DNA from: Robiginitomaculum sp.
GTDB taxonomy: Bacteria > Pseudomonadota > Alphaproteobacteria > Caulobacterales > Maricaulaceae
Assembly (NCBI GenBank): GCA_021776595.1
Contig: JAJFFP010000030.1
Coordinates: forward strand, 1 to 64,000
Direction of reading: 5' to 3'
DNA: 64,000 nucleotides
Positions 1-64,000 of this stretch are shown here, piece after piece. Every line of letters starts with the position of its first letter. The stretch's first letter is position 1. The position numbers and the translations under genes were made by a program. The notes under the pieces are model-generated. The model was not told the DNA's origin and did not search any database. It worked only from the letters and a program-made list of their open reading frames with translations.

Positions 1-155
1 TTCATCAGCGCATCAGGCGAAAGCTCGTCCATATTCTTTTTCATCCTTTTGCCCATTTCTTCGGTCAGGGTTTTGTTAATGGCCCGCACGTCTGGCAGGC
101 CTAGAAACGCACGCGCCTCTTCGGGTGTGCAGGAAATATCAATTTTTACCTTCAT
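1..155 (-). CDS. Partial small protein, DUF6489-like (3' end outside window)
   Basis: The minus strand opens with ATG at 155-153, preceded by a good ribosome site (AGAGGAAA). It stays open to the window edge for 51 codons, so the C-terminus is missing. The start reads MKVKIDISCTPEEARAFLGL, which I recall as the N-terminus of a short uncharacterised alphaproteobacterial family (DUF6489). The segment is charged, with no signal peptide and no membrane helix, so the protein is probably cytoplasmic. Function is unknown. It diverges from the dienelactone hydrolase gene and shares a 110-bp upstream region with it. The family name is from memory; the reading frame itself is clear. Confidence 0.6.
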   Translation of the reverse strand, partial: MKVKIDISCTPEEARAFLGLPDVRAINKTLTEEMGKRMKKNMDELSPDALM

Positions 156-265
156 AGGGCTTTCCTCTTCTTTTTTTCAGCTGGCTAGTCACGTTTGCTA
201 CCTCACTCTATATTATAGTCCTTTTCGGGTTACACCCCGCCAACCATTAATTTTAGGGTGATTAT

Positions 266-961
266 ATGTCAAAGACGATGCAAATTACGGCTTCTGATGG
301 GTCCTTTTCCGGTTATCTCGCCTTGCCTGCGTCCCTACCCGCCCCCGGCGTTGTGGTTTTACAGGAAATTTTCGGCGTTAATTATGCCATGCGTGAAATT
401 TGTGATGGTCTGGCGGCCAATGGTTATTGCGCGCTTTGCCCGGATCTTTTTTGGCGAATAGAGCCGGGTATTGATATTACTGACAAAACCGGTGAAGAGC
501 TTAAACGCGCCTTCGGGCTTTTTGGTCTTTTTGATGTAGATGCTGGTATGACCGACATTGCCAATAGTATTGCTGCGCTGCGTAAGCGCGGGGCCTGCAA
601 CGGCCTGGTCGGCACGCTGGGATATTGCCTTGGTGGCAAGCTGGCCTATTTAGCGGCCACCAGTACCGATACCAATGGCTCCGTTTCATATTACGGCGTT
701 GGTATAGATGCGCATCTGGATGAAGCCAGAAACATACAAACCCCGCTTCTTATGCACATTGCCGGCAAGGATGAGTTTGTCCCTCCAAGCGCCCGGAAGA
801 AAATCATTTCTCACCTTAAAGACAACCCCTTGGTGGAGATTTACACCTATCCGCAAAGGGATCATGCTTTTGCTCGCCCTGGCGGCGCTCATTTCCATGA
901 AAAAGATGCCGCCCTTGCCAATGGACGAAGCCTTTCCTTTTTGCAAAGGGCCCTAAAATAG
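266..961 (+). CDS. Dienelactone hydrolase family protein
   Basis: This 231-residue protein has the alpha/beta-hydrolase fold of the dienelactone hydrolase family, at the usual length. The nucleophile elbow is GYCLGG with Cys121 in place of serine, as is typical of the family. Asp169 (GKDEF) and His200 (RDHAF) complete the triad, and Glu34 (QEIFG) sits where the family keeps its cysteine-activating glutamate. It probably hydrolyses a lactone or ester in the cytoplasm; nothing nearby suggests an aromatic degradation pathway, so the substrate is unknown. The ATG at 266 follows an AGGG ribosome site. The 188 bases after it hold only a doubtful 39-codon frame (962-1081). Confidence 0.88.
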   Translation: MSKTMQITASDGSFSGYLALPASLPAPGVVVLQEIFGVNYAMREICDGLAANGYCALCPDLFWRIEPGIDITDKTGEELKRAFGLFGLFDVDAGMTDIANSIAALRKRGACNGLVGTLGYCLGGKLAYLAATSTDTNGSVSYYGVGIDAHLDEARNIQTPLLMHIAGKDEFVPPSARKKIISHLKDNPLVEIYTYPQRDHAFARPGGAHFHEKDAALANGRSLSFLQRALK

Positions 962-1149
962 ATGCGTTACAGCATTTTATTGATCTGTGTCCCGACACTT
1001 CCTGCTTGTGCTCAGGTCATACCTGGGTATGACCGAGTGGTGCGCCAAACCATCGATCTTGCCGCTTTTTTGATTGCGTGAGGGAAAACCACGGTGTCTT
1101 GATCAGTATGCACCTGCCGGGCAAGCCCGCGCTCTTCCTCCGACCGGCC

Positions 1150-1767
1150 TTATAGGGCAATGGCCCGCTTCCATGCCTCGCGTTCTTTTAAGGTCGCCCA
1201 ATAATTGATGACCTTTTCTGGTGCCAGCTCTTCCAGAGCGCCCAGCATATCAAGCACAAATACGACATACCCAACCGACATGTCTGCTGCGCTAAAGCCC
1301 CTTGCCAACAGGCTGTCTGGCCGCTTCATCTCTTTCGATAGCATGGTCATTCCGTTTTGCAGGTTTTGGGCGGCCCATTTGGCAATATCCGCATTGCGCT
1401 GTGCTTTGGGAAGCAAAAATTTGTGCCCGACCAGCAAAGACATATACATGCCAAAATAGGATTCTCCCATATGAAGCCATTGCAGATAGGGCCCATATTC
1501 CTCATCTTTGGCACTAAGGGATAAATCAGTTGGTCCGTATTTTGCCATTAGATATTCCATGATCGCTACGGATTCAAGCAACACCTGGTCGTCGTCCTTC
1601 AATGCGGGGACCTTCTGTAAAGGGTTGGTTTTTAAATACTCTTTGCCGCCGGTTGCCCCCATCCTAAATTCCAGGATATCCAGCTGATAATCCAGCCCCA
1701 TTTCTTCCATTAGCCATAGAGGGCGCAGTGAACGGGTTCTTCGCGCATGATACAGAATTAACTTCAC
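1150..1767 (-). CDS. Glutathione S-transferase family protein
   Basis: A 205-residue cytosolic GST. The N-terminal thioredoxin-like half (residues 1-80) begins MKLILYHARRTRS. It keeps the cis-proline (KVPAL) and the ES-A-I segment that bind glutathione in this superfamily. The C-terminal half is all-helical. The start codon is GTG with GGGA upstream. The usual role is conjugation or glutathione-dependent reduction of electrophiles, but class and substrate cannot be read from sequence. It lies 12 bp downstream of rho on the same strand, so it may be co-transcribed with rho, which is not the usual rho neighbour. Confidence 0.87.
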   Translation of the reverse strand: MKLILYHARRTRSLRPLWLMEEMGLDYQLDILEFRMGATGGKEYLKTNPLQKVPALKDDDQVLLESVAIMEYLMAKYGPTDLSLSAKDEEYGPYLQWLHMGESYFGMYMSLLVGHKFLLPKAQRNADIAKWAAQNLQNGMTMLSKEMKRPDSLLARGFSAADMSVGYVVFVLDMLGALEELAPEKVINYWATLKEREAWKRAIAL

Positions 1768-1779
1768 CGGTTTTCCCGT

Positions 1780-3120
1780 TTACGTATTCATGCTTTCAAA
1801 AAACTCATCATTGTTTTTGGTTTGACGAAGTTTTTCCAGCAGAAATTCAATGGAATCGGTCGTTCCCATCGGGTTGAGAATGCGCCGCAACACAAACATT
1901 TTTTGCAACACGTCCTTTGGAACCAGTAATTCTTCTTTGCGGGTGCCCGACTTGGTAACGTCGATCGCCGGAAACACCCGTTTGTCAGAAACTTTTCGAT
2001 CGAGCACAATCTCAGAATTACCCGTGCCCTTGAATTCTTCAAAAATAACCTCGTCCATACGCGATCCGGTCTCGACCAGCGCCGTAGATATTATGCTGAG
2101 TGAGCCGCCGTTTTCAATATTTCGCGCCGCACCAAAAAAACGCTTTGGCCGTTGCAGGGCATTGGCGTCAACACCACCGGTAAGCACTTTTCCTGAGGAG
2201 GGAACCACCGTGTTATAGGCACGTCCCAGCCGGGTGATAGAATCAAGCAAGATGACCACATCCCGGCCATGCTCAACCAGCCTTTTGGCTTTTTCGATAA
2301 CCATTTCGGCCACTTGAACATGCCGGGTCGCTGGTTCATCAAAGGTCGAGGAAATCACCTCGCCCCTTACGGATCGTTGCATGTCCGTTACTTCTTCCGG
2401 GCGCTCATCAATCAGCAAAACAATCAAAAAACATTCCGGGTGGTTGGCCTCAATAGCGTGGGCAATGTTTTGTAATAAAACGGTTTTGCCCGTGCGTGGC
2501 GGCGCCACAATCAGGGCGCGCTGGCCTTTTCCCAAAGGCGCAACAATATCAATCACACGTCCTGAACGGTCCTTTATCGTCGGGTCTTCGGTTTCCATTT
2601 TCATCTGCTCTTCCGGGTAAAGCGGTGTCAGATTATCAAACAGAATTTTATGCCGGACTCTTTCCGGGTCTTCAAAGTTGATTGCAAGGGTTTTTACAAG
2701 CGCAAAATAGCGCTCTCCGTCTCTGGGGCTTCTGATTTCGCCCTCCACGGTATCGCCGGTGCGCAGGCCCAGTTTGCGGATTTGCGTGGGGCTGACATAA
2801 ATGTCATCCGGGCCGGCCAGATAGTTGGATTCTGGCGAGCGCAAAAACCCGAAGCCGTCTTGCAGGGTTTCCAGAACGCCGCCGCCATGAATCTCTACCC
2901 CGCGTTCCGCAAGGTCTTTCAAAATAGCAAACATCATGTCCTGCTTGCGCATGGTCGATGCGTTTTCAATTTTCAGCGTTTCTGCCAATTTAAGAAGGTC
3001 TTTTGGCTGTTTTTCCTTCAGCTCCTGCAACGTCATGCGGGTCATGCCCTTGGGGGCTTCTTTTACAACCATTTCTTCTTCGGACTGGTCTTCAGTATTG
3101 TCGTTATCTTCCACGGTCAT
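1780..3120 (-). CDS. rho: Transcription termination factor Rho
   Basis: Rho is the hexameric RNA helicase that ends transcription on untranslated RNA. Visible parts are the N-terminal SAP-like helices ([18 protein letters not shown]), the cold-shock-type primary RNA site ([23 protein letters not shown] within its segment), the Walker A loop PPRTGKT and the arginine-rich C-terminal core. The frame is open upstream to 3258, but I chose ATG 3120 (MTVEDNDN), which gives 446 residues and places AGGAG about 12 bases upstream. The N-terminus carries a short acidic extension before the SAP region. Location beside hemJ-hemH-hemE and the origin is the standard alphaproteobacterial context. Confidence 0.97.
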
Positions 3121-3289
3121 GCTGGCGGTGGCTCCTGAAACTCCGCTTCTTCCATATCCAGACGCATGTGCACCTGTTTTGGTTCCGGGCGGTATAAATG
3201 TGGGTGTTTGGCAACAATCCACTTTGGGCGTTGCCTGAGAGATAGTCTGTAAAAGCACGGCTTGGCCTGGTCGTCAAGCGCTAGCTCTC

Positions 3290-3751
3290 TTAACGGATCC
3301 AGACCACTGCAGTCATAACGATCAATATGGCTAATATTGCCGGTATTTCATTGATGATGCGCCATTGTTTTTCAGTATAGGGCCGCTTTCCTTCTGCAAA
3401 CTGCTTTCGAGCTAACGCATAAAAATGGTGCATGCCCGTCATCAGGCTGATCAAGATAAATTTAGTAATCCATGGCGGCGTAAGAAAAACAAACCACCCT
3501 CCTGCACGTCCGGCGTTTGAAAAAACAAGCAATATTCCAAAAACCCAAGTCAGAACAAAAGCCGGGTTCATGATGATCCGCAACAGCCTTTCTTCTTGCA
3601 AGACCAGTGAGGCTTCCAGCTCACCGCCTCTTTTAGCTGAAAAATGATAGACAAAAAGACGCGGCAAATAAAGCAATCCTGCCATCCAGGCTATTACGCT
3701 TAAAATGTGTCCGGCGCGCCAGTAATCGTAATTTTCTGCCAAAAAGCTCAT
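3290..3751 (-). CDS. hemJ: Protoporphyrinogen oxidase HemJ
   Basis: HemJ (UPF0093) oxidises protoporphyrinogen IX to protoporphyrin IX in the inner membrane, the step just before ferrochelatase. The protein has 153 residues and four hydrophobic segments, beginning WRAGHILSVIAWMAGLLYLP with the conserved histidine in the first helix. RPYTEKQWRIINEIPA near the C-terminus is also typical. It is placed between hemH and rho, 10 bp after hemH on the same strand, so the last two haem steps are adjacent. No HemG or HemY is visible in the window. Confidence 0.93.
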   Translation of the reverse strand: MSFLAENYDYWRAGHILSVIAWMAGLLYLPRLFVYHFSAKRGGELEASLVLQEERLLRIIMNPAFVLTWVFGILLVFSNAGRAGGWFVFLTPPWITKFILISLMTGMHHFYALARKQFAEGKRPYTEKQWRIINEIPAILAILIVMTAVVWIR

Positions 3752-3761
3752 TTCCGTCTCG

Positions 3762-4709
3762 CTATAATTTACTTAACACCAAATCTGCCAGACAACTGAT
3801 AAACCCCTGATGGCTACTCAGCGCCGGAACCCGCATATAGTTTTTCACGCCAGATGATTTTGCAATCGCTAAATATTCAATATCCAGCTCTACTAGGGTT
3901 TCAATATGTTCAGACACAAAGGCAATTGGCACAACCAGCACGGATTTTCCCTGCGCGCCCGCGCGGACAATCTCTTCTCGTGTTGATGGTCCTATCCAGC
4001 GCAAGGGGCCAACCCGGCTTTGATAGGCAATTTGCATGTCTTTCAGTCTTTCCGGCAGTTTATTAGCTATGGCTGCACAACTGTCCTCAACCTGTTGCTG
4101 ATATGGGTCCCCCGCCAGGATAATTTTTTCTGGCAGGCCGTGCGCCGACATAAGGATTCGAGTATTTTCCGGTGCTCCGTATTTTTGGTAGGTATCAACG
4201 ATATTATCCACATGTGCCTGTATAAATTGCGCATTGGTTTCATAAGAAATAACTTTTTCTACTGCTCTTTCGGCTTTTTCCCAAGCGTTAATAAATGTTC
4301 CTGTGGTGGTGGTTGAAAACTGCGGATATAGCGGCAGCAGAATAATTTTATCGGCACCCCAATTTCTTATTTCCGCCTTCACCGCAGAAATACATGGTTC
4401 CCAATATCGCATGGATATAAAAACCTTGATGTTTTTTTCAGGCACGTTTTTTTTCAACAAATCGTGCAAGGCATCCGCCTGTTTTTGGCTTTGCTCTACA
4501 ATTGGTGATTTGCCGCCCATCAAGGCATAGTTTTTTTTGGCTTCCTTTTCCCGTGCCCGGCTGATCAATTCTGCCAGAATATATCGAAACGGGTTTGGAA
4601 GACCCATAATTGCCGGATCTGCGAAAAGATTGCGTAAAAAAGGGCGCACGCTTTTCAGGCTGTCTGGCCCTCCCATGTTAAATAGAACCACGGCTGTTTT
4701 TTCGCTCAT
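3762..4709 (-). CDS. hemH: Ferrochelatase
   Basis: Inserts ferrous iron into protoporphyrin IX, the last step of protohaem synthesis. The 315-residue protein starts EKTAVVLFNMGGPDSL, has LLPLYPQFSTTTTG, the catalytic histidine in MSAHGLPEKI, and a C-terminal substrate-entry part with FVSEHIETLVELDIEY including the conserved glutamate. Length is normal. Its ATG overlaps the hemE stop codon by 4 bp, so the two are translationally coupled. The order hemE-hemH-hemJ puts decarboxylase, chelatase and oxidase in one unit leading away from the origin. Confidence 0.97.
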   Translation of the reverse strand: MSEKTAVVLFNMGGPDSLKSVRPFLRNLFADPAIMGLPNPFRYILAELISRAREKEAKKNYALMGGKSPIVEQSQKQADALHDLLKKNVPEKNIKVFISMRYWEPCISAVKAEIRNWGADKIILLPLYPQFSTTTTGTFINAWEKAERAVEKVISYETNAQFIQAHVDNIVDTYQKYGAPENTRILMSAHGLPEKIILAGDPYQQQVEDSCAAIANKLPERLKDMQIAYQSRVGPLRWIGPSTREEIVRAGAQGKSVLVVPIAFVSEHIETLVELDIEYLAIAKSSGVKNYMRVPALSSHQGFISCLADLVLSKL

Positions 4710-5749
4710 ATCGGGCGTTTTACCTGTTCGATTAACTGCGTCATATGTTCTGGGGGCGTGTCTGGCGTAATGCCGTGGCCCAGATTAAAAATATGCGGCC
4801 TGCCAGAAAAACTGTTCTTTATGCGCGCCACCTCGTTTTGCAGCGCCTTACCCCCTACGCGCAGAACGGCCGGATCAAGATTTCCCTGCACCGTCATATC
4901 AGTAGGTAAATTTTCATTAAACCAGACGCCATTTTGTGCCTGGTCCAATGCGATCGCCTTTATACCGGTTTCTTTTGCATAGCGAAGCGCCTGGTGGCCA
5001 CACCCACGCGGAAACCCAATGATTGGCACATTTACCCCGCGCGCTTTTAACCCTTCAGTGATATTTCTGGCCGGGCGGATAATAAAGCGTTCAAAAAAAG
5101 GCTCGGGCAATCCTTCGGCCCAGGATTCAAACAGCTTGAGCACCTCTGCGCCGGCTTCTGCCTGCATCTGTAGATATTCAATCGTGGCTTCGCTAATTAT
5201 ATCCAGCAATAGATCAAACGATTGTGGGTCTTTCCAGGCCCACAACCGGGATTTCCATTTATCTTTAGAGCCACCGCCCTCAACCATATACGTTGCTACG
5301 GTCCAGGGTGCTCCTGCAAATCCGATCAAGGCCACATCATCAGGCAAACCCTCCCGAACCCGTTGCAGCGTTTCACCAACGGGTTCCAGTTTATGCAGGC
5401 GCCAACTCTTTTCCAACAGGGAAAGATTATCATTTTGGCTTAACGGGCACAGCTTTGGACCTTCTCCTGCAACAAAATGCAATTCACGCTCCATGGCATG
5501 GGGGATCAGCAATATATCTGCAAACACGATCGCTGCATCAAGATCAAACCTGCGCAAGGGTTGCAACGTAGCTTCACTTGCCATTTCAGGATTAAGACAA
5601 AAATCAACAAATGAATCTGCACCAGCGCGCAATTCTCTGTATTCTGGTAAATAACGTCCGGCCTGGCGCATCACCCAGACCGGAGGGCTTTTAGCGGTTC
5701 TTCCATTAAAGGCATTTATCAGAGGTTTTACCACTTTTCCCTTGGTCAT
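4706..5749 (-). CDS. hemE: Uroporphyrinogen decarboxylase
   Basis: Decarboxylates the four acetate groups of uroporphyrinogen III to give coproporphyrinogen III. Signature segments are PPVWVMRQAGRYLPEYR near the start and GFAGAPWTVATYMVEGGGS in the middle. The frame is open upstream to 5857, but the extra 36 residues would lie across the putative origin and are not like the family. ATG 5749 (MTKGKVVKPL) gives 347 residues, the usual length, with GGGAA just upstream. hemE is the marker gene on one side of the chromosome origin in Caulobacter and relatives. Confidence 0.97.
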   Translation of the reverse strand: MTKGKVVKPLINAFNGRTAKSPPVWVMRQAGRYLPEYRELRAGADSFVDFCLNPEMASEATLQPLRRFDLDAAIVFADILLIPHAMERELHFVAGEGPKLCPLSQNDNLSLLEKSWRLHKLEPVGETLQRVREGLPDDVALIGFAGAPWTVATYMVEGGGSKDKWKSRLWAWKDPQSFDLLLDIISEATIEYLQMQAEAGAEVLKLFESWAEGLPEPFFERFIIRPARNITEGLKARGVNVPIIGFPRGCGHQALRYAKETGIKAIALDQAQNGVWFNENLPTDMTVQGNLDPAVLRVGGKALQNEVARIKNSFSGRPHIFNLGHGITPDTPPEHMTQLIEQVKRPI

Positions 5750-5804
5750 ACTTTTCCCAGATTTCTTTATATTTTTATTGTGGTTATGGTTAGCCTGTAA
5801 AGAA

Positions 5805-6019
5805 TGTGGATAACCATAGTTATACACAGGATTGAAGAACTTATTCGCACGAAACACACAAGGAAAGTAAATATTGCACGTTGGACCTTAGAAAGGAAAA
5901 AACGAAAAACACGTATGTTTTCAACCATATATAATGTTATCATGATGCAGAGATATTAAAAAAGCTGCAATGAAGAGATTATACACAGCCGCAAAAAAAT
6001 GGTAATAATCTGTGCAGAA
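5805..6019. promoter_or_regulatory. DnaA box cluster
   Basis: Perfect matches to TTATNCACA occur at 5820-5828 (TTATACACA, plus), 5979-5987 (TTATACACA, plus) and 5805-5813 (TGTGGATAA, the minus-strand form TTATCCACA). The first two boxes by position are divergent and 6 bp apart. Single-mismatch boxes are TTATTCGCA at 5841-5849 (plus) and TGTGCAGAA at 6011-6019 (minus-strand TTCTGCACA). These are the expected binding sites for the initiator DnaA. The most AT-rich sequence lies between the left and right groups. Confidence 0.8.
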
Positions 6020-6092
6020 GTAATACCGGAATTAAGGCAACCTCGCCAAGCGCCGGTGCGGTAGTGTTAAAGGCCATAACAGCGCCCGGTTA

Positions 6093-6108
6093 TTAACACT
6101 TTGTTAAC
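6093..6108. promoter_or_regulatory. CtrA binding site at the origin/ppsR side
   Basis: The sequence TTAACACTTTGTTAAC is an exact match to the full CtrA recognition site, TTAA, seven bases, TTAAC. CtrA is the alphaproteobacterial cell-cycle response regulator, which in Caulobacter blocks replication from the origin and controls many promoters. The site lies 20 bp before the ppsR start codon, so it could act on the origin, on ppsR transcription, or both. Its presence together with cpdR in this window suggests that the CtrA circuit exists in this organism; binding is inferred. Confidence 0.7.
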
Positions 6109-6127
6109 GATTGCGCAGAGGGAAATA

Positions 6128-6988
6128 ATGAGCGAATTGGCCACACAAACCGGCTTTTATGTCCATATGCACTTGCTGTCTGATGCGACTGGCGAGACCC
6201 TGGCGGGCATTATTCGCGCGGCAAGCGCACAGTTTCGTATGCTGGTGCCGCTGGAACATATTCACGTGCTAACGCGCTCGGAAAAACAACTGGAGCTAGC
6301 CTTGGCTGATATAGAGGCCGCGCCAGGCATTGTGCTTTACACCATGGCGAATGAGAAACAAAAACAGCGCCTGGTTACTTTCTGCAAGGAAAGGACTATT
6401 CCCTGCATTGATGTGTTAGGCCCGACACTTCAAACACTTAGCCAATATCTTGGTAGCCCGGTTAGCCATGAAACAGGGGCGCAGCACATTCAAGATGAAG
6501 AATACCATCAGCGCATCAATGCCTTAAACTTTGCGATGGCTCATGATGACGGCCTTTCTCCGGAAAGGATCAACCAGGCCGATGTAATATTGCTTGGGGT
6601 TAGCAGAACATCTAAAACACCGACCTGCGTATATCTTGCAAACCGGGGAATAAAAGCGGCCAACATACCGATTGTAGGAAAGGCCCCGTTAAACCCGGCC
6701 TTGCTGCAGGCGGACAACAACCCATTGATCGTTGGTTTAACCATCAGCCCACGGCGATTGGTACAAATACGCCGCAATCGGCTGCTTAGCTTAAATGAGC
6801 ACAGGCCCAGCGATTATATTAATGAGACAGCCGTGCGCGATGAAATCATCTTCGCCAAACGTCTGTTTGCCCGGCACCAATGGCCAGTTATAGATGTAAC
6901 GCGCCGTTCTATCGAAGAAACGTCGGCAAAAATTATGTCGCTGCTGGCATCACGCAAGAATGAGAGCAAGGTCAATGAGGGTGGCTGA
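6128..6988 (+). CDS. ppsR: PEP synthase/PPDK regulatory kinase-pyrophosphorylase (DUF299)
   Basis: DUF299 proteins phosphorylate, and by pyrophosphorolysis dephosphorylate, phosphoenolpyruvate synthase or pyruvate phosphate dikinase. The P-loop-like motif GVSRTSKTPT and the downstream RRNRLLSLNE segment are typical. The ATG at 6128 (MSELATQTGFYVHMHLLSDATGE) has AGAGGG upstream and yields 286 residues, the normal length; the frame also allows a TTG at 6101 inside the CtrA palindrome, which I reject. The gene (RP001-like) is the right-hand marker of the alphaproteobacterial origin and leads the maf-aroE-coaE-dnaQ run. Whether the target here is PpsA or PPDK cannot be told. Confidence 0.93.
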   Translation: MSELATQTGFYVHMHLLSDATGETLAGIIRAASAQFRMLVPLEHIHVLTRSEKQLELALADIEAAPGIVLYTMANEKQKQRLVTFCKERTIPCIDVLGPTLQTLSQYLGSPVSHETGAQHIQDEEYHQRINALNFAMAHDDGLSPERINQADVILLGVSRTSKTPTCVYLANRGIKAANIPIVGKAPLNPALLQADNNPLIVGLTISPRRLVQIRRNRLLSLNEHRPSDYINETAVRDEIIFAKRLFARHQWPVIDVTRRSIEETSAKIMSLLASRKNESKVNEGG

Positions 6989-7580
6989 TAAAAACAAGAC
7001 ACTTATTCTCGCGTCAGCAAGCCGCATAAGGAAAGCGCTATTGGACCAGGCCAAAATTGAGTTTAATGTTATCCCTTCTACAATCGACGAAGGCTCCTAT
7101 AAAAATGATAAAAAAACAAACGGCCCCCAGGCGCTTAGTAAAGGCCTTGCCATAAAAAAGGCCCTTGATGTTTCAACAAAACATCAAGGGCTGGTCATTG
7201 GTGCAGATCAAATACTGGAGTTTGAAGGCAAACCGCATGATAAGGCAACGTCTTTGGAAGAGGCCAAAGTGCGTCTGAAAAAACTATCTGACAAAACCCA
7301 CTTCCTTGTCGGCACAACCGTGCTCGCAGAAGGCAATAAGATCATCTGGGAGCATCAAAGCCGCATCGCAATGAAAATGCGAAACCTTAGCGAAGGCTCT
7401 ATAGACACATACCTGCAAAAAGCAGGAGCGGGCATATTATCAAGTGTCGGCTGTTATGAAATAGAAGGGCTGGGTATTACGCTCTTTGAAGAAATACGCG
7501 GGGATTTTTTTACCGTTTTGGGCTTGCCGCTTTTACCATTATTGGGCGAATTGCGACGGCAAAAAGCAATTAGCACATGA
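6975..7580 (+). CDS. maf: Maf family nucleoside triphosphate pyrophosphatase
   Basis: Maf proteins hydrolyse non-canonical or pyrimidine nucleoside triphosphates to monophosphates. The N-terminal LILASASRIRKALL, the IDE motif (PSTIDEGSY) and GADQIL are family marks. I chose ATG 6975, which overlaps the end of ppsR by 14 bp; an in-frame ATG at 6960 and GTG at 6981 are alternatives. The protein has 201 residues. The dipeptide usually written SPRR after SAS is SRIRK here, so substrate preference among Maf subfamilies is uncertain. Its stop overlaps the aroE start (ATGA). Confidence 0.92.
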   Translation: MRVADKNKTLILASASRIRKALLDQAKIEFNVIPSTIDEGSYKNDKKTNGPQALSKGLAIKKALDVSTKHQGLVIGADQILEFEGKPHDKATSLEEAKVRLKKLSDKTHFLVGTTVLAEGNKIIWEHQSRIAMKMRNLSEGSIDTYLQKAGAGILSSVGCYEIEGLGITLFEEIRGDFFTVLGLPLLPLLGELRRQKAIST

Positions 7581-8437
7581 ATACGACCAAACAGCAACCC
7601 ATGAACGCCGGTGTAATTGGCGACCCGGTTGAGCACTCATTATCGCCGCTTTTATACACGCGCTGGATAAAAAAAACGGGCATACATGCACGGTATGATA
7701 AAATTCATGCTACGCCACAGGCCTTTGAAAAAACAGTTAAAAAGTGCTTTTCAAGCCCGCTGTTCATGGGCATGAATGTTACCTTACCACATAAAAGGGC
7801 CGCACTGGCGCTGTCTGATAAAGCAAGCGAAGCTGCACAAAAAACCGGTGCCGCAAACCTGCTGGTGCGCAAAGGCGAGGCTCTTTATGCAGAGAATACA
7901 GACATAGAGGGGTTTTTAGGCCCGTTATTAAACAAAGGAGCCAAAAGGGACTGGCGCGACAGAAAAATCGTTGTTGTCGGGGCCGGCGGGGCTGCGCGAG
8001 CAACCCTTGTCGCGCTAATGCAGCTAGACCCAAGCGAAATTGTTATCATCAACAGAACCAATGAAAAGGCCGCCGGTTTGGTAAAGGCGTTTGGGAGCGG
8101 AGTTCGTGCAGAAAGATGGTCTGTCAGGAATGACGTGCTGGAGGGGGTGGCATTACTGGTAAATGCCAGTGCAGCAGGCATGAGGGGCATGGAGCCTCTC
8201 GACATAAAGCTGGACAAGATAAACGCAAATGCGCTCGTTTATGATTTGGTTTACGCGCCCACGAACACCAACCTGTTAAAGCGGGCAAAGGCACAGGGAC
8301 TATCAACGCTGGGAGGGCTGGATATGTTAATTGGCCAGGCAATGCCTTCTTTTAAGGCGTTTTTCGGGATTAACGCGCCAGCAGACAAAGCCATAAAATC
8401 AGCGCTGATCAAGGCAGAGGCAAGGATGCGACAATGA
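7577..8437 (+). CDS. aroE: Shikimate dehydrogenase
   Basis: NADP-dependent reduction of 3-dehydroshikimate in the chorismate pathway. The shikimate-binding SLSPLLY follows GDPVEH; the catalytic lysine is in NVTLPHKRAAL and the paired aspartate in ENTDIEGF. The nucleotide loop GAGGAARA is intact. The 286-residue length is normal. The start overlaps the maf stop by 4 bp and its own stop overlaps coaE by 4 bp, so translation of this run is coupled. Confidence 0.96.
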   Translation: MNTTKQQPMNAGVIGDPVEHSLSPLLYTRWIKKTGIHARYDKIHATPQAFEKTVKKCFSSPLFMGMNVTLPHKRAALALSDKASEAAQKTGAANLLVRKGEALYAENTDIEGFLGPLLNKGAKRDWRDRKIVVVGAGGAARATLVALMQLDPSEIVIINRTNEKAAGLVKAFGSGVRAERWSVRNDVLEGVALLVNASAAGMRGMEPLDIKLDKINANALVYDLVYAPTNTNLLKRAKAQGLSTLGGLDMLIGQAMPSFKAFFGINAPADKAIKSALIKAEARMRQ

Positions 8438-9024
8438 TTATTCTTGGCCTTACCGGCTCAATTGGAATGGGCAAAAGCACGACGGCCATGCTTTTTAAAC
8501 GCGAAGGCGTTCCGGTTTTTGATTCAGACGCCATCGTGCACGACCTTTATCAGAACAACGAAGGCCTTATTAAAGCAATTTCACACATATTCCCGGACGC
8601 AGTGTGTGAGAATAAAATTAACCGGAAAATTCTCGGTGATCTTATCCGCGCGCACCCACAAGACCTGCAGGAGATTGAAAACATAGTTCATCCTGCGGTC
8701 GCCGAAGTGCGCAAAAACTGGCTGGAACACGAAGAAAAAAAAAGAACACCAATTGTGCTTTTTGATATTCCCTTGCTTTTTGAAACCGGATCAGAAAACC
8801 GTGTGGATAAAATTGTTGTGGTTACAACGTCTTCTGAAACACAGAAAATGCGTGTGCTTGAACGCCCCGGAATGACAGATGCCCATTTTAAGCACCTGTT
8901 GTCACGCCAGACACCCGATGAAGAAAAGCGCCAACGCGCAGACTTCATTATTGATACCTCAAAGGGGCTTGAAGTTGCTACGCAACAAGTGCAAAGCATA
9001 CTGCGCCAGCTAGGGGCAAAATAA
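8434..9024 (+). CDS. coaE: Dephospho-CoA kinase
   Basis: Phosphorylates the 3'-hydroxyl of dephospho-CoA in the last step of coenzyme A synthesis. The P-loop GLTGSIGMGKST is at residues 4-15, followed by the substrate aspartate segment FDSDAIVHDLY and the lid RQTPDEEKRQRADFIIDTS. Length 196 residues, as expected. ATGA overlap with aroE; 48 bp separate it from dnaQ. Confidence 0.96.
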   Translation: MIILGLTGSIGMGKSTTAMLFKREGVPVFDSDAIVHDLYQNNEGLIKAISHIFPDAVCENKINRKILGDLIRAHPQDLQEIENIVHPAVAEVRKNWLEHEEKKRTPIVLFDIPLLFETGSENRVDKIVVVTTSSETQKMRVLERPGMTDAHFKHLLSRQTPDEEKRQRADFIIDTSKGLEVATQQVQSILRQLGAK

Positions 9025-9072
9025 AAACCGGCAAAACCCGCGATCGGCAAAGGCTGGTCTTGAAAGGCTAAA

Positions 9073-9762
9073 ATGTCCCGCGAGATTGTTTTTGATACAG
9101 AAACCACAGGCCTGAAACCGTTTAAGGGAGACCGGATAACGGAGGTCGGTTGTGTTGAGGTCATTGACCTCATCCCTACCGGAAAGACTTTTCGCCGGTA
9201 TGTTAACCCAGAGCGCGATGTGCCCGAAGAGGTGGTGCGCATTACTGGCTTGACCAGTGAATTTCTGGCTGACAAACCTGTTTTTGCTGAAATCGTAGAA
9301 GACTTTTTGGATTTTGTCGGGGAAAGTCAGCTTGTCGCGCACAATGCCCGTTTTGACCGCGATTTTCTTAATGCAGAACTGACCAGACTAGACCGGCGTT
9401 TGTTTGATGATAAGCGGTTTGTTGACACACTGCGGATCGCCAGAAAAAAATTTCCGGGCGCGTATAATTCATTGGACGCGTTGTGCAAACGGTTTTCGGT
9501 TAGCCTGAGCGAGCGCTCATTGCACGGTGCCTTGCTGGACGCAAAACTGCTGGCCGAGGTTTATCTGGAGCTCAATGGTGGCAGAGAACGCAGTCTGGAT
9601 TTGGGCCGGCACACCCCGCCACGAAAACGCCAAAACATACCCGGCAAAACGATTGCAGAGTTAAAGGCAGTCATTGCCCCTTTAAGCGCTGAACAAAAAG
9701 ACCAACACCTTAAATTTCTGGAACAGGTCGGTGAAGACCCGCTCTGGAAAAAGTTTCTTTAG
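9073..9762 (+). CDS. dnaQ: DNA polymerase III epsilon subunit (proofreading exonuclease)
   Basis: The 3'-5' proofreading exonuclease of the replicative polymerase. The DEDDh exonuclease motifs are all present: FDTETTGL near residue 7, HNARFDRDF in the middle and HGALLDAKLLAEVY as the third motif with its catalytic histidine and aspartate. The C-terminal tail that contacts the alpha subunit is short. Total length is 229 residues, normal for alphaproteobacteria. Its stop overlaps the convergent secB stop by 4 bp. Confidence 0.95.
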   Translation: MSREIVFDTETTGLKPFKGDRITEVGCVEVIDLIPTGKTFRRYVNPERDVPEEVVRITGLTSEFLADKPVFAEIVEDFLDFVGESQLVAHNARFDRDFLNAELTRLDRRLFDDKRFVDTLRIARKKFPGAYNSLDALCKRFSVSLSERSLHGALLDAKLLAEVYLELNGGRERSLDLGRHTPPRKRQNIPGKTIAELKAVIAPLSAEQKDQHLKFLEQVGEDPLWKKFL

Positions 9763-10265
9763 GCGTTGCCGGCAACATCGCCATTGGTCGTCGCTTTTTG
9801 CGCGGCCTGTTGTTCAACGCCTGCCCTATAAACCGCAGCAAAATCAATCGGCTCAATCGGCAAGGCTGGATAACCACCATCCTGGGTTAAATCGGCAACA
9901 ATGCGCCGGGCAAACGGGAAGATCAGTCTGGTGCATTCTATATGCAATACCGGCCCAAGGTTTTCTTCAGGCACACCCGAAATGGCGAACAGGCCACAAT
10001 AAACCAGGTCCACAAGAAACAATGTGGTGTCTTCACGGGTGGCCTTGACGTTGATGGAAAGGGAAACCTCATAAACGTTTTCCTGTGCGCTGCTTGCGCC
10101 AACGCCAATTTCCATATCAAAGCCCGGCGCAGGTCCATTCTGCAAACTTGCAGGGGCGTTTGGGTTTTCAAAGGAAAGGTCTTTAATGTATTGGGTCAAA
10201 AGACGGAACTGTGGTTCCTGTGTGCCTTCTGCATTGGCTTCCGGGGTTTGTTTGTCTTCGCTCAT
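9759..10265 (-). CDS. secB: Protein-export chaperone SecB
   Basis: Cytoplasmic tetrameric chaperone that keeps precursors unfolded and hands them to SecA. Recognisable parts are QYIKDLSFENPNAP at the start of the fold, the central strands (VYEVSLSINVKATR), CGLFAISGVPEENLGPVLHIECTR and the FPFARRIVADLT segment. The 168-residue length includes an acidic N-terminal tail and an Ala/Asn-rich C-terminal tail. It is convergent with dnaQ and divergent from the Tim44-like gene, with 127 bp between the two starts. Confidence 0.96.
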   Translation of the reverse strand: MSEDKQTPEANAEGTQEPQFRLLTQYIKDLSFENPNAPASLQNGPAPGFDMEIGVGASSAQENVYEVSLSINVKATREDTTLFLVDLVYCGLFAISGVPEENLGPVLHIECTRLIFPFARRIVADLTQDGGYPALPIEPIDFAAVYRAGVEQQAAQKATTNGDVAGNA

Positions 10266-10392
10266 TTTCCATTCTCTATAAAATTAATCTGTGCGGGCTG
10301 CTAACATGTGATGTTATTTGCGGCAAGCGCCGGGCTGACTTCCATATAAAAAACGCGCTATACTATGGGTCGGGTTCGAAGAGGAAAACACC

Positions 10393-11019
10393 ATGGCTTT
10401 AATGCAGATCATTGTCTTTGCTGCCATTGCCGGCTTCGTGCTTATAAAGCTTTATAATGTGTTGGGAAAAGATGTTGGCGCCCCACCACCGGCATCAGCA
10501 CAACGCTCCACATCAAAAACAGGCAATGTTGGCACGCCTGCGCAGACAATGCTGCGCCCGGCGTTTACCGGGCCAGCGGCGGCAGGACTGGAGGCCATAC
10601 ACGCAGCCGATGGCCGCTTTGACCCCAAAACATTTCTGGAAGGGGCGCGAACGGCTTACGAATATATTGTCGAGGCCTATTCAAAAGGGGACCTAAAAAC
10701 CTTGAAAAACCTTTTGCAACAGGATGTTTATGCCCGATATGCAGAGGCAATTGCCGCGCGGGAAAAAGAAAATAAAGCGCTGGAAACCGAAATTATCAAG
10801 ATTAACTCTTCTGAGATTAAAGAGGCGACGATGGAAAATAAAACAGCCAGAATTGTTGTTCTTTTTTCCGCCGAGCTTTCTACACGAGAACAGGAAGTGG
10901 ACAAACCAGAAGAGGCGAAGGTTCAACGAAGCGCCACCACAGAAGAATGGACATTTGTGCGCAATATCAATGCGCGAAACCCCAACTGGAAGCTGGCAAG
11001 CGTGGCGACTCTGGCCTGA
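10393..11019 (+). CDS. Tim44-like domain protein
   Basis: A 208-residue protein with one N-terminal membrane helix (residues 4-22, IIVFAAIAGFVLIKLYNVLG), a proline/alanine-rich linker, and a C-terminal Tim44-like domain (about 60-205). The domain resembles the membrane-docking part of mitochondrial Tim44; bacterial versions (TimA) sit on the inner membrane and their role is not well known. The neighbouring secB is suggestive of protein transport but may be only positional conservation. Next gene mltA begins 3 bp after its stop. Confidence 0.85.
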   Translation: MALMQIIVFAAIAGFVLIKLYNVLGKDVGAPPPASAQRSTSKTGNVGTPAQTMLRPAFTGPAAAGLEAIHAADGRFDPKTFLEGARTAYEYIVEAYSKGDLKTLKNLLQQDVYARYAEAIAAREKENKALETEIIKINSSEIKEATMENKTARIVVLFSAELSTREQEVDKPEEAKVQRSATTEEWTFVRNINARNPNWKLASVATLA

Positions 11020-11022
11020 GCT

Positions 11023-12300
11023 ATGCAAACGGTAATGCCGCCATCCCGCTTGCTTTTGTTCCTGCTTCTGGCGGGCTGTGCGAGCACGACAACACCGCCG
11101 CCGCTCGCAACAAAGCCGCCAGAAATTGTGCAACCACCAATTGTTACGACTCCGGAGCCTTCACCGGCAGCTGTTAACCCCGCGCCATTGGAGCCACAAA
11201 AACCTCCAGTAACGATTTCAACCGAAGCGCAGGCCTTTGCGGCAATGCCCGGATGGAAAGGGTCAGATAACAAAGAGGCGCTGTCTGCCTTTTTGCGCTC
11301 ATGTAAAGCCCTTTCAAAAGACCCGCAGGGCTTGGTGTTTTGGCAGAAAGCCTGCGCGGCCGCCAAGAAAACAAGAGTAAACACCAAGTCAGCCCGCGAC
11401 TTTTTTGAAACATATTTTTATCCTGTCCAGGTGCGCACAAAAGATGACAAGGGTGGGTTGCTTACTGCCTATTACGAGCCGGAATTAGAGGTGCGCTCAA
11501 AACCATCACCCGGTTTTGACGAGCCGGTTTATGCCCGGCCCGAAGATTTAGTCACATTTGACCCCAAACGCTTTAATGCCAAGGGGTTTGGTGGCCGCAA
11601 ACTGATGGGCCGCGTGGTTGATGGGCTTTTAGTGCCGTATTATTCCAGAAAAGAAGTTGTCCGCAAAGGCGGCGCAGCCATCGCCTGGGGTCGGCCGGCG
11701 GATGTGTTTTTTTTACAGGTTCAGGGCTCAGGCCGGTTGCGATTTGAGGATGGACATGTGTTGCGCGCCGCCTTTGCGGGCCATAACGGTCATCAGTATA
11801 CTTCTATTGGGCGCGAATTGATAAGCCGAGGAGAGCTGACCCCACAACAAGCCTCCAAGGGGTCTATTGAGCGCTGGATGAAACAGGCGGGGCAGAAAAA
11901 ATCCAAAGATCTTATGAACCATAACAAGCGCTATGTGTTCTTTGCACCAAAACCGGTGCTGGATGACCACCTTGGTCCCACAGGCACCCAGGGCGTTCCG
12001 TTAACCTCAGGTGTGTCTCTGGCCGTTGATCCCGCGCTTTACCAGCTAGGCACACCGATATGGATTGAAACGCGCCTGCCACAAAATGAAAAAGACTGGA
12101 GGGGAACAGCCAAAAACTTTCTGGCTATCGCCCAGGACACCGGCGGTGCCATAAAGGGTGAAGCGCGCGGGGATTTGTTTTTAGGCTCAGGTGACAAAGC
12201 GGGCCGTCTGGCTGGCATCGTTAAACACCCGGCACGCTGGTGGATATTGATGCCGCGCAAGCTGGACGAAAGGCCCGCAGAACCGGAACCGGAATCGTGA
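11023..12300 (+). CDS. mltA: Membrane-bound lytic murein transglycosylase A
   Basis: Cleaves peptidoglycan glycan strands to give 1,6-anhydro ends. The N-terminus is a lipoprotein signal with lipobox LLAGC (Cys19), followed by a long proline-rich spacer, so it is probably anchored to the outer membrane. The MltA barrel region includes LTAYYEPELEVR, VFFLQVQGSGRLRFEDG and the 3D domain near the end with IAQDTGGAIKGEARGDLFLGSG, whose DTGGAIKG carries the catalytic aspartate. 425 residues. Stop overlaps the GTG start of the Smr gene (GTGA). Confidence 0.93.
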   Translation: MQTVMPPSRLLLFLLLAGCASTTTPPPLATKPPEIVQPPIVTTPEPSPAAVNPAPLEPQKPPVTISTEAQAFAAMPGWKGSDNKEALSAFLRSCKALSKDPQGLVFWQKACAAAKKTRVNTKSARDFFETYFYPVQVRTKDDKGGLLTAYYEPELEVRSKPSPGFDEPVYARPEDLVTFDPKRFNAKGFGGRKLMGRVVDGLLVPYYSRKEVVRKGGAAIAWGRPADVFFLQVQGSGRLRFEDGHVLRAAFAGHNGHQYTSIGRELISRGELTPQQASKGSIERWMKQAGQKKSKDLMNHNKRYVFFAPKPVLDDHLGPTGTQGVPLTSGVSLAVDPALYQLGTPIWIETRLPQNEKDWRGTAKNFLAIAQDTGGAIKGEARGDLFLGSGDKAGRLAGIVKHPARWWILMPRKLDERPAEPEPES

Positions 12301-12839
12301 TCAAGCGAAGCGATGATGATAATGACCGTTTTTTATGGGAGCGTGTAAAAGACAGTATATCACCTCTGCCGAACAGAAAAGAGGTAAAAATTACGCGCCC
12401 GGCACAAACAAAAAAAATAAAACCTGCACAAATTACAAAACCGGCAACGCGAAGAGACAAACCGCTAAAACAAAATTTTCCTGTAAGCAAACACAAGTCC
12501 GTAAAGGCGGTAACGCCTGCCCCTCAGGACCTTTCCGGGCACAAAAGGGTTCGCCGGGGCCGTATTGAGAGCCAGTCCCGGATAGACCTGCACGGCAAAA
12601 CCCATGACGAAGCCAAGGCTGAATTATTGGCCCAATTGCAAAACTGTGCGCAACGGGGAGTGCGTGTTGTGCTGGTGATTACCGGTCGTGGTGAACGCGA
12701 TCAAGGTGTGCTGCGAACCGGCCTTGCGCGCTGGTTAAACGATCCGGCGTTTAGCGAACTGGTTAGCGGTTATGCACCGGCGCACCCCCGCCATGGTGGT
12801 AAGGGGGCCTGGTATGTGTTTGTGCGAAAAAACGAATAA
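12297..12839 (+). CDS. Smr/MutS2-type domain protein
   Basis: The C-terminal half is a Smr domain, a fold linked to nuclease activity in MutS2 tails and stand-alone Smr proteins. The motif RIDLHGKTHDEA and the terminal HPRHGGKGAWYVFVRK are clear, with ITGRGE between them. I chose GTG 12297, which overlaps the mltA stop by 4 bp and yields 180 residues; the longer frame from 12240 would lie inside mltA. The N-terminal 95 residues are basic and low in complexity. Substrate, whether DNA or RNA, is not known for this group. Confidence 0.87.
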   Translation: MIKRSDDDNDRFLWERVKDSISPLPNRKEVKITRPAQTKKIKPAQITKPATRRDKPLKQNFPVSKHKSVKAVTPAPQDLSGHKRVRRGRIESQSRIDLHGKTHDEAKAELLAQLQNCAQRGVRVVLVITGRGERDQGVLRTGLARWLNDPAFSELVSGYAPAHPRHGGKGAWYVFVRKNE

Positions 12840-14147
12840 CTACAGAATAAACTTGGACAAATCGGTATCTTGCGCAAGCGATTCAAGGCGGCTCTGCACA
12901 TATTCACGATCAATAACGATGTTTTGCCCAGCACTGTCCGAAGCCGTATAGCTGATTTCTTCAAGCAGCTTTTCCATTACCGTTTGTAGGCGTCGCGCCC
13001 CGATGTTTTCAACGCTGGCGTTTACGCTAGCGGAAATGTCGGCAATGGCTTCGATGGCATCATCCTGAAAGTCCAACGCCACACCTTCGGTTTCCATTAG
13101 TGCCGTATATTGCAAGATGAGTGACGCCTCAGGTTCAGTTAAAATACGCTTGAAGTCCTCGCGGGTCAGCGCCCGCAACTCAACACGGATGGGCAATCGC
13201 CCTTGTAGTTCGGGCAACATGTCAGACGGTTTGGCTACATGAAAGGCGCCAGAAGCAATAAATAAAATATGATCAGTGCGCACCGGACCGTGTTTGGTGC
13301 TTACCGTCGTGCCTTCAATCAGGGGTAAAAGGTCGCGCTGCACCCCCTCACGGGAAACATCCCCGCCCTGTCGTTCTGAACGGGCGGTGATTTTATCAAT
13401 TTCATCCAAAAAGACGATCCCGTCATTTTCAACGGAGGCAATGGCTTCGGCGTTAATTTGCGTTTCATCCAAAAGGCGATCACACTCTTCTTCTATCAGC
13501 GGAGCAAAAGCGTCAATTACAGCCAGACGGCGGGTTTTTGTGCGTCCGCCAAGACCCTTGCCCAGCATTTCACCCAGATCCAGCATGCCCATGCCCCCGC
13601 CCTGCATTCCAGGAAGATCAAAGGCCTGAAAAGGTGAGGTATTATCTGCCAAGTCAAGCTCAATCTCTTTGTCGTCCAGATCGCCAGAACGCAGGCGCGC
13701 CCGAAAGGATTCCTTGGTGGCGACGCTTGCGTTTGGCCCGACCAACGCCTCCAAAACGCGTTCTTCGGCGGCGCCCTGTGCGCGGGCTTTAACGCTTTCG
13801 CTTTTATCCTCGCGCACCATTAACAGGGCCATTTCAACCAAATCACGGACAATCTGCTCTACATCCCGGCCCACATAACCGACTTCGGTAAACTTGGTGG
13901 CCTCGATTTTGATAAACGGTGCCCCGGCCAGTTTGGCCAGACGGCGGGCGATTTCCGTTTTGCCAACGCCGGTGGGGCCAATCATCAGGATATTCTTGGG
14001 CGTGATTTCATTTTTCAGGGCATCATCGACCCTGCGGCGGCGCCAGCGATTGCGAAGCGCGATGGCAACGGCACGCTTAGCGCTGCTTTGCGCGACAATA
14101 TGACGATCCAATTCGGTTACGATTTGCGGTGGAGTAAGTTCGGTCAT
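12840..14147 (-). CDS. hslU: HslU ATPase subunit of the HslUV protease
   Basis: AAA+ unfoldase (ClpY) that feeds proteins to Hsl[21 protein letters not shown] at the N-terminus, Walker [10 protein letters not shown], Walker B FLDEIDK and the I-domain between them are all seen. ATG 14147 matches the family start and gives 435 residues. A TTG at 14159 overlapping the hslV stop is possible and would add four residues; neither has a clear ribosome site, so coupling to hslV is likely. Convergent with the Smr gene without a gap. Confidence 0.97.
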
Positions 14148-14155
14148 GTTTGGAT

Positions 14156-14725
14156 TCAATCGCTTTTATTAAGAACTTCAACGGTTAAGTTGCGGTTGGT
14201 ATAAACACAAATATCGGCGGCGATATCCATAGCGCGCCGGGCAATTACTTCGGCATCTTCTTCATAGGTATATAGTGCGTGAGCGGCGGAAAGTGCATAA
14301 TTTCCACCAGAGCCAATGGCAGCTAAATTATTTTCCGGCTCAAGCACATCACCCGCGCCGGTTAACAGATAAAAAGAATTGGCATCGGCAACAATTAACA
14401 TCGCTTCGAGGCGGCGCAGAAAGCGATCCGTGCGCCAATCCTTGGCCAGCTCTACGCAGGCGCGCGCCAATTGTGATGGATATTGTTCCAACTTGGCTTC
14501 CAGACGCTCAAATAGCGCCAGGGCATCGGCGGTAGAGCCAGCAAATCCGGCCACAACACCAGCGGTGCCAAGAGGCCTGACCTTCTGCGCATTTCCCTTG
14601 ATGATGGTCTGGCCAATGGAGACTTGTCCATCGCCGGCGACAACGGTTTTGCCATTTTTTCGCACGGCCAATATGGTGGTTCCACGCCAGCCGGGAAAGG
14701 TCTTTTGTTCTGATCTGGTGTTCAC
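14156..14725 (-). CDS. hslV: HslV peptidase subunit of the HslUV protease
   Basis: Proteasome-like threonine peptidase. After a 15-residue propeptide the mature chain begins at the catalytic threonine in [20 protein letters not shown] and [11 protein letters not shown], near the end, are family motifs. The start is GTG 14725, with AAGGAG six bases upstream. The gene precedes hslU and a heat-shock-type promoter lies upstream (14755-14783). Confidence 0.96.
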
Positions 14726-14754
14726 AAAACACTCCTTGTTTACTTGTCAGGGAC

Positions 14755-14783
14755 ATGTGGGGAGCCGGCCCATCAGGATCAAG
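14755..14783 (-). promoter_or_regulatory. Candidate RpoH (sigma-32) promoter for hslVU
   Basis: Reading the minus strand, CTTGAT (14783-14778) is followed after 15 bases by CCCCACAT (14762-14755). This resembles the sigma-32 consensus CTTGAA, spacer, CCCCATNT. The start point would be near 14748, leaving a short leader of about 23 bases before the GTG of hslV. hslVU is a heat-shock operon in many proteobacteria, which fits. Confidence 0.5.
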
Positions 14784-14810
14784 GTTTTTTACCACAACAT
14801 GGGTGCGGCG

Positions 14811-16907
14811 CTATACGGCTTGCTTAAAATCTGCACTTTCCGCACGGGATAAGCTTTCTTTTTCTGCGGCCAGCATTTTTACCAATTCGTGCTCAATCAT
14901 GGGCTTGGCAAAATAATACCCCTGAACATAATCACAGCAGTGTAATTGCAAGAAGGCAAAATGCTCGCGGGTTTCAACCCCTTCGGCCACGGTGCGATAA
15001 CCAAGACTTTCCGCCATGGCCAGAACGGTTTGCACGATCACTCTGGCATGTTTGTCCTCGGTCATTGATTGCACAAAGGACTGGTCGATTTTGAATACAT
15101 CAAAAGGCAGACGGGTCAGATAGGCCAGACTGGAATGTCCGGTGCCAAAATCATCAATAGCAAAGCGGACGCCTTTTTCCCGCAATGGTCCGATTTGCTC
15201 CAGCATGCGTTCCGGATTGGTCATGGCCACACTTTCGGTCAATTCCAGCTCCAGTCGTGATGGTGGCAGACCAGCACGATCCAGAGCATCAAACACATTT
15301 TGGGTAAAGTTACTACCAGCAAACTGAATGGCTGAGACATTGACCGCAACGCCGCAGGAAAGCCCTTCTTTTTCCCAACGTGCGGCTGCTTTACAGGACT
15401 CTTCCAGCACAAAAGCACCAATTTCCCGGATAAGACCGGATTCTTCGGCGGCATCAATAAAGTCGCCGGGGCCAACCAGCTTGCCTGAAGGCTGTTGCCA
15501 TCGCACCAGCGCCTCGCACCCGGCAATCGTGCCTTCACGCACATCAATTTTTGGTTGATAATGAACAACAAATTCATTTTCCCGGACCGCCCGGCGCAAT
15601 TCGCCCTGCAAGGTCATACGACGGATGGCTGTTTGCGACATGGAAGGCTCAAAGAAGCACCAGGTGCCGCCGCCATTTTTTTTAGCTTCATCAATGGCAA
15701 AATTCACGCTGGTCAGCAGGGTTTTTGCATCTCCGGCATCATGTGGGTAAAGCGCAATGCCGATCCGAGCGGACAGACAAGCGTTATGCCCCGAAAGACT
15801 GATGGGTGCCGCAATGGCTTTCAGCATGGCGTTGGCAAGTGCCTGGATTTCTGGTGCAGAGCGCGCGCCGGGGATCAGAACCCCAAATTCATCTCCGGAC
15901 AGCCGCGCCAGAAGCGGCCTCGCCCTACCGGAATTATCGGCAAACTTTGGTGCATAAGTGTTTACAACCGTACGCAAGCGTCGGGCAATAATGGTCAGGA
16001 TATTATCACCCTCTTCTTGACCATAGGCATCGTTAAAGCGCTTGAAACCATCAAGATCGATTAATAGCAAGGCACCTGGTGTGCGCTCAGGACGCACCAG
16101 TTTTTGCAAATGCTCATTAAAGGCGGTTTTATTGGCAAGACGAGTTAAATTGTCGCCATAGGCCAGCCAGCGTGTGCGATCAAAATTAGCTTTTTGACGA
16201 TCCAGCAGGGTATTAAAGTTTGACGACAGTGCCCCAAATTCATCCTGGCCCTTTACCTCCAGCCGCACAGATGTGTTGCCCGCCGCCGCTTGTTCTGTGG
16301 CGCGATAAAGCGGGTTTAGGGGGGCCAGCAGACGAAGAAAGATCAGAAGCGATGCGGGCACCGTAATGCCAAATAAAACCAAGCCTTTCCAAGCGCTTTT
16401 CACCAGCAAAGGAAACAGCCCAGGCTGATCGGTGGTCAAGCTGTAGGCATGAAGGATAACGGCGCTTAACCGGCCCTCGTCATGAATGGGAACCGCGCTG
16501 TATAACATGCCGCGATCAGTGAAAATGCTGGACCGCCCGGTTGCCAGCGCGCGTGCAAAACCAGCATCGGCAAAAGCGCTTTTTAGTTTATCGGTGGTTG
16601 ATAATGGCAACAAGACCTTACCATCCGGATCAAGGGCCCACAGGCCGCGCACATGATTTTGTTTTGCGAGGCGCTGTCGGGTTTGTTCTGCTTCTGCCCA
16701 GTTTTGTCTGGCAATGGCGGGGGAAAGAGCTGCGGCACTGGCGCTGGCGAGCGCCAAGCCTTGTGCCTGGGCGTAGGCGTTACGGTCATGTTGTTCCAAA
16801 AGGGCGCTTAATACAACCACGCCCACGCCGGCAATCAGTGCCACCAGGCTATAAAGGAGCAGGGCCTTGAAACTCAGGCTGTATTTAATCTTGCAATTGG
16901 GTTTCAC
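14811..16907 (-). CDS. Membrane GGDEF-EAL protein, likely c-di-GMP phosphodiesterase
   Basis: A 698-residue inner-membrane signalling protein: first helix near the N-terminus (FKALLLYSLVALIAGVGVVVL), a periplasmic sensor of about 120 residues, a second helix (WKGLVLFGITVPASLLIFL), a HAMP-like linker, GGDEF domain and EAL domain. The GGDEF signature reads LARLSGDEF, so one glycine of the active site is serine. The EAL motif is CEALVRW with downstream DDFGTGHSSLAYLTRLPFD intact, so hydrolysis of cyclic-di-GMP is the likelier activity. I chose GTG 16907 (GGGAC upstream); TTG 16937 is also open. It runs in the same direction as, and downstream of, the adenosine kinase-like gene. Confidence 0.9.
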   Translation of the reverse strand: MKPNCKIKYSLSFKALLLYSLVALIAGVGVVVLSALLEQHDRNAYAQAQGLALASASAAALSPAIARQNWAEAEQTRQRLAKQNHVRGLWALDPDGKVLLPLSTTDKLKSAFADAGFARALATGRSSIFTDRGMLYSAVPIHDEGRLSAVILHAYSLTTDQPGLFPLLVKSAWKGLVLFGITVPASLLIFLRLLAPLNPLYRATEQAAAGNTSVRLEVKGQDEFGALSSNFNTLLDRQKANFDRTRWLAYGDNLTRLANKTAFNEHLQKLVRPERTPGALLLIDLDGFKRFNDAYGQEEGDNILTIIARRLRTVVNTYAPKFADNSGRARPLLARLSGDEFGVLIPGARSAPEIQALANAMLKAIAAPISLSGHNACLSARIGIALYPHDAGDAKTLLTSVNFAIDEAKKNGGGTWCFFEPSMSQTAIRRMTLQGELRRAVRENEFVVHYQPKIDVREGTIAGCEALVRWQQPSGKLVGPGDFIDAAEESGLIREIGAFVLEESCKAAARWEKEGLSCGVAVNVSAIQFAGSNFTQNVFDALDRAGLPPSRLELELTESVAMTNPERMLEQIGPLREKGVRFAIDDFGTGHSSLAYLTRLPFDVFKIDQSFVQSMTEDKHARVIVQTVLAMAESLGYRTVAEGVETREHFAFLQLHCCDYVQGYYFAKPMIEHELVKMLAAEKESLSRAESADFKQAV

Positions 16908-16994
16908 GGCACGGTCCCAGATTAATATTGACGGCAATACCGCCTTAACCCTAATGACATACCAATAAAGCTGTTTCCGGGGCGTTAATGGCGC

Positions 16995-17987
16995 TTATCG
17001 GGTTATTCCGCAAATATCCCGTAAATTGGCTTCTGCTCTGGCGCCATAATGAGCAATAATCTCTGCCGCCAGAACGGAACCAAGGCGACCACATTCTGCC
17101 AAAGGCAGGTCTTTGCTCAGCCCATATAGAACTCCAGCGGCATAAAGGTCACCAGCGCCAGTGGTGTCGAGAACGGTATTAACGGGCTCGGCATTGATAT
17201 GAACCGTTTCAGCGCCTTTGATTAATACAGAACCCTTTTCGCTACGCGTTACCGCGCAAAAAGCGCTGTCTTTGCGCACGTTATCCAATGCTGTATCAAA
17301 GTCAGAGGTTTGATAGAGGGCTAATAGCTCGGCCTCATTGGCAAATAGAATATCAATGTGGCCTTGAATGAGGTGTAAAAAGGAAGTGCGGTGACGATCG
17401 ACGCAAAAGAGGTCAGACAGCGTTAAGGCGGTTTTGCGCCCGGCGCTGGCAGCAATTTCTGCGGCGCGAATAAAGGCGTGTTTTGCCTCATCCTTGTCAA
17501 ACAGATAGCCCTCCATATAAGTGATGGCAGAATCGGCAATCATGGCCTCATCCAGATCTTTAACGCCAAAAAGCGAGGAGGCACCAAGATAGGTGGACAT
17601 CGAGCGCTGGGCATCCGGGGTAACGGCAATCAGGCAGCGTGCTGTGCCTGGGCCGCCATCAAGTGGTGGAACCTTAAAGACAGCGCTGGTGGCACGTAAA
17701 TCATGTGCAAAAACCTGGCCCAGATCATCATTAGCCACCTTTCCCAGATAAGCCGTTCGCGCTCCTAGCCCCGCCGCACCGGCAATGGTGTTAGCAGCGG
17801 AGCCGCCAGAGGTTTCCTGCGCCGGTGGAAAGGCATCATAAAGGCTCTGTGCGCGGCCCTCATCAATCAGGGTCATTGAGGCCTTGGTAATATTTTGTTG
17901 ATTTAAAAAAACATCTTCAACGGGCGCAATTACATCTACGATGGCATTGCCAATACCCAGAACATCATATTTTGCCAAATCGGCCAT
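16995..17987 (-). CDS. PfkB family carbohydrate/adenosine kinase
   Basis: A 330-residue ribokinase-fold enzyme of the type often annotated adenosine kinase in alphaproteobacteria. GIGNAIVDV at the N-terminus, GGSAANTIAGAA for the substrate site and DTTGAGDLYAAGVLYG with the catalytic aspartate near residue 280 are intact. The likely reaction is ATP-dependent phosphorylation of adenosine or a related nucleoside or sugar; the sequence does not settle which. No other nucleoside salvage gene is adjacent. Confidence 0.88.
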   Translation of the reverse strand: MADLAKYDVLGIGNAIVDVIAPVEDVFLNQQNITKASMTLIDEGRAQSLYDAFPPAQETSGGSAANTIAGAAGLGARTAYLGKVANDDLGQVFAHDLRATSAVFKVPPLDGGPGTARCLIAVTPDAQRSMSTYLGASSLFGVKDLDEAMIADSAITYMEGYLFDKDEAKHAFIRAAEIAASAGRKTALTLSDLFCVDRHRTSFLHLIQGHIDILFANEAELLALYQTSDFDTALDNVRKDSAFCAVTRSEKGSVLIKGAETVHINAEPVNTVLDTTGAGDLYAAGVLYGLSKDLPLAECGRLGSVLAAEIIAHYGARAEANLRDICGITR

Positions 17988-18017
17988 GGGAGCTTCCTGT
18001 GATTTTGAAAGGGAAAT

Positions 18018-19079
18018 TTAATAAGACTGTGTAGGCAGGGTGCAGGCCAGAACCTGCGGATCAAACACGCCGCCAATCAGCAAGGTGTTACCACTTCGCG
18101 CACCAACGGAGGCACCCGAAAGAGGGTCGCCGTTAGAAAGATAAACCTCGTGAATGGTTTTCTTTGTCGGGTCTATACGAAAAATTTGTGATGGACTGCG
18201 CACGGCAGCATCTTTTGCGTGTTTGGAAAAAGTCAAAAGTTTGGGATGTGCAGCAACCCAGAGCACTCCTTCTTCATCCACATCAATATTATCAACGCCG
18301 GTATGCAATACCAGCGTATCTTGCAAGGTAAGTTTTCCGCTTGCTGTATCGCGATAGTAAACACGAACAGACTGGTCAATAATGGCACCAATGTAGAGAG
18401 ATTTTGTATCCTCGCTAACCGCTACGCCATTGGCATAACCAATTTTATCGGCAGCAATGCTGGCCTTTTTTCCATCATAATAAACCAGGTTTCCTTTGGT
18501 TTTACGAAACAAAACTTCGGTAAATTCGCCGCGCGAACCATAAGGCGCGCCCAGGTCATTGGTAACGTAAAAGGCATTTTTTCCCACGGCAGCCACATCG
18601 TTTGGCCGAAGAATAAGCGGATCAATTATGGCATGATCGAAGATCAGAACGTCATCTAAAATGCGAAAAACCACAATTCGACTTGTTGACCAGTCTCCAT
18701 GGTCAATGACAAAAAGCCAGCGCAATCCATTCTTATCCACCCATAAATCAATGCCATGGGGTGAAAACAAGGGCGCGTCATAGCCTTTCAGGGTGAGAGG
18801 CTTTGCCGCGTGCGGGTCAGAGACAGGCATGATCCAGATAGAACCAAAGCCATCGCGATTGCGCCGGTCATGGCTGGAGATATAGGCCTGGCCATTTTCA
18901 TGATCGATGACAATGTCTTCTGCACCAACAATACCCTTAATGCTTTCACAGGTGCCGCCAAAATGCGGCTGCAAAGACGTTAGCTCACCGGTCCATTTAA
19001 GGGTGTTCCACCAGAAGTAAGAACCACCGGCCAGCAACAGGGCCAATAAAACAAGGATGACAAGTAAGGGTTTGCGCAT
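18018..19079 (-). CDS. Paraoxonase/arylesterase-like beta-propeller protein
   Basis: A 353-residue secreted or membrane-tethered protein with an N-terminal helix (LLVILVLLALLLAGGSYFWW). The rest resembles the six-bladed paraoxonase family: EDIVIDHENGQAYISSHDRR, PHGIDLWVDKNGLRWLFVID, VGKNAFYVTNDLGAPYG, ANGVAVSED and DNIDVDEEGVLWVAAHP correspond to the calcium-binding loops of that family. Paraoxonases hydrolyse lactones and aryl esters. I start at ATG 19079, since the frame upstream to 19229 overlaps the divergent Rieske gene. Function is inferred from fold similarity. Confidence 0.8.
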   Translation of the reverse strand: MRKPLLVILVLLALLLAGGSYFWWNTLKWTGELTSLQPHFGGTCESIKGIVGAEDIVIDHENGQAYISSHDRRNRDGFGSIWIMPVSDPHAAKPLTLKGYDAPLFSPHGIDLWVDKNGLRWLFVIDHGDWSTSRIVVFRILDDVLIFDHAIIDPLILRPNDVAAVGKNAFYVTNDLGAPYGSRGEFTEVLFRKTKGNLVYYDGKKASIAADKIGYANGVAVSEDTKSLYIGAIIDQSVRVYYRDTASGKLTLQDTLVLHTGVDNIDVDEEGVLWVAAHPKLLTFSKHAKDAAVRSPSQIFRIDPTKKTIHEVYLSNGDPLSGASVGARSGNTLLIGGVFDPQVLACTLPTQSY

Positions 19080-19195
19080 AATGACCGTCTTGTTCTCACG
19101 TTTGCATTTAAGATACCACGCGGCTAGCGCGAAAGGGCTGTTATGGCAAGAGCCATAACGCTTTGCATAGGAGGCTGCAAACGCTAAAAGATGAT

Positions 19196-20242
19196 ATGTT
19201 TTTAACTGACATATGGTATTTTGGCGCATTGTCTTCGGCGATAAAGCCCGGCGCCTTCAAAACGGTAACGATCGCTGGCCAGCCGATACTGTTCGGGCGC
19301 GATCAGGAAGGCCAACCGTTTGCCCTTCGCGATATTTGCCCACACCGGGCCATGCCGCTCTCCTGCGGACAGGCAGTTCAGGGTGCGGATGGCAAAACCC
19401 TTGTTGAATGCGCCTACCATGGATGGCGCTTTGATGTTGAGGGCGTTTGCCGGGAAATTCCATCGCTGACCGCAGAACAAAAAAAGCAGATGGAGCTTGG
19501 GAAAATTCGCACGAAAAGCTATCCGGTTGAAGAAGCACAGGGCCTGATCTGGATATATCTTGGCGAAAAAAGCGGTGCGCCAGCCCGGCCTGCGCCCAAG
19601 CTGGACCATGTGGGGCAAAGCCAGCCGCGTCTGAACGTCGTTATGAATTTTGACTGCCCGCTTGATCATGCGGTGATCGGGCTTATGGACCCGGCGCATA
19701 TAGGCTTTATTCACCGCCAATGGTGGTGGCGCACAGCAAGGTCCATGCACGAAAAACAAAAGGCTTTCGGGCCGATAAAACACGGGTTTTCCATGTTGCC
19801 TCATGTGCCTTCATCCAATTCGTTCCTTTACAAATTGTTGGGGGCCAAACCGCAAACGGAAATCCGGTTTGAATTACCCGGCCTGCGCACAGAATATGTT
19901 TTGGTGGGCGGGCGTCAGGTCACAGGCTTTACCGCCGTAACCCCGGTGGACGAAAAGAACACCAAAATCACCATTGCGCTTTATTGGGACCACCCTTTAT
20001 TGACCGTTATCCCTGATTTTTTATTACGCCGGGCAATTACAATTTTTGCCGGACAGGACCGCGATGCGGTGGAGGCACAGCAAAAGGGCCTCCGCCATGA
20101 TCCAAAACTGATGCTCATCCATGATGCGGATGTGCAGGCCATGTGGTATTTCAAACTCAAGAAGGCGTGGGCGGATGCGCAAATTATGGGCCGCCCGTTC
20201 GTAAACCCGGTCAAGCCGACAACCCTGCGCTGGCGGAGTTAG
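19196..20242 (+). CDS. Rieske non-haem iron oxygenase alpha subunit
   Basis: A 348-residue ring-hydroxylating-type oxygenase. The N-terminal Rieske [2Fe-2S] site is CPHR, spacer, CAYHGW. The catalytic part keeps the mononuclear iron ligands in LDHAVIGLMDPAHIGFIH. ATG 19196 (MFLTDIWYFGAL) is the best family start; a TTG at 19163 is open and an AGGAGG lies at 19169-19174, oddly far for the ATG. No ferredoxin, reductase or beta subunit follows, so electrons must come from elsewhere. It is divergent from the paraoxonase-like gene over 116 bp. Substrate unknown. Confidence 0.88.
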   Translation: MFLTDIWYFGALSSAIKPGAFKTVTIAGQPILFGRDQEGQPFALRDICPHRAMPLSCGQAVQGADGKTLVECAYHGWRFDVEGVCREIPSLTAEQKKQMELGKIRTKSYPVEEAQGLIWIYLGEKSGAPARPAPKLDHVGQSQPRLNVVMNFDCPLDHAVIGLMDPAHIGFIHRQWWWRTARSMHEKQKAFGPIKHGFSMLPHVPSSNSFLYKLLGAKPQTEIRFELPGLRTEYVLVGGRQVTGFTAVTPVDEKNTKITIALYWDHPLLTVIPDFLLRRAITIFAGQDRDAVEAQQKGLRHDPKLMLIHDADVQAMWYFKLKKAWADAQIMGRPFVNPVKPTTLRWRS

Positions 20243-20292
20243 GGTGCCACACACCTGCACCCTTTCCTGCAGAAAGGGCAATCGAATTGGGT

Positions 20293-20709
20293 TCAGACCC
20301 CGGCAAGCATCTCATAAAGGCCAAGTATCGGAACGGACAAATATGCCGCCGTAAAGCCAATGGCCCACAACGCGGCGGCGAGGATAAAAAAGCGCCGGTT
20401 CCACCGATCGGCACTTTCGCATTGCGCAGCCAATACCGGGTCAGTTGGGCAGGCGCGCCCGGGTCGGTAAAGCGCCCAGGCGGCTAAAACCAACAATACT
20501 GCGCTACCGGAAAACAACCATACTTTGTGGTGTGCCAATGTCACCAGAAACGGAAAGTTTGAAAACATGGCCGCCGAAACCGCACCGAAGCCAAGCGCCA
20601 CCAGCAAGACCGGCAAGGCACAGCAAATCATTGTGGTGGTTGAGGTAAACAACAACACCCATCCCCATTTTCCTTGTTGCAGCCCAGCGGTTTTTTCCGA
20701 TAGCGTCAC
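20293..20709 (-). CDS. MerT-like membrane metal transporter
   Basis: A 138-residue protein with three to four membrane helices. The first helix has the cysteine pair in TTTMICCALPVLLVALGFG, and the cytoplasmic loop has YRPGRACPTDPVLAAQC, the two cysteine sites that pass mercuric ion in MerT. It is somewhat longer than the 116-residue MerT. Its ATG overlaps the stop of the MerP-like gene by 4 bp. The context of MerR, MerP-like and outer-membrane genes supports a metal role, but the ion could be other than mercury because no mercuric reductase is present. Confidence 0.8.
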   Translation of the reverse strand: MTLSEKTAGLQQGKWGWVLLFTSTTTMICCALPVLLVALGFGAVSAAMFSNFPFLVTLAHHKVWLFSGSAVLLVLAAWALYRPGRACPTDPVLAAQCESADRWNRRFFILAAALWAIGFTAAYLSVPILGLYEMLAGV

Positions 20710-21044
20710 CCGGCCTTGTCCTCATTCTTTTTTGTAAAATCGCCAGCAGAACAGGTTTTGGTTTTTGTCATCGAGCGGTAGGTAAAGCCTTTTTTCAGGA
20801 ACATGGCTTTGAGTTGGTCATCAGTAAAATTGACCGAACCATCAGTGCACACATTAATCACACCGCTTTCAAAATCGGCATTTGCATCCTTAACGCCATT
20901 GATCTTTTTTAAGGCTTTTTCTGAAGTGGCCACACAAAACGGACAGGTCATACCATCAACCTGAAGTTTGTACTCTGTATCAGTGGCTATTGCGGACCCT
21001 GCCAGTATGGCAAGGCCTAGAGACAGGGTTAGGGCTTTAAGCAT
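20706..21044 (-). CDS. MerP-like periplasmic heavy-metal-binding protein
   Basis: A 112-residue protein with a signal peptide (MLKALTLSLGLAILAGSAIA) and one heavy-metal-associated domain whose metal site is GMTCPFC. This is the layout of MerP, which carries metal in the periplasm to MerT. An extra C-terminal segment contains one more cysteine (TKTCSAG) before a charged tail. It lies 15 bp after the outer-membrane gene and overlaps the MerT-like gene, so the three are one operon. Metal identity is inferred, not shown. Confidence 0.85.
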   Translation of the reverse strand: MLKALTLSLGLAILAGSAIATDTEYKLQVDGMTCPFCVATSEKALKKINGVKDANADFESGVINVCTDGSVNFTDDQLKAMFLKKGFTYRSMTKTKTCSAGDFTKKNEDKAG

Positions 21045-21059
21045 GATTTTCTCCTATGC

Positions 21060-21914
21060 TCAGAAGTTAAAACGAAGACTGGTAACCAGAGAGTAATCTG
21101 GTTCCAGTGCCGTGCCGTGCAAATTATTCACCACCGGTATTTTTAGGGCGGTTTCGGCGATCCAGCGTTTGGTGGCATATTGCAGGCCCGGCGAGAGAAA
21201 GGCCTGGGTGCCGCCGGAATTTGGATTAATAACGCCGCCCAGCCGGTCTCTTTGCAATTGCGTGACATTGGCTTCCAGCACGCCATAAAGAAAGGCGTCC
21301 GTGTTGGCGGCAATGGTTTTGGGTAACAGCCGGTATTGCAGCGAGGCATCCGCGTTAAGGGTGTCGCCACGTGCAAAACCATTGGCGCGGGTGTTGGCAA
21401 CATATTTAACCTGACTGTCAAAGTTCCAGTTGATGCTGGCGGCAGTAAAAATCAGACCGGCAAAGCCGTCCACAGAGCCATCACCGGTCTTGCCGGTTCG
21501 GCCCGTGGGCAGGGTGGCGCCAACAAAAGGGGCGATGCGGACGGTCTTTCCAGGGGTATCGTTTCTATAAATTTCGTAACGGGCAAACAGGGTGGCATCA
21601 CCAAGCCCGGTAAAATTGCGGCTCAAGGCCCCGACTTCACGGTCAATATTGACCAGGGGGGCCACCCCGAAAATTGCCAATTTTGGCGTTACGCCATAGC
21701 CCAGCACAGAAACCCCGGCGCGCACCGTCACATCGCGCTTCATGCCGCCCAGGCGGTCAGAAAGGTTGGTTACAATAAACTGCTGACGCGCTAATACCTC
21801 GCCCTTGCTGACCGGCAGCGCTGTATTAAAGGTGATAGGGGCGGCAAGCGCGGTCGCCGGCAGGAAGGCCAGCAGATAAAATATATATAATTTACAGGTG
21901 TTCTTTTTGTTCAT
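21060..21914 (-). CDS. Outer-membrane beta-barrel protein of the mer-like operon
   Basis: A 284-residue protein with a signal peptide ending ATALA-AP and a C-terminal phenylalanine (LVTSLRFNF), the mark of an outer-membrane barrel. Alternating hydrophobic strands run throughout, including FVGATLPTGRTGKTGDGSVD. It resembles proteins annotated as transporter-like or phenol-degradation-type barrels. As first gene after the MerR-type promoter, it may let metal ions cross the outer membrane or act as a channel for the pair below it; the specific role is unknown. Confidence 0.72.
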   Translation of the reverse strand: MNKKNTCKLYIFYLLAFLPATALAAPITFNTALPVSKGEVLARQQFIVTNLSDRLGGMKRDVTVRAGVSVLGYGVTPKLAIFGVAPLVNIDREVGALSRNFTGLGDATLFARYEIYRNDTPGKTVRIAPFVGATLPTGRTGKTGDGSVDGFAGLIFTAASINWNFDSQVKYVANTRANGFARGDTLNADASLQYRLLPKTIAANTDAFLYGVLEANVTQLQRDRLGGVINPNSGGTQAFLSPGLQYATKRWIAETALKIPVVNNLHGTALEPDYSLVTSLRFNF

Positions 21915-21921
21915 AGATCAG

Positions 21922-21952
21922 GTTATAATGCCTGTAGTAACTATAGGCTCAA
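21922..21952 (-). promoter_or_regulatory. MerR-type promoter and operator
   Basis: On the minus strand TTGAGC (21952-21947) and TATAAC (21927-21922) are separated by 19 bp, the over-long spacer typical of MerR-activated promoters. Within it lies the dyad CCTATAGTTACTACAGG (21947-21931), with one mismatch between arms. The half-sites resemble operators of the cadmium/lead branch of MerR proteins as I recall them. It drives the outer-membrane/MerP/MerT genes, and the divergent merR-like gene starts 12 bp beyond the -35 box. Confidence 0.75.
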
Positions 21953-21963
21953 GGGCGATTGTC

Positions 21964-22383
21964 ATGAAATCACAAAATGTTGATTATTATATCGGTGATG
22001 CTGCCAGAATGACCGGGGTAAAGGTTGAAACCATCCGCTATTATGAAAAAAATGGTGTGCTGGCTGCGCCGCTGCGGGGTCAGAACGGCTACAGGCTCTA
22101 TAGCAAAGATCAGGTAGAACGCCTTATGTTTGTTAAACGATGTCGCGAGCTTGGGTTTTCTCTGAATCACACAACGTCTTTGCTTGACCTGACCAATAGC
22201 GAAGGAAGGACGTGCAAGCAGATCAGCGATAAGGCAGAAAAACGGCTAAAGGAAGTGCGGGCAAAGATAGAGGACCTGAGACGTATGGAGGCCGTGCTTG
22301 AGGGCTATGTTGAGGCTTGCCCGCGCGATGCCAGTGCCAATTGCCCGATTGTTGGCGCCCTGTCTCATGTTGATTTGTTATGA
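21964..22383 (+). CDS. MerR family heavy-metal-responsive regulator
   Basis: A 139-residue activator: winged helix at residues 8-75 (YYIGDAARMTGVKVETIRYYEKNGV, with its RYYEK motif), then a dimerisation helix and metal-binding loop. Cys84, Cys119 and Cys127 match the three metal cysteines of MerR/CadR/PbrR/ZntR proteins; the spacing 35 then 8 differs by one residue from the usual 35 then 9. ATG 21964 was chosen; the upstream extension to 21898 would run across its own operator. It is divergent from the outer-membrane/MerP/MerT operon and presumably controls it. The gene end overlaps the hisN-like gene by 19 bp. Confidence 0.88.
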   Translation: MKSQNVDYYIGDAARMTGVKVETIRYYEKNGVLAAPLRGQNGYRLYSKDQVERLMFVKRCRELGFSLNHTTSLLDLTNSEGRTCKQISDKAEKRLKEVRAKIEDLRRMEAVLEGYVEACPRDASANCPIVGALSHVDLL

Positions 22384-23237
22384 TCGGCGCTTCTGGCCAA
22401 AACCTTTAGCGCTTCTTTGTGCAGCCGGTCATCACCACTGGCCACGACCTGGCCGCCATGCCAGGCGTGTCCGCCAGACCAGTTGGTAATTATGCCGCCA
22501 GCGCCCTCGATGATGGGAATCAGGGCAGCAATGTCGTAATCCTGCAAACCGGATTCAACCACCACATCAACACCACCGCGCGCCAATGCCGCATAAGCAT
22601 AGCAATCGAGCCCATAGCGTTGCAGGCGCGTTTTCTTGCGTAATTGTTCAAAAGCATCATGTTCATAACCAGCAAAAAGATTAGGATCGGTTGTGCACAA
22701 AGTGGCATGGCGTACATCAGCGCATCTTCGTGTGTTCAACCGTCTATGTTTGTTGCCGTTCTTGTAAAACCAGGCTTCATCGCCAAAGCCTATAAAGCGC
22801 TCACCGGTAACGGGCTGGTCCATTAACCCCAGAACCGGACGCCCCTCTCTGGTCAAGGCAATTAAAGTGCCCCAGACCGGCAGGGCGCTGATATAAGCAC
22901 GGGTACCATCAATGGGGTCCAGCACCCAGTTAAATTCGGACTGGCCGGGTTTGATACCATATTCTTCACCACGAATGCCGTGATCGGGAAAGCGCTCGCC
23001 AATCAGCGCCCGAATGGTGCGTTCTGCCCCCCGATCAGCAATGGTGACAGGGTCATAGCCACTGGGGTGATCCGGCTTTTCTTCAACTGAGATTGCGGTA
23101 TCAAAATGTTTAAGCGTGATTAGCTGCGCCGCCTCTGCAAGGGTGGTAATGAAAGGACCAAATTCAGCCCTCTCACCGGCGCTTAACAAGCCAGGCAGGT
23201 CAGCATGTAAACTATGATCGTCAGTTGGTGCGGCCAT
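22365..23237 (-). CDS. hisN: Inositol monophosphatase family protein, likely histidinol-phosphatase (HisN type)
   Basis: A 290-residue magnesium-dependent phosphatase. The metal sites are IRGEEYG and WVLDPIDGTRAYISALPVWG, then GLQDYDIAALIPIIEGAGG, the last with the third aspartate. DGTRAY, rather than DGTxNF, is the form seen in HisN, which removes phosphate from histidinol phosphate in histidine synthesis. This makes HisN more likely than inositol or CysQ-type activity, but no other his gene is nearby. Confidence 0.82.
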   Translation of the reverse strand: MAAPTDDHSLHADLPGLLSAGERAEFGPFITTLAEAAQLITLKHFDTAISVEEKPDHPSGYDPVTIADRGAERTIRALIGERFPDHGIRGEEYGIKPGQSEFNWVLDPIDGTRAYISALPVWGTLIALTREGRPVLGLMDQPVTGERFIGFGDEAWFYKNGNKHRRLNTRRCADVRHATLCTTDPNLFAGYEHDAFEQLRKKTRLQRYGLDCYAYAALARGGVDVVVESGLQDYDIAALIPIIEGAGGIITNWSGGHAWHGGQVVASGDDRLHKEALKVLARSADHNKST

Positions 23238-23312
23238 GGGTTCTTTTATCTCTGCACCGCGTCAGACGCTAGTGCGGGATGTGGAAAGAGGCGATTATGA
23301 CCACACTAACAC

Positions 23313-23690
23313 TTATGCGGCAGGCGCGGATCCGCTCATAGCTTTTGCCAGCTCCAGTAAACGCCGCCGTGTGCTTTCATCAAGCGTATAATAGGCGCGG
23401 ACCAGTTCCATGGTCTCGCCCTGCGTCAGAATATCGGCGGGCAGGGCATGAGAATCATTAGCGGCCTCTTCCGAACTTAAACCGTCATAAAAATATTGCA
23501 CAGGAACATGCAACGCTTCGGAAAGATCAAACAAACGGCTGGCGCTGATGCGGTTGGCGGCACATTCATATTTTTGAATTTGCTGAAACCGGATGCCAAC
23601 CTGCTCGCCCAAGCCTTGTTGGGTCATGCCCAAAAGACGGCGGCGGCGGCGCAAGCGGCGCCCTACATGTATATCGATTGAATTGACCAT
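23313..23690 (-). CDS. XRE-family helix-turn-helix regulator
   Basis: A 125-residue regulator of a type common in alphaproteobacteria. The DNA-binding domain covers residues 8-65 (VGRRLRRRRRLLGMTQQGLG and the recognition helix FQQIQKYECAANRISASRL). The C-terminal tail has LVRAYYTLDESTRRRLLELA. It lies upstream of hisN with 75 bp between them and after typA. Target genes are unknown. Confidence 0.88.
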   Translation of the reverse strand: MVNSIDIHVGRRLRRRRRLLGMTQQGLGEQVGIRFQQIQKYECAANRISASRLFDLSEALHVPVQYFYDGLSSEEAANDSHALPADILTQGETMELVRAYYTLDESTRRRLLELAKAMSGSAPAA

Positions 23691-23762
23691 AACGCACTCA
23701 CTTTTCTAACCGGCACGTTGTTTCGTGCCAGCCATAAAGAAAGCAAGAGGTGTGCCTAAAAA

Positions 23763-25613
23763 CTATAAATTTGCAAGCTTTTGTTTTTGCTTGCGTTTTA
23801 TAGGATCGAGTTCCACTTTTCGCACACGGATAACGCTTGGGGTCACTTCGACTTGCTCGTCATCGGCGATCCAGGCGATAGCCTGTTCCAAAGTGAGACG
23901 CTTTGGTGTGATCAGGGTTACGGCATCGTCCTTGCCTGATGCGCGCATATTGGTCAGCTTCTTGCCCTTGATTGGATTGACCATCAGATCATCACCGCGC
24001 GTGCACTCACCGATGACCATACCGTTATAGACTTGCTCGCCTGCACCAATGAACAAAGTGCCACGTGGCTCGATATTCATCAGGGCAAAAGCCGAAGCCT
24101 TTCCATCGGCCATGGAAATCAGTGCCCCACGCGCCCGGTCCTCGATCACGCCGCGCCAGGGACCCCAGTGTGAAAACACACGGTTGAGCACCCCTTTGCC
24201 GCGGGTTTCGGTTAAAAACCTGCCGCCATAACCGATCAGTGAACGCGAAGGTGCGTTAAACACCAGGCGCGTATGGCCGGCACCCGCCGGGCTCATGTTC
24301 TTTAATTCTGCCTTGCGTGCCGTAAGGCTTTCAATAACGGTGCCCGAATGGGCTTCATCCACATCACAAATGACCTCCTCATAAGGCTCCAGCCTCTCGC
24401 CGGTATCTTCATCGGTGCGGATCAGAACCCGTGGGCGCGATACTGATAACTCAAAGCCTTCACGGCGCAGTGTTTCGATCAGAACCCCCAATTGCAACTC
24501 ACCACGACCGGCCAGTTCCAGCGCATCTGCGCCGGTGGCGGCATCACGCACTTCAATGGCCACATTGGACCTTGCTTCACGCATCAGGCGGTCGCGTATA
24601 ATGCGGGATTGCACTTTGTCGCCATCACGCCCGCCCAGCGGCGAGTCGTTAATGGATATGGTGACGGCCATGGTCGGTGGATCAATCGCGGTAGCCGCGA
24701 TCGGGTCTTTTACCTCTGGTGCCGCCAGGGTATCGGCCACATTGGCGGTGCCAAAGCCCGCAATGGCAGCAATGTCGCCGGCATGCACTTCTTCTGCCTG
24801 AACGCGGGCCATACCATTCATCACAAACAGCTTTGAAAGGCGTGTGCGCTCGATCGGCTCACCAGTACGGGCCAGAGCCTGCACCTGATCGCCAACCCGA
24901 ATGGTGCCGCTTTCTATGCGCCCGGTCAGCACCCGGCCCACATAGGGGTCTGCATCGATCATGGAAACCAGCATGGTAAAAGGCTCGTCTTTACGGGCTG
25001 CCGCCGATGGGGCCGGTGTGTGCGTTACAATGGTTTCAAATAGCGGGTCCAAACTGGTGCCGACCACCCCTTCTTCCTTGCTCGCCCAGCCATCACGGCC
25101 TGCGGCGTAGACATAAGGAAAATCAAGTTGGGCGTCTGAAGCACCAAGATCAGAAAAAAGATCAAACACCGCGTTTAGGGCTTTTTCCGGATCGGCACCG
25201 GTGCGATCCACCTTGTTCAGCACCACCATGGGGCAGAGGCCAAGGCTTAGCGCTTTGGAGAGTACGAAACGGGTTTGCGGCATGGGGCCTTCGGCCGCAT
25301 CGATCAGCAATACCGCGCCATCTACCATAGAAAGAATACGCTCGACCTCGCCGCCAAAGTCGGCATGGCCTGGGGTATCAATAATATTGATGCGCGTGCC
25401 TTGCCAGGTAACGCTGGCGCATTTCGCCATAATGGTTATGCCGCGTTCTTGCTCTTGATCGATATTATCAAGCGCCCGTTCGGGGCGGTCCTCATGGGCG
25501 GCAAACACACCTGTCTGGATCAACATTTGATCAACCAGGGTGGTTTTCCCGTGGTCAACGTGGGCGATAATGGCAATATTACGCATGGTTTTGGGGTCTC
25601 TATTGGTGCTCAA
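23763..25613 (-). CDS. typA: Translational GTPase TypA/BipA
   Basis: A 616-residue ribosome-associated GTPase, of normal length. G1 is [16 protein letters not shown]3 [11 protein letters not shown] and G4 NKVDR. Domains II, III and V and the C-terminal domain follow, with [21 protein letters not shown] typical of BipA. TypA assists ribosome assembly and translation under stress and low temperature. It is monocistronic by appearance, with the small RNA gene reading away from its start. Confidence 0.96.
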
Positions 25614-25723
25614 CCTGTTAGGGCAAGGGCGTCAGCTAGAGCAAACCTGACCTAAAAGATAGCGATTCTTTCAGTTTTGTGCGCCGCACCCTTGATTTTT
25701 GTGCATCGCAATATATTGTTAAG

Positions 25724-25810
25724 GTGTTGCGGCGTCGCACGCCGCCACCCGTTTACGGGTGTTTCCTCCCTAAAATACTTTACCGCGCTCTTTCGGGCGC
25801 GGTTTTTTTT
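25724..25810 (+). ncRNA. Candidate trans-acting small RNA of the alpha-r8/MmgR (Rfam suhB) kind
   Basis: In the gap between typA and the downstream minus-strand gene lies a compact RNA-like unit. A promoter with TTGATT (25692-25697) and TATTGT (25714-25719), spaced by 16, leads into GCGGCG/CGCCGC (stem 1), CACCCG/CGGGTG (stem 2), an unpaired TTTCCTCCC (25762-25770) and a strong terminator. TTTCCTCCC is an anti-Shine-Dalgarno element, and this order of two hairpins, CU-rich linker and terminator is what I recall of the alphaproteobacterial MmgR family, which in rhizobia limits polyhydroxybutyrate granule formation. The family assignment is from memory; the structure is read directly. Confidence 0.65.
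25783..25810 (+). terminator. Rho-independent terminator of the small RNA
   Basis: An 8-bp GC-rich stem (CCGCGCTC with GGGCGCGG, one G-T pair, loop TTTC) is followed by eight T residues at 25803-25810. The T run overlaps the stop codon of the convergent N-formylglutamate amidohydrolase gene at 25809-25811. It is the clearest intrinsic terminator in the window. Confidence 0.88.
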
Positions 25811-26711
25811 ACGGTGTTTCTTTTGTAAACGTACAAATGGATTGGCAAAGCTGCTTTATATCCTTACGCAGGGCGTTAAATTTTCTGTTTTTAAGCAATG
25901 TATTCTCATCCATATAAAGGGCGCGGCTTATCTCGATCTGCAAGGCGTTCAAGCGTTCTTGCGGCTTGCCATAACACAAGGTTGAATAGCCGCCGGCATA
26001 AGGCGTATTGCGTATGACCCGATAGCCCATATCCATGAGTGTGCGCTCAATATGGGCAATCAGTGCCGGGTTACAGGTTTGTCCGTGTCCATCGCCCAAA
26101 ACAAAATCAGTAACACCGCCGGGACACTGGTTGGCACAATCGGCGGGCATGGAATGGCAATCAATCAGCGTTGCCCGTCCGAAAGTCTTTTTTTGCCAGG
26201 CCAGTTCTGTGCCAAGTGTCTTGTGATAGGGCCGATGAAGGTGGTGCAGGCGCTGCACGGCCTCCTTATAAGGTATTTTCCTGTCATAGATTGGCATTTC
26301 CGCAGAGACCATGCGTGGCACCACACCCAGCCCTGCCAGTACCCGCGCACTGTTTTGCCGGTTTGGTGTTGGGCAGTAATCACTGAACATAGACGGGTCC
26401 AGCTCATTCGACGCACGATTGGCATCAAGCATGGCGCGGGGAAAATGTGCGCACAAAAGGGATGCACCAAAGCGCGGAGCATCACTGAACAATTCATCGA
26501 CCCAGGCGTCTTCTGATGTCTTTAGTGAATGCGGATCAAGAGTGCTGAGTTGATGAAACTTTTGGGGATAAACGCGTCCTGAATGTGGCGAAGCAAACAA
26601 TACCGGCACGACGGATTTAGGGGTCTGAAGATCAAGGGGCGTTTCCAGCTCTGGCCACGGGATAACACGTGTTGGTTTTGCTGTTGCATCCAGTGTGGTC
26701 CAGACATTCAT
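25809..26711 (-). CDS. N-formylglutamate amidohydrolase family protein
   Basis: A 300-residue member of the N-formylglutamate amidohydrolase family, which releases formate from N-formylglutamate in histidine breakdown. Marks are FASPHSGRVYP, the EDAWVDELF segment, FPRAMLDANRASNELDPSMF and LIDCHSMPAD, which together supply the likely metal ligands. No hut gene is next to it, so the substrate may differ. Its end meets the T run of the convergent small RNA terminator. Confidence 0.86.
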   Translation of the reverse strand: MNVWTTLDATAKPTRVIPWPELETPLDLQTPKSVVPVLFASPHSGRVYPQKFHQLSTLDPHSLKTSEDAWVDELFSDAPRFGASLLCAHFPRAMLDANRASNELDPSMFSDYCPTPNRQNSARVLAGLGVVPRMVSAEMPIYDRKIPYKEAVQRLHHLHRPYHKTLGTELAWQKKTFGRATLIDCHSMPADCANQCPGGVTDFVLGDGHGQTCNPALIAHIERTLMDMGYRVIRNTPYAGGYSTLCYGKPQERLNALQIEISRALYMDENTLLKNRKFNALRKDIKQLCQSICTFTKETP

Positions 26712-26850
26712 TTGGCTAACCTTGCCTGCTTGCGCTAATTCGTCAATCCCGTCCGTCTAAACCCCCTCTTTACCCTCTTGCGTTATGGTGCACACGAGCA
26801 AACATAAAAAAGCCCCAATAGAGGGTGTAAACGGGTATCAGGAGTGGGAA

Positions 26851-27216
26851 ATGGCGCGAATATTACTGGCTGAGGATGATGATTCCATGCGGGGCTTTCT
26901 GGCTGGCGCGCTGGAGCGCGCAGGTCATGAAGTGATTGCTTGTGCCGATGGAGACGAAGGTCTGGATGCCTTGCGCTCCACACCAGACGATTTTGACCTG
27001 CTGCTAACCGATATTGTTATGCCTGGCATTGACGGAATTGAACTTGCCCGAAAAGCGGCGGAAAAAGACAAATCTCTGAAAATTATGTTTATTACCGGCT
27101 TTGCAGCGGTAGCGCTTAATCCAGGGCACCAGGCCCCCAAGGATGCCAAGGTGCTTTCCAAACCATTTCATTTGCGTGAACTGGTTGCCGAGGTTGAACG
27201 GGTTATGGCCGCCTAA
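26851..27216 (+). CDS. cpdR: Cell-cycle response regulator CpdR
   Basis: A single receiver domain of 121 residues. The acidic pair is LLAEDDD, the phosphorylation site Asp54 in LLLTDIVMPG, and the conserved lysine in VLSKPFHLRELV. IMFITGFAAVALN and APKDAKVLSKP closely follow Caulobacter CpdR, the adaptor that in its unphosphorylated state sends ClpXP to the pole so that CtrA and others are degraded. ATG 26851 has AGGAGTGGGA upstream; the frame upstream to 26785 is not CpdR-like. With the CtrA site at the origin this supports a CtrA-type cell cycle. Confidence 0.93.
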   Translation: MARILLAEDDDSMRGFLAGALERAGHEVIACADGDEGLDALRSTPDDFDLLLTDIVMPGIDGIELARKAAEKDKSLKIMFITGFAAVALNPGHQAPKDAKVLSKPFHLRELVAEVERVMAA

Positions 27217-27253
27217 GAGGTTCATGTGCACTATCCCTGACTGAAACCCACGC

Positions 27254-27282
27254 TTGCACCGCACATCGCCCTTGGCTATAGA
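27254..27282 (+). promoter_or_regulatory. Sigma-70-type promoter of tRNA-Val
   Basis: TTGCAC (27254-27259) and TATAGA (27277-27282) are separated by the optimal 17 bp. The predicted start lies about 25 bp before the mature tRNA 5' end at 27315, a normal leader. The space after cpdR (27217-27253) shows no clear terminator. Confidence 0.6.
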
Positions 27283-27314
27283 CCCCTCCAGATGGGCTGT
27301 AAGCCCAAAGGTGA

Positions 27315-27389
27315 GGGCGTATAGCTCAGCGGGAGAGCGCCTCGTTGACATCGAGGAGGTCCCTGGTTCAATCCCAGGTACGCCCACCA
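27315..27389 (+). tRNA. tRNA-Val (GAC)
   Basis: All four arms can be drawn. Acceptor GGGCGTA pairs with TACGCCC, the D-arm is GCTCAGCGGGAGAGC, the anticodon stem CCTCG/CGAGG holds loop TTGACAT with anticodon GAC, and the T-arm is CCTGGTTCAATCCCAGG. CCA is encoded at 27387-27389. It reads valine codons GTC and GTT. Eighty bases further on (27436-27470) a second tRNA-like 3' tail is seen, discussed as a finding. Confidence 0.97.
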
Positions 27390-27577
27390 TTTTTCTGGCG
27401 CTACCGCGATGCTGGCGCTCGCTAGTTGAGCGCGGGTTACGGTTCGATAAAAGCTCTCTCACCTCCACCATTTTTTGACCCTGCATTGCTGTCTGTTGAA
27501 AAAAATTATCAAGCGAACATGATTAAGCTAGTGTTTTGGCCCCAAAAGCGCCGTAGTTTAATATACAATCTGCAATC

Positions 27578-28366
27578 ATGAGAAGCGGCCCACATACTAA
27601 AATGTGTATACCCAGAATTATTGCTATTGTTGGATTGGCCACCTTTAGTGCCACGATTGCATTAGCGCAAGACGATGGCGCCAAGGTGTTACGCAAGGCG
27701 TATGCTGCACCTGCCAATACCCGGTCGGTAATGCGCTTTGATGTCGGCAAGAAGCACGAGGCCTTCATCCTGGACCAACGCCAGCGCGGGGTTTTGCTGT
27801 TTCGTTATGTGCGCTCACGAGAAGTGTTTGTCTTGCGCAGGGTGCCAGGCCCTCGCGGCGATATGATGTTGAAGAACGATCAAGGTGCCGTAATGGTGCG
27901 CATGAGCCGTGTTGGTGGTCCTGTGCTTTTCACAGAGCGGGCGTCTCATGGGATACCAGCCTGGCAGGCTGGTCCGGCTACACCACTTGGGCCGCAGACC
28001 GTACCGCTGTCGGACTTGCGACCGGCATTGGCCAATATTGCCCGCGACCTTGTAAATATTCTGGATCACGATGTTACCATATCAGCACGCGGGGCCGATG
28101 AAAACTCGGCCTGGTTGTATCTGGACACGGCTCTAAATGCACGCAGCGCCATTAACCGTATTGCTCGCAACCCAGACCGCAAAGGCCGGATATTGCCAGC
28201 TTTGAACGCCATCAGATTAGTAGCTGCGGAAAAACAAGACCTGAAACTGAATGACTCTGTGTTGGAAATAGACCTTGTCCTGGAGGAGGGTTTTGCGGGC
28301 CGACCATCCTCCTTGCGTCTGGCGGGGTTTTTATCGGGCAAAAAGGTTCGCGCTGATAAAAACTAA
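27578..28366 (+). CDS. Secreted protein of unknown function, DUF4908-like
   Basis: A 262-residue protein with a signal peptide (IIAIVGLATFSATIALA-QDD). The start is either ATG 27578 or ATG 27602, both before the hydrophobic core. The mature part has RFDVGKKHEAFILDQRQRG and a region predicted to alternate strand and helix, with few cysteines. I associate this with DUF4908, a periplasmic family of Caulobacterales relatives, but that is from memory. Function unknown. The downstream gene is convergent. Confidence 0.6.
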   Translation: MRSGPHTKMCIPRIIAIVGLATFSATIALAQDDGAKVLRKAYAAPANTRSVMRFDVGKKHEAFILDQRQRGVLLFRYVRSREVFVLRRVPGPRGDMMLKNDQGAVMVRMSRVGGPVLFTERASHGIPAWQAGPATPLGPQTVPLSDLRPALANIARDLVNILDHDVTISARGADENSAWLYLDTALNARSAINRIARNPDRKGRILPALNAIRLVAAEKQDLKLNDSVLEIDLVLEEGFAGRPSSLRLAGFLSGKKVRADKN

Positions 28367-28376
28367 GTATAGAGGC

Positions 28377-28622
28377 TCAGGTTTTAACGGTATGTAGAGC
28401 CCCCAGGCCATCCTCAACACTGATCACAGATTTATAGCCTAATTGCTCACGGGCCCTGGCAATATTGATGGTGCCTTCGGCGCGCATCATATCGGCGGCA
28501 AAGCGGGTAATGGCGTCCGAAGTCTTTGAGCGTGACATGGCGATCACATCATGTTTTTGAGAAAAATACCTGGCGGCAGCTCCGCCAACAAATCCTGATG
28601 CACCGGTGATGAATATACGCAA
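28377..28622 (-). pseudogene. Internally deleted NAD-dependent epimerase/dehydratase remnant
   Basis: This 81-codon frame begins like a normal extended SDR epimerase, MRIFITGASGFVGG (the NAD-binding GxxGxxG), up to about residue 36. It then jumps into what looks like the extreme C-terminus of the same family (TINIARAREQLGYKSVISVE, with its ARxxLGY motif). A complete enzyme has over 300 residues, so about 230 residues seem to have been lost in frame. The remainder lacks the catalytic Tyr-x-x-x-Lys and cannot be an active SDR. It could be a relic or a small dimer-domain peptide. Confidence 0.75.
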
Positions 28623-28640
28623 TCTAGCATCCCGCCCTGT

Positions 28641-29537
28641 TCAGTATTTAACAACGATGCAATCAATATCACGTGATTTTAGTTGCACGCATTGCTGGTT
28701 TGCTTCACTGCGCTGATTATAGTGATTGACGTTCAGGCGATAAAACACCCGTCCGCTTGCGAATGTTTTTTTGTAGATACGGGCCAATGAGGGCTGGATC
28801 AGCCCGGCGGCTTTGGTTTGGATATAATCCAGAAATTTTTTAGCTTTTTCTCGACTTTGAAACGAGCCGATTTGCACCACATAGCCTTTTTTAACCGGTG
28901 TGATTGATTGTAGCGGATCGGTATTCGCGGCCGCCATGGCTGCCTGTTTTTGACTATTAACAGCCTTTGGCCTTAAAGCCGCAGCCGGTGTTATGGTGCT
29001 GCCTGTTCTGTTTTGCGCTTCTCGGTTTTGTGCCAGCTCTACCTTGACCTTTGCCAGCGCCTGTTCGGCAAGTGGATATTGCTTTTCAGCGGCACCTTGA
29101 AACCAGACCAGAGAAGCGGCTAGATCAGATTTAAGACCATCGCCATTATAATACATGCTGCCCAGGAAAAACATGGCCTCCCCATCCCCGGCAATGGCGG
29201 CTTTGGAATACCATTTGGCCGCCTTTTCATAGCTTTGCTCCACCCCCTGGCCACGATCATAAAGACTGCCAAGGCTAAGCTCTGCACGGGTATGGCCATG
29301 TTCAGCGGCTTGACGATACCAATGAGCGGCCTGGGTAAAATCCTGTGCAACACCATTGCCGCCTTCATACATGACGCCCAGTAAAAACTGTTCCTGGCTG
29401 TCTCCAGCCTGGGCCTTGAGCAGGCGTGAGGCGGCGCTGGTCTCGCCTGCCCCTTGCGCCCATCCTGAGACGGGTGCGCCAAGGAGAACAAAGGTCGTGC
29501 ACCAGGCAATGATCAGCCATGAAAACTGCCATCTCAT
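28641..29537 (-). CDS. Sel1-repeat and SPOR-domain periplasmic protein
   Basis: A 298-residue secreted protein: signal peptide to about residue 27 (VLLGAPVSGWA-QG), three to four Sel1-type repeats (EQFLLGVMYEGGNGVAQDF, AELSLGSLYDRGQGVEQSY, AMFFLGSMYYNGDGLKSDL), a low-complexity linker, and a SPOR domain (GYVVQIGSFQSREKAKKFLD) that binds denuded glycan at the division site. The frame is open to 29894, but ATG 29537 has a strong AAGGAGAAA ribosome site. A role in cell division or envelope upkeep is inferred. The mature region ends with two cysteines (QQCVQLKSRDIDCIVVKY). Confidence 0.85.
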   Translation of the reverse strand: MRWQFSWLIIAWCTTFVLLGAPVSGWAQGAGETSAASRLLKAQAGDSQEQFLLGVMYEGGNGVAQDFTQAAHWYRQAAEHGHTRAELSLGSLYDRGQGVEQSYEKAAKWYSKAAIAGDGEAMFFLGSMYYNGDGLKSDLAASLVWFQGAAEKQYPLAEQALAKVKVELAQNREAQNRTGSTITPAAALRPKAVNSQKQAAMAAANTDPLQSITPVKKGYVVQIGSFQSREKAKKFLDYIQTKAAGLIQPSLARIYKKTFASGRVFYRLNVNHYNQRSEANQQCVQLKSRDIDCIVVKY

Positions 29538-29661
29538 TTGATTTCTCCTTTGGTAATTTATCAGTTTAAAGTGCACATTAGACAAGTGCAGGTTTGGCGA
29601 TACAATCAAACCCGGTTTTACGTCAATATGATCGTGGGTTCTGACCATAGGCAGGTGATTT

Positions 29662-30969
29662 ATGTATGGAAAGATAATTAAGGTATTGCTTCTGTTTGTT
29701 TTGCTCACCGGACAGGTGTTGGCCGATGAAAAAACAGAAAAACAGATTGGCCAGGCCATAGACCAGAACATGTCGTGGGCCAACGCGCTTCTGGAGCGCA
29801 CGGTCAATATCAATAGCGGCACCATGAACTTTGCCGGCGTAAAGCGCGTTGGCGATATTTTTGGCGCTGAACTAAAATCCACGGGCTTTGACACAAAATG
29901 GGTTGATGGTTCCGGTTTTAACCGGGCCGGACATCTGGTGGCGTCTTATGGCACTCAAGGTCCAAAAATCCTGATGATTGGTCATCTGGATACGGTCTTT
30001 GCAAAAGGGGATGATTTTCAAAAACTTGAACCTCTTGCAGGCAATAAAGTCAAAGGCCCTGGCATTACCGACATGAAGGGCGGTGATGTCATCATACTGG
30101 CGGCCATACGCGCCCTAAAAGAAGCTGGCGTTCTGGATAATGTTCGTATCAGAATTGTGATGACCGGCGATGAAGAAAGCAGCGGAACGCCGCTATCCTT
30201 ATCAAAGGAGGCTATTATTGATGCCGCTAAATGGGCGGATTATGCCCTGGGGTTTGAAGATGGTGACGGTAATATAAAAACCGCCGTTATTGCCCGGCGT
30301 GGCAGTGTCGGCTGGACTCTGGAAGTAAAGGGTCGTGCCGCGCACTCATCACAGATATTTACCAGTGACGTTGGTTATGGGGCGATATTGGAAGGTGCTC
30401 GCATACTGAACGAATTTCGTGATGAGCTTTCTGGCATGGAAAACCTCACCTTTAACCCTGGGCGGGTTCTTGGCGGTACGCGTATTGAAGACGATATTGC
30501 CAAAAACGCCGGCACCACCTTTGGTAAAAATAATGTGGTGGCCCAAACCCTGAAAGTCACCGGTGGTCTGCGCGCCCAATCACCAGAGCAACTTGCCGAT
30601 GCCAAAGCAAAAATGCAGACCATTGCAGCGGACAATTTATTGCACACCAACGCCATTTTGACCTTCAATGAGGGGCACCCCCCGATGGCCCCGACAAAGG
30701 CCAATCGGCAATTACTGGCGCTTTATAGCACGATTAGCGAAGATCTGGGCTATGGTCCGGTTGCGGCGGTTGATCCGCGCCGCGCCGGGGCAGCGGACAT
30801 TTCTTTTACCGCTGGTTATGTTAAGGCCGCCATTGATGGTCTTGGCCTGATGGGCACGGGGGGGCATACGACCAAGGAAACGGCGGATATGACCACATTT
30901 GATCGTAATACCAAAAAGGCTGCCTTGTTAATTTATCGCCTTTCGCAAGGAACCGGTTTTGGGGACTGA
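29662..30969 (+). CDS. M20 family metallopeptidase, secreted
   Basis: A 435-residue zinc peptidase of the glutamate-carboxypeptidase-like M20 group. A signal peptide (KVLLLFVLLTGQVLA-DEK) makes it periplasmic. Zinc and catalytic residues are seen in MIGHLDTVF, GPGITDMKGG, GDEESSG and the C-terminal GTGGHTTKETAD. The dimerisation domain lies between (about 210-330). It probably trims glutamate or small peptides. The stop overlaps the region where the LuxR-hydrolase fusion gene begins. Confidence 0.9.
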   Translation: MYGKIIKVLLLFVLLTGQVLADEKTEKQIGQAIDQNMSWANALLERTVNINSGTMNFAGVKRVGDIFGAELKSTGFDTKWVDGSGFNRAGHLVASYGTQGPKILMIGHLDTVFAKGDDFQKLEPLAGNKVKGPGITDMKGGDVIILAAIRALKEAGVLDNVRIRIVMTGDEESSGTPLSLSKEAIIDAAKWADYALGFEDGDGNIKTAVIARRGSVGWTLEVKGRAAHSSQIFTSDVGYGAILEGARILNEFRDELSGMENLTFNPGRVLGGTRIEDDIAKNAGTTFGKNNVVAQTLKVTGGLRAQSPEQLADAKAKMQTIAADNLLHTNAILTFNEGHPPMAPTKANRQLLALYSTISEDLGYGPVAAVDPRRAGAADISFTAGYVKAAIDGLGLMGTGGHTTKETADMTTFDRNTKKAALLIYRLSQGTGFGD

Positions 30970-30982
30970 AACGCAAAGTAAA

Positions 30983-32680
30983 ATGCTGAACCTGTTGGAT
31001 CAGGCGTACCAGGTCACTGATGATTTTGATCATCTGGACGCCCTTCTGGATAGCGCCAGCAGTTATCTGTTTGAGGATCAACAAAACGCGGTGGTGGCCA
31101 AAGGCCTGCCGCATTTTGCCGAGCTTGACCCATTTCTGGAAACCCACATCAACCGGCTTGAAAACCTGCTGGCACAACACATGGGCGATGAGAAGCAGGG
31201 CCTGACCCTTGGTAATCATGCACAATTTGTGCTCGACCGAACAGGCCGGGTTATCACCGCCAATGAACAAGCCAGGGCATTATTATCTGGCGGCGCAGGG
31301 GCTTTTTTTGATGCCTTGCCGCTTAGCCCTGACAGCATGGTTGTCATTCGTGATCTGGTTAGGGAAATTGCCGCCGGGGTGCAGGGGTTAGAGCGGATCA
31401 TTTACCTTCAAATTGGTGCCGAGGATTTACATTCTGCCTTTGGTTATTGCCGCGCCATTCCCATTGATGCTGATAATACCGGTCTGCATATCAGCCTTTC
31501 TTATTTTGACTGGTCGCCGGCAATTTTCCATAATCTGCAAAATGCCCTGGATCTCAGTGACAGTGAGGGGTTGGTGTTGGAAGGCGTTTTGCAGGGGCTA
31601 TCCCATCAACAGATCGCGCAAAGTCGCGGACGTTCGATCAACACTATCAAGACACAAATCAAAGCGATCTTGCGCAAGGCAGGGTGTAGCAAAATGAATG
31701 AACTGGTGCACTTGTGCACCAGCATTGCCTATGTGATTGGCCTGACAGATATTGAGGCTCCAACCGGGCAGGTAAGTCAGGACTGGGTAACGCCAAAGCA
31801 GGGCCTGCAGACACTGGCACTGGAAGGTGGCAGGACGCTGTCCTATTATGAATACGGTGATCCGTCGGGTCGACCAATATTATACTGGCACGGTTTTTTT
31901 CAAGGGGCCTACTTTCCTGATACAATGAAGCGTGATTTATTACGTGGCGGGTTTAGGCTGATTGCGCCCTCCCGGCCATATTTTGGTTATACCAGCGGTC
32001 CTGATGAAAATCATGACTTTGACACAACCACCTGCCAGGACGCGCTGGCATTAGTAGAAGAGCTGGGTCTGGGCGAACGTTTGTTGATCGTGGCTCATCA
32101 TGGCGGCGTAAGCCATGCCTTTCGCTTTGCCCACATGATCGAAAACCGCCTGTCCGGCATGGTAATGGTTGGTGCAGGCATTCCATTAACGCCTGAACAC
32201 ATCCGGTTTATGACCAAACAGGCCCGTATGACCTCAACCGCCTCGCGTCATGCACCATCGGTGTTAAAACTGATCGCTACCATGGGGATAAAAACCTATC
32301 GTAAAAAAGGTATTGATGCGTTCATGAACACCCATTATGCGCCCGCGCCACTGGACCATAAAAGTCTGGATGACTCCGCCATTTTGTCAAAACTACACCA
32401 AGGTATGTTTCACCTGGTAGAACAGGGTGCCGATGCCTTTGTGCATGACGGGCGCTCGCAACTGGCCGACTGGACCAGTGATTTCAAAGCGGTTAATTGT
32501 CGTCAAAGCTGGATCAGCGGACGTCATTGCCATTTGATGGGTGCGCATTTCGTAGAGGAATTCGTTACCAGCAATACTAATCATCCCGTCGAAATCGTAG
32601 AAGATGCCGGTTATAATGTTCTTTATCAGTGCCCGGAGCGGATTATGGATAAAATCCGCGAGGCATCAGACTGGGATTGA
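30983..32680 (+). CDS. PAS-like/LuxR-HTH/alpha-beta-hydrolase fusion protein
   Basis: Three parts in one chain of 565 residues: a PAS-like sensor (FVLDRTGRVITANEQARALL, about residues 80-175); a LuxR-type helix-turn-helix (about 190-245, LSDSEGLVLEGVLQGLSHQQ and SINTIKTQIKAILRKAGC); and an alpha/beta-hydrolase domain (about 275-565) with the oxyanion motif HGFF. The nucleophile elbow reads VAHHGGVS, so the serine of GxSxG is histidine (residue 373), which suggests a binding domain, not an enzyme. The start is ATG 30983; TTG 30959, with AAGGAA upstream, overlaps the M20 gene and is possible. Target genes are unknown. Confidence 0.82.
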   Translation: MLNLLDQAYQVTDDFDHLDALLDSASSYLFEDQQNAVVAKGLPHFAELDPFLETHINRLENLLAQHMGDEKQGLTLGNHAQFVLDRTGRVITANEQARALLSGGAGAFFDALPLSPDSMVVIRDLVREIAAGVQGLERIIYLQIGAEDLHSAFGYCRAIPIDADNTGLHISLSYFDWSPAIFHNLQNALDLSDSEGLVLEGVLQGLSHQQIAQSRGRSINTIKTQIKAILRKAGCSKMNELVHLCTSIAYVIGLTDIEAPTGQVSQDWVTPKQGLQTLALEGGRTLSYYEYGDPSGRPILYWHGFFQGAYFPDTMKRDLLRGGFRLIAPSRPYFGYTSGPDENHDFDTTTCQDALALVEELGLGERLLIVAHHGGVSHAFRFAHMIENRLSGMVMVGAGIPLTPEHIRFMTKQARMTSTASRHAPSVLKLIATMGIKTYRKKGIDAFMNTHYAPAPLDHKSLDDSAILSKLHQGMFHLVEQGADAFVHDGRSQLADWTSDFKAVNCRQSWISGRHCHLMGAHFVEEFVTSNTNHPVEIVEDAGYNVLYQCPERIMDKIREASDWD

Positions 32681-32710
32681 TCGTTAGAGATAATTTTTTG
32701 TTACAGGACC

Positions 32711-35680
32711 TTACGGGCCCTCTATTGTGCGAACCGCGAGTGAAGTTGCGCCGCGGGTTATGCCATCTTGCTCCAGGTGTAAAAACAAACGGTTATTGGC
32801 TGCATCAAACGCAATATTGCCCTGTCCAGCGACAAATACGGAAAAAAGCACAATCTCGTTGGTGCCAAGGGTAAAACTGACCGTTTGAGCCGGATCGCTT
32901 TCGCAAGCGCCCTGCGCGTTGGTTTTACAGATAAAGGCCCCAAGCGGCAGGCCAAGGCCCGCATCATCCACACTGGCGGAAAAAGTTCCAGCCGCGCCAA
33001 TATTGACCGCCGAGGCCGCAAAGGCGCCAGTGCCCGTATTGCCAGGCACCTTGACGATACCATCGCCGTCCAGGGTTGCGGTGGTGGCAATGAGGTCAGA
33101 CACGGCGCTGGTGCCTGCCGAAATAACCATACGATTTAGGCCTGGGACAGAGGCGGCCGCAATGGTATTGGAGCAGTCAAATACCAAGCCATATTGCGCA
33201 CTATTCAGAACCTGGTCAGGGGTGAGTTGGAAAATAAAGTTCTGGGTCTGGCCAGCGGAAATATCAACAGGGGTATTGGCGGCGCCCACGGGCTGGTTGG
33301 CTATGTTGGCCTGTTGATAGCCAAAGCCTATGCTTTGTCCGGCTTGCACGGCCATGGAACAAGCGGTGGCTGTGCTGGCCCCGGTATTGATCAGCGAGGC
33401 AAAGGCGGTTAGCGGCGCACCAACCAAACCGGAGCGCGCGGCGGGCAGGATGGAGGACAATAAGGGCGGCGGAAGAAAGCCCTGCGCCCAGTTGAGCTTG
33501 ATATTGCCGTTCAGTTTGTTCCAGCCATCCACGGCAATGTAATAGGCCGTACCCGCCTGGGCGGTGAATTTAATCATGGCGTTGCGGTTTCCTGCGCTGT
33601 CATCATCATCAGCCAGAGAGCTTATGGTTTTTAGTGTATGGCCGGCATAAATGCTCATCATGGTGTCAAAGTCACTGCCTTTGGCATCAAACACCACCTC
33701 GCCACTGGTTTGCGCGACCCATTTCCACCAGAGCGATTTGCCGCCTGTGGACCGGTCGCCATGCTTTGGTTCGCCGGTTTGCTCTGAGGCAAACTGGCTA
33801 TTCCCGCTGGCCGTTCCGGAGCGGGAAGTCAGGACAAGGGCATTTTCAAAATTATCATTAGCCGGGCGCACAATCACTGAATAACGGATCGGCTTTTCAT
33901 ACATGCCGACCCCAAGGGTTTTATTGGCAATACGGACCTTGCCGGTATAAACACCGCTGGCCAGATTCTCGGCCTGCTCATTTAAGGAAACACTGATTGT
34001 GAACTGTGCCCCCGCGGCCAATTGGCCAGAGGTGTTCGAAAGGTCCACCCAGCTCACATCGGCACTGGCGGTCCAGTCCAGCGGGTTGGGTCCTTTGTTT
34101 TTCAAGACATAATCAGCGGCGGCGACACTGGCAGGTTTGCCGGGTTCTTTCTCACTGACGAGGCCGGTATCAGGGGTGACGGTCAGGTCATCCTGTGGAC
34201 CGATTTCAATCGTTGCCTGCATGCTTGCGCCGGGCGCGGAAATACTGTGCAGGGTCACGCCAGACACCGGACCGGTATAACGCAGTGAATTGGGCATGGA
34301 TCGTGAATCCAGCACCTGCCCGGCGACATAAAAATCCCCCGCATTGCCAGCCCCGCCCTGTTCAATTTCTTCCAGACCATCGGCCTCCATCAGGCGCAGT
34401 AATTTGTGATCCGTATAGGAGTTGTCATAGGCATAATTATTGCCCGCACCGTTTAAAGTAGCATCGACGTGCCAGACCAGCAGGCCATCGGCGGGCCATC
34501 CCAGATCATTGCCAACACGAAACCGGTTCTGGATGACAAACATTTCTGTAAATGGTGTGCTGCCATCAAGGCCGGGCCAGGCCACAACGCAGTCTTTACT
34601 GGTGCCCGAAGCCCCAAGGGTTACAGTTTTCGTGCCTGATGAAATCACCGTTGGGGTCAGCCAGTCCAGCACCCATTTGGAGAAACAATTATGATCGCCC
34701 CAATTGCCGTGCATCATATCCAGACCGCCAACACCGCCTCTGGGGCCTATGGCATCGTCATAATCGTAATAATCAGGTAGTCCTAAAGCGTGGCCGGTTT
34801 CGTGGATAACGGTGCGCGGGTTAAAGGGGCCGTCATTATTGCGCGATTCCCATTGCCATGAGTATTTGCCAAGCGACACACCATCGACTTTGAAGGAAGG
34901 GTTGGAATAGCGGGTCTGATAGCCCCACCAGAAATTACCCCAGCCATTATTGGGCCCGGTCCAGATGACCACGAAATAATCAATCACACCATCGCCATTA
35001 TTGTCATATTGGCTGAAATCGTGGCCTTGTGCATCAAAATGCGAAATCGCTTCGGCAATCAGGCTGTCGCGGGCTGGAGTGGTCTGCTCAATCGTGTCGC
35101 GGCTCCCGCCGGGGCGGTACCAGCCAAGCGTTGTGCCACCGGAAAGATCAAGCTGCCCATAGGAGGCACGGCTATAATAATTAGTCAGACTTTCACGAGG
35201 CGCATTGGCAGCATTGCCACTGCCAAACAGGTTTGAATGGACAAAACCAGGGGTGCTTTTGGCTGGTTGGTCTGAAAAATCAATCAGCAGGGCAAAAACC
35301 TTGACATTGCCGGTGGTGGGCATGCCCTGCCAGACCAAAGGCGGGGTGGCCGGGCGGGAAAGGTCAGGAATTGAATCCGGGTTCTTGCCCTTGGCGGTCA
35401 AATGCTGGCTGGCAGTTTTATTGATGGCCTGTTCAAGCCGATAGGGGTCGATGCGGTAATTGCCAAAGGCACGTGCTTTTTGCAATTGCTGCTTTACTGC
35501 CGCCAGTGCCTTTTGCTGTTCAGGACTCAAGGGTCCTTTGAGCGCCAAAATTCGTTTTATCCGGGCTGCCTCAGCCGGGTCGGGGCGTTCCATCGCCATT
35601 GCTGGTGATTGCGTAATTAAAAACAGTAAAGAAGCGCAAACCGCTTTTACAATACAGCCCTCAAGACGCATTTTCATCAA
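32711..35680 (-). CDS. M6 family (immune inhibitor A-like) secreted metalloprotease
   Basis: A 989-residue exported protease. Signal peptide to about residue 29; propeptide; M6 catalytic domain with zinc site HETGH at 293-297 (HETGHALGLPDYYD) and an upstream calcium-loop-like DNNGDGVID. Then comes a BACON/Ig-like region (WTASADVSWVDLSNTSGQLA), a prepeptidase-C-terminal-like domain (FDTMMSIYAGHTLKTISSLA) and two further beta-rich domains. The latter lack an obvious type IX or dockerin sorting signal. Extracellular protein digestion is likely. It stands alone with 3' ends facing the LuxR-hydrolase gene. Confidence 0.9.
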   Translation of the reverse strand: MMKMRLEGCIVKAVCASLLFLITQSPAMAMERPDPAEAARIKRILALKGPLSPEQQKALAAVKQQLQKARAFGNYRIDPYRLEQAINKTASQHLTAKGKNPDSIPDLSRPATPPLVWQGMPTTGNVKVFALLIDFSDQPAKSTPGFVHSNLFGSGNAANAPRESLTNYYSRASYGQLDLSGGTTLGWYRPGGSRDTIEQTTPARDSLIAEAISHFDAQGHDFSQYDNNGDGVIDYFVVIWTGPNNGWGNFWWGYQTRYSNPSFKVDGVSLGKYSWQWESRNNDGPFNPRTVIHETGHALGLPDYYDYDDAIGPRGGVGGLDMMHGNWGDHNCFSKWVLDWLTPTVISSGTKTVTLGASGTSKDCVVAWPGLDGSTPFTEMFVIQNRFRVGNDLGWPADGLLVWHVDATLNGAGNNYAYDNSYTDHKLLRLMEADGLEEIEQGGAGNAGDFYVAGQVLDSRSMPNSLRYTGPVSGVTLHSISAPGASMQATIEIGPQDDLTVTPDTGLVSEKEPGKPASVAAADYVLKNKGPNPLDWTASADVSWVDLSNTSGQLAAGAQFTISVSLNEQAENLASGVYTGKVRIANKTLGVGMYEKPIRYSVIVRPANDNFENALVLTSRSGTASGNSQFASEQTGEPKHGDRSTGGKSLWWKWVAQTSGEVVFDAKGSDFDTMMSIYAGHTLKTISSLADDDDSAGNRNAMIKFTAQAGTAYYIAVDGWNKLNGNIKLNWAQGFLPPPLLSSILPAARSGLVGAPLTAFASLINTGASTATACSMAVQAGQSIGFGYQQANIANQPVGAANTPVDISAGQTQNFIFQLTPDQVLNSAQYGLVFDCSNTIAAASVPGLNRMVISAGTSAVSDLIATTATLDGDGIVKVPGNTGTGAFAASAVNIGAAGTFSASVDDAGLGLPLGAFICKTNAQGACESDPAQTVSFTLGTNEIVLFSVFVAGQGNIAFDAANNRLFLHLEQDGITRGATSLAVRTIEGP

Positions 35681-35788
35681 TCTTGCCTAAAATCAATTAC
35701 TTGATGCTACGAGTATAACAAAAACCAAAAACAGGCGCAAATCACAGTATATCGACGAAAGCCAGACCCTAGGTCATGAACTCATGAC

Positions 35789-37528
35789 CTAAACCCTTTC
35801 TATCTGCACAGGCTTTCCTGCGCGTCCCGGCTTCAGGCGAAACCGAAAGGCGGATCGGGCCGTAAATTTTGGCTGCTTTACACTTGAGGTGGCAATATAA
35901 TCTGCAATGGCCTCATCATGGCGCAGGATAAGGCGGATATAGCCGGTATTGTGAACGTCGTGCAAAATTGTATCGGGGTTTTTGGCTTCGGTAAGCCTGC
36001 CAAAATCGACACCGGGGGCCACTACATCGGCAAAATTACCGGGGCTGGATACGCCGGATGTACCAAGCTCCACCCCGGCGACCTCGCCATTTTGGCGGCG
36101 TAAAATTGAGGTATTAAAGTCGTGCGTGTCGCCAGCAAGTGAGATAAAGCTGGATCCGGCACGGCGAGTGCGCTGGTAAAGCCGCTCCCGCGCCGCTGGA
36201 TAGCCGTCCCAGGCATCAATATTCAATGGCGGGCTGAAGCGCGAACGTAGAAAATATTCAAACAATTGCGGTTGTTTTTTCTTGGCAAGCCATTTCAGCC
36301 AACCGGGCAGCACCGATATATAATCAGGGGAAATGATGTTGGCGAGCAGGACCTGATTGCCCAGTAATTGCCAAGGCTGGTTTGCCGCCACAGAACGGGC
36401 GAGGCTGTTTTCAACAAATTCACCTTGCACATCGCCCAACATACGCCGTTTTTGATCACCAACCAGATCATTGGTAAAGGCGGCCACTTTGGCTTGCACT
36501 TGCGGGTCGTCAGGGTCGGCATTGGCCGGGACCGGAAAAAGTTTCCAGTCAATTTGTTCAGAGCGCGCAGCCAGGCGCGTTTCCAGCATCGTCAGACTTG
36601 CCAAATCCCCAAAAGAAAACTCCCGCCAAAAAGCCGTGCGCGGCAAGCCCTTTGCTGGCTCTCTTGTTGGCGTCCATTCATAAAAGGCAGCCATGGAGGC
36701 CGCTTCGCGCACGGCCCAGCGGTCTTCTTCGGGCTGGTGGTTCTGGGCACCGCCGGACCATGAATCATTGGCGCTTTCATGATCATCCCAGGTGATGATC
36801 CACGGCGCGATGGCGTGGGCGGCCTGCAGATCAGGGTCCGTATGATATTGTGCATAGCGGCGGCGGTAATCATCCAGGGTGAGACATTCGTATGGCGGCT
36901 CCGGCATCCGGCCCAGCACCTCTGCATCTTTGGTGGCAAAACCGCCAGGTCCATATTCGTAAATATAATCCCCAAGATGCACCACCACATCCACGGGGTC
37001 GTGCATGACGATATGGCGATAGGCATGAAAATAGCCCGCTGGATGGTTCGAGCATGAAACCACCGCCAGGCTGAGACTGTCTACATGGCCTTGGGGGAGG
37101 GTTTTAGTGCGCCCCACAGGCGAAACCTCACCGGCTTTATCGTAAAACCGATAAAAATACGCGGTACCGGGCGACAACCCTACAGCCTCTATTTTTATCG
37201 GAATAATGCCATTTGCTGCCAAGGCGGCATTAACCGGGACGGTGGCAGACCAGACGATATGGTCAAAATCTTTATCCGTGCCAACTTCTGCAACAACATT
37301 CACTGGCGGTCCATTTATGGTTATGGCGCTCCAGAGAATAATTTGTGTTTGCAGAGGATCGCCACTGGCGATGCCGTGGCGAAACAAACCGCTATTGGTG
37401 CGATCTTCACGGGCGGTGGGTGTTTTTTTCCCACAAGCGGCCAGCGCGCCGCCAATACTGGTTAGCAGCAGGGCATTTCGCCTGCTGATTTGGCCATCAG
37501 TTTGCTTTTTCTTGTTTTTTTTACGCAA
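35789..37528 (-). CDS. phoD: PhoD-like alkaline phosphatase
   Basis: An approximately 580-residue PhoD-type phosphodiesterase/alkaline phosphatase. The N-terminus carries SRRNALLLTSIGGALAACG, combining a Tat-type twin arginine with a lipobox-like LAAC. The core has GIASGDPLQTQIILWS, VVHLGDYIYEYG, ITWDDHESAND and SLAGDTHDFN, which carry the iron/calcium ligands. The start is uncertain: TTG 37528 with GGAG upstream gives a compact Tat signal. ATG 37591 is also open but abuts the divergent pseudouridine synthase ATG at 37592. Confidence 0.9.
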   Translation of the reverse strand: MRKKNKKKQTDGQISRRNALLLTSIGGALAACGKKTPTAREDRTNSGLFRHGIASGDPLQTQIILWSAITINGPPVNVVAEVGTDKDFDHIVWSATVPVNAALAANGIIPIKIEAVGLSPGTAYFYRFYDKAGEVSPVGRTKTLPQGHVDSLSLAVVSCSNHPAGYFHAYRHIVMHDPVDVVVHLGDYIYEYGPGGFATKDAEVLGRMPEPPYECLTLDDYRRRYAQYHTDPDLQAAHAIAPWIITWDDHESANDSWSGGAQNHQPEEDRWAVREAASMAAFYEWTPTREPAKGLPRTAFWREFSFGDLASLTMLETRLAARSEQIDWKLFPVPANADPDDPQVQAKVAAFTNDLVGDQKRRMLGDVQGEFVENSLARSVAANQPWQLLGNQVLLANIISPDYISVLPGWLKWLAKKKQPQLFEYFLRSRFSPPLNIDAWDGYPAARERLYQRTRRAGSSFISLAGDTHDFNTSILRRQNGEVAGVELGTSGVSSPGNFADVVAPGVDFGRLTEAKNPDTILHDVHNTGYIRLILRHDEAIADYIATSSVKQPKFTARSAFRFRLKPGRAGKPVQIERV

Positions 37529-37591
37529 GGTTATACTCCGCACCGCATTTGCAGCCTTGCTTAGCGCGAAATGCCCCTCTAATCCACACAT

Positions 37592-38617
37592 ATGACAACC
37601 AAAAGCCCATTAGCACCCATGGCAAAACATATTGATGTGCCAGAAGATCAGCCACCAATGCGCCTGGACCGGTTTATCACCAACGCAATAGATGATCTGT
37701 CTCGCTCGCGCCTGAAAACCCTGATTGAGGAAGGGCGGCTTTGCCTGAACGGCGAGGTGATAAGCGACCCATCGGCAAAAGTTCGCCCCGGACAACGATA
37801 TGTGCTTGAATTACCACCCCCCAGGGCAGCCACGCCCCAACCTGAAAACATACCCCTGCACATTCTTTATGAGGATGAGCACCTGATCGTGCTGGAAAAA
37901 GAAATAGGCATGACCGTGCACCCGGCTGTGGGCAACTGGACCGGCACCTTGGTCAATGCGCTCCTGCATCATTGCGCCGGTGCGTTATCGGGCATTGGCG
38001 GGGTTGAACGTCCGGGCATTGTGCACCGGCTGGATAAAGATACATCGGGCGTCATGGTGGTAGCCAAGACCGACCGGGCGCATCAGGGTTTGAGCAAACA
38101 GTTTGCTGCTCATACGATAGAGCGGGCCTATATGGCGCTTGTGCGCGGCGGACCAAAACCCAAAACCGGGCGTATCGAAACGCGGCTTGCCCGCTCCCAG
38201 CACGATCGAAAAAAGCAGGCGGTTGTGCGTGATCCCAGATCACAACACGGACGCCATGCCATCACCAATTATGAAACGTTACACACCTATGGCACTGCGC
38301 CTGGCCAGCCCGTGGGCAGCCCGGTGGCCAGCATGGTAGAGTGCCGCCTACTAACCGGGCGTACCCACCAGATCCGGGTGCATATGGCACATTTAGGCTG
38401 CCCCCTACTTGGCGATCCGGTTTATGGCCGCGACCGCACTTTTCGTAAAATCACCAATGCGAACGGTGAGAGCCTGAAAGATTTTAACCGACAGGCCCTG
38501 CACGCTGCAATTTTAGGCTTTACTCACCCCGTGACGAAAGAGCCCATGCGTTTTGAAACCGTGCTACCTGCCGATATGCGGAAGTTGATCAATTTTTTGG
38601 AAAAACTGCCAAAATAA
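37592..38617 (+). CDS. RluA/RluD family pseudouridine synthase
   Basis: A 341-residue RNA pseudouridine synthase. An S4 RNA-binding domain (MRLDRFITNAIDDLSRSRLK) occupies the first 90 residues; the catalytic domain has the aspartate in HRLDKDTSGVMVVAKT and LLTGRTHQIRVHMAHLG. The likely targets are uridines of 23S rRNA (RluD type), though RluA/RluC members share these motifs. Start ATG 37592 or ATG 37619 (MAKHIDVP). It is divergent from phoD with no spacer if the long phoD start is used. Confidence 0.9.
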   Translation: MTTKSPLAPMAKHIDVPEDQPPMRLDRFITNAIDDLSRSRLKTLIEEGRLCLNGEVISDPSAKVRPGQRYVLELPPPRAATPQPENIPLHILYEDEHLIVLEKEIGMTVHPAVGNWTGTLVNALLHHCAGALSGIGGVERPGIVHRLDKDTSGVMVVAKTDRAHQGLSKQFAAHTIERAYMALVRGGPKPKTGRIETRLARSQHDRKKQAVVRDPRSQHGRHAITNYETLHTYGTAPGQPVGSPVASMVECRLLTGRTHQIRVHMAHLGCPLLGDPVYGRDRTFRKITNANGESLKDFNRQALHAAILGFTHPVTKEPMRFETVLPADMRKLINFLEKLPK

Positions 38618-38658
38618 TACATTGCTTCGGGTCTGCGATCTAAGTTGACCATGTAACC

Positions 38659-41193
38659 CTAAAACTGTTTCAAGAGGCGGTCGAGATATTCCAGTTCCTT
38701 GTCTGAGCGGCCTTTTTGAGCCGCACGGTCGCGCAATAATTGCAAAATTTTTCGCGCGCGTTCAGCATTGATGACATCGGGGACGCTCGTGCCATCGGCA
38801 GATTGCGAACCTCCACCACGGGTGGGCCGCCCAAAGGGATCGCGGTCGTCACCGGCGTTCTGGCCGTTTTGTTTGGCGATATGATCAAAAAGGTCTGAGG
38901 CCAGGGATTCAGAACCATCGCGCAAGGCAGACAGGGCATCTTTTCCCGCGTCCAGGCCGCCAACAGTATCTCCTTCGCGCAAGGCATCTGCAGCGTCACC
39001 CATTTCGTCGGCACCTTCGCCTAAAATACCGGCGGCATTTTCCCGCCCATCCTGGCGCTGCCCATCGGCCAGTCCGCGCAGGCGTTCGGCCAGGCTATCC
39101 TGTTCACCGGCAAGGCCGGCCCCTGATTGTGCCTCATCACTGGATTGATCGCCCTGGGGCGATCCGCCATTACGGTTGGCTTCTTGTTGTTTTCTAAACA
39201 TTTCATCCAGCAGTTCACGTTGCTCGGCGGTAATATCGCCCAGTTCTTCAAGCGCCTTGCGCATGGCCTTGCTGGCCGCATCATTACCGGGGCCGGAGCC
39301 TGCGGTAAGTTGCATCTGCATTTTTTGCAATAACTCGGATAAGGCCTGCAACAATTTTCTGGCATCACCACGTGCCCCGGTTTCTGAAAGTGCCTTGAGC
39401 GCATCCAGCATTTCCTGCAGGGTATCGGCATTCATGGCCGGTGCACCGCCGCCAGAATTTTCGGCCACTTGCCCATTGCGCAGGGCTTCTTCGGCCAGCG
39501 CTTCCAAATAACGTTTTACCGCCCGCTCATAATTGTGCATCAGGCGGGTTAACTCATCGGCAGGGGCGCCGCGCGCCAGAGCCCGGCGAAAGGCACGCTC
39601 GGCTGCTTTCAAGGCGGCACGTGCATCGGCAAGCGCACCGCCTTCTGCCCACAGGGCCAATGCCCATAACTCATCATCCAGACCTTTGAAATCGGCTGGC
39701 GCACGGGCCAGGCGCAGGTTTTCAGCCGCATAGCGCAAGCCCACATAAACCAGCGGGTCTTCAAAATAAAGCTCTGGTGCCCGCAAGCTGGCGCGCATCA
39801 AAGCGGCGCTGCGTTGAATTTGTTTTGGGGCCCGCAACAGCCGCTCTTCCGGCTTGTCCTGTGCAAAAAGCGGTTTGGCGCGAATATCTTCGGCATATTG
39901 CACAGGCCGTTCAGGAAAGGGGGCGTAAGGCTCAGTGGTTCGCACCAGCAAGGTGCGCTGCTCGGCAATAGCTTTGGCCATCGGGTTTACGAAGAGCTTT
40001 TCCGGCAGGGTCATGGTAACGGGTTTCGTCTGGCCTTCCTGCTCCAGCCCGTCAAAGACCAACAGGGAAAGGGATACGGGCAGGCCAGCCCAGGGATGGC
40101 GGGTAAAATCCATCTGCATTTTTTCATCCAGCATCCGTGCATTTTTGGCTGGCAGATCAAGGTCAACCCATTTGTCTTCTGGTGGCCCTTCAACACGGGA
40201 CATTTTCAGTCTGATTTTTGTAATCCCCACATCATCAGAAGCGTTATAAGCAAAGACAAGTGCATCGCTGGCATCGCCATGAGGCACCGTGGAAAAGCGA
40301 ATTTGCGGCGGCAGGTCTTCTTTAACGACAATTTTCCAAAGCGATGTCGAGGCCCTTCCCAGGCTTAATAGGCTATTTTTATCAAGAACGGTGCTGAGGT
40401 CATAATTCTGCGGCCCGGTCTTTTGCGCCTTAACCTTGCGCTTTTTGCGCCCCGCACGGACCTTCAACACAGGTTTTTTTCTGGCACCACTGACTTTAAC
40501 ATGAAAACGGGAACCGCTGAGCACTTCGACGGGCTCATTCTGACTGCGCGCCAAAAACCTGGGGGCCTGCAAGGCATATTCAGGGCCGGTAATCCAGGCT
40601 TCTATGCGTAAAGGTAATGTATTATGGCTTAAAAACCGTGGGGCAAAGGCTTCATCCAGACGTTCACCGGCCCGTGGCCCGGCGATGATAAACCCCGCAA
40701 AAACCAGCAAAAAAGCGGCAGCACGCAGACCAAAAACATCTTGCCTTGCTAATTCAGCACGAGGCTTTTGTGGGCGCAAACGCGCCAGCATTTTTCTGGC
40801 ACGCGCCTGCTGTTCGCGCCAAAGTGTAAGGGCCGTAGAATCTCGTAACTGGATGGATGCGACATCCGGGGGTTCATCGTTCAGGATTTCAAGGGGGCGG
40901 CCAACAAGGCGGGCATTTTCTTCCAGCCTGCGTTCCACCTGATCAGTATTTGGTCTTTGGAAATACCGAACACCCCGCAAAGTATAATATAGAGTCAAGG
41001 CAGCGGTGCTGAGCAGGCCAAGCAGGCGCCAGGGATCGCCAATGGAGGCCCAGAGTCCAAAAAGAGCAGCAACAATGTAAAGGGCAGGGAATAATATGGC
41101 CGGAAACCAAATGGGAACCAGGCGCTCCCAAAAGAGCGCAGCGCCAACCAACAGCCGGGTCAATTTCAACTGAAAACCTGAATAATATGACAT
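38659..41193 (-). CDS. TIGR02302/DUF4175 family large membrane protein
   Basis: An 844-residue protein of a family found mainly in alphaproteobacteria. Two membrane helices lie near the N-terminus (about 25-75) and one around 150-165. A beta-rich periplasmic part follows, with a long helical, coiled-coil-like section rich in Ala, Arg and Glu (about 500-670). The C-terminal tail is Gly/Gln/Asn/Asp-rich, with phrases such as GNDAASKAMRKALEELGDIT. The family has no known reaction; an envelope role is inferred from layout. It is 89 bp downstream of mnmC on the same strand. Confidence 0.85.
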   Translation of the reverse strand: MSYYSGFQLKLTRLLVGAALFWERLVPIWFPAILFPALYIVAALFGLWASIGDPWRLLGLLSTAALTLYYTLRGVRYFQRPNTDQVERRLEENARLVGRPLEILNDEPPDVASIQLRDSTALTLWREQQARARKMLARLRPQKPRAELARQDVFGLRAAAFLLVFAGFIIAGPRAGERLDEAFAPRFLSHNTLPLRIEAWITGPEYALQAPRFLARSQNEPVEVLSGSRFHVKVSGARKKPVLKVRAGRKKRKVKAQKTGPQNYDLSTVLDKNSLLSLGRASTSLWKIVVKEDLPPQIRFSTVPHGDASDALVFAYNASDDVGITKIRLKMSRVEGPPEDKWVDLDLPAKNARMLDEKMQMDFTRHPWAGLPVSLSLLVFDGLEQEGQTKPVTMTLPEKLFVNPMAKAIAEQRTLLVRTTEPYAPFPERPVQYAEDIRAKPLFAQDKPEERLLRAPKQIQRSAALMRASLRAPELYFEDPLVYVGLRYAAENLRLARAPADFKGLDDELWALALWAEGGALADARAALKAAERAFRRALARGAPADELTRLMHNYERAVKRYLEALAEEALRNGQVAENSGGGAPAMNADTLQEMLDALKALSETGARGDARKLLQALSELLQKMQMQLTAGSGPGNDAASKAMRKALEELGDITAEQRELLDEMFRKQQEANRNGGSPQGDQSSDEAQSGAGLAGEQDSLAERLRGLADGQRQDGRENAAGILGEGADEMGDAADALREGDTVGGLDAGKDALSALRDGSESLASDLFDHIAKQNGQNAGDDRDPFGRPTRGGGSQSADGTSVPDVINAERARKILQLLRDRAAQKGRSDKELEYLDRLLKQF

Positions 41194-41282
41194 CTACGCA
41201 TAATCCTCTAAGCCTTCATTATAAGGATTAATTGATCAGACCGAAGCCAAAATGGCATTACAAATTGATAAGGCGGTCGGGA

Positions 41283-43193
41283 TTAAACATTGCCGGATTT
41301 CAAACGGCGCTCCAGAACCCGCGCGGGATGCAGGGCTTCGCTGACTTCCTTTTCCAGGGCAGGTGGTTCGCCCAAGGCTTCGGCGGCGATGGCTTCGCCC
41401 AACAGCGGGGCCAGGGCAAACCCTCGCGATCCCAGCCCCATGCACACATGGAGGTTTTCAATGCGTTGTGCATTTCCAGCTTTGGGATCAATAAATCCGT
41501 GCTTTAGTGCATGAAAACGGTTCAGGAAATCATCTTCTTTGATCATGGGCCCAACATAGGGCATTTGATCGGGCGTAGTGGCGCGGATTGATACCCGCCC
41601 TTTTGTTTTGTCAGTTTGTATGGTTTTGCCCAAAGCGGGATTAAGCCGGGAAACGGCGGCAATATTGTGTTTGTGGACCTGCGGGTCCGGGGATAAATCT
41701 GTTTGGGCGGGGTCTGTTTCTTCAAAAGTGGCACCCATGAGCAAGGATTGATCGGGCAGGGCAATGGCATAACCATCGCCTAACAGGGCCGGACCCAGAT
41801 AGGACGTTGATAGTTTTGCCTTACTGATCTGGCCCTTGAGATATTGAAATTTTAACCAGGCGAGTTGATCTAATGTGCCGCTGCCCAATGCCAGCACCAA
41901 TAACGGCGCACGGGCAACCGGTTTTTTCTTTCCATCCAAAGCTACCCATTTGTCATTTTGTTGTTCTATTGTCCCAATACGGGCTGTAATTTTGGTGGCA
42001 CCAGTGGTCATGGCGGTTATGGCCGCAGCGGGATTGACCACACCAGCACTTGGCAAAAACATGGCCACATGACCGCTGGCGGGCTGTAATATGTCTTCTG
42101 GCAGGGCATGGGCCTTGATCAGCCGGTCAAACTTTTGCGCATCAGAGGCATGCACCGGAAAGCGCAAGACACCACAATGATTCCAGATATTGCTGCCCAA
42201 CCCGGCATAAAACCGCGTTGCATAGTGAAAAGTGGTGCGGAAAAACCGCGCCATTGGGGTGTCATCCCGATCCAGCCTTGGCGAAACTAAAGCGGCAGGG
42301 TTACCGCTGGCCTCATCGGCGAGGCCGTCTTTGCTGATGATGGTTACCTCCAGACCCCTTCGTAAAAAAGCATGGGCGGTGCAGGCCCCGGCAATACCGC
42401 CACCAATAACCACAATGCTTTTTGTGCCGGGCACACACCGTGCGAGCGGGCGGGTTTGTTTGCGTGAGACAGGGTGATCTTGCCCTTGAAAGATGGCTTC
42501 TAGGCGTTCTCGTTTGCGGCCATGACCTGGGCGTTTGGAGACGCTAAACCCTGCCCCTTGAAGGCCACGGCGCACTCTGCCCGCGACGCTGAAGGTGGCG
42601 ATGCGGGCCCCCTTGTGGCTTAGCCGGGCAATTTGTGTAAAAACAGTTTTGGACCACATGTCGGCATTACGCGAAGGTGCAAACCCGTCCAGAAACCAGC
42701 AATCCGCCGGCATTTCCATTTGTGGCAGAGCCCTAGCCACATCCATAAAATAAAGAGTGAGCGTAATATTTTCATCATCAAAATGCAGACGATGAACGCC
42801 CTTTATGGCCGGGGGCCAGGCCGCCAGTAATTTTTCTGCCATTTCAGAGAGGGAAGGAAACGTATTTAGGGCACGGCGCAGGTCTGTTAAGTTAAAGGGC
42901 ATGCCCTCAACAGATATGTAATGCAAGTGCGCGTCTGGCGCATGTGTTCGACGCCATAATGCCCAGGTGCTGAGGAAATTAAGTCCCGTGCCAAAGCCCA
43001 GTTCGCCTATGGTAAAGGTAATTTTGTCCTGCCAGGCGTGGGGCAGGTAGCACCCGTTCAAAAAAACATTGCTGGTTTCACGCAGGCCATCGACATCAGA
43101 AAAATAACCATCCTCATGATCGAGATTATGCGGCACCCCCTCCTCTGACCAGAGAAGGCGTGGTTTTGGCAGGCCAAGAAAGGGGTCAGGCAT
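41283..43193 (-). CDS. mnmC: Bifunctional tRNA (mnm5s2U34) enzyme MnmC
   Basis: A 636-residue two-domain protein that matures the wobble uridine of several tRNAs. The N-terminal methyltransferase (residues 1-250) has FTIGELGFGTGLNFL for SAM binding and DCWFLDGFAPSRN. The C-terminal FAD oxidase begins VVIGGGIAGACTAHAFLRRG and removes the carboxymethyl group. End motif GLGSRGFALAPLLGEAIAAE. MnmE and MnmG, its partners, are not in the window. Downstream gene is TIGR02302; upstream lies motA. Confidence 0.93.
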   Translation of the reverse strand: MPDPFLGLPKPRLLWSEEGVPHNLDHEDGYFSDVDGLRETSNVFLNGCYLPHAWQDKITFTIGELGFGTGLNFLSTWALWRRTHAPDAHLHYISVEGMPFNLTDLRRALNTFPSLSEMAEKLLAAWPPAIKGVHRLHFDDENITLTLYFMDVARALPQMEMPADCWFLDGFAPSRNADMWSKTVFTQIARLSHKGARIATFSVAGRVRRGLQGAGFSVSKRPGHGRKRERLEAIFQGQDHPVSRKQTRPLARCVPGTKSIVVIGGGIAGACTAHAFLRRGLEVTIISKDGLADEASGNPAALVSPRLDRDDTPMARFFRTTFHYATRFYAGLGSNIWNHCGVLRFPVHASDAQKFDRLIKAHALPEDILQPASGHVAMFLPSAGVVNPAAAITAMTTGATKITARIGTIEQQNDKWVALDGKKKPVARAPLLVLALGSGTLDQLAWLKFQYLKGQISKAKLSTSYLGPALLGDGYAIALPDQSLLMGATFEETDPAQTDLSPDPQVHKHNIAAVSRLNPALGKTIQTDKTKGRVSIRATTPDQMPYVGPMIKEDDFLNRFHALKHGFIDPKAGNAQRIENLHVCMGLGSRGFALAPLLGEAIAAEALGEPPALEKEVSEALHPARVLERRLKSGNV

Positions 43194-43213
43194 TTATAGG
43201 TTCCGCAATTAAC

Positions 43214-43239
43214 AGAGCCGCCCCAGTTGGAGCGGCTCT
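43214..43239. terminator. Hairpin between motA and mnmC
   Basis: The perfect arms AGAGCCGC (43214-43221) and GCGGCTCT (43232-43239) enclose a 10-base loop that can pair further (CCA/TGG). It lies just downstream of the motA stop codon. There is no T run on either side, so it may be a weak or Rho-assisted terminator or an mRNA-stabilising stem. Confidence 0.45.
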
Positions 43240-43279
43240 AGCTAAAGGTCAAGACGGGGTGGTAAAAACAAGTGCTTAT

Positions 43280-44146
43280 TTAAGCGGCTTCCACGTTTTC
43301 AAGCGCATCTTCAAGCTCGGCAAAACTGGGCTGAGAGGAACTGGGCACAATGCCCCGACCCATTTCAATTGAAATTTGCGCGGCATTGCCATGCAAGTGC
43401 GCAACCAGCACCGTCTGAATGATTTTATAAAAAGAGCCTTCTTCATCGATCACCTGTTGCAAACGCGCCGCCATGGGGCCGACAAACCCATAGGCGATAA
43501 ACACACCCAGGAAGGTGCCCACCAGCGCAGAACCAATCATTTTACCAAGATATTCAGGGGGCTCGGTAATGGCGCCCATGGTTTTGATAATCCCCAGCAC
43601 GGCAGCAACAATGCCCAGCGCCGGCAGGCCGTCGGCCATGTTTTGCAGAGCGTGGGCGGGGTTGGAAGCATCATGATGGTGCTTTTCCAGTTGCGCCTCC
43701 ATGTTATCTTCAACCTGATGCGGGTCTTCAAGATTCATGGTCATCATACGCAAGGTGTCGCAGATAAAATCGGTAGCGAAATGATCTTTGAGAATTTTGG
43801 GGTATTGCGTGAAAATGGAACTTTCGCCCGGATTTTCAATATGAGTCTCCAAAGCAATGACGCCTTTGGTTTTCATGGTTTTGGTCAAAGTAAAAAGCAA
43901 GGCAAGAAGGTCGGCATAATCTTTCTTTTTCCATTTTGGTCCGGCCATTAATTTACCGATACCGGTGGCAACGCCCTTTAGCGTTTTGCCATTATTGCCG
44001 ATAAGAAGCGCCCCCATTGCCGAGCCAAGAATAATCATTAATTCATAAGGTGCGGAATGGGCAATCGGCTCAAGATTACCGCCAGCAAGTAAAAACCCGC
44101 CAAACACCATGACAAATACAACAATAATACCAATGATCTGAAACAT
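43280..44146 (-). CDS. motA: Flagellar motor stator protein MotA
   Basis: A 288-residue inner-membrane protein with four helices. The N-terminal helix is FQIIGIIVVFVMVFGGFLLAGG; the family signatures are LLALLFTLTKTMKTKGVIALE, HIENPGESS and, in the last third, GLPALGIVAAVLGIIKTMGAI and LVGTFLGVFIAYGFVGPMA. It couples proton flow to flagellar rotation together with MotB. No motB follows; instead there is a hairpin and mnmC, so the stator partner is encoded elsewhere. Confidence 0.95.
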   Translation of the reverse strand: MFQIIGIIVVFVMVFGGFLLAGGNLEPIAHSAPYELMIILGSAMGALLIGNNGKTLKGVATGIGKLMAGPKWKKKDYADLLALLFTLTKTMKTKGVIALETHIENPGESSIFTQYPKILKDHFATDFICDTLRMMTMNLEDPHQVEDNMEAQLEKHHHDASNPAHALQNMADGLPALGIVAAVLGIIKTMGAITEPPEYLGKMIGSALVGTFLGVFIAYGFVGPMAARLQQVIDEEGSFYKIIQTVLVAHLHGNAAQISIEMGRGIVPSSSQPSFAELEDALENVEAA

Positions 44147-44370
44147 CAGCCCATCCCACCTGTTTTTTATTTTCGGCCCTCATGGCCATACCGGTTGTCC
44201 CGATTTGAAACCATTATGACTTGGAATGCTTAATGCACTGTTGCTAATGCGGTTTGTTTTTGCGTTTCATTGCGGGACGGCTCCAATAGTGATAAAAGAA
44301 TTCACTGGGCCATGAAGTGCAAGGCGAGGGACAGAACAGGCTTTAAGCGTTAGGGACCAGGAGTATATGT

Positions 44371-44739
44371 ATGTTTAAGTTAAAGATGGTGGGGCTGTTA
44401 GCCGTATTGGCTATACCCGCAAGCGCTATGGCGGCCCCGAATTGTGAGGCACCTGCCAAGCCCGACTTGCCGCAAAACGGGGCAGTATTAAGTGCGATTG
44501 AGCTGGACGCGGCCGCTGAGCAGGTTTCCAGCTATTCCAAAGCCTCCAAGGCGTATCACGCCTGTCTTGATGAGGTGATTGCCAGCCCGGCCAAATATAC
44601 CAGAGATGAATGGCGGGCCGCCTTGAAGGCGTATAACGCTTCTGCACCGGGTATGGAGGAGGTATGGAGTTCTTATCAGAAACTTTCAGAAGACTGGGTG
44701 TCAGCTCATCTGGCTAAAACCAAAACAGCCAGTCAATAA
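44371..44739 (+). CDS. Small secreted protein of unknown function, A
   Basis: A 122-residue protein with a signal peptide (MVGLLAVLAIPASAMA-APN) and two cysteines in the mature part. The segment PAKPDLPQNGAVLSAIELDA, then YHACLDEVI, resembles a stretch in the next gene, so the two may share a module. ATG 44371 follows a CAGGAG site. No known domain recognised. The 224 bp before it (44147-44370) show no gene and only general AT-rich sequence; both neighbours are divergent. Confidence 0.7.
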   Translation: MFKLKMVGLLAVLAIPASAMAAPNCEAPAKPDLPQNGAVLSAIELDAAAEQVSSYSKASKAYHACLDEVIASPAKYTRDEWRAALKAYNASAPGMEEVWSSYQKLSEDWVSAHLAKTKTASQ

Positions 44740-44783
44740 ACAATCCCACGTATATTATCATCAGTCCAACGGGGGCAAATTCC

Positions 44784-45278
44784 ATGAAACTTTATCGTGT
44801 ATTAATTACCGGCACCGCGCTTTTGGCCATCACCGCTCCGGCACTCGCAGAGTCCGTAAAAGACGGTTATCGTCCGCAAAACGCTGCGCAACGTAACTAT
44901 AAAGCCTGCAAGGCGGAGGCGATCACACAGGGCCGGAAAACGGTTGTGCCGTTTTGTGGCAGTTTGCCAATGCGTCCAAAATTTCCATCCTATGATGAGG
45001 CCTGGAGCCGCACCTCAAAAGGGGAGCTGGATATTTATGCGCAAAAACTGGCTCGTTTTGAGCGTGACGTCACCGAATACCAGACCTGCATTACCAACCG
45101 GGTGATGGCCGATGGTTCCTTGCCGACCATCACACTGGACTATGCAGCATGCGCTGATCAGGGTGCCGTTGACCAACTGGCCCAATCCACCGAGGAATGG
45201 GGCATGTCGTGCATGGCCTATAATGATAGCCAGGCAGATGGCAAGGCCTATCCCAAGTCCTGCTTTCCGGCGCAATGA
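44784..45278 (+). CDS. Small secreted protein of unknown function, B
   Basis: A 164-residue protein with a signal peptide (ITGTALLAITAPALA-ESV) and six cysteines in the mature part, which could form disulphides in the periplasm. PMRPKFPSYDEAWSRTSKGE followed by a LD-containing helix and TEYQTCITN parallels the motif in the preceding gene (P-x-x-P, ELD, Y-x-x-C). It begins 44 bp after it and is probably in the same transcript. Function is unknown. A perfect 16-bp inverted repeat follows 20 bp after its stop. Confidence 0.7.
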   Translation: MKLYRVLITGTALLAITAPALAESVKDGYRPQNAAQRNYKACKAEAITQGRKTVVPFCGSLPMRPKFPSYDEAWSRTSKGELDIYAQKLARFERDVTEYQTCITNRVMADGSLPTITLDYAACADQGAVDQLAQSTEEWGMSCMAYNDSQADGKAYPKSCFPAQ

Positions 45279-45298
45279 TGTTTTGACAAGGCTGGTTG

Positions 45299-45339
45299 GC
45301 TCTGTAATCAGGTATATGGAATTTACCTGATTACAGAGC
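45299..45339. repeat. Perfect 16-bp inverted repeat before the MFS gene
   Basis: GCTCTGTAATCAGGTA (45299-45314) and TACCTGATTACAGAGC (45324-45339) form a perfect palindrome with a 9-base loop, ending 10 bp before the GTG start of the MFS exporter. TTGACA at 45283-45288 lies just upstream, so the left arm would overlap a -10 region. It could be an operator for a repressor, a bidirectional terminator without a T run, or a hairpin hiding the start of translation. Confidence 0.8.
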
Positions 45340-45349
45340 TGGCTTTGTT

Positions 45350-46561
45350 GTGAACCATCCAGATCGTCGCCGTTCATTTTACCTGCTTTTTGCGGCGCTT
45401 TTTGTCATGGGCGCGAGCAATTCCATGTTGTTTGTTATTTTACCCATGGTCACGCGGAGCATGGGTACGGGCGAGATTTATGTTGGCCTGATTTTCGCCG
45501 GCTCATCCCTCTTTTACATGGGGTTCAGCCCGTTTTGGGGATCATTAAGCGATCATAAGGGACGCCGCCCCATTTTGCTCGTGGGGCTGGCTGGCAACAC
45601 CTTGTCTCTGGCCGCCATAGCTTTGGTGGCAGGGCTTGCTTTATCCGGGCATTTAATGCCGGTGCTGGCCATGGGTTTGTTTGCGGCGGCGCGAGTGCTT
45701 TACGGCGCCATAGGTTCGGCCATTCAGCCAGCGGCGCAAGCCTATATCGCTGATCGCACAGCTATTCATGAACGCACACGCATTATGTCGGCACTGACCG
45801 CAGGGGCCGGGCTGGGAACCGCGTTTGGCCCCCCATTGGCGGCCTGGGCGGGGGCGCTATTTAGTGTTGAAGGGTTTGTGCTGATTCTGGCTGGCATATC
45901 TTTTTCGGTCTTTATACTAATCGCTTTGGCCCTGCCCGAACATCGGGCACCAACGCCGCAAAAGCCAGGTTCACGAAATCTATTCAAACTGGCGCGGGAT
46001 CACAGGTTGTTGCCTTATTTGCTGGTTGGTGTGGCCGGGTGGACGGCGCAGGGCGTCTTTTTGCAGACCCTGTTGTTTTATCTACTGGATCGTGCCCATC
46101 TGGACATCAGCCGGGCTGCGATGGTTTCAGGTTCTATTCTTGCCGGTGGGGCGGCCCTGGTGTTTACCGCGCAATTTGTGCTCATACCATTTATGCGTTT
46201 GCGGCCTCGTATATTGATGATTGTTGGTCTTTTCCTGACAGGTATGGGCGCGATCAGCATGATGTTCAGCGCCAGTGTGTGGAGCATTGGCATGGCATTT
46301 TTGCTCACTTCTTTGGGCTCTGGTCTGACCAGGCCCGGTGTGGTTAGCGGCGCGTCTTTAAGTGTTAAGCCGGAGGAGCAGGGCTCGGCGGCAGGTCTGG
46401 CCACGGCCACGGCTGGTGCCGGATTTTTTCTGGCGCCGTTTACCGGTTTGGCGCTTTACCAGTTTGTCAGGCCGGAAGCTGCTTTTGCTGCGGTGGCAGT
46501 ATTGGTGTTACTGATGGCGTTATTGGCGCTCACCAACCGGCGTATCCGCGAGGTCGGATAG
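45350..46561 (+). CDS. Major facilitator superfamily transporter
   Basis: A 403-residue inner-membrane protein with 12 predicted helices. Motif A between helices 2 and 3 is GSLSDHKGRRPIL, and the GP-rich signature of drug exporters lies in AGAGLGTAFGPPLAAWAG. It therefore looks like a drug:H+ antiporter of the DHA1 group. The start is GTG 45350 (VNHPDRRRSF). Substrate cannot be predicted. It overlaps the convergent lytic transglycosylase gene by 42 bp. Confidence 0.9.
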   Translation: MNHPDRRRSFYLLFAALFVMGASNSMLFVILPMVTRSMGTGEIYVGLIFAGSSLFYMGFSPFWGSLSDHKGRRPILLVGLAGNTLSLAAIALVAGLALSGHLMPVLAMGLFAAARVLYGAIGSAIQPAAQAYIADRTAIHERTRIMSALTAGAGLGTAFGPPLAAWAGALFSVEGFVLILAGISFSVFILIALALPEHRAPTPQKPGSRNLFKLARDHRLLPYLLVGVAGWTAQGVFLQTLLFYLLDRAHLDISRAAMVSGSILAGGAALVFTAQFVLIPFMRLRPRILMIVGLFLTGMGAISMMFSASVWSIGMAFLLTSLGSGLTRPGVVSGASLSVKPEEQGSAAGLATATAGAGFFLAPFTGLALYQFVRPEAAFAAVAVLVLLMALLALTNRRIREVG

Positions 46562-47749
46562 TTGCTTTTGCACTTGCTGCAACGTGCTGCGATCCAAAAA
46601 GCCATCGGGCACCATCGCATGGGCCTTTTGAAAGGCCCGCAAGGCTCGCCTCGTATTCGGCCCGGATATGCCATCGGGTTTACCAGCATCATAACCGGCC
46701 TGGTCAAGGGCGCTTTGCAGTGCTTTGATTTGGGTGCGCGATAATGGCCCAGTGCTTTTCGGCCAGGGGGCGCGCACGGCCTCCTTGTCATCCAGAACCC
46801 TGGAAAGCAGCCCAACCCCCAGCGCATAAGCGGTGGAATTGTTATAATGTTTTATAACGCGGAAGTTTTTGGAAACCAGAAAGGCCGGCCCTTTATAACC
46901 GGCAGGCAGGATCAGCCATGCGGGACGGCCCTGCTCGCGCATGGACCATATCGCATGATCGGCGCGCACGGCCCCACGTGCACCCCACGAGCCAATACTC
47001 AAAACGGTGTCATCGGCAAGGGCATAATCAAAACCATCTGGCAGCTCTACCTCAACCCCCCATGGCTCATCCTCGCGCCAGCCATAACGCGCCAGATAAT
47101 ACGCGGTCGAGGCCAGGGCATCAGCGCTGGAGTTCCAGATGTCTTTGCGGCCATCCCGGTCCCAATCCACAGCATATTCCAGATATGAAGTGGGCAGAAA
47201 CTGGGTTTGACCCATGGCCCCTGCCCAGGCGCCTTTCAGGTCATCGCGGCGGGCGTAGCCACTGGTCAGAATTTCCAACACAGCGAAAAGTTCGCCCTCT
47301 GCCCATGCCCTGCGCCGACCGTCATGGGCCAGTGTGGCCAGTGACCGCACCACGTCAAAATTCCCCTGAATGTGGCCATAAGCACTTTCCAGCCCCCAAA
47401 CGGCGCTTAATACTGCCGGGGGAACGTGATAAAAAGAAGAAATTTGCGTAAAGAGTGCCGCGTTTTCTTTTATGGCTATTTTGCCCTGGCTGATGCGTGC
47501 CCCGGAAAGAACGCCTTTCAGATAGTCCGCCATGGTGCGGGTAAATTCCGGCTGGCTGCCATCGCGTTCAATAACGCCGGGGTCGGGGGTCAAACCGGCA
47601 AAGGTTTCTTTTACCAGCTTGGCGTCAAAGCCTTTGGCAATCGCGCGCGCTTCAAAGCCCTGGCGCCATTGATCAAAACCGGCATCATCAGCAGTCACGG
47701 TGCCAAAAATCGCAAAGGTTATAAGAAAAGCCAATAACAAAGACCTCAT
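46520..47749 (-). CDS. Lytic murein transglycosylase, MltB type, with peptidoglycan-binding domain
   Basis: A 409-residue periplasmic enzyme. Signal peptide MRSLLLAFLITFAIFGTVTA. The SLT/MltB catalytic domain has the catalytic glutamate in VWGLESAYGHIQGNFDV and WAGAMGQTQFLPTSYLEYA. A C-terminal peptidoglycan-binding domain (about 335-400, IKALQSALDQAGYDAGKPDG) follows. It starts 4 bp before the end of the DUF1194 gene, so the two are co-translated. Confidence 0.92.
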   Translation of the reverse strand: MRSLLLAFLITFAIFGTVTADDAGFDQWRQGFEARAIAKGFDAKLVKETFAGLTPDPGVIERDGSQPEFTRTMADYLKGVLSGARISQGKIAIKENAALFTQISSFYHVPPAVLSAVWGLESAYGHIQGNFDVVRSLATLAHDGRRRAWAEGELFAVLEILTSGYARRDDLKGAWAGAMGQTQFLPTSYLEYAVDWDRDGRKDIWNSSADALASTAYYLARYGWREDEPWGVEVELPDGFDYALADDTVLSIGSWGARGAVRADHAIWSMREQGRPAWLILPAGYKGPAFLVSKNFRVIKHYNNSTAYALGVGLLSRVLDDKEAVRAPWPKSTGPLSRTQIKALQSALDQAGYDAGKPDGISGPNTRRALRAFQKAHAMVPDGFLDRSTLQQVQKQLSDLADTPVGERQ

Positions 47750-48492
47750 GGGCGCATTCCCCGGCTATGGATGGGGGTCCCCTCTGGTGTATTATCAGCG
47801 ATTTCCAATATCATTTTCCGCAATACGGCCTTTTTGAAATCATCAAAATCACGGGCCGGGATGACAAAAGCACCCGGTCCGGCGATAACCTGGTTGCGAT
47901 AATAATGATCGATCTTCACATCAACCCGTGGTCGCCATGGGTCTTGCTGTTCAGAGATTATCGGCAGGCCGTTGATGACAATATCAGACATGGCCGCGCG
48001 CTGGCGGGCGGTTTCCAGACTGGCACCTTGATTTTGCGGGCCATCACCGGATATATCAATCACCCGGCGCAGGCCATTGACCAGATTTTGATTAAATAAA
48101 ACCAGCGCCCGCTCCACCATACTGCCAATGGCGGTATAATGGCCTTGCACAAAGGGTGCGTCTTGCACTTTTTTGGCAAAGGCAGCGGCGTCCCTGGCGC
48201 TCTTGATGATGGTCCAGGGGGCGACCACGCGCTGCATGGCGCTATCGGCCCATTCCACATAAATTACGGCGATCCTGCCATGGGGGCCTGAGCGGATGGC
48301 ATCGACCACTTCTTCATTTTGCAAGGCGGCGACATAGCCATCGCGCTGTTTGCGGGCCTCGCCCTCATCAACGGAATAGGATATGTCCACCGCCAGCACC
48401 AGTTCCAGATCAACATCCGTATCTCTGGCAATTATCGGGCCGCAAAGCCCGCTAAAAAAAATGAAAAAGACAAGTGGCAATAAAGTTCTCAT
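47746..48492 (-). CDS. DUF1194 (von Willebrand factor A-like) protein
   Basis: A 248-residue secreted protein; signal peptide LPLVFFIFFSGLCGPIIA. The DUF1194 family has a vWA-like fold whose metal site is DISYSVDEGEARKQRDGYV, with DISGDGPQNQGASLETAR further on. Members are common in alphaproteobacteria and have no known function. Coupled to the lytic transglycosylase gene by a 4-bp overlap. The mature protein has no clear membrane anchor. Confidence 0.88.
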   Translation of the reverse strand: MRTLLPLVFFIFFSGLCGPIIARDTDVDLELVLAVDISYSVDEGEARKQRDGYVAALQNEEVVDAIRSGPHGRIAVIYVEWADSAMQRVVAPWTIIKSARDAAAFAKKVQDAPFVQGHYTAIGSMVERALVLFNQNLVNGLRRVIDISGDGPQNQGASLETARQRAAMSDIVINGLPIISEQQDPWRPRVDVKIDHYYRNQVIAGPGAFVIPARDFDDFKKAVLRKMILEIADNTPEGTPIHSRGMRP

Positions 48493-48585
48493 GGCTGGAT
48501 CATGCAGGGCTTTTTTGGCTAAATCAATTTACAGATTGTTTGGTTGACACATGGGACCGGTGCCCATAAGTTCCGCGCCTTGATG

Positions 48586-48616
48586 AAACCCGCCCGCAAT
48601 GGCGCGGGGTTTTTTT
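48586..48616 (+). terminator. Terminator-like hairpin in the rpmJ leader
   Basis: A GC-rich stem (AAACCCGC with GCGGGGTTT, one bulged G) is followed by seven T residues at 48610-48616. It ends 15 bp before the rpmJ start codon. There is no plus-strand gene upstream, and a likely promoter (TTGACA 48544-48549, weak -10 TAAGTT 48567-48572) would start transcription at the foot of the stem. It may be an attenuator or a 5' mRNA hairpin. Confidence 0.6.
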
Positions 48617-48631
48617 ACGAAGACTGGTCCG

Positions 48632-48757
48632 ATGAAAGTCAGAAGCTCGCTTAAATCTTTGAAGAACCGCCACCGCGATTGCAAGGTTGTACGCCGCAAG
48701 GGCCGTGTCTATGTCATCAACAAGACCGACCCGCGTTTCAAGGCCCGTCAGGGTTAA
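48632..48757 (+). CDS. rpmJ: 50S ribosomal protein L36 (C-minus form)
   Basis: A 41-residue basic protein starting [20 protein letters not shown] and ending PRFKARQG. This is L36, an assembly protein of the large ribosomal subunit. It has only one cysteine and lacks the CxxC...C-x4-H zinc ligands of the zinc-binding form, so it is of the zinc-independent type. The sequence is too short for typical gene prediction cut-offs. Ribosome site is weak; expression may depend on the hairpin in the leader. Confidence 0.95.
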
Positions 48758-48820
48758 TTGAAGCGGACTCAAAACTCTTTTATCTAAAATGATTGCGGGC
48801 ATACGATTTCGTGCCCCTGA

Positions 48821-49471
48821 TTATTCTGTGCGGCCGTATTTATAGCTTTTCATTTTTTCCAGCACCCGGTCCATTTCCGCACGAGATAACACTTCTGGCT
48901 TGCCGACTTGCAAAGCCCCCCAATATTGATGCGCCAATGTTTCCACTTCGGTAGCTAGCCACAGGGCTTTGTCCAGTGAGGCGCCACAAGCGATCATGCC
49001 ATGATGGGCCATCAGGCAGGCAAAGCGATCTTTCAGGGCAACAAGCACCAGATCGCTTAATTCTTGTGTGCCAAAGGTGGCATAGGGGCAACAGCGTATG
49101 TCATGCCCACCTGCCACGGCGACCATATAATGCACCGCCAGTATGGGTTTTTCCAAAATGGCCAGCATGGTGGCATGGGTGGCATGGGTATGCACAACAG
49201 CATTAATGTCAGGACGGTTTTGTATGATATCGCGGTGAAAGCGCCATTCACTGGACGGATTTTGATCCCCGCAGGTCGTGCCGTCCATATCCATAAAAAC
49301 AATATCGCCGGGTTGCATTTTCATATAAGGCATGGCCGATGGGGTGATAAGATAACCATCCCTAAACCGCACACTGACATTTCCCGATGTGCCCTGATTA
49401 AGCCCGGTTTCATTCATGGCAAGGCAGGTATCGATAATGCTTTTTCGTAAATCTTGCTCTTTCATAACCAT
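48821..49471 (-). CDS. Class II aldolase/adducin family (fuculose-phosphate-aldolase-like)
   Basis: A 216-residue zinc aldolase. The phosphate site is GTSGNVSVR, the catalytic glutamate is in PSSEWRFH, and zinc histidines are in HTHATHAT and HHGMIACG, matching the FucA pattern. Such enzymes split sugar 1-phosphates to DHAP plus an aldehyde. Because mtnA lies nearby, the substrate could be 5-methylthioribulose 1-phosphate or 5-deoxyribulose 1-phosphate. The start at 49471 overlaps the SDR stop by one base (TAATG), so translation is coupled. Assignment to this pathway is inference. Confidence 0.88.
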   Translation of the reverse strand: MVMKEQDLRKSIIDTCLAMNETGLNQGTSGNVSVRFRDGYLITPSAMPYMKMQPGDIVFMDMDGTTCGDQNPSSEWRFHRDIIQNRPDINAVVHTHATHATMLAILEKPILAVHYMVAVAGGHDIRCCPYATFGTQELSDLVLVALKDRFACLMAHHGMIACGASLDKALWLATEVETLAHQYWGALQVGKPEVLSRAEMDRVLEKMKSYKYGRTE

Positions 49472-50253
49472 TACCAGTTCGAGGTGCTTAACATGCCGCC
49501 ATCAACCACTAAATTGGTGCCGCTGACCCAGCTTGCCATGGGAGAGGCAAGATAAAGAACCGCTTTGGCCACATCATCGCCCTGCCCGATACGCCCAAGT
49601 GGTGCCTTGGCATTCCAGCGCGCCACGCCGTCTGGCCAATCTTTATCCAGACCGGGGCGGTCGATAAGACCGGGCGAAACGGCATTGATGCGAATATTGT
49701 GGGGACCATATTCCAGCGCCGCCGCGCGGGTAAAATGCAAAAGCGCTGCTTTGGCACTGGCATAATGGGCATGGCCGGCGGCGGGTGTGAGGCCTTCAAT
49801 TGAGGCAATGTTCATCACCGCGCCGGGTTTTCCAGACTCAATAAGCGTGCTGCACACCGCCTGGGTCATGGCAAAGGCACTGTGCAGACTGGTATCGAAC
49901 ATGGTGCGCCATTCTTGCTCTGTCATCTCTTCCAACGCTACCACATCCTGCCGGGCGGCATTATTCACCAGAATATCAACATGAAAACCTTTTTTCTGTG
50001 CAGCCCGGACAAGCTCTGATGCTGCACCCGCCTGGCTAAGATCAGCACAAAGCACCAATGCTTTTCCACCTTGATCCAATAACTGTTGAGCGAGTGCTTC
50101 AGCCGCCACGATATTGTTATGGCAATGCACAATGATTTTTGCACCGGCCCCGGCAAGTGCGCGGGCAATACATCCGCCGATCTGTCCACTGGCCCCGCTG
50201 ATCAACACTGTGCGGTCTGACAGATCAAGATAAGTGGCAGGCGCGGTGAGCAT
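49471..50253 (-). CDS. Short-chain dehydrogenase/reductase
   Basis: A 260-residue classical SDR. Cofactor loop SGASGQIGGCIA, the structural NNAAR, the catalytic serine in NIASIEG and YASAK with Tyr-x-x-x-Lys are all intact. It probably oxidises or reduces a small alcohol or aldehyde with NAD(P). I chose ATG 50253 (MLTAPATYLDL); the frame extends upstream to 50292. It lies 58 bp from the divergent cupin gene and is coupled to the aldolase. It may act on the aldehyde released by the aldolase or on a sugar before cleavage. Confidence 0.88.
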   Translation of the reverse strand: MLTAPATYLDLSDRTVLISGASGQIGGCIARALAGAGAKIIVHCHNNIVAAEALAQQLLDQGGKALVLCADLSQAGAASELVRAAQKKGFHVDILVNNAARQDVVALEEMTEQEWRTMFDTSLHSAFAMTQAVCSTLIESGKPGAVMNIASIEGLTPAAGHAHYASAKAALLHFTRAAALEYGPHNIRINAVSPGLIDRPGLDKDWPDGVARWNAKAPLGRIGQGDDVAKAVLYLASPMASWVSGTNLVVDGGMLSTSNW

Positions 50254-50311
50254 AAAGTAAATCCGGATGGCTAGTTTGACGGGGCCGGGCAAAACCCGAT
50301 ATGGCTTCTTG

Positions 50312-50680
50312 ATGCGTAAATCTGCACCTTTTCATACGGACGGACAAGAGTTTTGGACTGATGAGCGTTGTTTCATCACCGAGCTGGTCAATCATGTGCG
50401 CTGCCCTGAATTTTCTTTGGCGCTGGGGCGGGTGAAACCGGGTGTGATCACGCAATTGCATACCCTGAAGGTTCAGGAAACCTACACCATAAAAAGTGGT
50501 GTCGGGGTATTGGAACGGGATGGCAAGCTGATGGACTTAAAGGGGGGGGACAGTGTGTGTATTGCACCGGGGCAGGCGCAACGGATTACCAATACCGGCG
50601 ATCAGGACCTCCTTTTTTATCTGGTTTGCCATCCGCGCTTTGTGCCGGGCAGCTATAAAAACCTGGAAGATGAAAAATGA
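50312..50680 (+). CDS. Single-domain cupin protein
   Basis: A 122-residue cupin. The metal-binding motif 1 is [22 protein letters not shown] within its strand pair, and motif 2 is [19 protein letters not shown]. It resembles mannose-6-phosphate-isomerase-like small cupins. ATG 50312 was chosen. It overlaps mtnA by 4 bp (ATGA). In Rhodospirillum rubrum a cupin acts on 1-methylthioxylulose 5-phosphate in the methylthioadenosine-isoprenoid shunt, so a related task is possible here, but this is inference. Confidence 0.85.
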
Positions 50681-51783
50681 AAGTTAATGGCAAGTCGATG
50701 CGCACCATCTGGCTGAGTGATGATGGCTGGTCAGTTGAAATCATCGATCAGACAATTTTCCCGTTTTGTTTTGAAACCGTGCGTTTGCAAACTATGGAAG
50801 ATTGCGCCCGCGCCATAAGCGATATGCTGGTGCGCGGCGCACCCTTGATCGGTGCCACGGCGGCCTATGGCCTGGCGCTGGCCATGAGAAAAAACGATAC
50901 TGATGCGGCGCTTGTTGATGCTTCTGAGACATTGCATGCCACCCGGCCAACCGCGATTAATTTGAAATGGGCACTGGATCGGATGCGCGCCGTATTGGCC
51001 CCGTTACCGTCAATATCCCGCGCCAAAACGGCTTATGCCGAGGCGGCGAGGCTGTGTGATCAGGATGTAGCGGTGAATAGCGCCATTGGCGATCATGGTC
51101 TGGCGCTCATCAAGGCCATAGCTAAAACCAAAGCGATCGGCGAGCCGGTCAATATCCTCACCCATTGTAATGCTGGCTGGCTGGCCACTGTGGATTGGGG
51201 CACGGCAACGGCGCCCATATACAAGGCCCATGACTTGGGGTTGAATGTACATGTCTGGGTCGATGAAACCCGGCCCCGTAATCAGGGTAATTCCCTGACC
51301 GCGTGGGAGCTGGGCCAGCACGGCGTGCCCCATCATGTCATTGTCGATAATGCCGGGGGGCACCTCATGCAGCATGGATTGGTGGATATGGTGCTTACCG
51401 GTACGGACCGAACCACCGCCAATGGCGATGTGTGTAATAAAATAGGCACGTATTTAAAAGCACTTGCAGCACGGGATAATGATATTCCGTTTTTTGTAGC
51501 GCTGCCTTCATCTACCATAGATTTTACGCTTCTTGACGGGTTGAGGCAAATCCCGATTGAGGAACGCGATGGTAAAGAGGTTTCCCATGTGCTGGGGCGT
51601 GCCGAAGATGGATCGGTGCGCACGGTGCAACTGACCCCCGATGACTCTCCTTTGGCCAACCCTGCGTTTGATGTTACCCCGGCACGGCTGGTAACCGGTT
51701 TGATCACAGAGCGCGGGATTGCCAAAGCCGACAAACAGGCTCTGGCTGCGCTTTTTCCGGAGCGGGCTGTGCAAGCGGTCTGA
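50677..51783 (+). CDS. mtnA: S-methyl-5-thioribose-1-phosphate isomerase
   Basis: Isomerises 5-methylthioribose 1-phosphate to 5-methylthioribulose 1-phosphate; close relatives act on 5-deoxyribose 1-phosphate. The catalytic cysteine is in [18 protein letters not shown] and the aspartate in [37 protein letters not shown] is also typical. 368 residues, the normal length. It follows the cupin by a 4-bp overlap; no mtnP, mtnK, mtnB/C/D or RuBisCO-like gene is visible in the window. Confidence 0.95.
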
Positions 51784-51802
51784 TTGGTCCTAAAATACCG
51801 TC

Positions 51803-52351
51803 ATGTTAAACCGATTTATACTCATTGTTCTGGTTTTATTGACAACACCGGTTCTGGCGAACGAAAACAGTGTCTCATCTTTGGATGACCTGCTCTCCCG
51901 TTTGGCCCAATCACCTGGCAAAGCCGAAGCTGAACAAATCAATGAAGAGGTATGGGCGCTATTTTTTGATAGTGGCAGCCCTACGGTCGATTTATTGCTG
52001 CAACGGGGGATTACGGCTGAAAAGGCAGGCATGCTGGACCTGGCCAGTGATTTCTTTGGTGATGTGATAGAGTTTGCGCCTGATTTTGCCGAAGGATACA
52101 ATCGCCGGGCTGGCCTTGAATACAAACGCGGCGAATATAATGCAGCGTTAGAGGATCTCAATAAAGCGCTGGAATTGCAACCACGCCATTTTGGTGCCCT
52201 GACCGGTTTGGGTCTGGTACTGGAGCGTCTGGGCGCGGCGGCCCCGGCCTATCAGGCCTATAGTGATGCGCTGGCCATTAATCCTTTTGAAGAAACCGCC
52301 AAGGCTGGCGCCGCGCGTTTGGCAAAGGCGGTAAAGGGCCGCTCTTTATAG
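51803..52351 (+). CDS. Periplasmic TPR protein
   Basis: A 182-residue protein with a signal peptide (FILIVLVLLTTPVLA-NEN) and about three TPR units (ASDFFGDVIEFAPDFAEGYN, AALEDLNKALELQPRHFGAL, APAYQAYSDALAINPFEETA). It probably serves as a scaffold in the periplasm. It lies 19 bp after mtnA and may share its transcript, though nothing links the two in function. Confidence 0.85.
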   Translation: MLNRFILIVLVLLTTPVLANENSVSSLDDLLSRLAQSPGKAEAEQINEEVWALFFDSGSPTVDLLLQRGITAEKAGMLDLASDFFGDVIEFAPDFAEGYNRRAGLEYKRGEYNAALEDLNKALELQPRHFGALTGLGLVLERLGAAAPAYQAYSDALAINPFEETAKAGAARLAKAVKGRSL

Positions 52352-52447
52352 TCATGCCCTTGGGGTAATGGACTTGAAAACCTATTGGTTTCCTGCGGCC
52401 TTGCGCCTGTTACCCAAACAAATTATCGCATACCGTTTTGTTCCTGT

Positions 52448-52873
52448 TTATGAGTCGATGACCAGATGCGACCGTAAATTTTGCACATCATAACCGGCAT
52501 TGGCTGCGGCCTGAATAATCTCATCAGCGGGTATTTTTCCAGCCTGGGACAGCGCCCATAATATGGTCGAGCGGGTGCCGGTGTTACAAAATGCCAGAAT
52601 AGGTTTTTCTGCGCGTTCGTGCCATCTCGCCATTTCCTCGACGTGCGCAGGACTTAAATTGCGCAGATTGATCGGTAAAAAAATATAATCAATGCCATGG
52701 GCGTTGGCTTCGGCCTCTATGTCTGCATTTTTGGGCTGTCCCCAAGCCTCTCCATCGGGACGATTATTGATGATGGTTTTATAACCCTGTTCGACGGCGC
52801 TTTTGACATCACCGGGTTTAATTTGCGGTGAAGCGGCAAAATCTTTGGTTAATGGCCGAATATTCATGCCCAT
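52448..52873 (-). CDS. TIGR01244/DUF442 phosphatase-like protein
   Basis: A 141-residue cytoplasmic protein with a dual-specificity-phosphatase-like fold. The signature loop is AFCNTGTRSTILWALS, i.e. Cys-x5-Arg. This domain often occurs together with, or fused to, a beta-lactamase-like sulfur dioxygenase (Blh) and is regulated by BigR. It is 10 bp downstream of the persulfide dioxygenase-like gene. The role may be sulfur transfer or hydrolysis of a sulfur intermediate; not known exactly. Start at 52873 or the second Met at 52867. Confidence 0.88.
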   Translation of the reverse strand: MGMNIRPLTKDFAASPQIKPGDVKSAVEQGYKTIINNRPDGEAWGQPKNADIEAEANAHGIDYIFLPINLRNLSPAHVEEMARWHERAEKPILAFCNTGTRSTILWALSQAGKIPADEIIQAAANAGYDVQNLRSHLVIDS

Positions 52874-52883
52874 GATTTTTGTC

Positions 52884-53753
52884 CTATACTGTATTTAAGG
52901 GGAGTTTCAGATAAGAAACGCCATTGTCTTCCGGGTCAGGCATTTCTCCCGCATTGATATTGATCTGGATGGAGGGAAGGATCAGGCGCGGCACACAAAG
53001 GGTTTTATCTCTTGCGGTGCGCATGGCGACAAATTCTTCTTCGCTGATCCCGTCATGAATGTGGATATTGTTTTTGCGTTGTTCGGCCACACTGCTTACC
53101 CAGGCAAATTCATTCCGTCCGGGTGCCTTATAATCATGACACATATAAAGTCTGGTGTTTTCTGGAAGGGCCAGAATCTTGCGGATAGAACGATAAAGGG
53201 TTTTGGCATCGCCGCCTGGAAAGTCAGCGCGTGCCGTGCCAAAGTCGGGCATAAATAAAGTATCGCCAACAAATGCGTTATTACCAACACAATAGGTGAC
53301 GCAGCCCGGCGTGTGTCCAGGGCTTGCCATGACCTGAAATGTCAAACGGCCCAAATCAAAGCGCTCACCATCTTCAAAAAGGTGGTCAAACTGAATGCCG
53401 TCACAAGAAAATTCCGGCCCCAGATTAAAAATACCGGCAAAGGTCTTTTGAACGTTGGTTATCCCGCACCCAATGGAAACCTTGCCGCCAAGATGACCTT
53501 TCAGATATTGCGCGGCGCTTAAATGATCCGCATGGGCATGGGTTTCCAAAATCCACTGGATTTTCAGGCGATTTTTATTAATGTGAGATAATATTTCATC
53601 GGCGCTCTTGGTGTTGGTGCGCCCCGAAGCCGGGTCAAACCCCAGCACGGAATCCAAAATGGCTGCACATCCGCTTGCCTCATCCGCAATGATATAGCTG
53701 ACGGTAAAGGTCGGTTCGTCAAAAAATGCTGTGATTTTTGGCAGGTATGGCAT
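52884..53753 (-). CDS. Persulfide dioxygenase-like metallo-beta-lactamase-fold hydrolase (Blh/ETHE1 type)
   Basis: A 289-residue enzyme. The metal motif is ETHAHADHLSAAQYL, then SPGHTPGCVTYCVG and FVGDTLFMPDFGTARADFPG, the last typical of ETHE1/Blh proteins that oxidise glutathione persulfide to sulfite. I chose ATG 53753 with GTGAG upstream; the frame is open to 53819. It is divergent from the BigR-type regulator, and with the DUF442 gene downstream forms a sulfide-detoxification unit. No sulfide:quinone reductase is in the window. Confidence 0.9.
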   Translation of the reverse strand: MPYLPKITAFFDEPTFTVSYIIADEASGCAAILDSVLGFDPASGRTNTKSADEILSHINKNRLKIQWILETHAHADHLSAAQYLKGHLGGKVSIGCGITNVQKTFAGIFNLGPEFSCDGIQFDHLFEDGERFDLGRLTFQVMASPGHTPGCVTYCVGNNAFVGDTLFMPDFGTARADFPGGDAKTLYRSIRKILALPENTRLYMCHDYKAPGRNEFAWVSSVAEQRKNNIHIHDGISEEEFVAMRTARDKTLCVPRLILPSIQININAGEMPDPEDNGVSYLKLPLNTV

Positions 53754-53841
53754 AAATTTCTCACAATTTACTTCGTCTATTAACTTCCTCGCGCTAAAAG
53801 GCGAGCAATACATTTGCAATTATATATGAGTAGTCGCTAAT

Positions 53842-54159
53842 ATGGCTAGCATGGCACTGGAAGAAATGGAAGATAATGTCGGACGCGCTTCGGCGCTGTT
53901 ACAGGCAATGAGCAACCCAAAGCGCTTGCTGGTTCTTTGCCTGCTGGCAGAGGGTGAGCGTTCTGTGGGCGCGCTGGCCGAGCGCGTGGGGCTCAGCCAG
54001 TCTGCATTATCGCAACATCTGGCGCGCCTGCGCGAAGATGGTTTCGTTACCACAAGGCGTGAAGCGCAGACCGTATATTACGGGGTTGAGGGCGGCGAGG
54101 TGATTACCGTGCTGGAAGCCCTGCATGGTTTATACTGTTCTAAAGTTGAAGCGTCATAA
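53842..54159 (+). CDS. bigR: BigR/SqrR-type ArsR family persulfide sensor
   Basis: A 105-residue winged-helix repressor. The recognition helix is SQSALSQHLARLREDGFV. Cys33 (LLVLCLLAEG) and Cys99 (GLYCSK) are 66 residues apart, the same spacing as the sensing cysteines of BigR and SqrR, which form a disulphide or polysulfide bridge and leave DNA. It is divergent from the persulfide dioxygenase-like gene over 88 bp, where I did not find a palindrome I could name as its operator. Start at ATG 53842 or ATG 53851. Convergent overlap of 20 bp with fkbM. Confidence 0.88.
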   Translation: MASMALEEMEDNVGRASALLQAMSNPKRLLVLCLLAEGERSVGALAERVGLSQSALSQHLARLREDGFVTTRREAQTVYYGVEGGEVITVLEALHGLYCSKVEAS

Positions 54160-54982
54160 TCGCATTTCTGCGTCCGGTGGCGCTTATTTCCACATAATTT
54201 CTATCTCTGGCCAGCGCCAGACAATCCACGCACCAGTCATCATTGCGCTCAATAATCAGCATTTTGGGTAGGCGATCCTGTGGGCAGGTTTCAAAAAAGA
54301 CAGGTAGCACCTGATCTTCTGCGCCTTCTATATCAATCTTTATCGCATCGGCGCAGTGGATGTTGTGTTTATCCATCAGGGCAAGCAGCGTCATCGTGCG
54401 CACCGTTATGATGTCTTGGCCGGTTCTGCCCCTGGCATCAAACCCGCTCGCCCCACGGTTTTCTGAGACAATATTAATATCTGCCTTACCTTGCTTGTCA
54501 GACAGTGCCGCCCCTTCATGAATGATCTGATCAAGCTCGCCAGCGACACAATTAAATTGTAATCGCCGGGCCATTTCCGGTTGAGGCTCTACGGCGATAA
54601 TGGGTGCGTCTTTTCCGGCAATGGCGGCAACAAACAGTGAATAAAACCCGGCATTGGCCCCGATGTCGATAAACACAAAGCCGGGATGAATAATACTCTT
54701 CAGGGCAGCGCGTTCTTCAGGGTCAAAAAACTGCGGCATGAACGCCACACGTTTTTCGGTCAAATTATCATGAGGGTGGAACCGCACGGGGCATTCAAAA
54801 AAGCGAAGATCAAGCGGCCCTTTATCAGTGATCAGAATCATGCGTCGTAATAAACCGGCCATGGTGCGCCCGGTCCGATTTGGCGGCATCATTTGACAAA
54901 TTCTGATTAGATAAGCGGCCAGCCCTTTGGGAGCATAGGTCCCCCATGGCGGCAGTGACGAGGCATTCTCAGGCTTGCTCAT
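54140..54982 (-). CDS. FkbM family methyltransferase
   Basis: A 280-residue SAM-dependent methyltransferase. The SAM site is FVFIDIGANAGFYSLFVAA; VEPQPEMARRLQFN, DAIKIDIEGAEDQVLPVFF and the final segment match the FkbM family. ATG 54982 overlaps the end of btuD by 14 bp, so it is the last gene of the cobalamin riboswitch operon. The acceptor is unknown; a link to cobalamin is only positional. The frame upstream to 55018 lies within btuD. Confidence 0.88.
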   Translation of the reverse strand: MSKPENASSLPPWGTYAPKGLAAYLIRICQMMPPNRTGRTMAGLLRRMILITDKGPLDLRFFECPVRFHPHDNLTEKRVAFMPQFFDPEERAALKSIIHPGFVFIDIGANAGFYSLFVAAIAGKDAPIIAVEPQPEMARRLQFNCVAGELDQIIHEGAALSDKQGKADINIVSENRGASGFDARGRTGQDIITVRTMTLLALMDKHNIHCADAIKIDIEGAEDQVLPVFFETCPQDRLPKMLIIERNDDWCVDCLALARDRNYVEISATGRRNAIMTLQL

Positions 54983-55709
54983 CGCGCAAGTATCCACGCT
55001 TATCAAATGCAAGGCCATAGGTGTCGGTAAAATTTTGTGAAGTGATCACTGCCGCTGTCTTCGCATCTTCAATAATTTTGCCGGAACGCAAAAGGATCAG
55101 CCGGTCACAATATTTTGCTGCCAGCGGTAAATCATGAATAGCGCAAATAATGCTTGTGCCTTCATCGGCTTTTTGCCGTAAAATATTCATAACCCGATGT
55201 TGTTGCGCCGGGTCAAGGGCGTTGGTTGGCTCATCCACCAGCAATACCGGGGTTTGTGCCGCTAGGGCACGTGCCAGTAATACCCGGCTGCGTTCACCGC
55301 CGGAAAGAGAAAGAACCATCCGCTCAGCGAATGGATCAACGGCGCAATCAATCATGGCCTGATTGACGGCAACTTCATCAGTACCTTTATCTACACCGCT
55401 ATTATAGCGGCCAAGCCAGACAAGGTCTCGAACGCGCATGGCCCAGTGTACCGGACCGTTTTGCGGTAAATAAGCCAACCTTTTTGCCCGTTCGACCAGG
55501 GTGAGGCTTTGCAAGGGCTGGTCATTGATTAAAACCGAGCCATGGGTTGGTTTTAGCAGCCCCATGCAAATTTTCAGCAAGGTTGATTTACCGGCGCCAT
55601 TGGGTCCGACAAGCCCGGTTAGCCCCGACCCAAACCGGGTGGTGATGGATTGCAGCACCGATGCTTGTCCCGGCCCGCCGGTTATGTTGTCAAGGCGCAA
55701 TCGGGTCAT
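54969..55709 (-). CDS. btuD: Cobalamin-type ABC transporter ATP-binding protein
   Basis: A 246-residue ATPase of the FepC/BtuD class. Walker A GPNGAGKSTLL, signature LSGGERSRVLLARALAAQ, Walker B PVLLVDEPTNALD and the switch histidine in CAIHDLPLA are intact. It powers import with BtuC and BtuF. The specificity comes from the riboswitch that heads the operon. It lies 2 bp after the permease. Confidence 0.93.
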   Translation of the reverse strand: MTRLRLDNITGGPGQASVLQSITTRFGSGLTGLVGPNGAGKSTLLKICMGLLKPTHGSVLINDQPLQSLTLVERAKRLAYLPQNGPVHWAMRVRDLVWLGRYNSGVDKGTDEVAVNQAMIDCAVDPFAERMVLSLSGGERSRVLLARALAAQTPVLLVDEPTNALDPAQQHRVMNILRQKADEGTSIICAIHDLPLAAKYCDRLILLRSGKIIEDAKTAAVITSQNFTDTYGLAFDKRGYLRDEQA

Positions 55710-55711
55710 GG

Positions 55712-56692
55712 CTAGCCCCGCCGTTGTTGTGTAACCAAAAACAAAAAGAACGGGGCGCCCAGCAAGGCGGTTGTGACCCCAAGATAAAGCGGTGTGCCAG
55801 GGCCGCTTAGCAAGCGCGCCAGCATATCGGCACCAAGCAGCAAGAGCGCCCCGACAATGGCAGAGGGCAGAATGAGAGCTCCCGGCTTTTCACCTAAAAA
55901 CGGGCGTAGAAGATGCGGTGCTGCCAGGCCAACAAAGCCGATGGAGCCAGCCACTGCCACACCGGTGCCAACGCTAAGCAACGTGCCAAGCACGATCAAC
56001 CGACCGGTGCGCGCTGGCGACACCCCCAGGCTGCGGGCGGTCTCTTCACCCAGGGTCAGCGCATTTAAGGCTTTGCCGGTTTGGGCCAGGACAAGAATGC
56101 CGACACCGATCAATGGCGCGGCAAAACTGAGCTCGGCAAAGCTGCGATCAGCCACAGAACCCATCAACCAATAGGCGATCTCGGATAGTGCCCAGGGGTT
56201 GGGGGATAAGTTCATCATCAGGGCGGTTAGTGCCACGGATAATGAAGATAACGCTACGCCGCCAAGGATGACACTGGTGATGGAAGCTTCGCGCCGTGCC
56301 AGAAAAAATAAAATAAGGGCTGCCAGTCCTGCGCCGCCCATGGCCGCCGCAGGCAAAACCCAAAAAGCAAAGGCGGTTAGGCCAAAATAAAGTGCCGCCA
56401 CCGCCCCAAGGCCTGCCGTGGCAGAAATGCCAACAATGCCCGGATCCGCCAGAGGGTTGCGCAAATAACCTTGTAATGCTGCGCCAGATGCGCCAAGCCC
56501 GGCACCCACCACCATGGCCAGAAGCGTTCTGGGCAGGCGGATTTGCCAGAAGATCAAGGCGCGCGCCGTATCGCCCTTATGCAAGGCGGCGTCAATAAAT
56601 TGTGCCGGGCTATAGACAAGATCACCAAGCGCCAGTGATAGCAGCGCCAGAACCAACAGGCTTGATAAAGCAATGCCAAGAGCAGGCTTCAT
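55712..56692 (-). CDS. btuC: Cobalamin-type ABC transporter permease (FecCD family)
   Basis: A 326-residue inner-membrane permease with about 9-10 helices. IRLPRTLLAMVVGAGLGASG with LQGYLRNPLADPGIVGISATAG is the hallmark of the family, and GFVGLAAPHLLRPFLG near the C-terminus is also diagnostic. It imports cobalamin or an iron complex; the riboswitch upstream indicates cobalamin. Its ATG overlaps the end of btuF by 4 bp. Confidence 0.93.
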   Translation of the reverse strand: MKPALGIALSSLLVLALLSLALGDLVYSPAQFIDAALHKGDTARALIFWQIRLPRTLLAMVVGAGLGASGAALQGYLRNPLADPGIVGISATAGLGAVAALYFGLTAFAFWVLPAAAMGGAGLAALILFFLARREASITSVILGGVALSSLSVALTALMMNLSPNPWALSEIAYWLMGSVADRSFAELSFAAPLIGVGILVLAQTGKALNALTLGEETARSLGVSPARTGRLIVLGTLLSVGTGVAVAGSIGFVGLAAPHLLRPFLGEKPGALILPSAIVGALLLLGADMLARLLSGPGTPLYLGVTTALLGAPFFLFLVTQQRRG

Positions 56693-57558
56693 GACGGTGC
56701 CTGCGTTTTTGCGTTTGCCTTCATGGCGCGGGCAATCTCTTCGGCCGCATCAATCAGGCCTGGGCCGGCACAGACCCAGTTTTTGGCCGCGATGGTGGCG
56801 GTTGGCACTTTTTTTAACACCTGACGCAAAAGCGGATGGCGGGTGCGAAGATTGGCTACGCTGGGATAACCCTCTTCAAAAAAGCTGGTGATGATCAGGT
56901 CCGGCGGGTCAAGAGCCAGTTTTTCAAGCGGCACGCTGCCCCACCCGGTTATTCCAAGTGTGGTGCCATGATTGATGCCCCCGGCAGCAAGGATGGCCTG
57001 ATTAACAAAAACCCCTTTTCCGGCGCTGGAACCATTGGGGGTCAGGTATAATACACGCAATGGCGGGGTTTGATTTTGCGTCTTTAAGGCTTGCAGGCGC
57101 ATCCTTATGGACCGGATTTGTTGTTTTGATCTGGCCTCACGGTGCAATGCCTTCCCCAGCGATTTCATATTGGCAAAAATGCCATCAAAACTTTCCGTCC
57201 ATTGCAGGTTATAAACTTTGGCTCCGGCTTTTTTAGCGGCATTGGCGGCACCTGGCGCATCGCCCGGCCCCATGACAATCAAGTCAGGCGCAAGGCGGAC
57301 AAGGCGTTCGGCGCTAGCCATGCCTTTATTTTTTGATCGCAGTGCCGCTGGTGCGGCCGAAAGCCTGCTATCGGCCTGCCAGGATAAAGAGGTAATGTTT
57401 TCAGGGTCCGCCAGTTCCAGCACATAGGCATCGGCGCACAGGCTGGTTGAAACAATGTGCTTGGGCGGTTTAGCAGTATCGGTCGAAGCCGGTCCTGCCA
57501 CCATCATTAAAATCAGAACGTAGGTGCAGGCTCTAGAATTTGGCACGAACGCCCCCAT
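56689..57558 (-). CDS. btuF: Cobalamin-type periplasmic substrate-binding protein
   Basis: A 289-residue binding protein of the BtuF/FepB cluster. An N-terminal hydrophobic signal (ACTYVLILMMVAGPASTDTA) leads into KHIVSTSLCADAYVLELADP. Then come the two lobes with the helical link and a C-terminal WVCAGPGLIDAAEEIARAMK. ATG 57558 overlaps the btuB stop by 26 bp; an ORF start at 57624 lies in btuB. It hands the ligand to BtuC. SLCADAY resembles other BtuF-type proteins. Confidence 0.88.
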   Translation of the reverse strand: MGAFVPNSRACTYVLILMMVAGPASTDTAKPPKHIVSTSLCADAYVLELADPENITSLSWQADSRLSAAPAALRSKNKGMASAERLVRLAPDLIVMGPGDAPGAANAAKKAGAKVYNLQWTESFDGIFANMKSLGKALHREARSKQQIRSIRMRLQALKTQNQTPPLRVLYLTPNGSSAGKGVFVNQAILAAGGINHGTTLGITGWGSVPLEKLALDPPDLIITSFFEEGYPSVANLRTRHPLLRQVLKKVPTATIAAKNWVCAGPGLIDAAEEIARAMKANAKTQAPS

Positions 57559-59401
57559 AAATACCCCGCCCCTGCCCGGCAAAACCAAAAACCTCGTTAT
57601 AATTTTCATCAAACAGATTTTCACCGCGCAGATAAAGCTGGATGTTCTCGCTCAGGTCGTAATGGATAGTGCCGTGCACCAGCGTATAGGCTTTGAGCGA
57701 TATGGTGGAAAACGTGCCAAAGTCTGTATCGGTCATTTTACCATTATGATCAGCGCCCAAAGATATGCCAATGGCTTGGCCAGGCACCTGCCAGTGAAAC
57801 GCGGCCGAGGTCAGAAATTTAGGCCGCCTGATCTCACGCGCCGTGTTCTGGGTAGTGTGTTGCCAGGTCGCTGAGCCGGTCAGGCGCAGGGCACGGGATA
57901 CGGTCCAATTGCCTTCAACTTCCACGCCCCGGCGGCGGCTTTTACCTGCGCGATTGCGTGCCGTGGCCGGAAAGGCGCCAAAGTCCGTAAAGATTTCATC
58001 TTTTAAGCGTGAGCTGTAGCCGCTGATGGAAAGGCTGGCATCCCCAAAACCCTGATCCCAGCCCAGCTCGAACCCGGTCGAACGCTCCGCTTTCAGGTCA
58101 GAATTACCGGTAAAAAAGGATGGAAAGAAACCAAACAGTTCAAAAAAACCTGGATTTTTTATCCCTTGCCCTGCCGAAGCACGCAGACGTCCACCAAGTG
58201 AAGTAAAGGCATAAGATGTGCCAACCCGCCAAATGGTGGCATTGGTAAAGAGCGAATGGGTATCGCGCCGCGCCGAGGCGTTCAGCACAAAAGCGCCACC
58301 GACCAAGCGATAATCCGCCGCCAATGCGTAACTGGTATTGCGTCGCTTCTGGTTTTGTAAGGCTCCAATGCCGCCGTTGTTCTTATAAATTTCCCGCTCA
58401 CCCTCACCAAGCAATGTCAGATGATGGGCCAGCGACCCGGTGTCCCAATTGCCGGTGAGCTGATAGGAAAGCTGGGTGCGAAAGCCGTTAGAGCGGCTGG
58501 CCCCATCGACATCCTGGGTAGTGGTATAGGTGGATTTAAGTAAATGATCCAAATGGCCGCCCAAACTTTGGGCGCTCATTTCGACCAGTGCATCAAACTG
58601 GTTTTGTCGCAGGCGGCGGGCGGCATCGTTCAGGCGTCCGTCAAAATCGGTATCGGCATCAAATTCACTATGAGCACGGGTATAACGCGCACGGGTCTTT
58701 AACTTTGCCAGGCTTCCAAGCGCGGTATCGAAGCCGGAAAAAGCTGTAAAGTTATCATAGCCATCCTTATCACCGCCGGTGGCGGAGACATCATAACCAG
58801 CGCTATTGGCATAACTGGCATTGCCAAACAGGCGGGCCTTGCCAAACACCGTTTGCGCGGCGGCTCCTGTGCGAAATGTATCGAAGGAGCCGTATTCGGC
58901 AAAAGCGTCCGCCGCGCCTTTTGTCTCATCGGGTCCGGTAACAATATTGATCACACCGCCAATAGCATCCGGGCCCCAAAGCGCCGATTGCTCACCGCGC
59001 AATACCTCAATGCGTGAAACCCCTTCAGCGGGCAGCGCATTAAAGGAAAACGCACCGCTAAACGGATTGGAGGCTTCAATACCATCAATCAGCACCAGCA
59101 CATGGTTGGCCTCGGAGCCGCGCAGGCGCACCTGGGTAAGCCCGCCCGCCGGACCGGAGCGGTTGACCGCTGCACCCGGCAGGCTACGTAAGGCGTCAGC
59201 GACAAAAACATCACCAAGGTTTTGCAGGTCATCTGCCTTGATCACACTGACCGCCGCCGTAACTTCTGTCAGCGGGATCGGATTGCGTGATCCGATAATA
59301 ATGATTTGCGGCTCTTGTTGGTTTTCTTGCTGGGCAAAGGCAATATTGGCCATTACGCCAAAGCTGACCGCCGTGGCTAAAAGGATCGTTTTGAATGTCA
59401 T
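57533..59401 (-). CDS. btuB: TonB-dependent cobalamin receptor
   Basis: A 622-residue outer-membrane receptor of BtuB length. Signal peptide to ANIAFA-QQE; a TonB-box-like IIIIGSR; plug domain with LRSLPGAAVNRSGPAGGLTQ, VRLRGSEANHVLVLIDGIEA and VLRGEQSALWGPDAIGGVIN; 22-strand barrel ending GIYGGVRAKF with terminal Phe. It binds cobalamin at the surface for TonB-driven uptake. ATG 59401 is preceded by the riboswitch leader; the open frame upstream to 59476 belongs to that leader. Confidence 0.95.
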   Translation of the reverse strand: MTFKTILLATAVSFGVMANIAFAQQENQQEPQIIIIGSRNPIPLTEVTAAVSVIKADDLQNLGDVFVADALRSLPGAAVNRSGPAGGLTQVRLRGSEANHVLVLIDGIEASNPFSGAFSFNALPAEGVSRIEVLRGEQSALWGPDAIGGVINIVTGPDETKGAADAFAEYGSFDTFRTGAAAQTVFGKARLFGNASYANSAGYDVSATGGDKDGYDNFTAFSGFDTALGSLAKLKTRARYTRAHSEFDADTDFDGRLNDAARRLRQNQFDALVEMSAQSLGGHLDHLLKSTYTTTQDVDGASRSNGFRTQLSYQLTGNWDTGSLAHHLTLLGEGEREIYKNNGGIGALQNQKRRNTSYALAADYRLVGGAFVLNASARRDTHSLFTNATIWRVGTSYAFTSLGGRLRASAGQGIKNPGFFELFGFFPSFFTGNSDLKAERSTGFELGWDQGFGDASLSISGYSSRLKDEIFTDFGAFPATARNRAGKSRRRGVEVEGNWTVSRALRLTGSATWQHTTQNTAREIRRPKFLTSAAFHWQVPGQAIGISLGADHNGKMTDTDFGTFSTISLKAYTLVHGTIHYDLSENIQLYLRGENLFDENYNEVFGFAGQGRGIYGGVRAKF

Positions 59402-59504
59402 GATCATCTCCACTGTGACAAAACCCGCAAAACGCATGCGGACCAAGGGTGTCGTCACAACGGAAAAATCTTCCACGCCATAACCCTCATCCCGGAGTCT
59501 GGAC

Positions 59505-59710
59505 GGACGAACAGCATCGGCAGGTCTTCCGACTCACGGCTCAATCACAAAAGGCGCCCCTTCCCGGAAAGTCCCGGTGGTCCAGGAAAATTCCAGTGGT
59601 TAATCGCGCCATTGCTTGCCGTTTACGGCTGCGGGCACAGTTGCGGGATTGAGAAAGGCTTTCTCGCACCGCATTCCCTATTATCCTCACGCTCTCACGC
59701 AAGGACCGAT
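59505..59710 (-). promoter_or_regulatory. Cobalamin riboswitch (AdoCbl/B12 element)
   Basis: Reading the minus strand, the leader shows the conserved cobalamin core. The B12 box GAGTCGGAAGACCTGCCG is at 59535-59518, with AGCC just before it. Upstream are CCCGCAACTGT, GCCGTAAACGGC, CCACTG and CCGGGAAGG, and near the 5' end AATAGGGAATGCGGTGCGAG. All helices P1 to P6 can be drawn in outline. Cobalamin binding should turn off btuB and the genes behind it. About 100 bases between it and btuB contain the expression platform, in which GGAGTCTGGACGGACG-type pairing could mask the ribosome site. Confidence 0.97.
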
Positions 59711-59716
59711 GGGGAA

Positions 59717-59744
59717 GTGATACCAGAAGCATGCGCGCTGGCAA
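59717..59744 (-). promoter_or_regulatory. Sigma-70-type promoter of the btu operon
   Basis: On the minus strand TTGCCA (59744-59739) and TATCAC (59722-59717) are 16 bp apart. The predicted start near 59710 coincides with the first conserved helix of the riboswitch, which supports the assignment. It is 25-50 bp past the thrC-like stop codon at 59770. Confidence 0.6.
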
Positions 59745-59769
59745 GCATGGTTTTTCAGTGCAATAATGC

Positions 59770-60984
59770 TTATGCCGGGTTGGCAAGGTCCAGGGCTTCG
59801 CCAGCGGCAGGCATGGGGTATTTCAATCCGGTGGCACAGTTAAACAGCACGGCCCGTTCGTCTGCACGGACCCGGCCATCGGCCAGTGCTGCCAGATAAG
59901 CCGCATAGGTCGCGGCGCCTTCAGGGCAGAGCAGCAGCCCCTCATCACGGGCCACACGAAGGCGGGCGGCTTCAATGACATCATCATCAACGGCAATGGC
60001 AAAGCCGCCCGATTCGCGCACCGCATCAAGGATCAGAAAATCACCTATGGCCGCAGGCACCCGTATACCCGCGGCAAAAGTGTGGGCATCTTCCCAGGGT
60101 TTTGCAAAGCGCATCCCGGCGTCATAGGCGCGCACAATGGGCGCGCAGCCGGATGCCTGCACCGCGACCATGCGCGGCAGGCCGCTTTTTTCCAGCCAGC
60201 CAAGTTCAATCAATTCGGCAAAGGCTTTCCACATGCCGATCAACCCCGTGCCTCCGCCCGTTGGATACAGGATAACGTCCGGAAGGTTCCATTCGAATTG
60301 CTCCGCCAATTCGAGGCCCATTGTTTTTTTGCCCTCGATCCGATACGGCTCCTTTAACGTGGAAACATTGAACCAATCTTTTTCTTTTTCTCCCTGAGCC
60401 ACGATTTTGCCGCAATCGTCAATCAATCCGTTTACCACGAAGGTCCTGGCGCCGGCCTGAACGCATTCCATTTTGTTGATGGCTGGTGTATCCTCCGGCA
60501 TAAAAACCCAGGACTTAATACCCGCGCGCGCGGCGTAGGCAGCCAACGCTCCACCGGCATTACCCGCGGTCGGAACCGCCATTTTTTTAATGCCAAACTC
60601 CCTCGCTTTGGTAACGGCCATGGCCATTCCGCGAGCTTTAAAACTTCCCGTCGGCAGGCGGCTCTCATCTTTGACAAATAGGTGTTCGAGCCCGAAATGC
60701 CGACCCAGCCGGGGTACCGGCAGAATTGGCGTAACGGTCTCGTTCAGCGAAATGACGCATTCCGGATCCGCGACCGGCAATAGCTCTCCATACCTCCAAA
60801 ATGTTTGAGGTCGGTTCTCCAGGCATTTTTTGTCAAAATTCTCTCTGACTGCGGCGAGGTCATACCGGACCCAAAGCGGCCGCGCACAGGCTGAGCAAAG
60901 ATTGTGCGGCCTGTCCGCCTCGAATTCCTTCCCACAATTGGCGCATTCCAGGTGGGTGACGAAGGACTTGGCGAGACGGCTCAC
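59770..60984 (-). CDS. thrC: Threonine-synthase-like PLP enzyme with zinc ribbon
   Basis: A 404-residue fold-type II PLP enzyme. An N-terminal four-cysteine zinc ribbon (LECANCGKEFE ... LCSACARPLW) and the PLP lysine in RLPTGSFKARGMAMA are seen, with PTGGGTGLIGMWKAF for phosphate binding. The zinc ribbon and overall length fit the archaeal/plant-type threonine synthase. FKAR in place of FKDR is more like threonine dehydratase, so the reaction is less than certain. No ATG is available; GTG 60984 is my choice, TTG 61038 is possible. It comes directly after the PhyH gene in the same direction. Confidence 0.8.
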   Translation of the reverse strand: MSRLAKSFVTHLECANCGKEFEADRPHNLCSACARPLWVRYDLAAVRENFDKKCLENRPQTFWRYGELLPVADPECVISLNETVTPILPVPRLGRHFGLEHLFVKDESRLPTGSFKARGMAMAVTKAREFGIKKMAVPTAGNAGGALAAYAARAGIKSWVFMPEDTPAINKMECVQAGARTFVVNGLIDDCGKIVAQGEKEKDWFNVSTLKEPYRIEGKKTMGLELAEQFEWNLPDVILYPTGGGTGLIGMWKAFAELIELGWLEKSGLPRMVAVQASGCAPIVRAYDAGMRFAKPWEDAHTFAAGIRVPAAIGDFLILDAVRESGGFAIAVDDDVIEAARLRVARDEGLLLCPEGAATYAAYLAALADGRVRADERAVLFNCATGLKYPMPAAGEALDLANPA

Positions 60985-61006
60985 TCGATAGCGATAATTG
61001 TTGGAA

Positions 61007-61819
61007 TCAGAATGGCTTTTCCGCCTTAAGACTATCAACGGTCATGGCGCCCTGGCCGAAAATTTGGCCGTAGTTCTCACCATTTTTCAAATCCGTAGTC
61101 GCACCGTCCATATAGCAAACGCTGAAAGCGCGTCGGCTTTGGTTGCTGCGGTTGATATCGGAAGCGTGCAACAAGTGGTTATGGAGCAAAGCGATCTCGC
61201 CCGCTTTCATTTCCAGAAAAACACGTTTTTCCTCCGGGCAAAACTCCTCCGCTTGGGCTTTGGTTAAAAAACCCGAAGCGTGCTCAGGATTTATGAGGCC
61301 ATATTTGTGGCTACCCGGGATGATTTGCACACAACCGTTTTCAATCGTGGCTGGGTCAAGGGCCGTCCAAACGGTGAGAATGGGATCGCGGTCGAGAATA
61401 TCCCAGCGGTCCTGATGCCAGGGCAGCCATGTGCCACGGTTAGCCGGTTTATTCATGAACATACAGCGAAAGACTGTGATGGGTGTATCGGACCCGTAAA
61501 CGCGGTCGCAAAAATCTTCAAAAATGGGGCGCTGCGAATAGGCCAAAAAGACCGGATCAAATTCAAGATTTTGAATCTTCCGGTAGTTCAGAGTAGAACC
61601 TTTATGCCCGCAAGTCTGCCCTCCAATGTCGTCGTACCTGCCGCTGGAACTGTCCAATTGCATCATAATCCGGTCATAATCGAGGTCTGCCCGGCCCAAC
61701 ATAATGGCATCGATTTCATCTTGCAGGGCTTTGAGGGCTTCATCGCTCAATTTCTCATCCAACTTGAGCCAGCCCTCGTCGTTAAATTTCTGCCATTGCT
61801 CTTCCGTAACTACTTTCAT
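61007..61819 (-). CDS. Phytanoyl-CoA dioxygenase (PhyH) family protein
   Basis: A 270-residue Fe(II)/2-oxoglutarate oxygenase. The iron ligands are His135 and Asp137 in LPWHQDRW and the distal histidine His218 in LLHNHLLHASDINRS, followed by RR for the 2-oxoglutarate carboxylate. IIPGSHKYG is another family mark. It probably hydroxylates a small metabolite. Between a TPR gene and a threonine-synthase-like gene, it could act on an amino acid, but the substrate cannot be read. Confidence 0.87.
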   Translation of the reverse strand: MKVVTEEQWQKFNDEGWLKLDEKLSDEALKALQDEIDAIMLGRADLDYDRIMMQLDSSSGRYDDIGGQTCGHKGSTLNYRKIQNLEFDPVFLAYSQRPIFEDFCDRVYGSDTPITVFRCMFMNKPANRGTWLPWHQDRWDILDRDPILTVWTALDPATIENGCVQIIPGSHKYGLINPEHASGFLTKAQAEEFCPEEKRVFLEMKAGEIALLHNHLLHASDINRSNQSRRAFSVCYMDGATTDLKNGENYGQIFGQGAMTVDSLKAEKPF

Positions 61820-61864
61820 CGCTAAATTCCTTATTTAGGTTAGACCCACCTCAAATTCAATTTA

Positions 61865-64000
61865 TTAATTCTCCGCCAGGAGCCTGAGCTGAATTTGAGA
61901 TCCTTTATATTCGTAAAACTCCTTAACTTCGGTCGCGCGGCATTTCTCCAACAGTAATATGGCGCCTTCCGGGTCACCATCCACCAATCGTTTGTTGGCG
62001 GCATAAAAGTAGGCTTCGCACAGTTGCCGATTTTGGGTCGTCTCGTCATCCGCCTGAGCCGCCAAAATCAGGCCTTCTTCATCGATATCATCCAGAAAGA
62101 ACCGGGCCAGGACGGAATACCAGTCTCCCTCTTTTTCGCCCGCACGATTTTCATACTGAGAGCGCAACCCCTTTTCGCCTTCGATTCTCTGGCCCAATTG
62201 CCCATTGGCCAACCATATCCAGAGATTGGAATAGTCCCGTGCTTCGCCTTCAAGGTCCAGTTGGAGGCTTTTCTCAAGATCTTGCAGAGCCTCGTCGGAT
62301 TTTTTCAGAACCAGATAATAAAACGCCCGTTGGACATAGATTTGTGGGTTATCAGGGTGCAGGGAAAGAATGTTTGAAAAATCTGCGATGGCGCCCTCGG
62401 TATCGTCGATCTCCAGAAGGCCTTCAGCCCGGCGCAAATAGGCTTCGGCGGAGTTGGGTTGAAGCCTCAAAACTTCCGTAAAGTCCTTAATAGCGCCCGC
62501 GAAGTCGCCGGTTCTTAGTTTGGCCAGCCCCCGGCTGCCCCAGGTTTTCACATCGGTGACGCCATCGACAAGTATCAGATTGAAGTCGTTAATCGCTCCC
62601 CGGTAATCCTCGATTTCAATTTTCAACTGCCCTCGCCAGGACAACCATTGCGGCGAATCCGGTTCCAATTCCAAAGCCAAGTCGAGATCGGTTATAGCTT
62701 TTTCCACTTCTCCCTTAAATCCCATGACCAAACCGCGGGCGGCGAAAGAGCTGGCCTCATCGGGATTCAGACCGATGGCTTTATTGAAATCGGCCAGGGC
62801 ATCGTCAAACTTGTTCAATTGGACAAAGGCATTGCCTCTGGCCAAATAACCGTTGGGTTCTTCCGGCGCCAATAATATCACCTCATCCAAATCCGCCACT
62901 GCGCCGGATAAATCCTCTTTTTTCATCCTCGCGTTGGCCCTTCCGCCAAAAGCGCCGGGATTTTTCGGTTCGATACGGATCGCCTCGGAATAATCCTCGA
63001 TACCGCCATCGGGATTACCCGTCTCGGTTTTTATTAAACCTCGCGCCATCAATGCCTCGACATGCTCCGGCATCAACCGCAAGGTCTCGTTATAATCCGT
63101 CACGGCGCCCTCGAAATCTTGAGTGAAAAGCTTGGCGTTGCCCCGCTCGAAGTAGAGTTGGCCCGATTCCGAATCCAACTTGATGACCTCATCGTAATTT
63201 GAAATAGCGGAGCGCCAATATTTCAGTTCATAATAAACCCGGGCCCTCGAAAGTAACGCCTCCAGACTGGCCGGGCCGGCCTCAAAATACCGGTTAATAT
63301 CGACCAGTGCGGCCTCCAGATCGCCGAACTGAACCAATGCCTTGCCTCTTTTCAAATAGGCATAAAAGTAATGGGGATCTGCCTTGATCGCCCTGTTGTA
63401 ATCGGTGTTGGCCCGGATGATGTCTCCCGATTTTTCCCAGGCCATGCCCCGGCTCACATAAGCCGCCGCATTGAGAGGTTCATGCTGAATCACGGCGGAA
63501 TAATCCTCGATCGCTCCGGCATAGTCTTCCAACGCCATTTTTGCCTCTGCTCTTTTCGTAAAAGCCTCCGGCCAGTCCGGCCAAAGCCGGATTGCTTCCG
63601 AATAATCTTCCACGCTGCCCGCAAGATCCCCGCTGTTACCCTTGGCCCGGGCTCTGTTGTAGTAGGCGTTGGCCACCAGAGGCCCCTGCTCGAAAGCCTC
63701 CCGGTAATCACCCAAAGCTCCTTGCAAATCCCCCTTTTTCGCCTTCATCGAGGCGTTCTCGATCGTATCTTCCACATTTTCCAATTCGAGAGAAATCACC
63801 TCCGTAAAATCCTCGATGGCTTTCCCGTAATCCCCCGCTCCCATACGCGACATGCCTCTCAACAAAAGGGCCTGGCTCCAATGCGGGCGTTTCCTCGCGG
63901 CCATGGAAAAGGCCTCCGCGGCATCGGCGTAATCGCGGGCCTCGTAATGATCTTCACCCAGAGCGTAGTAATGCTCTGCCGAGTTTTGTGGGCTGATAGC
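61865..64000 (-). CDS. Large tetratricopeptide-repeat protein (5' end outside window)
   Basis: At least 711 residues made almost entirely of TPR units, about 18-19 of them, each following a GD...A..DY..AI.L.P pattern, e.g. GDLAGSVEDYSEAIRLWPDW and GNPDGGIEDYSEAIRIEPKN. The frame does not begin at the ATG at 63904: it stays open through 63905-64000, encoding more TPR-like sequence (EHYYALGEDHYEARDYADAA), so the true start lies beyond the edge. No signal peptide can therefore be judged. The C-terminal 130 residues are less regular. Likely a scaffold; partners unknown. Confidence 0.93.
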   Translation of the reverse strand, partial: AISPQNSAEHYYALGEDHYEARDYADAAEAFSMAARKRPHWSQALLLRGMSRMGAGDYGKAIEDFTEVISLELENVEDTIENASMKAKKGDLQGALGDYREAFEQGPLVANAYYNRARAKGNSGDLAGSVEDYSEAIRLWPDWPEAFTKRAEAKMALEDYAGAIEDYSAVIQHEPLNAAAYVSRGMAWEKSGDIIRANTDYNRAIKADPHYFYAYLKRGKALVQFGDLEAALVDINRYFEAGPASLEALLSRARVYYELKYWRSAISNYDEVIKLDSESGQLYFERGNAKLFTQDFEGAVTDYNETLRLMPEHVEALMARGLIKTETGNPDGGIEDYSEAIRIEPKNPGAFGGRANARMKKEDLSGAVADLDEVILLAPEEPNGYLARGNAFVQLNKFDDALADFNKAIGLNPDEASSFAARGLVMGFKGEVEKAITDLDLALELEPDSPQWLSWRGQLKIEIEDYRGAINDFNLILVDGVTDVKTWGSRGLAKLRTGDFAGAIKDFTEVLRLQPNSAEAYLRRAEGLLEIDDTEGAIADFSNILSLHPDNPQIYVQRAFYYLVLKKSDEALQDLEKSLQLDLEGEARDYSNLWIWLANGQLGQRIEGEKGLRSQYENRAGEKEGDWYSVLARFFLDDIDEEGLILAAQADDETTQNRQLCEAYFYAANKRLVDGDPEGAILLLEKCRATEVKEFYEYKGSQIQLRLLAEN

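Follow-up and report, generated by a model that had tools for sequence, protein, structure and literature searches.

A predicted chromosome origin in the hemE–ppsR gap of a Robiginitomaculum-like alphaproteobacterium, with one conserved CtrA site at its ppsR edge

Is the short gap between the divergent genes hemE and ppsR the chromosomal origin (oriC) of this Robiginitomaculum-like marine alphaproteobacterium, a Caulobacter relative, and what does the CtrA site at its edge control? Origins between hemE and a COG1806 gene have already been published; they are established in Caulobacter and predicted in Rickettsia, and the number of CtrA sites varies in related groups (PMC1914354). What is new here is a further such origin, having a lean CtrA arrangement together with strong-type DnaA boxes. 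We consider it very likely that the gap is the origin. The role of the CtrA site is the less certain part of the answer, and the two are weighed separately below.

The gap, its flanking genes and its DnaA boxes

Direct reading of the window (the whole stretch of 64,000 nucleotides that was analysed) places the gap at positions 5750-6127, 378 bp, between two divergent genes. The first-pass annotation had named hemE and a DUF299 gene as the flanks and had pointed out that this pair brackets the Caulobacter origin. Both genes were confirmed by curated NCBIfam families, and the divergent hemE-COG1806/DUF299 pair is the same one as in Caulobacter. Both are single-copy in their own genome. By PpsR, the nearest named relatives are Robiginitomaculum MAGs having 80-83% identity. 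The features discussed below are as follows.

4706-5749, minus strand: hemE, uroporphyrinogen decarboxylase, left origin border (NCBIfam TIGR01464, 384 bits, passing the curated threshold).
5750-6127: predicted chromosome origin (oriC), the hemE–ppsR gap, 63% AT.
5772-5804: conserved stretch TTTTTATTGTGGTTATGGTTAGCCTGTAAAGAA (16-nt windows at 0.74-0.82 pairwise identity against a gap mean of 0.49, 8 congeners).
5805-5813, minus strand: exact DnaA box TTATCCACA by sequence match; no congener keeps an exact box there.
5820-5828, plus strand: exact DnaA box TTATACACA, at offset 71 from hemE; four other congeners have TTATTCACA or TTATGCACA at the same offset.
5841-5849, plus strand: DnaA-box-like TTATTCGCA, one mismatch, from the motif scan.
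5914-5963: candidate unwinding element, the AT-richest 50 nt (78%).
5979-5987, plus strand: exact DnaA box TTATACACA; L100-L103 have exact boxes at matching offsets (233-245).
6011-6019, minus strand: DnaA-box-like TTCTGCACA, one mismatch; L100-L103 have minus-strand TTTTTCACA or TTATACACA about 40 nt beyond the inner box.
6090 (start), plus strand: DnaA-box-like TTATTAACA, one mismatch, overlapping the CtrA site.
6093-6108, plus strand: full CtrA site TTAACACTTTGTTAAC, a TTAAC-N6-TTAAC direct repeat whose end lies 19 nt short of the ppsR start codon; exact in 8 of 8 congeners.
6128-6988, plus strand: ppsR (DUF299/COG1806), regulator of PPDK/PEP synthase, right origin border (NF003742, 308.6 bits, passing the curated threshold).

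The three perfect DnaA boxes that had been reported (5805-5813, 5820-5828 and 5979-5987) are all present as placed. Dinucleotide shuffles of the gap gave an expectation of 0.0145 exact boxes, and none of 2000 shuffles reached three; counting boxes with at most one mismatch, the gap has six compared to 0.63 expected. The whole assembly (2.63 Mb) contains 38 exact boxes, and their sole trio within 200 bp is the one in this gap. Under uniform placement of the 38 boxes, the probability of any such trio is about 0.0003. A second hemE-like locus with a stronger DnaA-box cluster had been named as evidence against an origin here; neither a second hemE nor a stronger cluster was found in the assembly, which is 93.7% complete. 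Two more exact boxes, both TTATCCACA, lie inside flanking genes (hemH, 4204-4212, and coaE, 8802-8810), and 5 of the genome's 38 exact boxes fall within 4.6 kb around the gap.

The box plan is only loosely kept among the eight congeners. Five genomes have a box 71 nt from hemE, and in the same five an exact inner box follows at offsets 230-245, with a minus-strand box about 30-40 nt on. Individual boxes turn over, and the gap of one congener (G014) has no exact box at all. The weak DnaA box that had been noticed beside the CtrA site did not hold up: the one-mismatch match TTATTAACA is kept in only 2 of 8 congeners, and we therefore rejected it as a conserved element overlapping the CtrA site.

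The gap is 62.7% AT compared to 47.8% for the window, a content reached by just 0.19% of stretches of the same size. An AT-rich core had been described, and the AT-richest 50 nt lie at 5914-5963. The stretch at 5772-5804 ranks second in conservation within the gap, after the CtrA site, among the eight congeners; it may be a hemE promoter, a protein contact or an unrecognised origin element. Gap matches to the IHF motif WATCAANNNNTTR were limited to those having one mismatch. A search of the gap for a CcnA-like RNA returned no Rfam match, which is a weak negative since CcnA itself may be absent from Rfam. As a ppsR promoter candidate, the sole plus-strand match near ppsR would end within the start codon and was set aside.

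The CtrA site at the ppsR edge

The first-pass annotation described a perfect CtrA palindrome at 6093-6108. The exact TTAA-N7-TTAAC match stands, while the site is a direct repeat and not a palindrome. In aligned gaps (the window and L100-L106) all eight congeners match this rule exactly, and no other 16-mer of the gap is as well conserved (pairwise identity 0.924 compared to a gap mean of 0.489). Its position is nearly fixed in the eight congeners, with the ppsR start about 33-37 nt further on, and the rest of the gap drifts. Since a single TTAA-N7-TTAAC match in this AT-rich gap has a chance probability of 0.0175, the site is not very rare by chance, and its weight comes from conservation rather than rarity. 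No further CtrA site was seen in the gap at one mismatch or fewer except for the site's own overlap, and the congeners are nearly alike in this. The earlier count, a single full site on the ppsR side where Caulobacter has five, was correct, and the site is conserved in all eight congeners, so that the suspicion of a different arrangement holds as anatomy. Throughout its own genome the pattern has 11 matches (about 9 places), which makes the origin one of few full CtrA sites. The reversed-pattern control gave 33 matches, which suggests possible selection against stray full CtrA sites.

The order was sampled via five families (f1-f5), with 200 genomes examined for ppsR and 87 read at hemE-ppsR. 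ppsR was present in all 200. In 85 of the 87, hemE and ppsR are divergent with a gap of 303-547 bp; the stretches of the other two (L014 and L022) gave no hemE match. Over the 85 gaps, TTAA-Nk-TTAA occurs 51 times at a spacer of 7 and 0-7 times at every other spacer from 1 to 15, and this N7-specific spacing speaks for selection acting on the CtrA sites of the gaps, with the caveat that related genomes are not independent. Positions of the sites are family-specific. An N7 site 33-38 nt from ppsR occurs in genera g1, g2 and g9 and in 2 of 12 g7 genomes, the other ten of which keep a ppsR-side site with one mismatch. Elsewhere, N7 sites lie mid-gap in f2, at several places in f3 and near hemE in f5, and most f4 genomes have none. 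CtrA binding adjoins the origin of Hyphomonas neptunium (PMC7200025), and f4 gaps having no exact N7 site may thus still be under CtrA control. Gap length, multiple N7 sites and an adjacent G-box, compared with the published anatomy of Cori, indicate that f3 is probably the Caulobacter group.

The element just before ppsR also differs among groups. It is DnaA-box-like (CTTGTCCACA or CTTGTTCACA) in parts of f4 (L080 and L083-L086) and of f1 (L028, L048 and L051 of genus g6), and the corresponding element in f1 genera g1, g2 and g7 is a CtrA half-site (CTTGTTAACA or CTTATTAACA). It looks as if one site had been switched between a DnaA type and a CtrA type.

The anatomy alone would fit control by the edge CtrA site of either the origin or ppsR. 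The gap could be the origin with the site serving ppsR only, by repressing or timing its transcription, and replication left untouched. The closeness of the site to the ppsR start is consistent with this explanation, as are its fixed distance to ppsR, its variable distance to the DnaA boxes and, in several f3 genomes, the position of the rightmost site about 50-65 nt away from ppsR. However, the N7 site lies elsewhere in the gap, away from ppsR, in f2, f5 and several genera of f1, and CtrA sites in the gap are therefore not tied to this gene; moreover, the CtrA sites of the Caulobacter origin act on replication (PMC4468827). We regard control of ppsR alone as unlikely, with a sizeable share of the probability left to it on account of the ambiguous anatomy. 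With modest confidence, we favour the reading that CtrA acts on replication through the site at 6093-6108.

If the gap works as an origin, DnaA-ATP would load on two groups of boxes, 5805-5849 and 5979-6019, flanking the AT-rich stretch at about 5900-5965, and would open the DNA at that stretch. Such loading and opening are predicted from the conservation of motifs, with boxes that are only partly conserved. Phosphorylated CtrA, whose putative binding at 6093-6108 likewise follows from motif conservation, would keep the origin closed in cells that are not replicating, whether by shutting DnaA out at the edge of the complex, by blocking transcription there, or by both. The regulatory effect on the origin is probable by analogy with Caulobacter. 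The genome encodes one DnaA as well as GcrA, and its protein L038 closely matches the Caulobacter CtrA sequence; we take L038 to be the CtrA-like protein.

Comparison with known origins

In Caulobacter crescentus the origin (Cori) has five CtrA sites along with weak G- and W-boxes, and CtrA represses it, most simply via exclusion of DnaA (PMC4468827). The present gap resembles Cori in its divergent flanking genes, similar size, AT content above that of the genome, DnaA boxes (PMC1914354, PMC4468827), full CtrA site(s) and parS within about 8 kb. It differs in having one full CtrA site where Cori has five, exact strong-type boxes (TTATMCACA) in place of the weaker G-boxes and W-boxes, and an AT content of 63% compared to 44%. 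A G-box TGATCCACA next to the CtrA site was sought in the window gap, and no TGATCCACA was found. The origin of Rickettsia prowazekii has the same gene pair and a similar length (384 bp), but at 83% it is much higher in AT, and it belongs to an intracellular lineage (PMC1914354). CtrA is also used at the origins of certain marine relatives of Caulobacter, where this use probably evolved independently, according to the citation of Shaheen et al. 2009 in PMC4468827; as far as that citation describes them, they are like the present one in coming from a marine group and in having a CtrA site placed unlike that of freshwater Caulobacter.

A more tentative reading is that the Robiginitomaculum group has a minimal switch, made up of one fixed ppsR-edge CtrA site and strong-type DnaA boxes that turn over, and that this switch evolved apart from the five-site, weak-box scheme of Caulobacter. 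We are doubtful of it and offer it as a possibility. If it were true, the family-specific positions would mean that CtrA control has been re-invented repeatedly at one origin. The sampled gaps form a clean comparative set, with one gap, two fixed flanks, and a number and position of CtrA sites that vary by family, and the published idea of repeated evolution of CtrA control at origins becomes directly testable across the order.

GC skew, parS and the placement of the origin

The assembly consists of 95 contigs, and the contig of the window (C23) is 71 kb long. Since this many contigs rule out a genome-wide skew curve for the genome itself, skew was taken from relatives. In the window, GC skew switches sign at about 6 kb, and the direction of genes flips together with it. 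The cumulative-skew minimum of C23 alone is at 67,171, near the far end and away from the gap; for a contig of 71 kb such a minimum is uninformative, and not contrary to the origin call. A 316-kb contig of the same genus (G004), read whole, has its cumulative minimum at 101,768; its origin gap spans about 101,900-102,240, some 130 bp away. In a closed genome of the same family (G054), all 10 stretches sampled between 0 and 1.55 Mb had positive skew and all 9 between 1.70 and 3.08 Mb negative skew, with a return to positive at 3.34 Mb. Its ppsR is at 3.257 Mb, with the opposite skew switch about half a chromosome off. Sparse sampling of a further genome (G148) gave a sharp skew switch at the gap and one clean negative half, the other half being noisy.

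Congeners G004 and G014 each have a pair of perfect parS sites on the hemE side, at a distance of 6-9 kb from the gap. The genome itself has exactly two perfect parS, both on contig C65, compared to none for the reversed-pattern control.

L138, 1590-1605 and 3599-3614: perfect parS pair on C65, flanking a gidA-like gene, 2 kb apart.

Neighbouring genes on C65, identified by eye, resemble mnmE, gidA, rsmG, parA and parB. Judging from synteny, C65 is very probably next to the left end of the contig that holds the window.

We judge it highly improbable that this is just a divergent promoter region whose DnaA boxes serve transcription and that the true origin lies elsewhere, for instance near dnaA: DnaA does double as a transcription factor in Caulobacter (PMC4468827) and the C23 minimum is away from the gap, but no exact DnaA box occurs on the contig of dnaA (C74), the skew minimum of G004 and the chromosome halves of G054 point to the gap, and parS is close to it in G004 and G014. 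The call of the gap as the origin, which the first-pass annotation had made as likely, is strong owing to the gene pair and its single-copy members, the trio of boxes, the AT content, the local skew switch, the skew of relatives, the proximity of parS and the lack of exact boxes on the dnaA contig. For a marine lineage that is uncultured, the origin is thereby placed to within a few hundred bases.

A parS pair having the identical 2-kb spacing is also present in G004 and G014.
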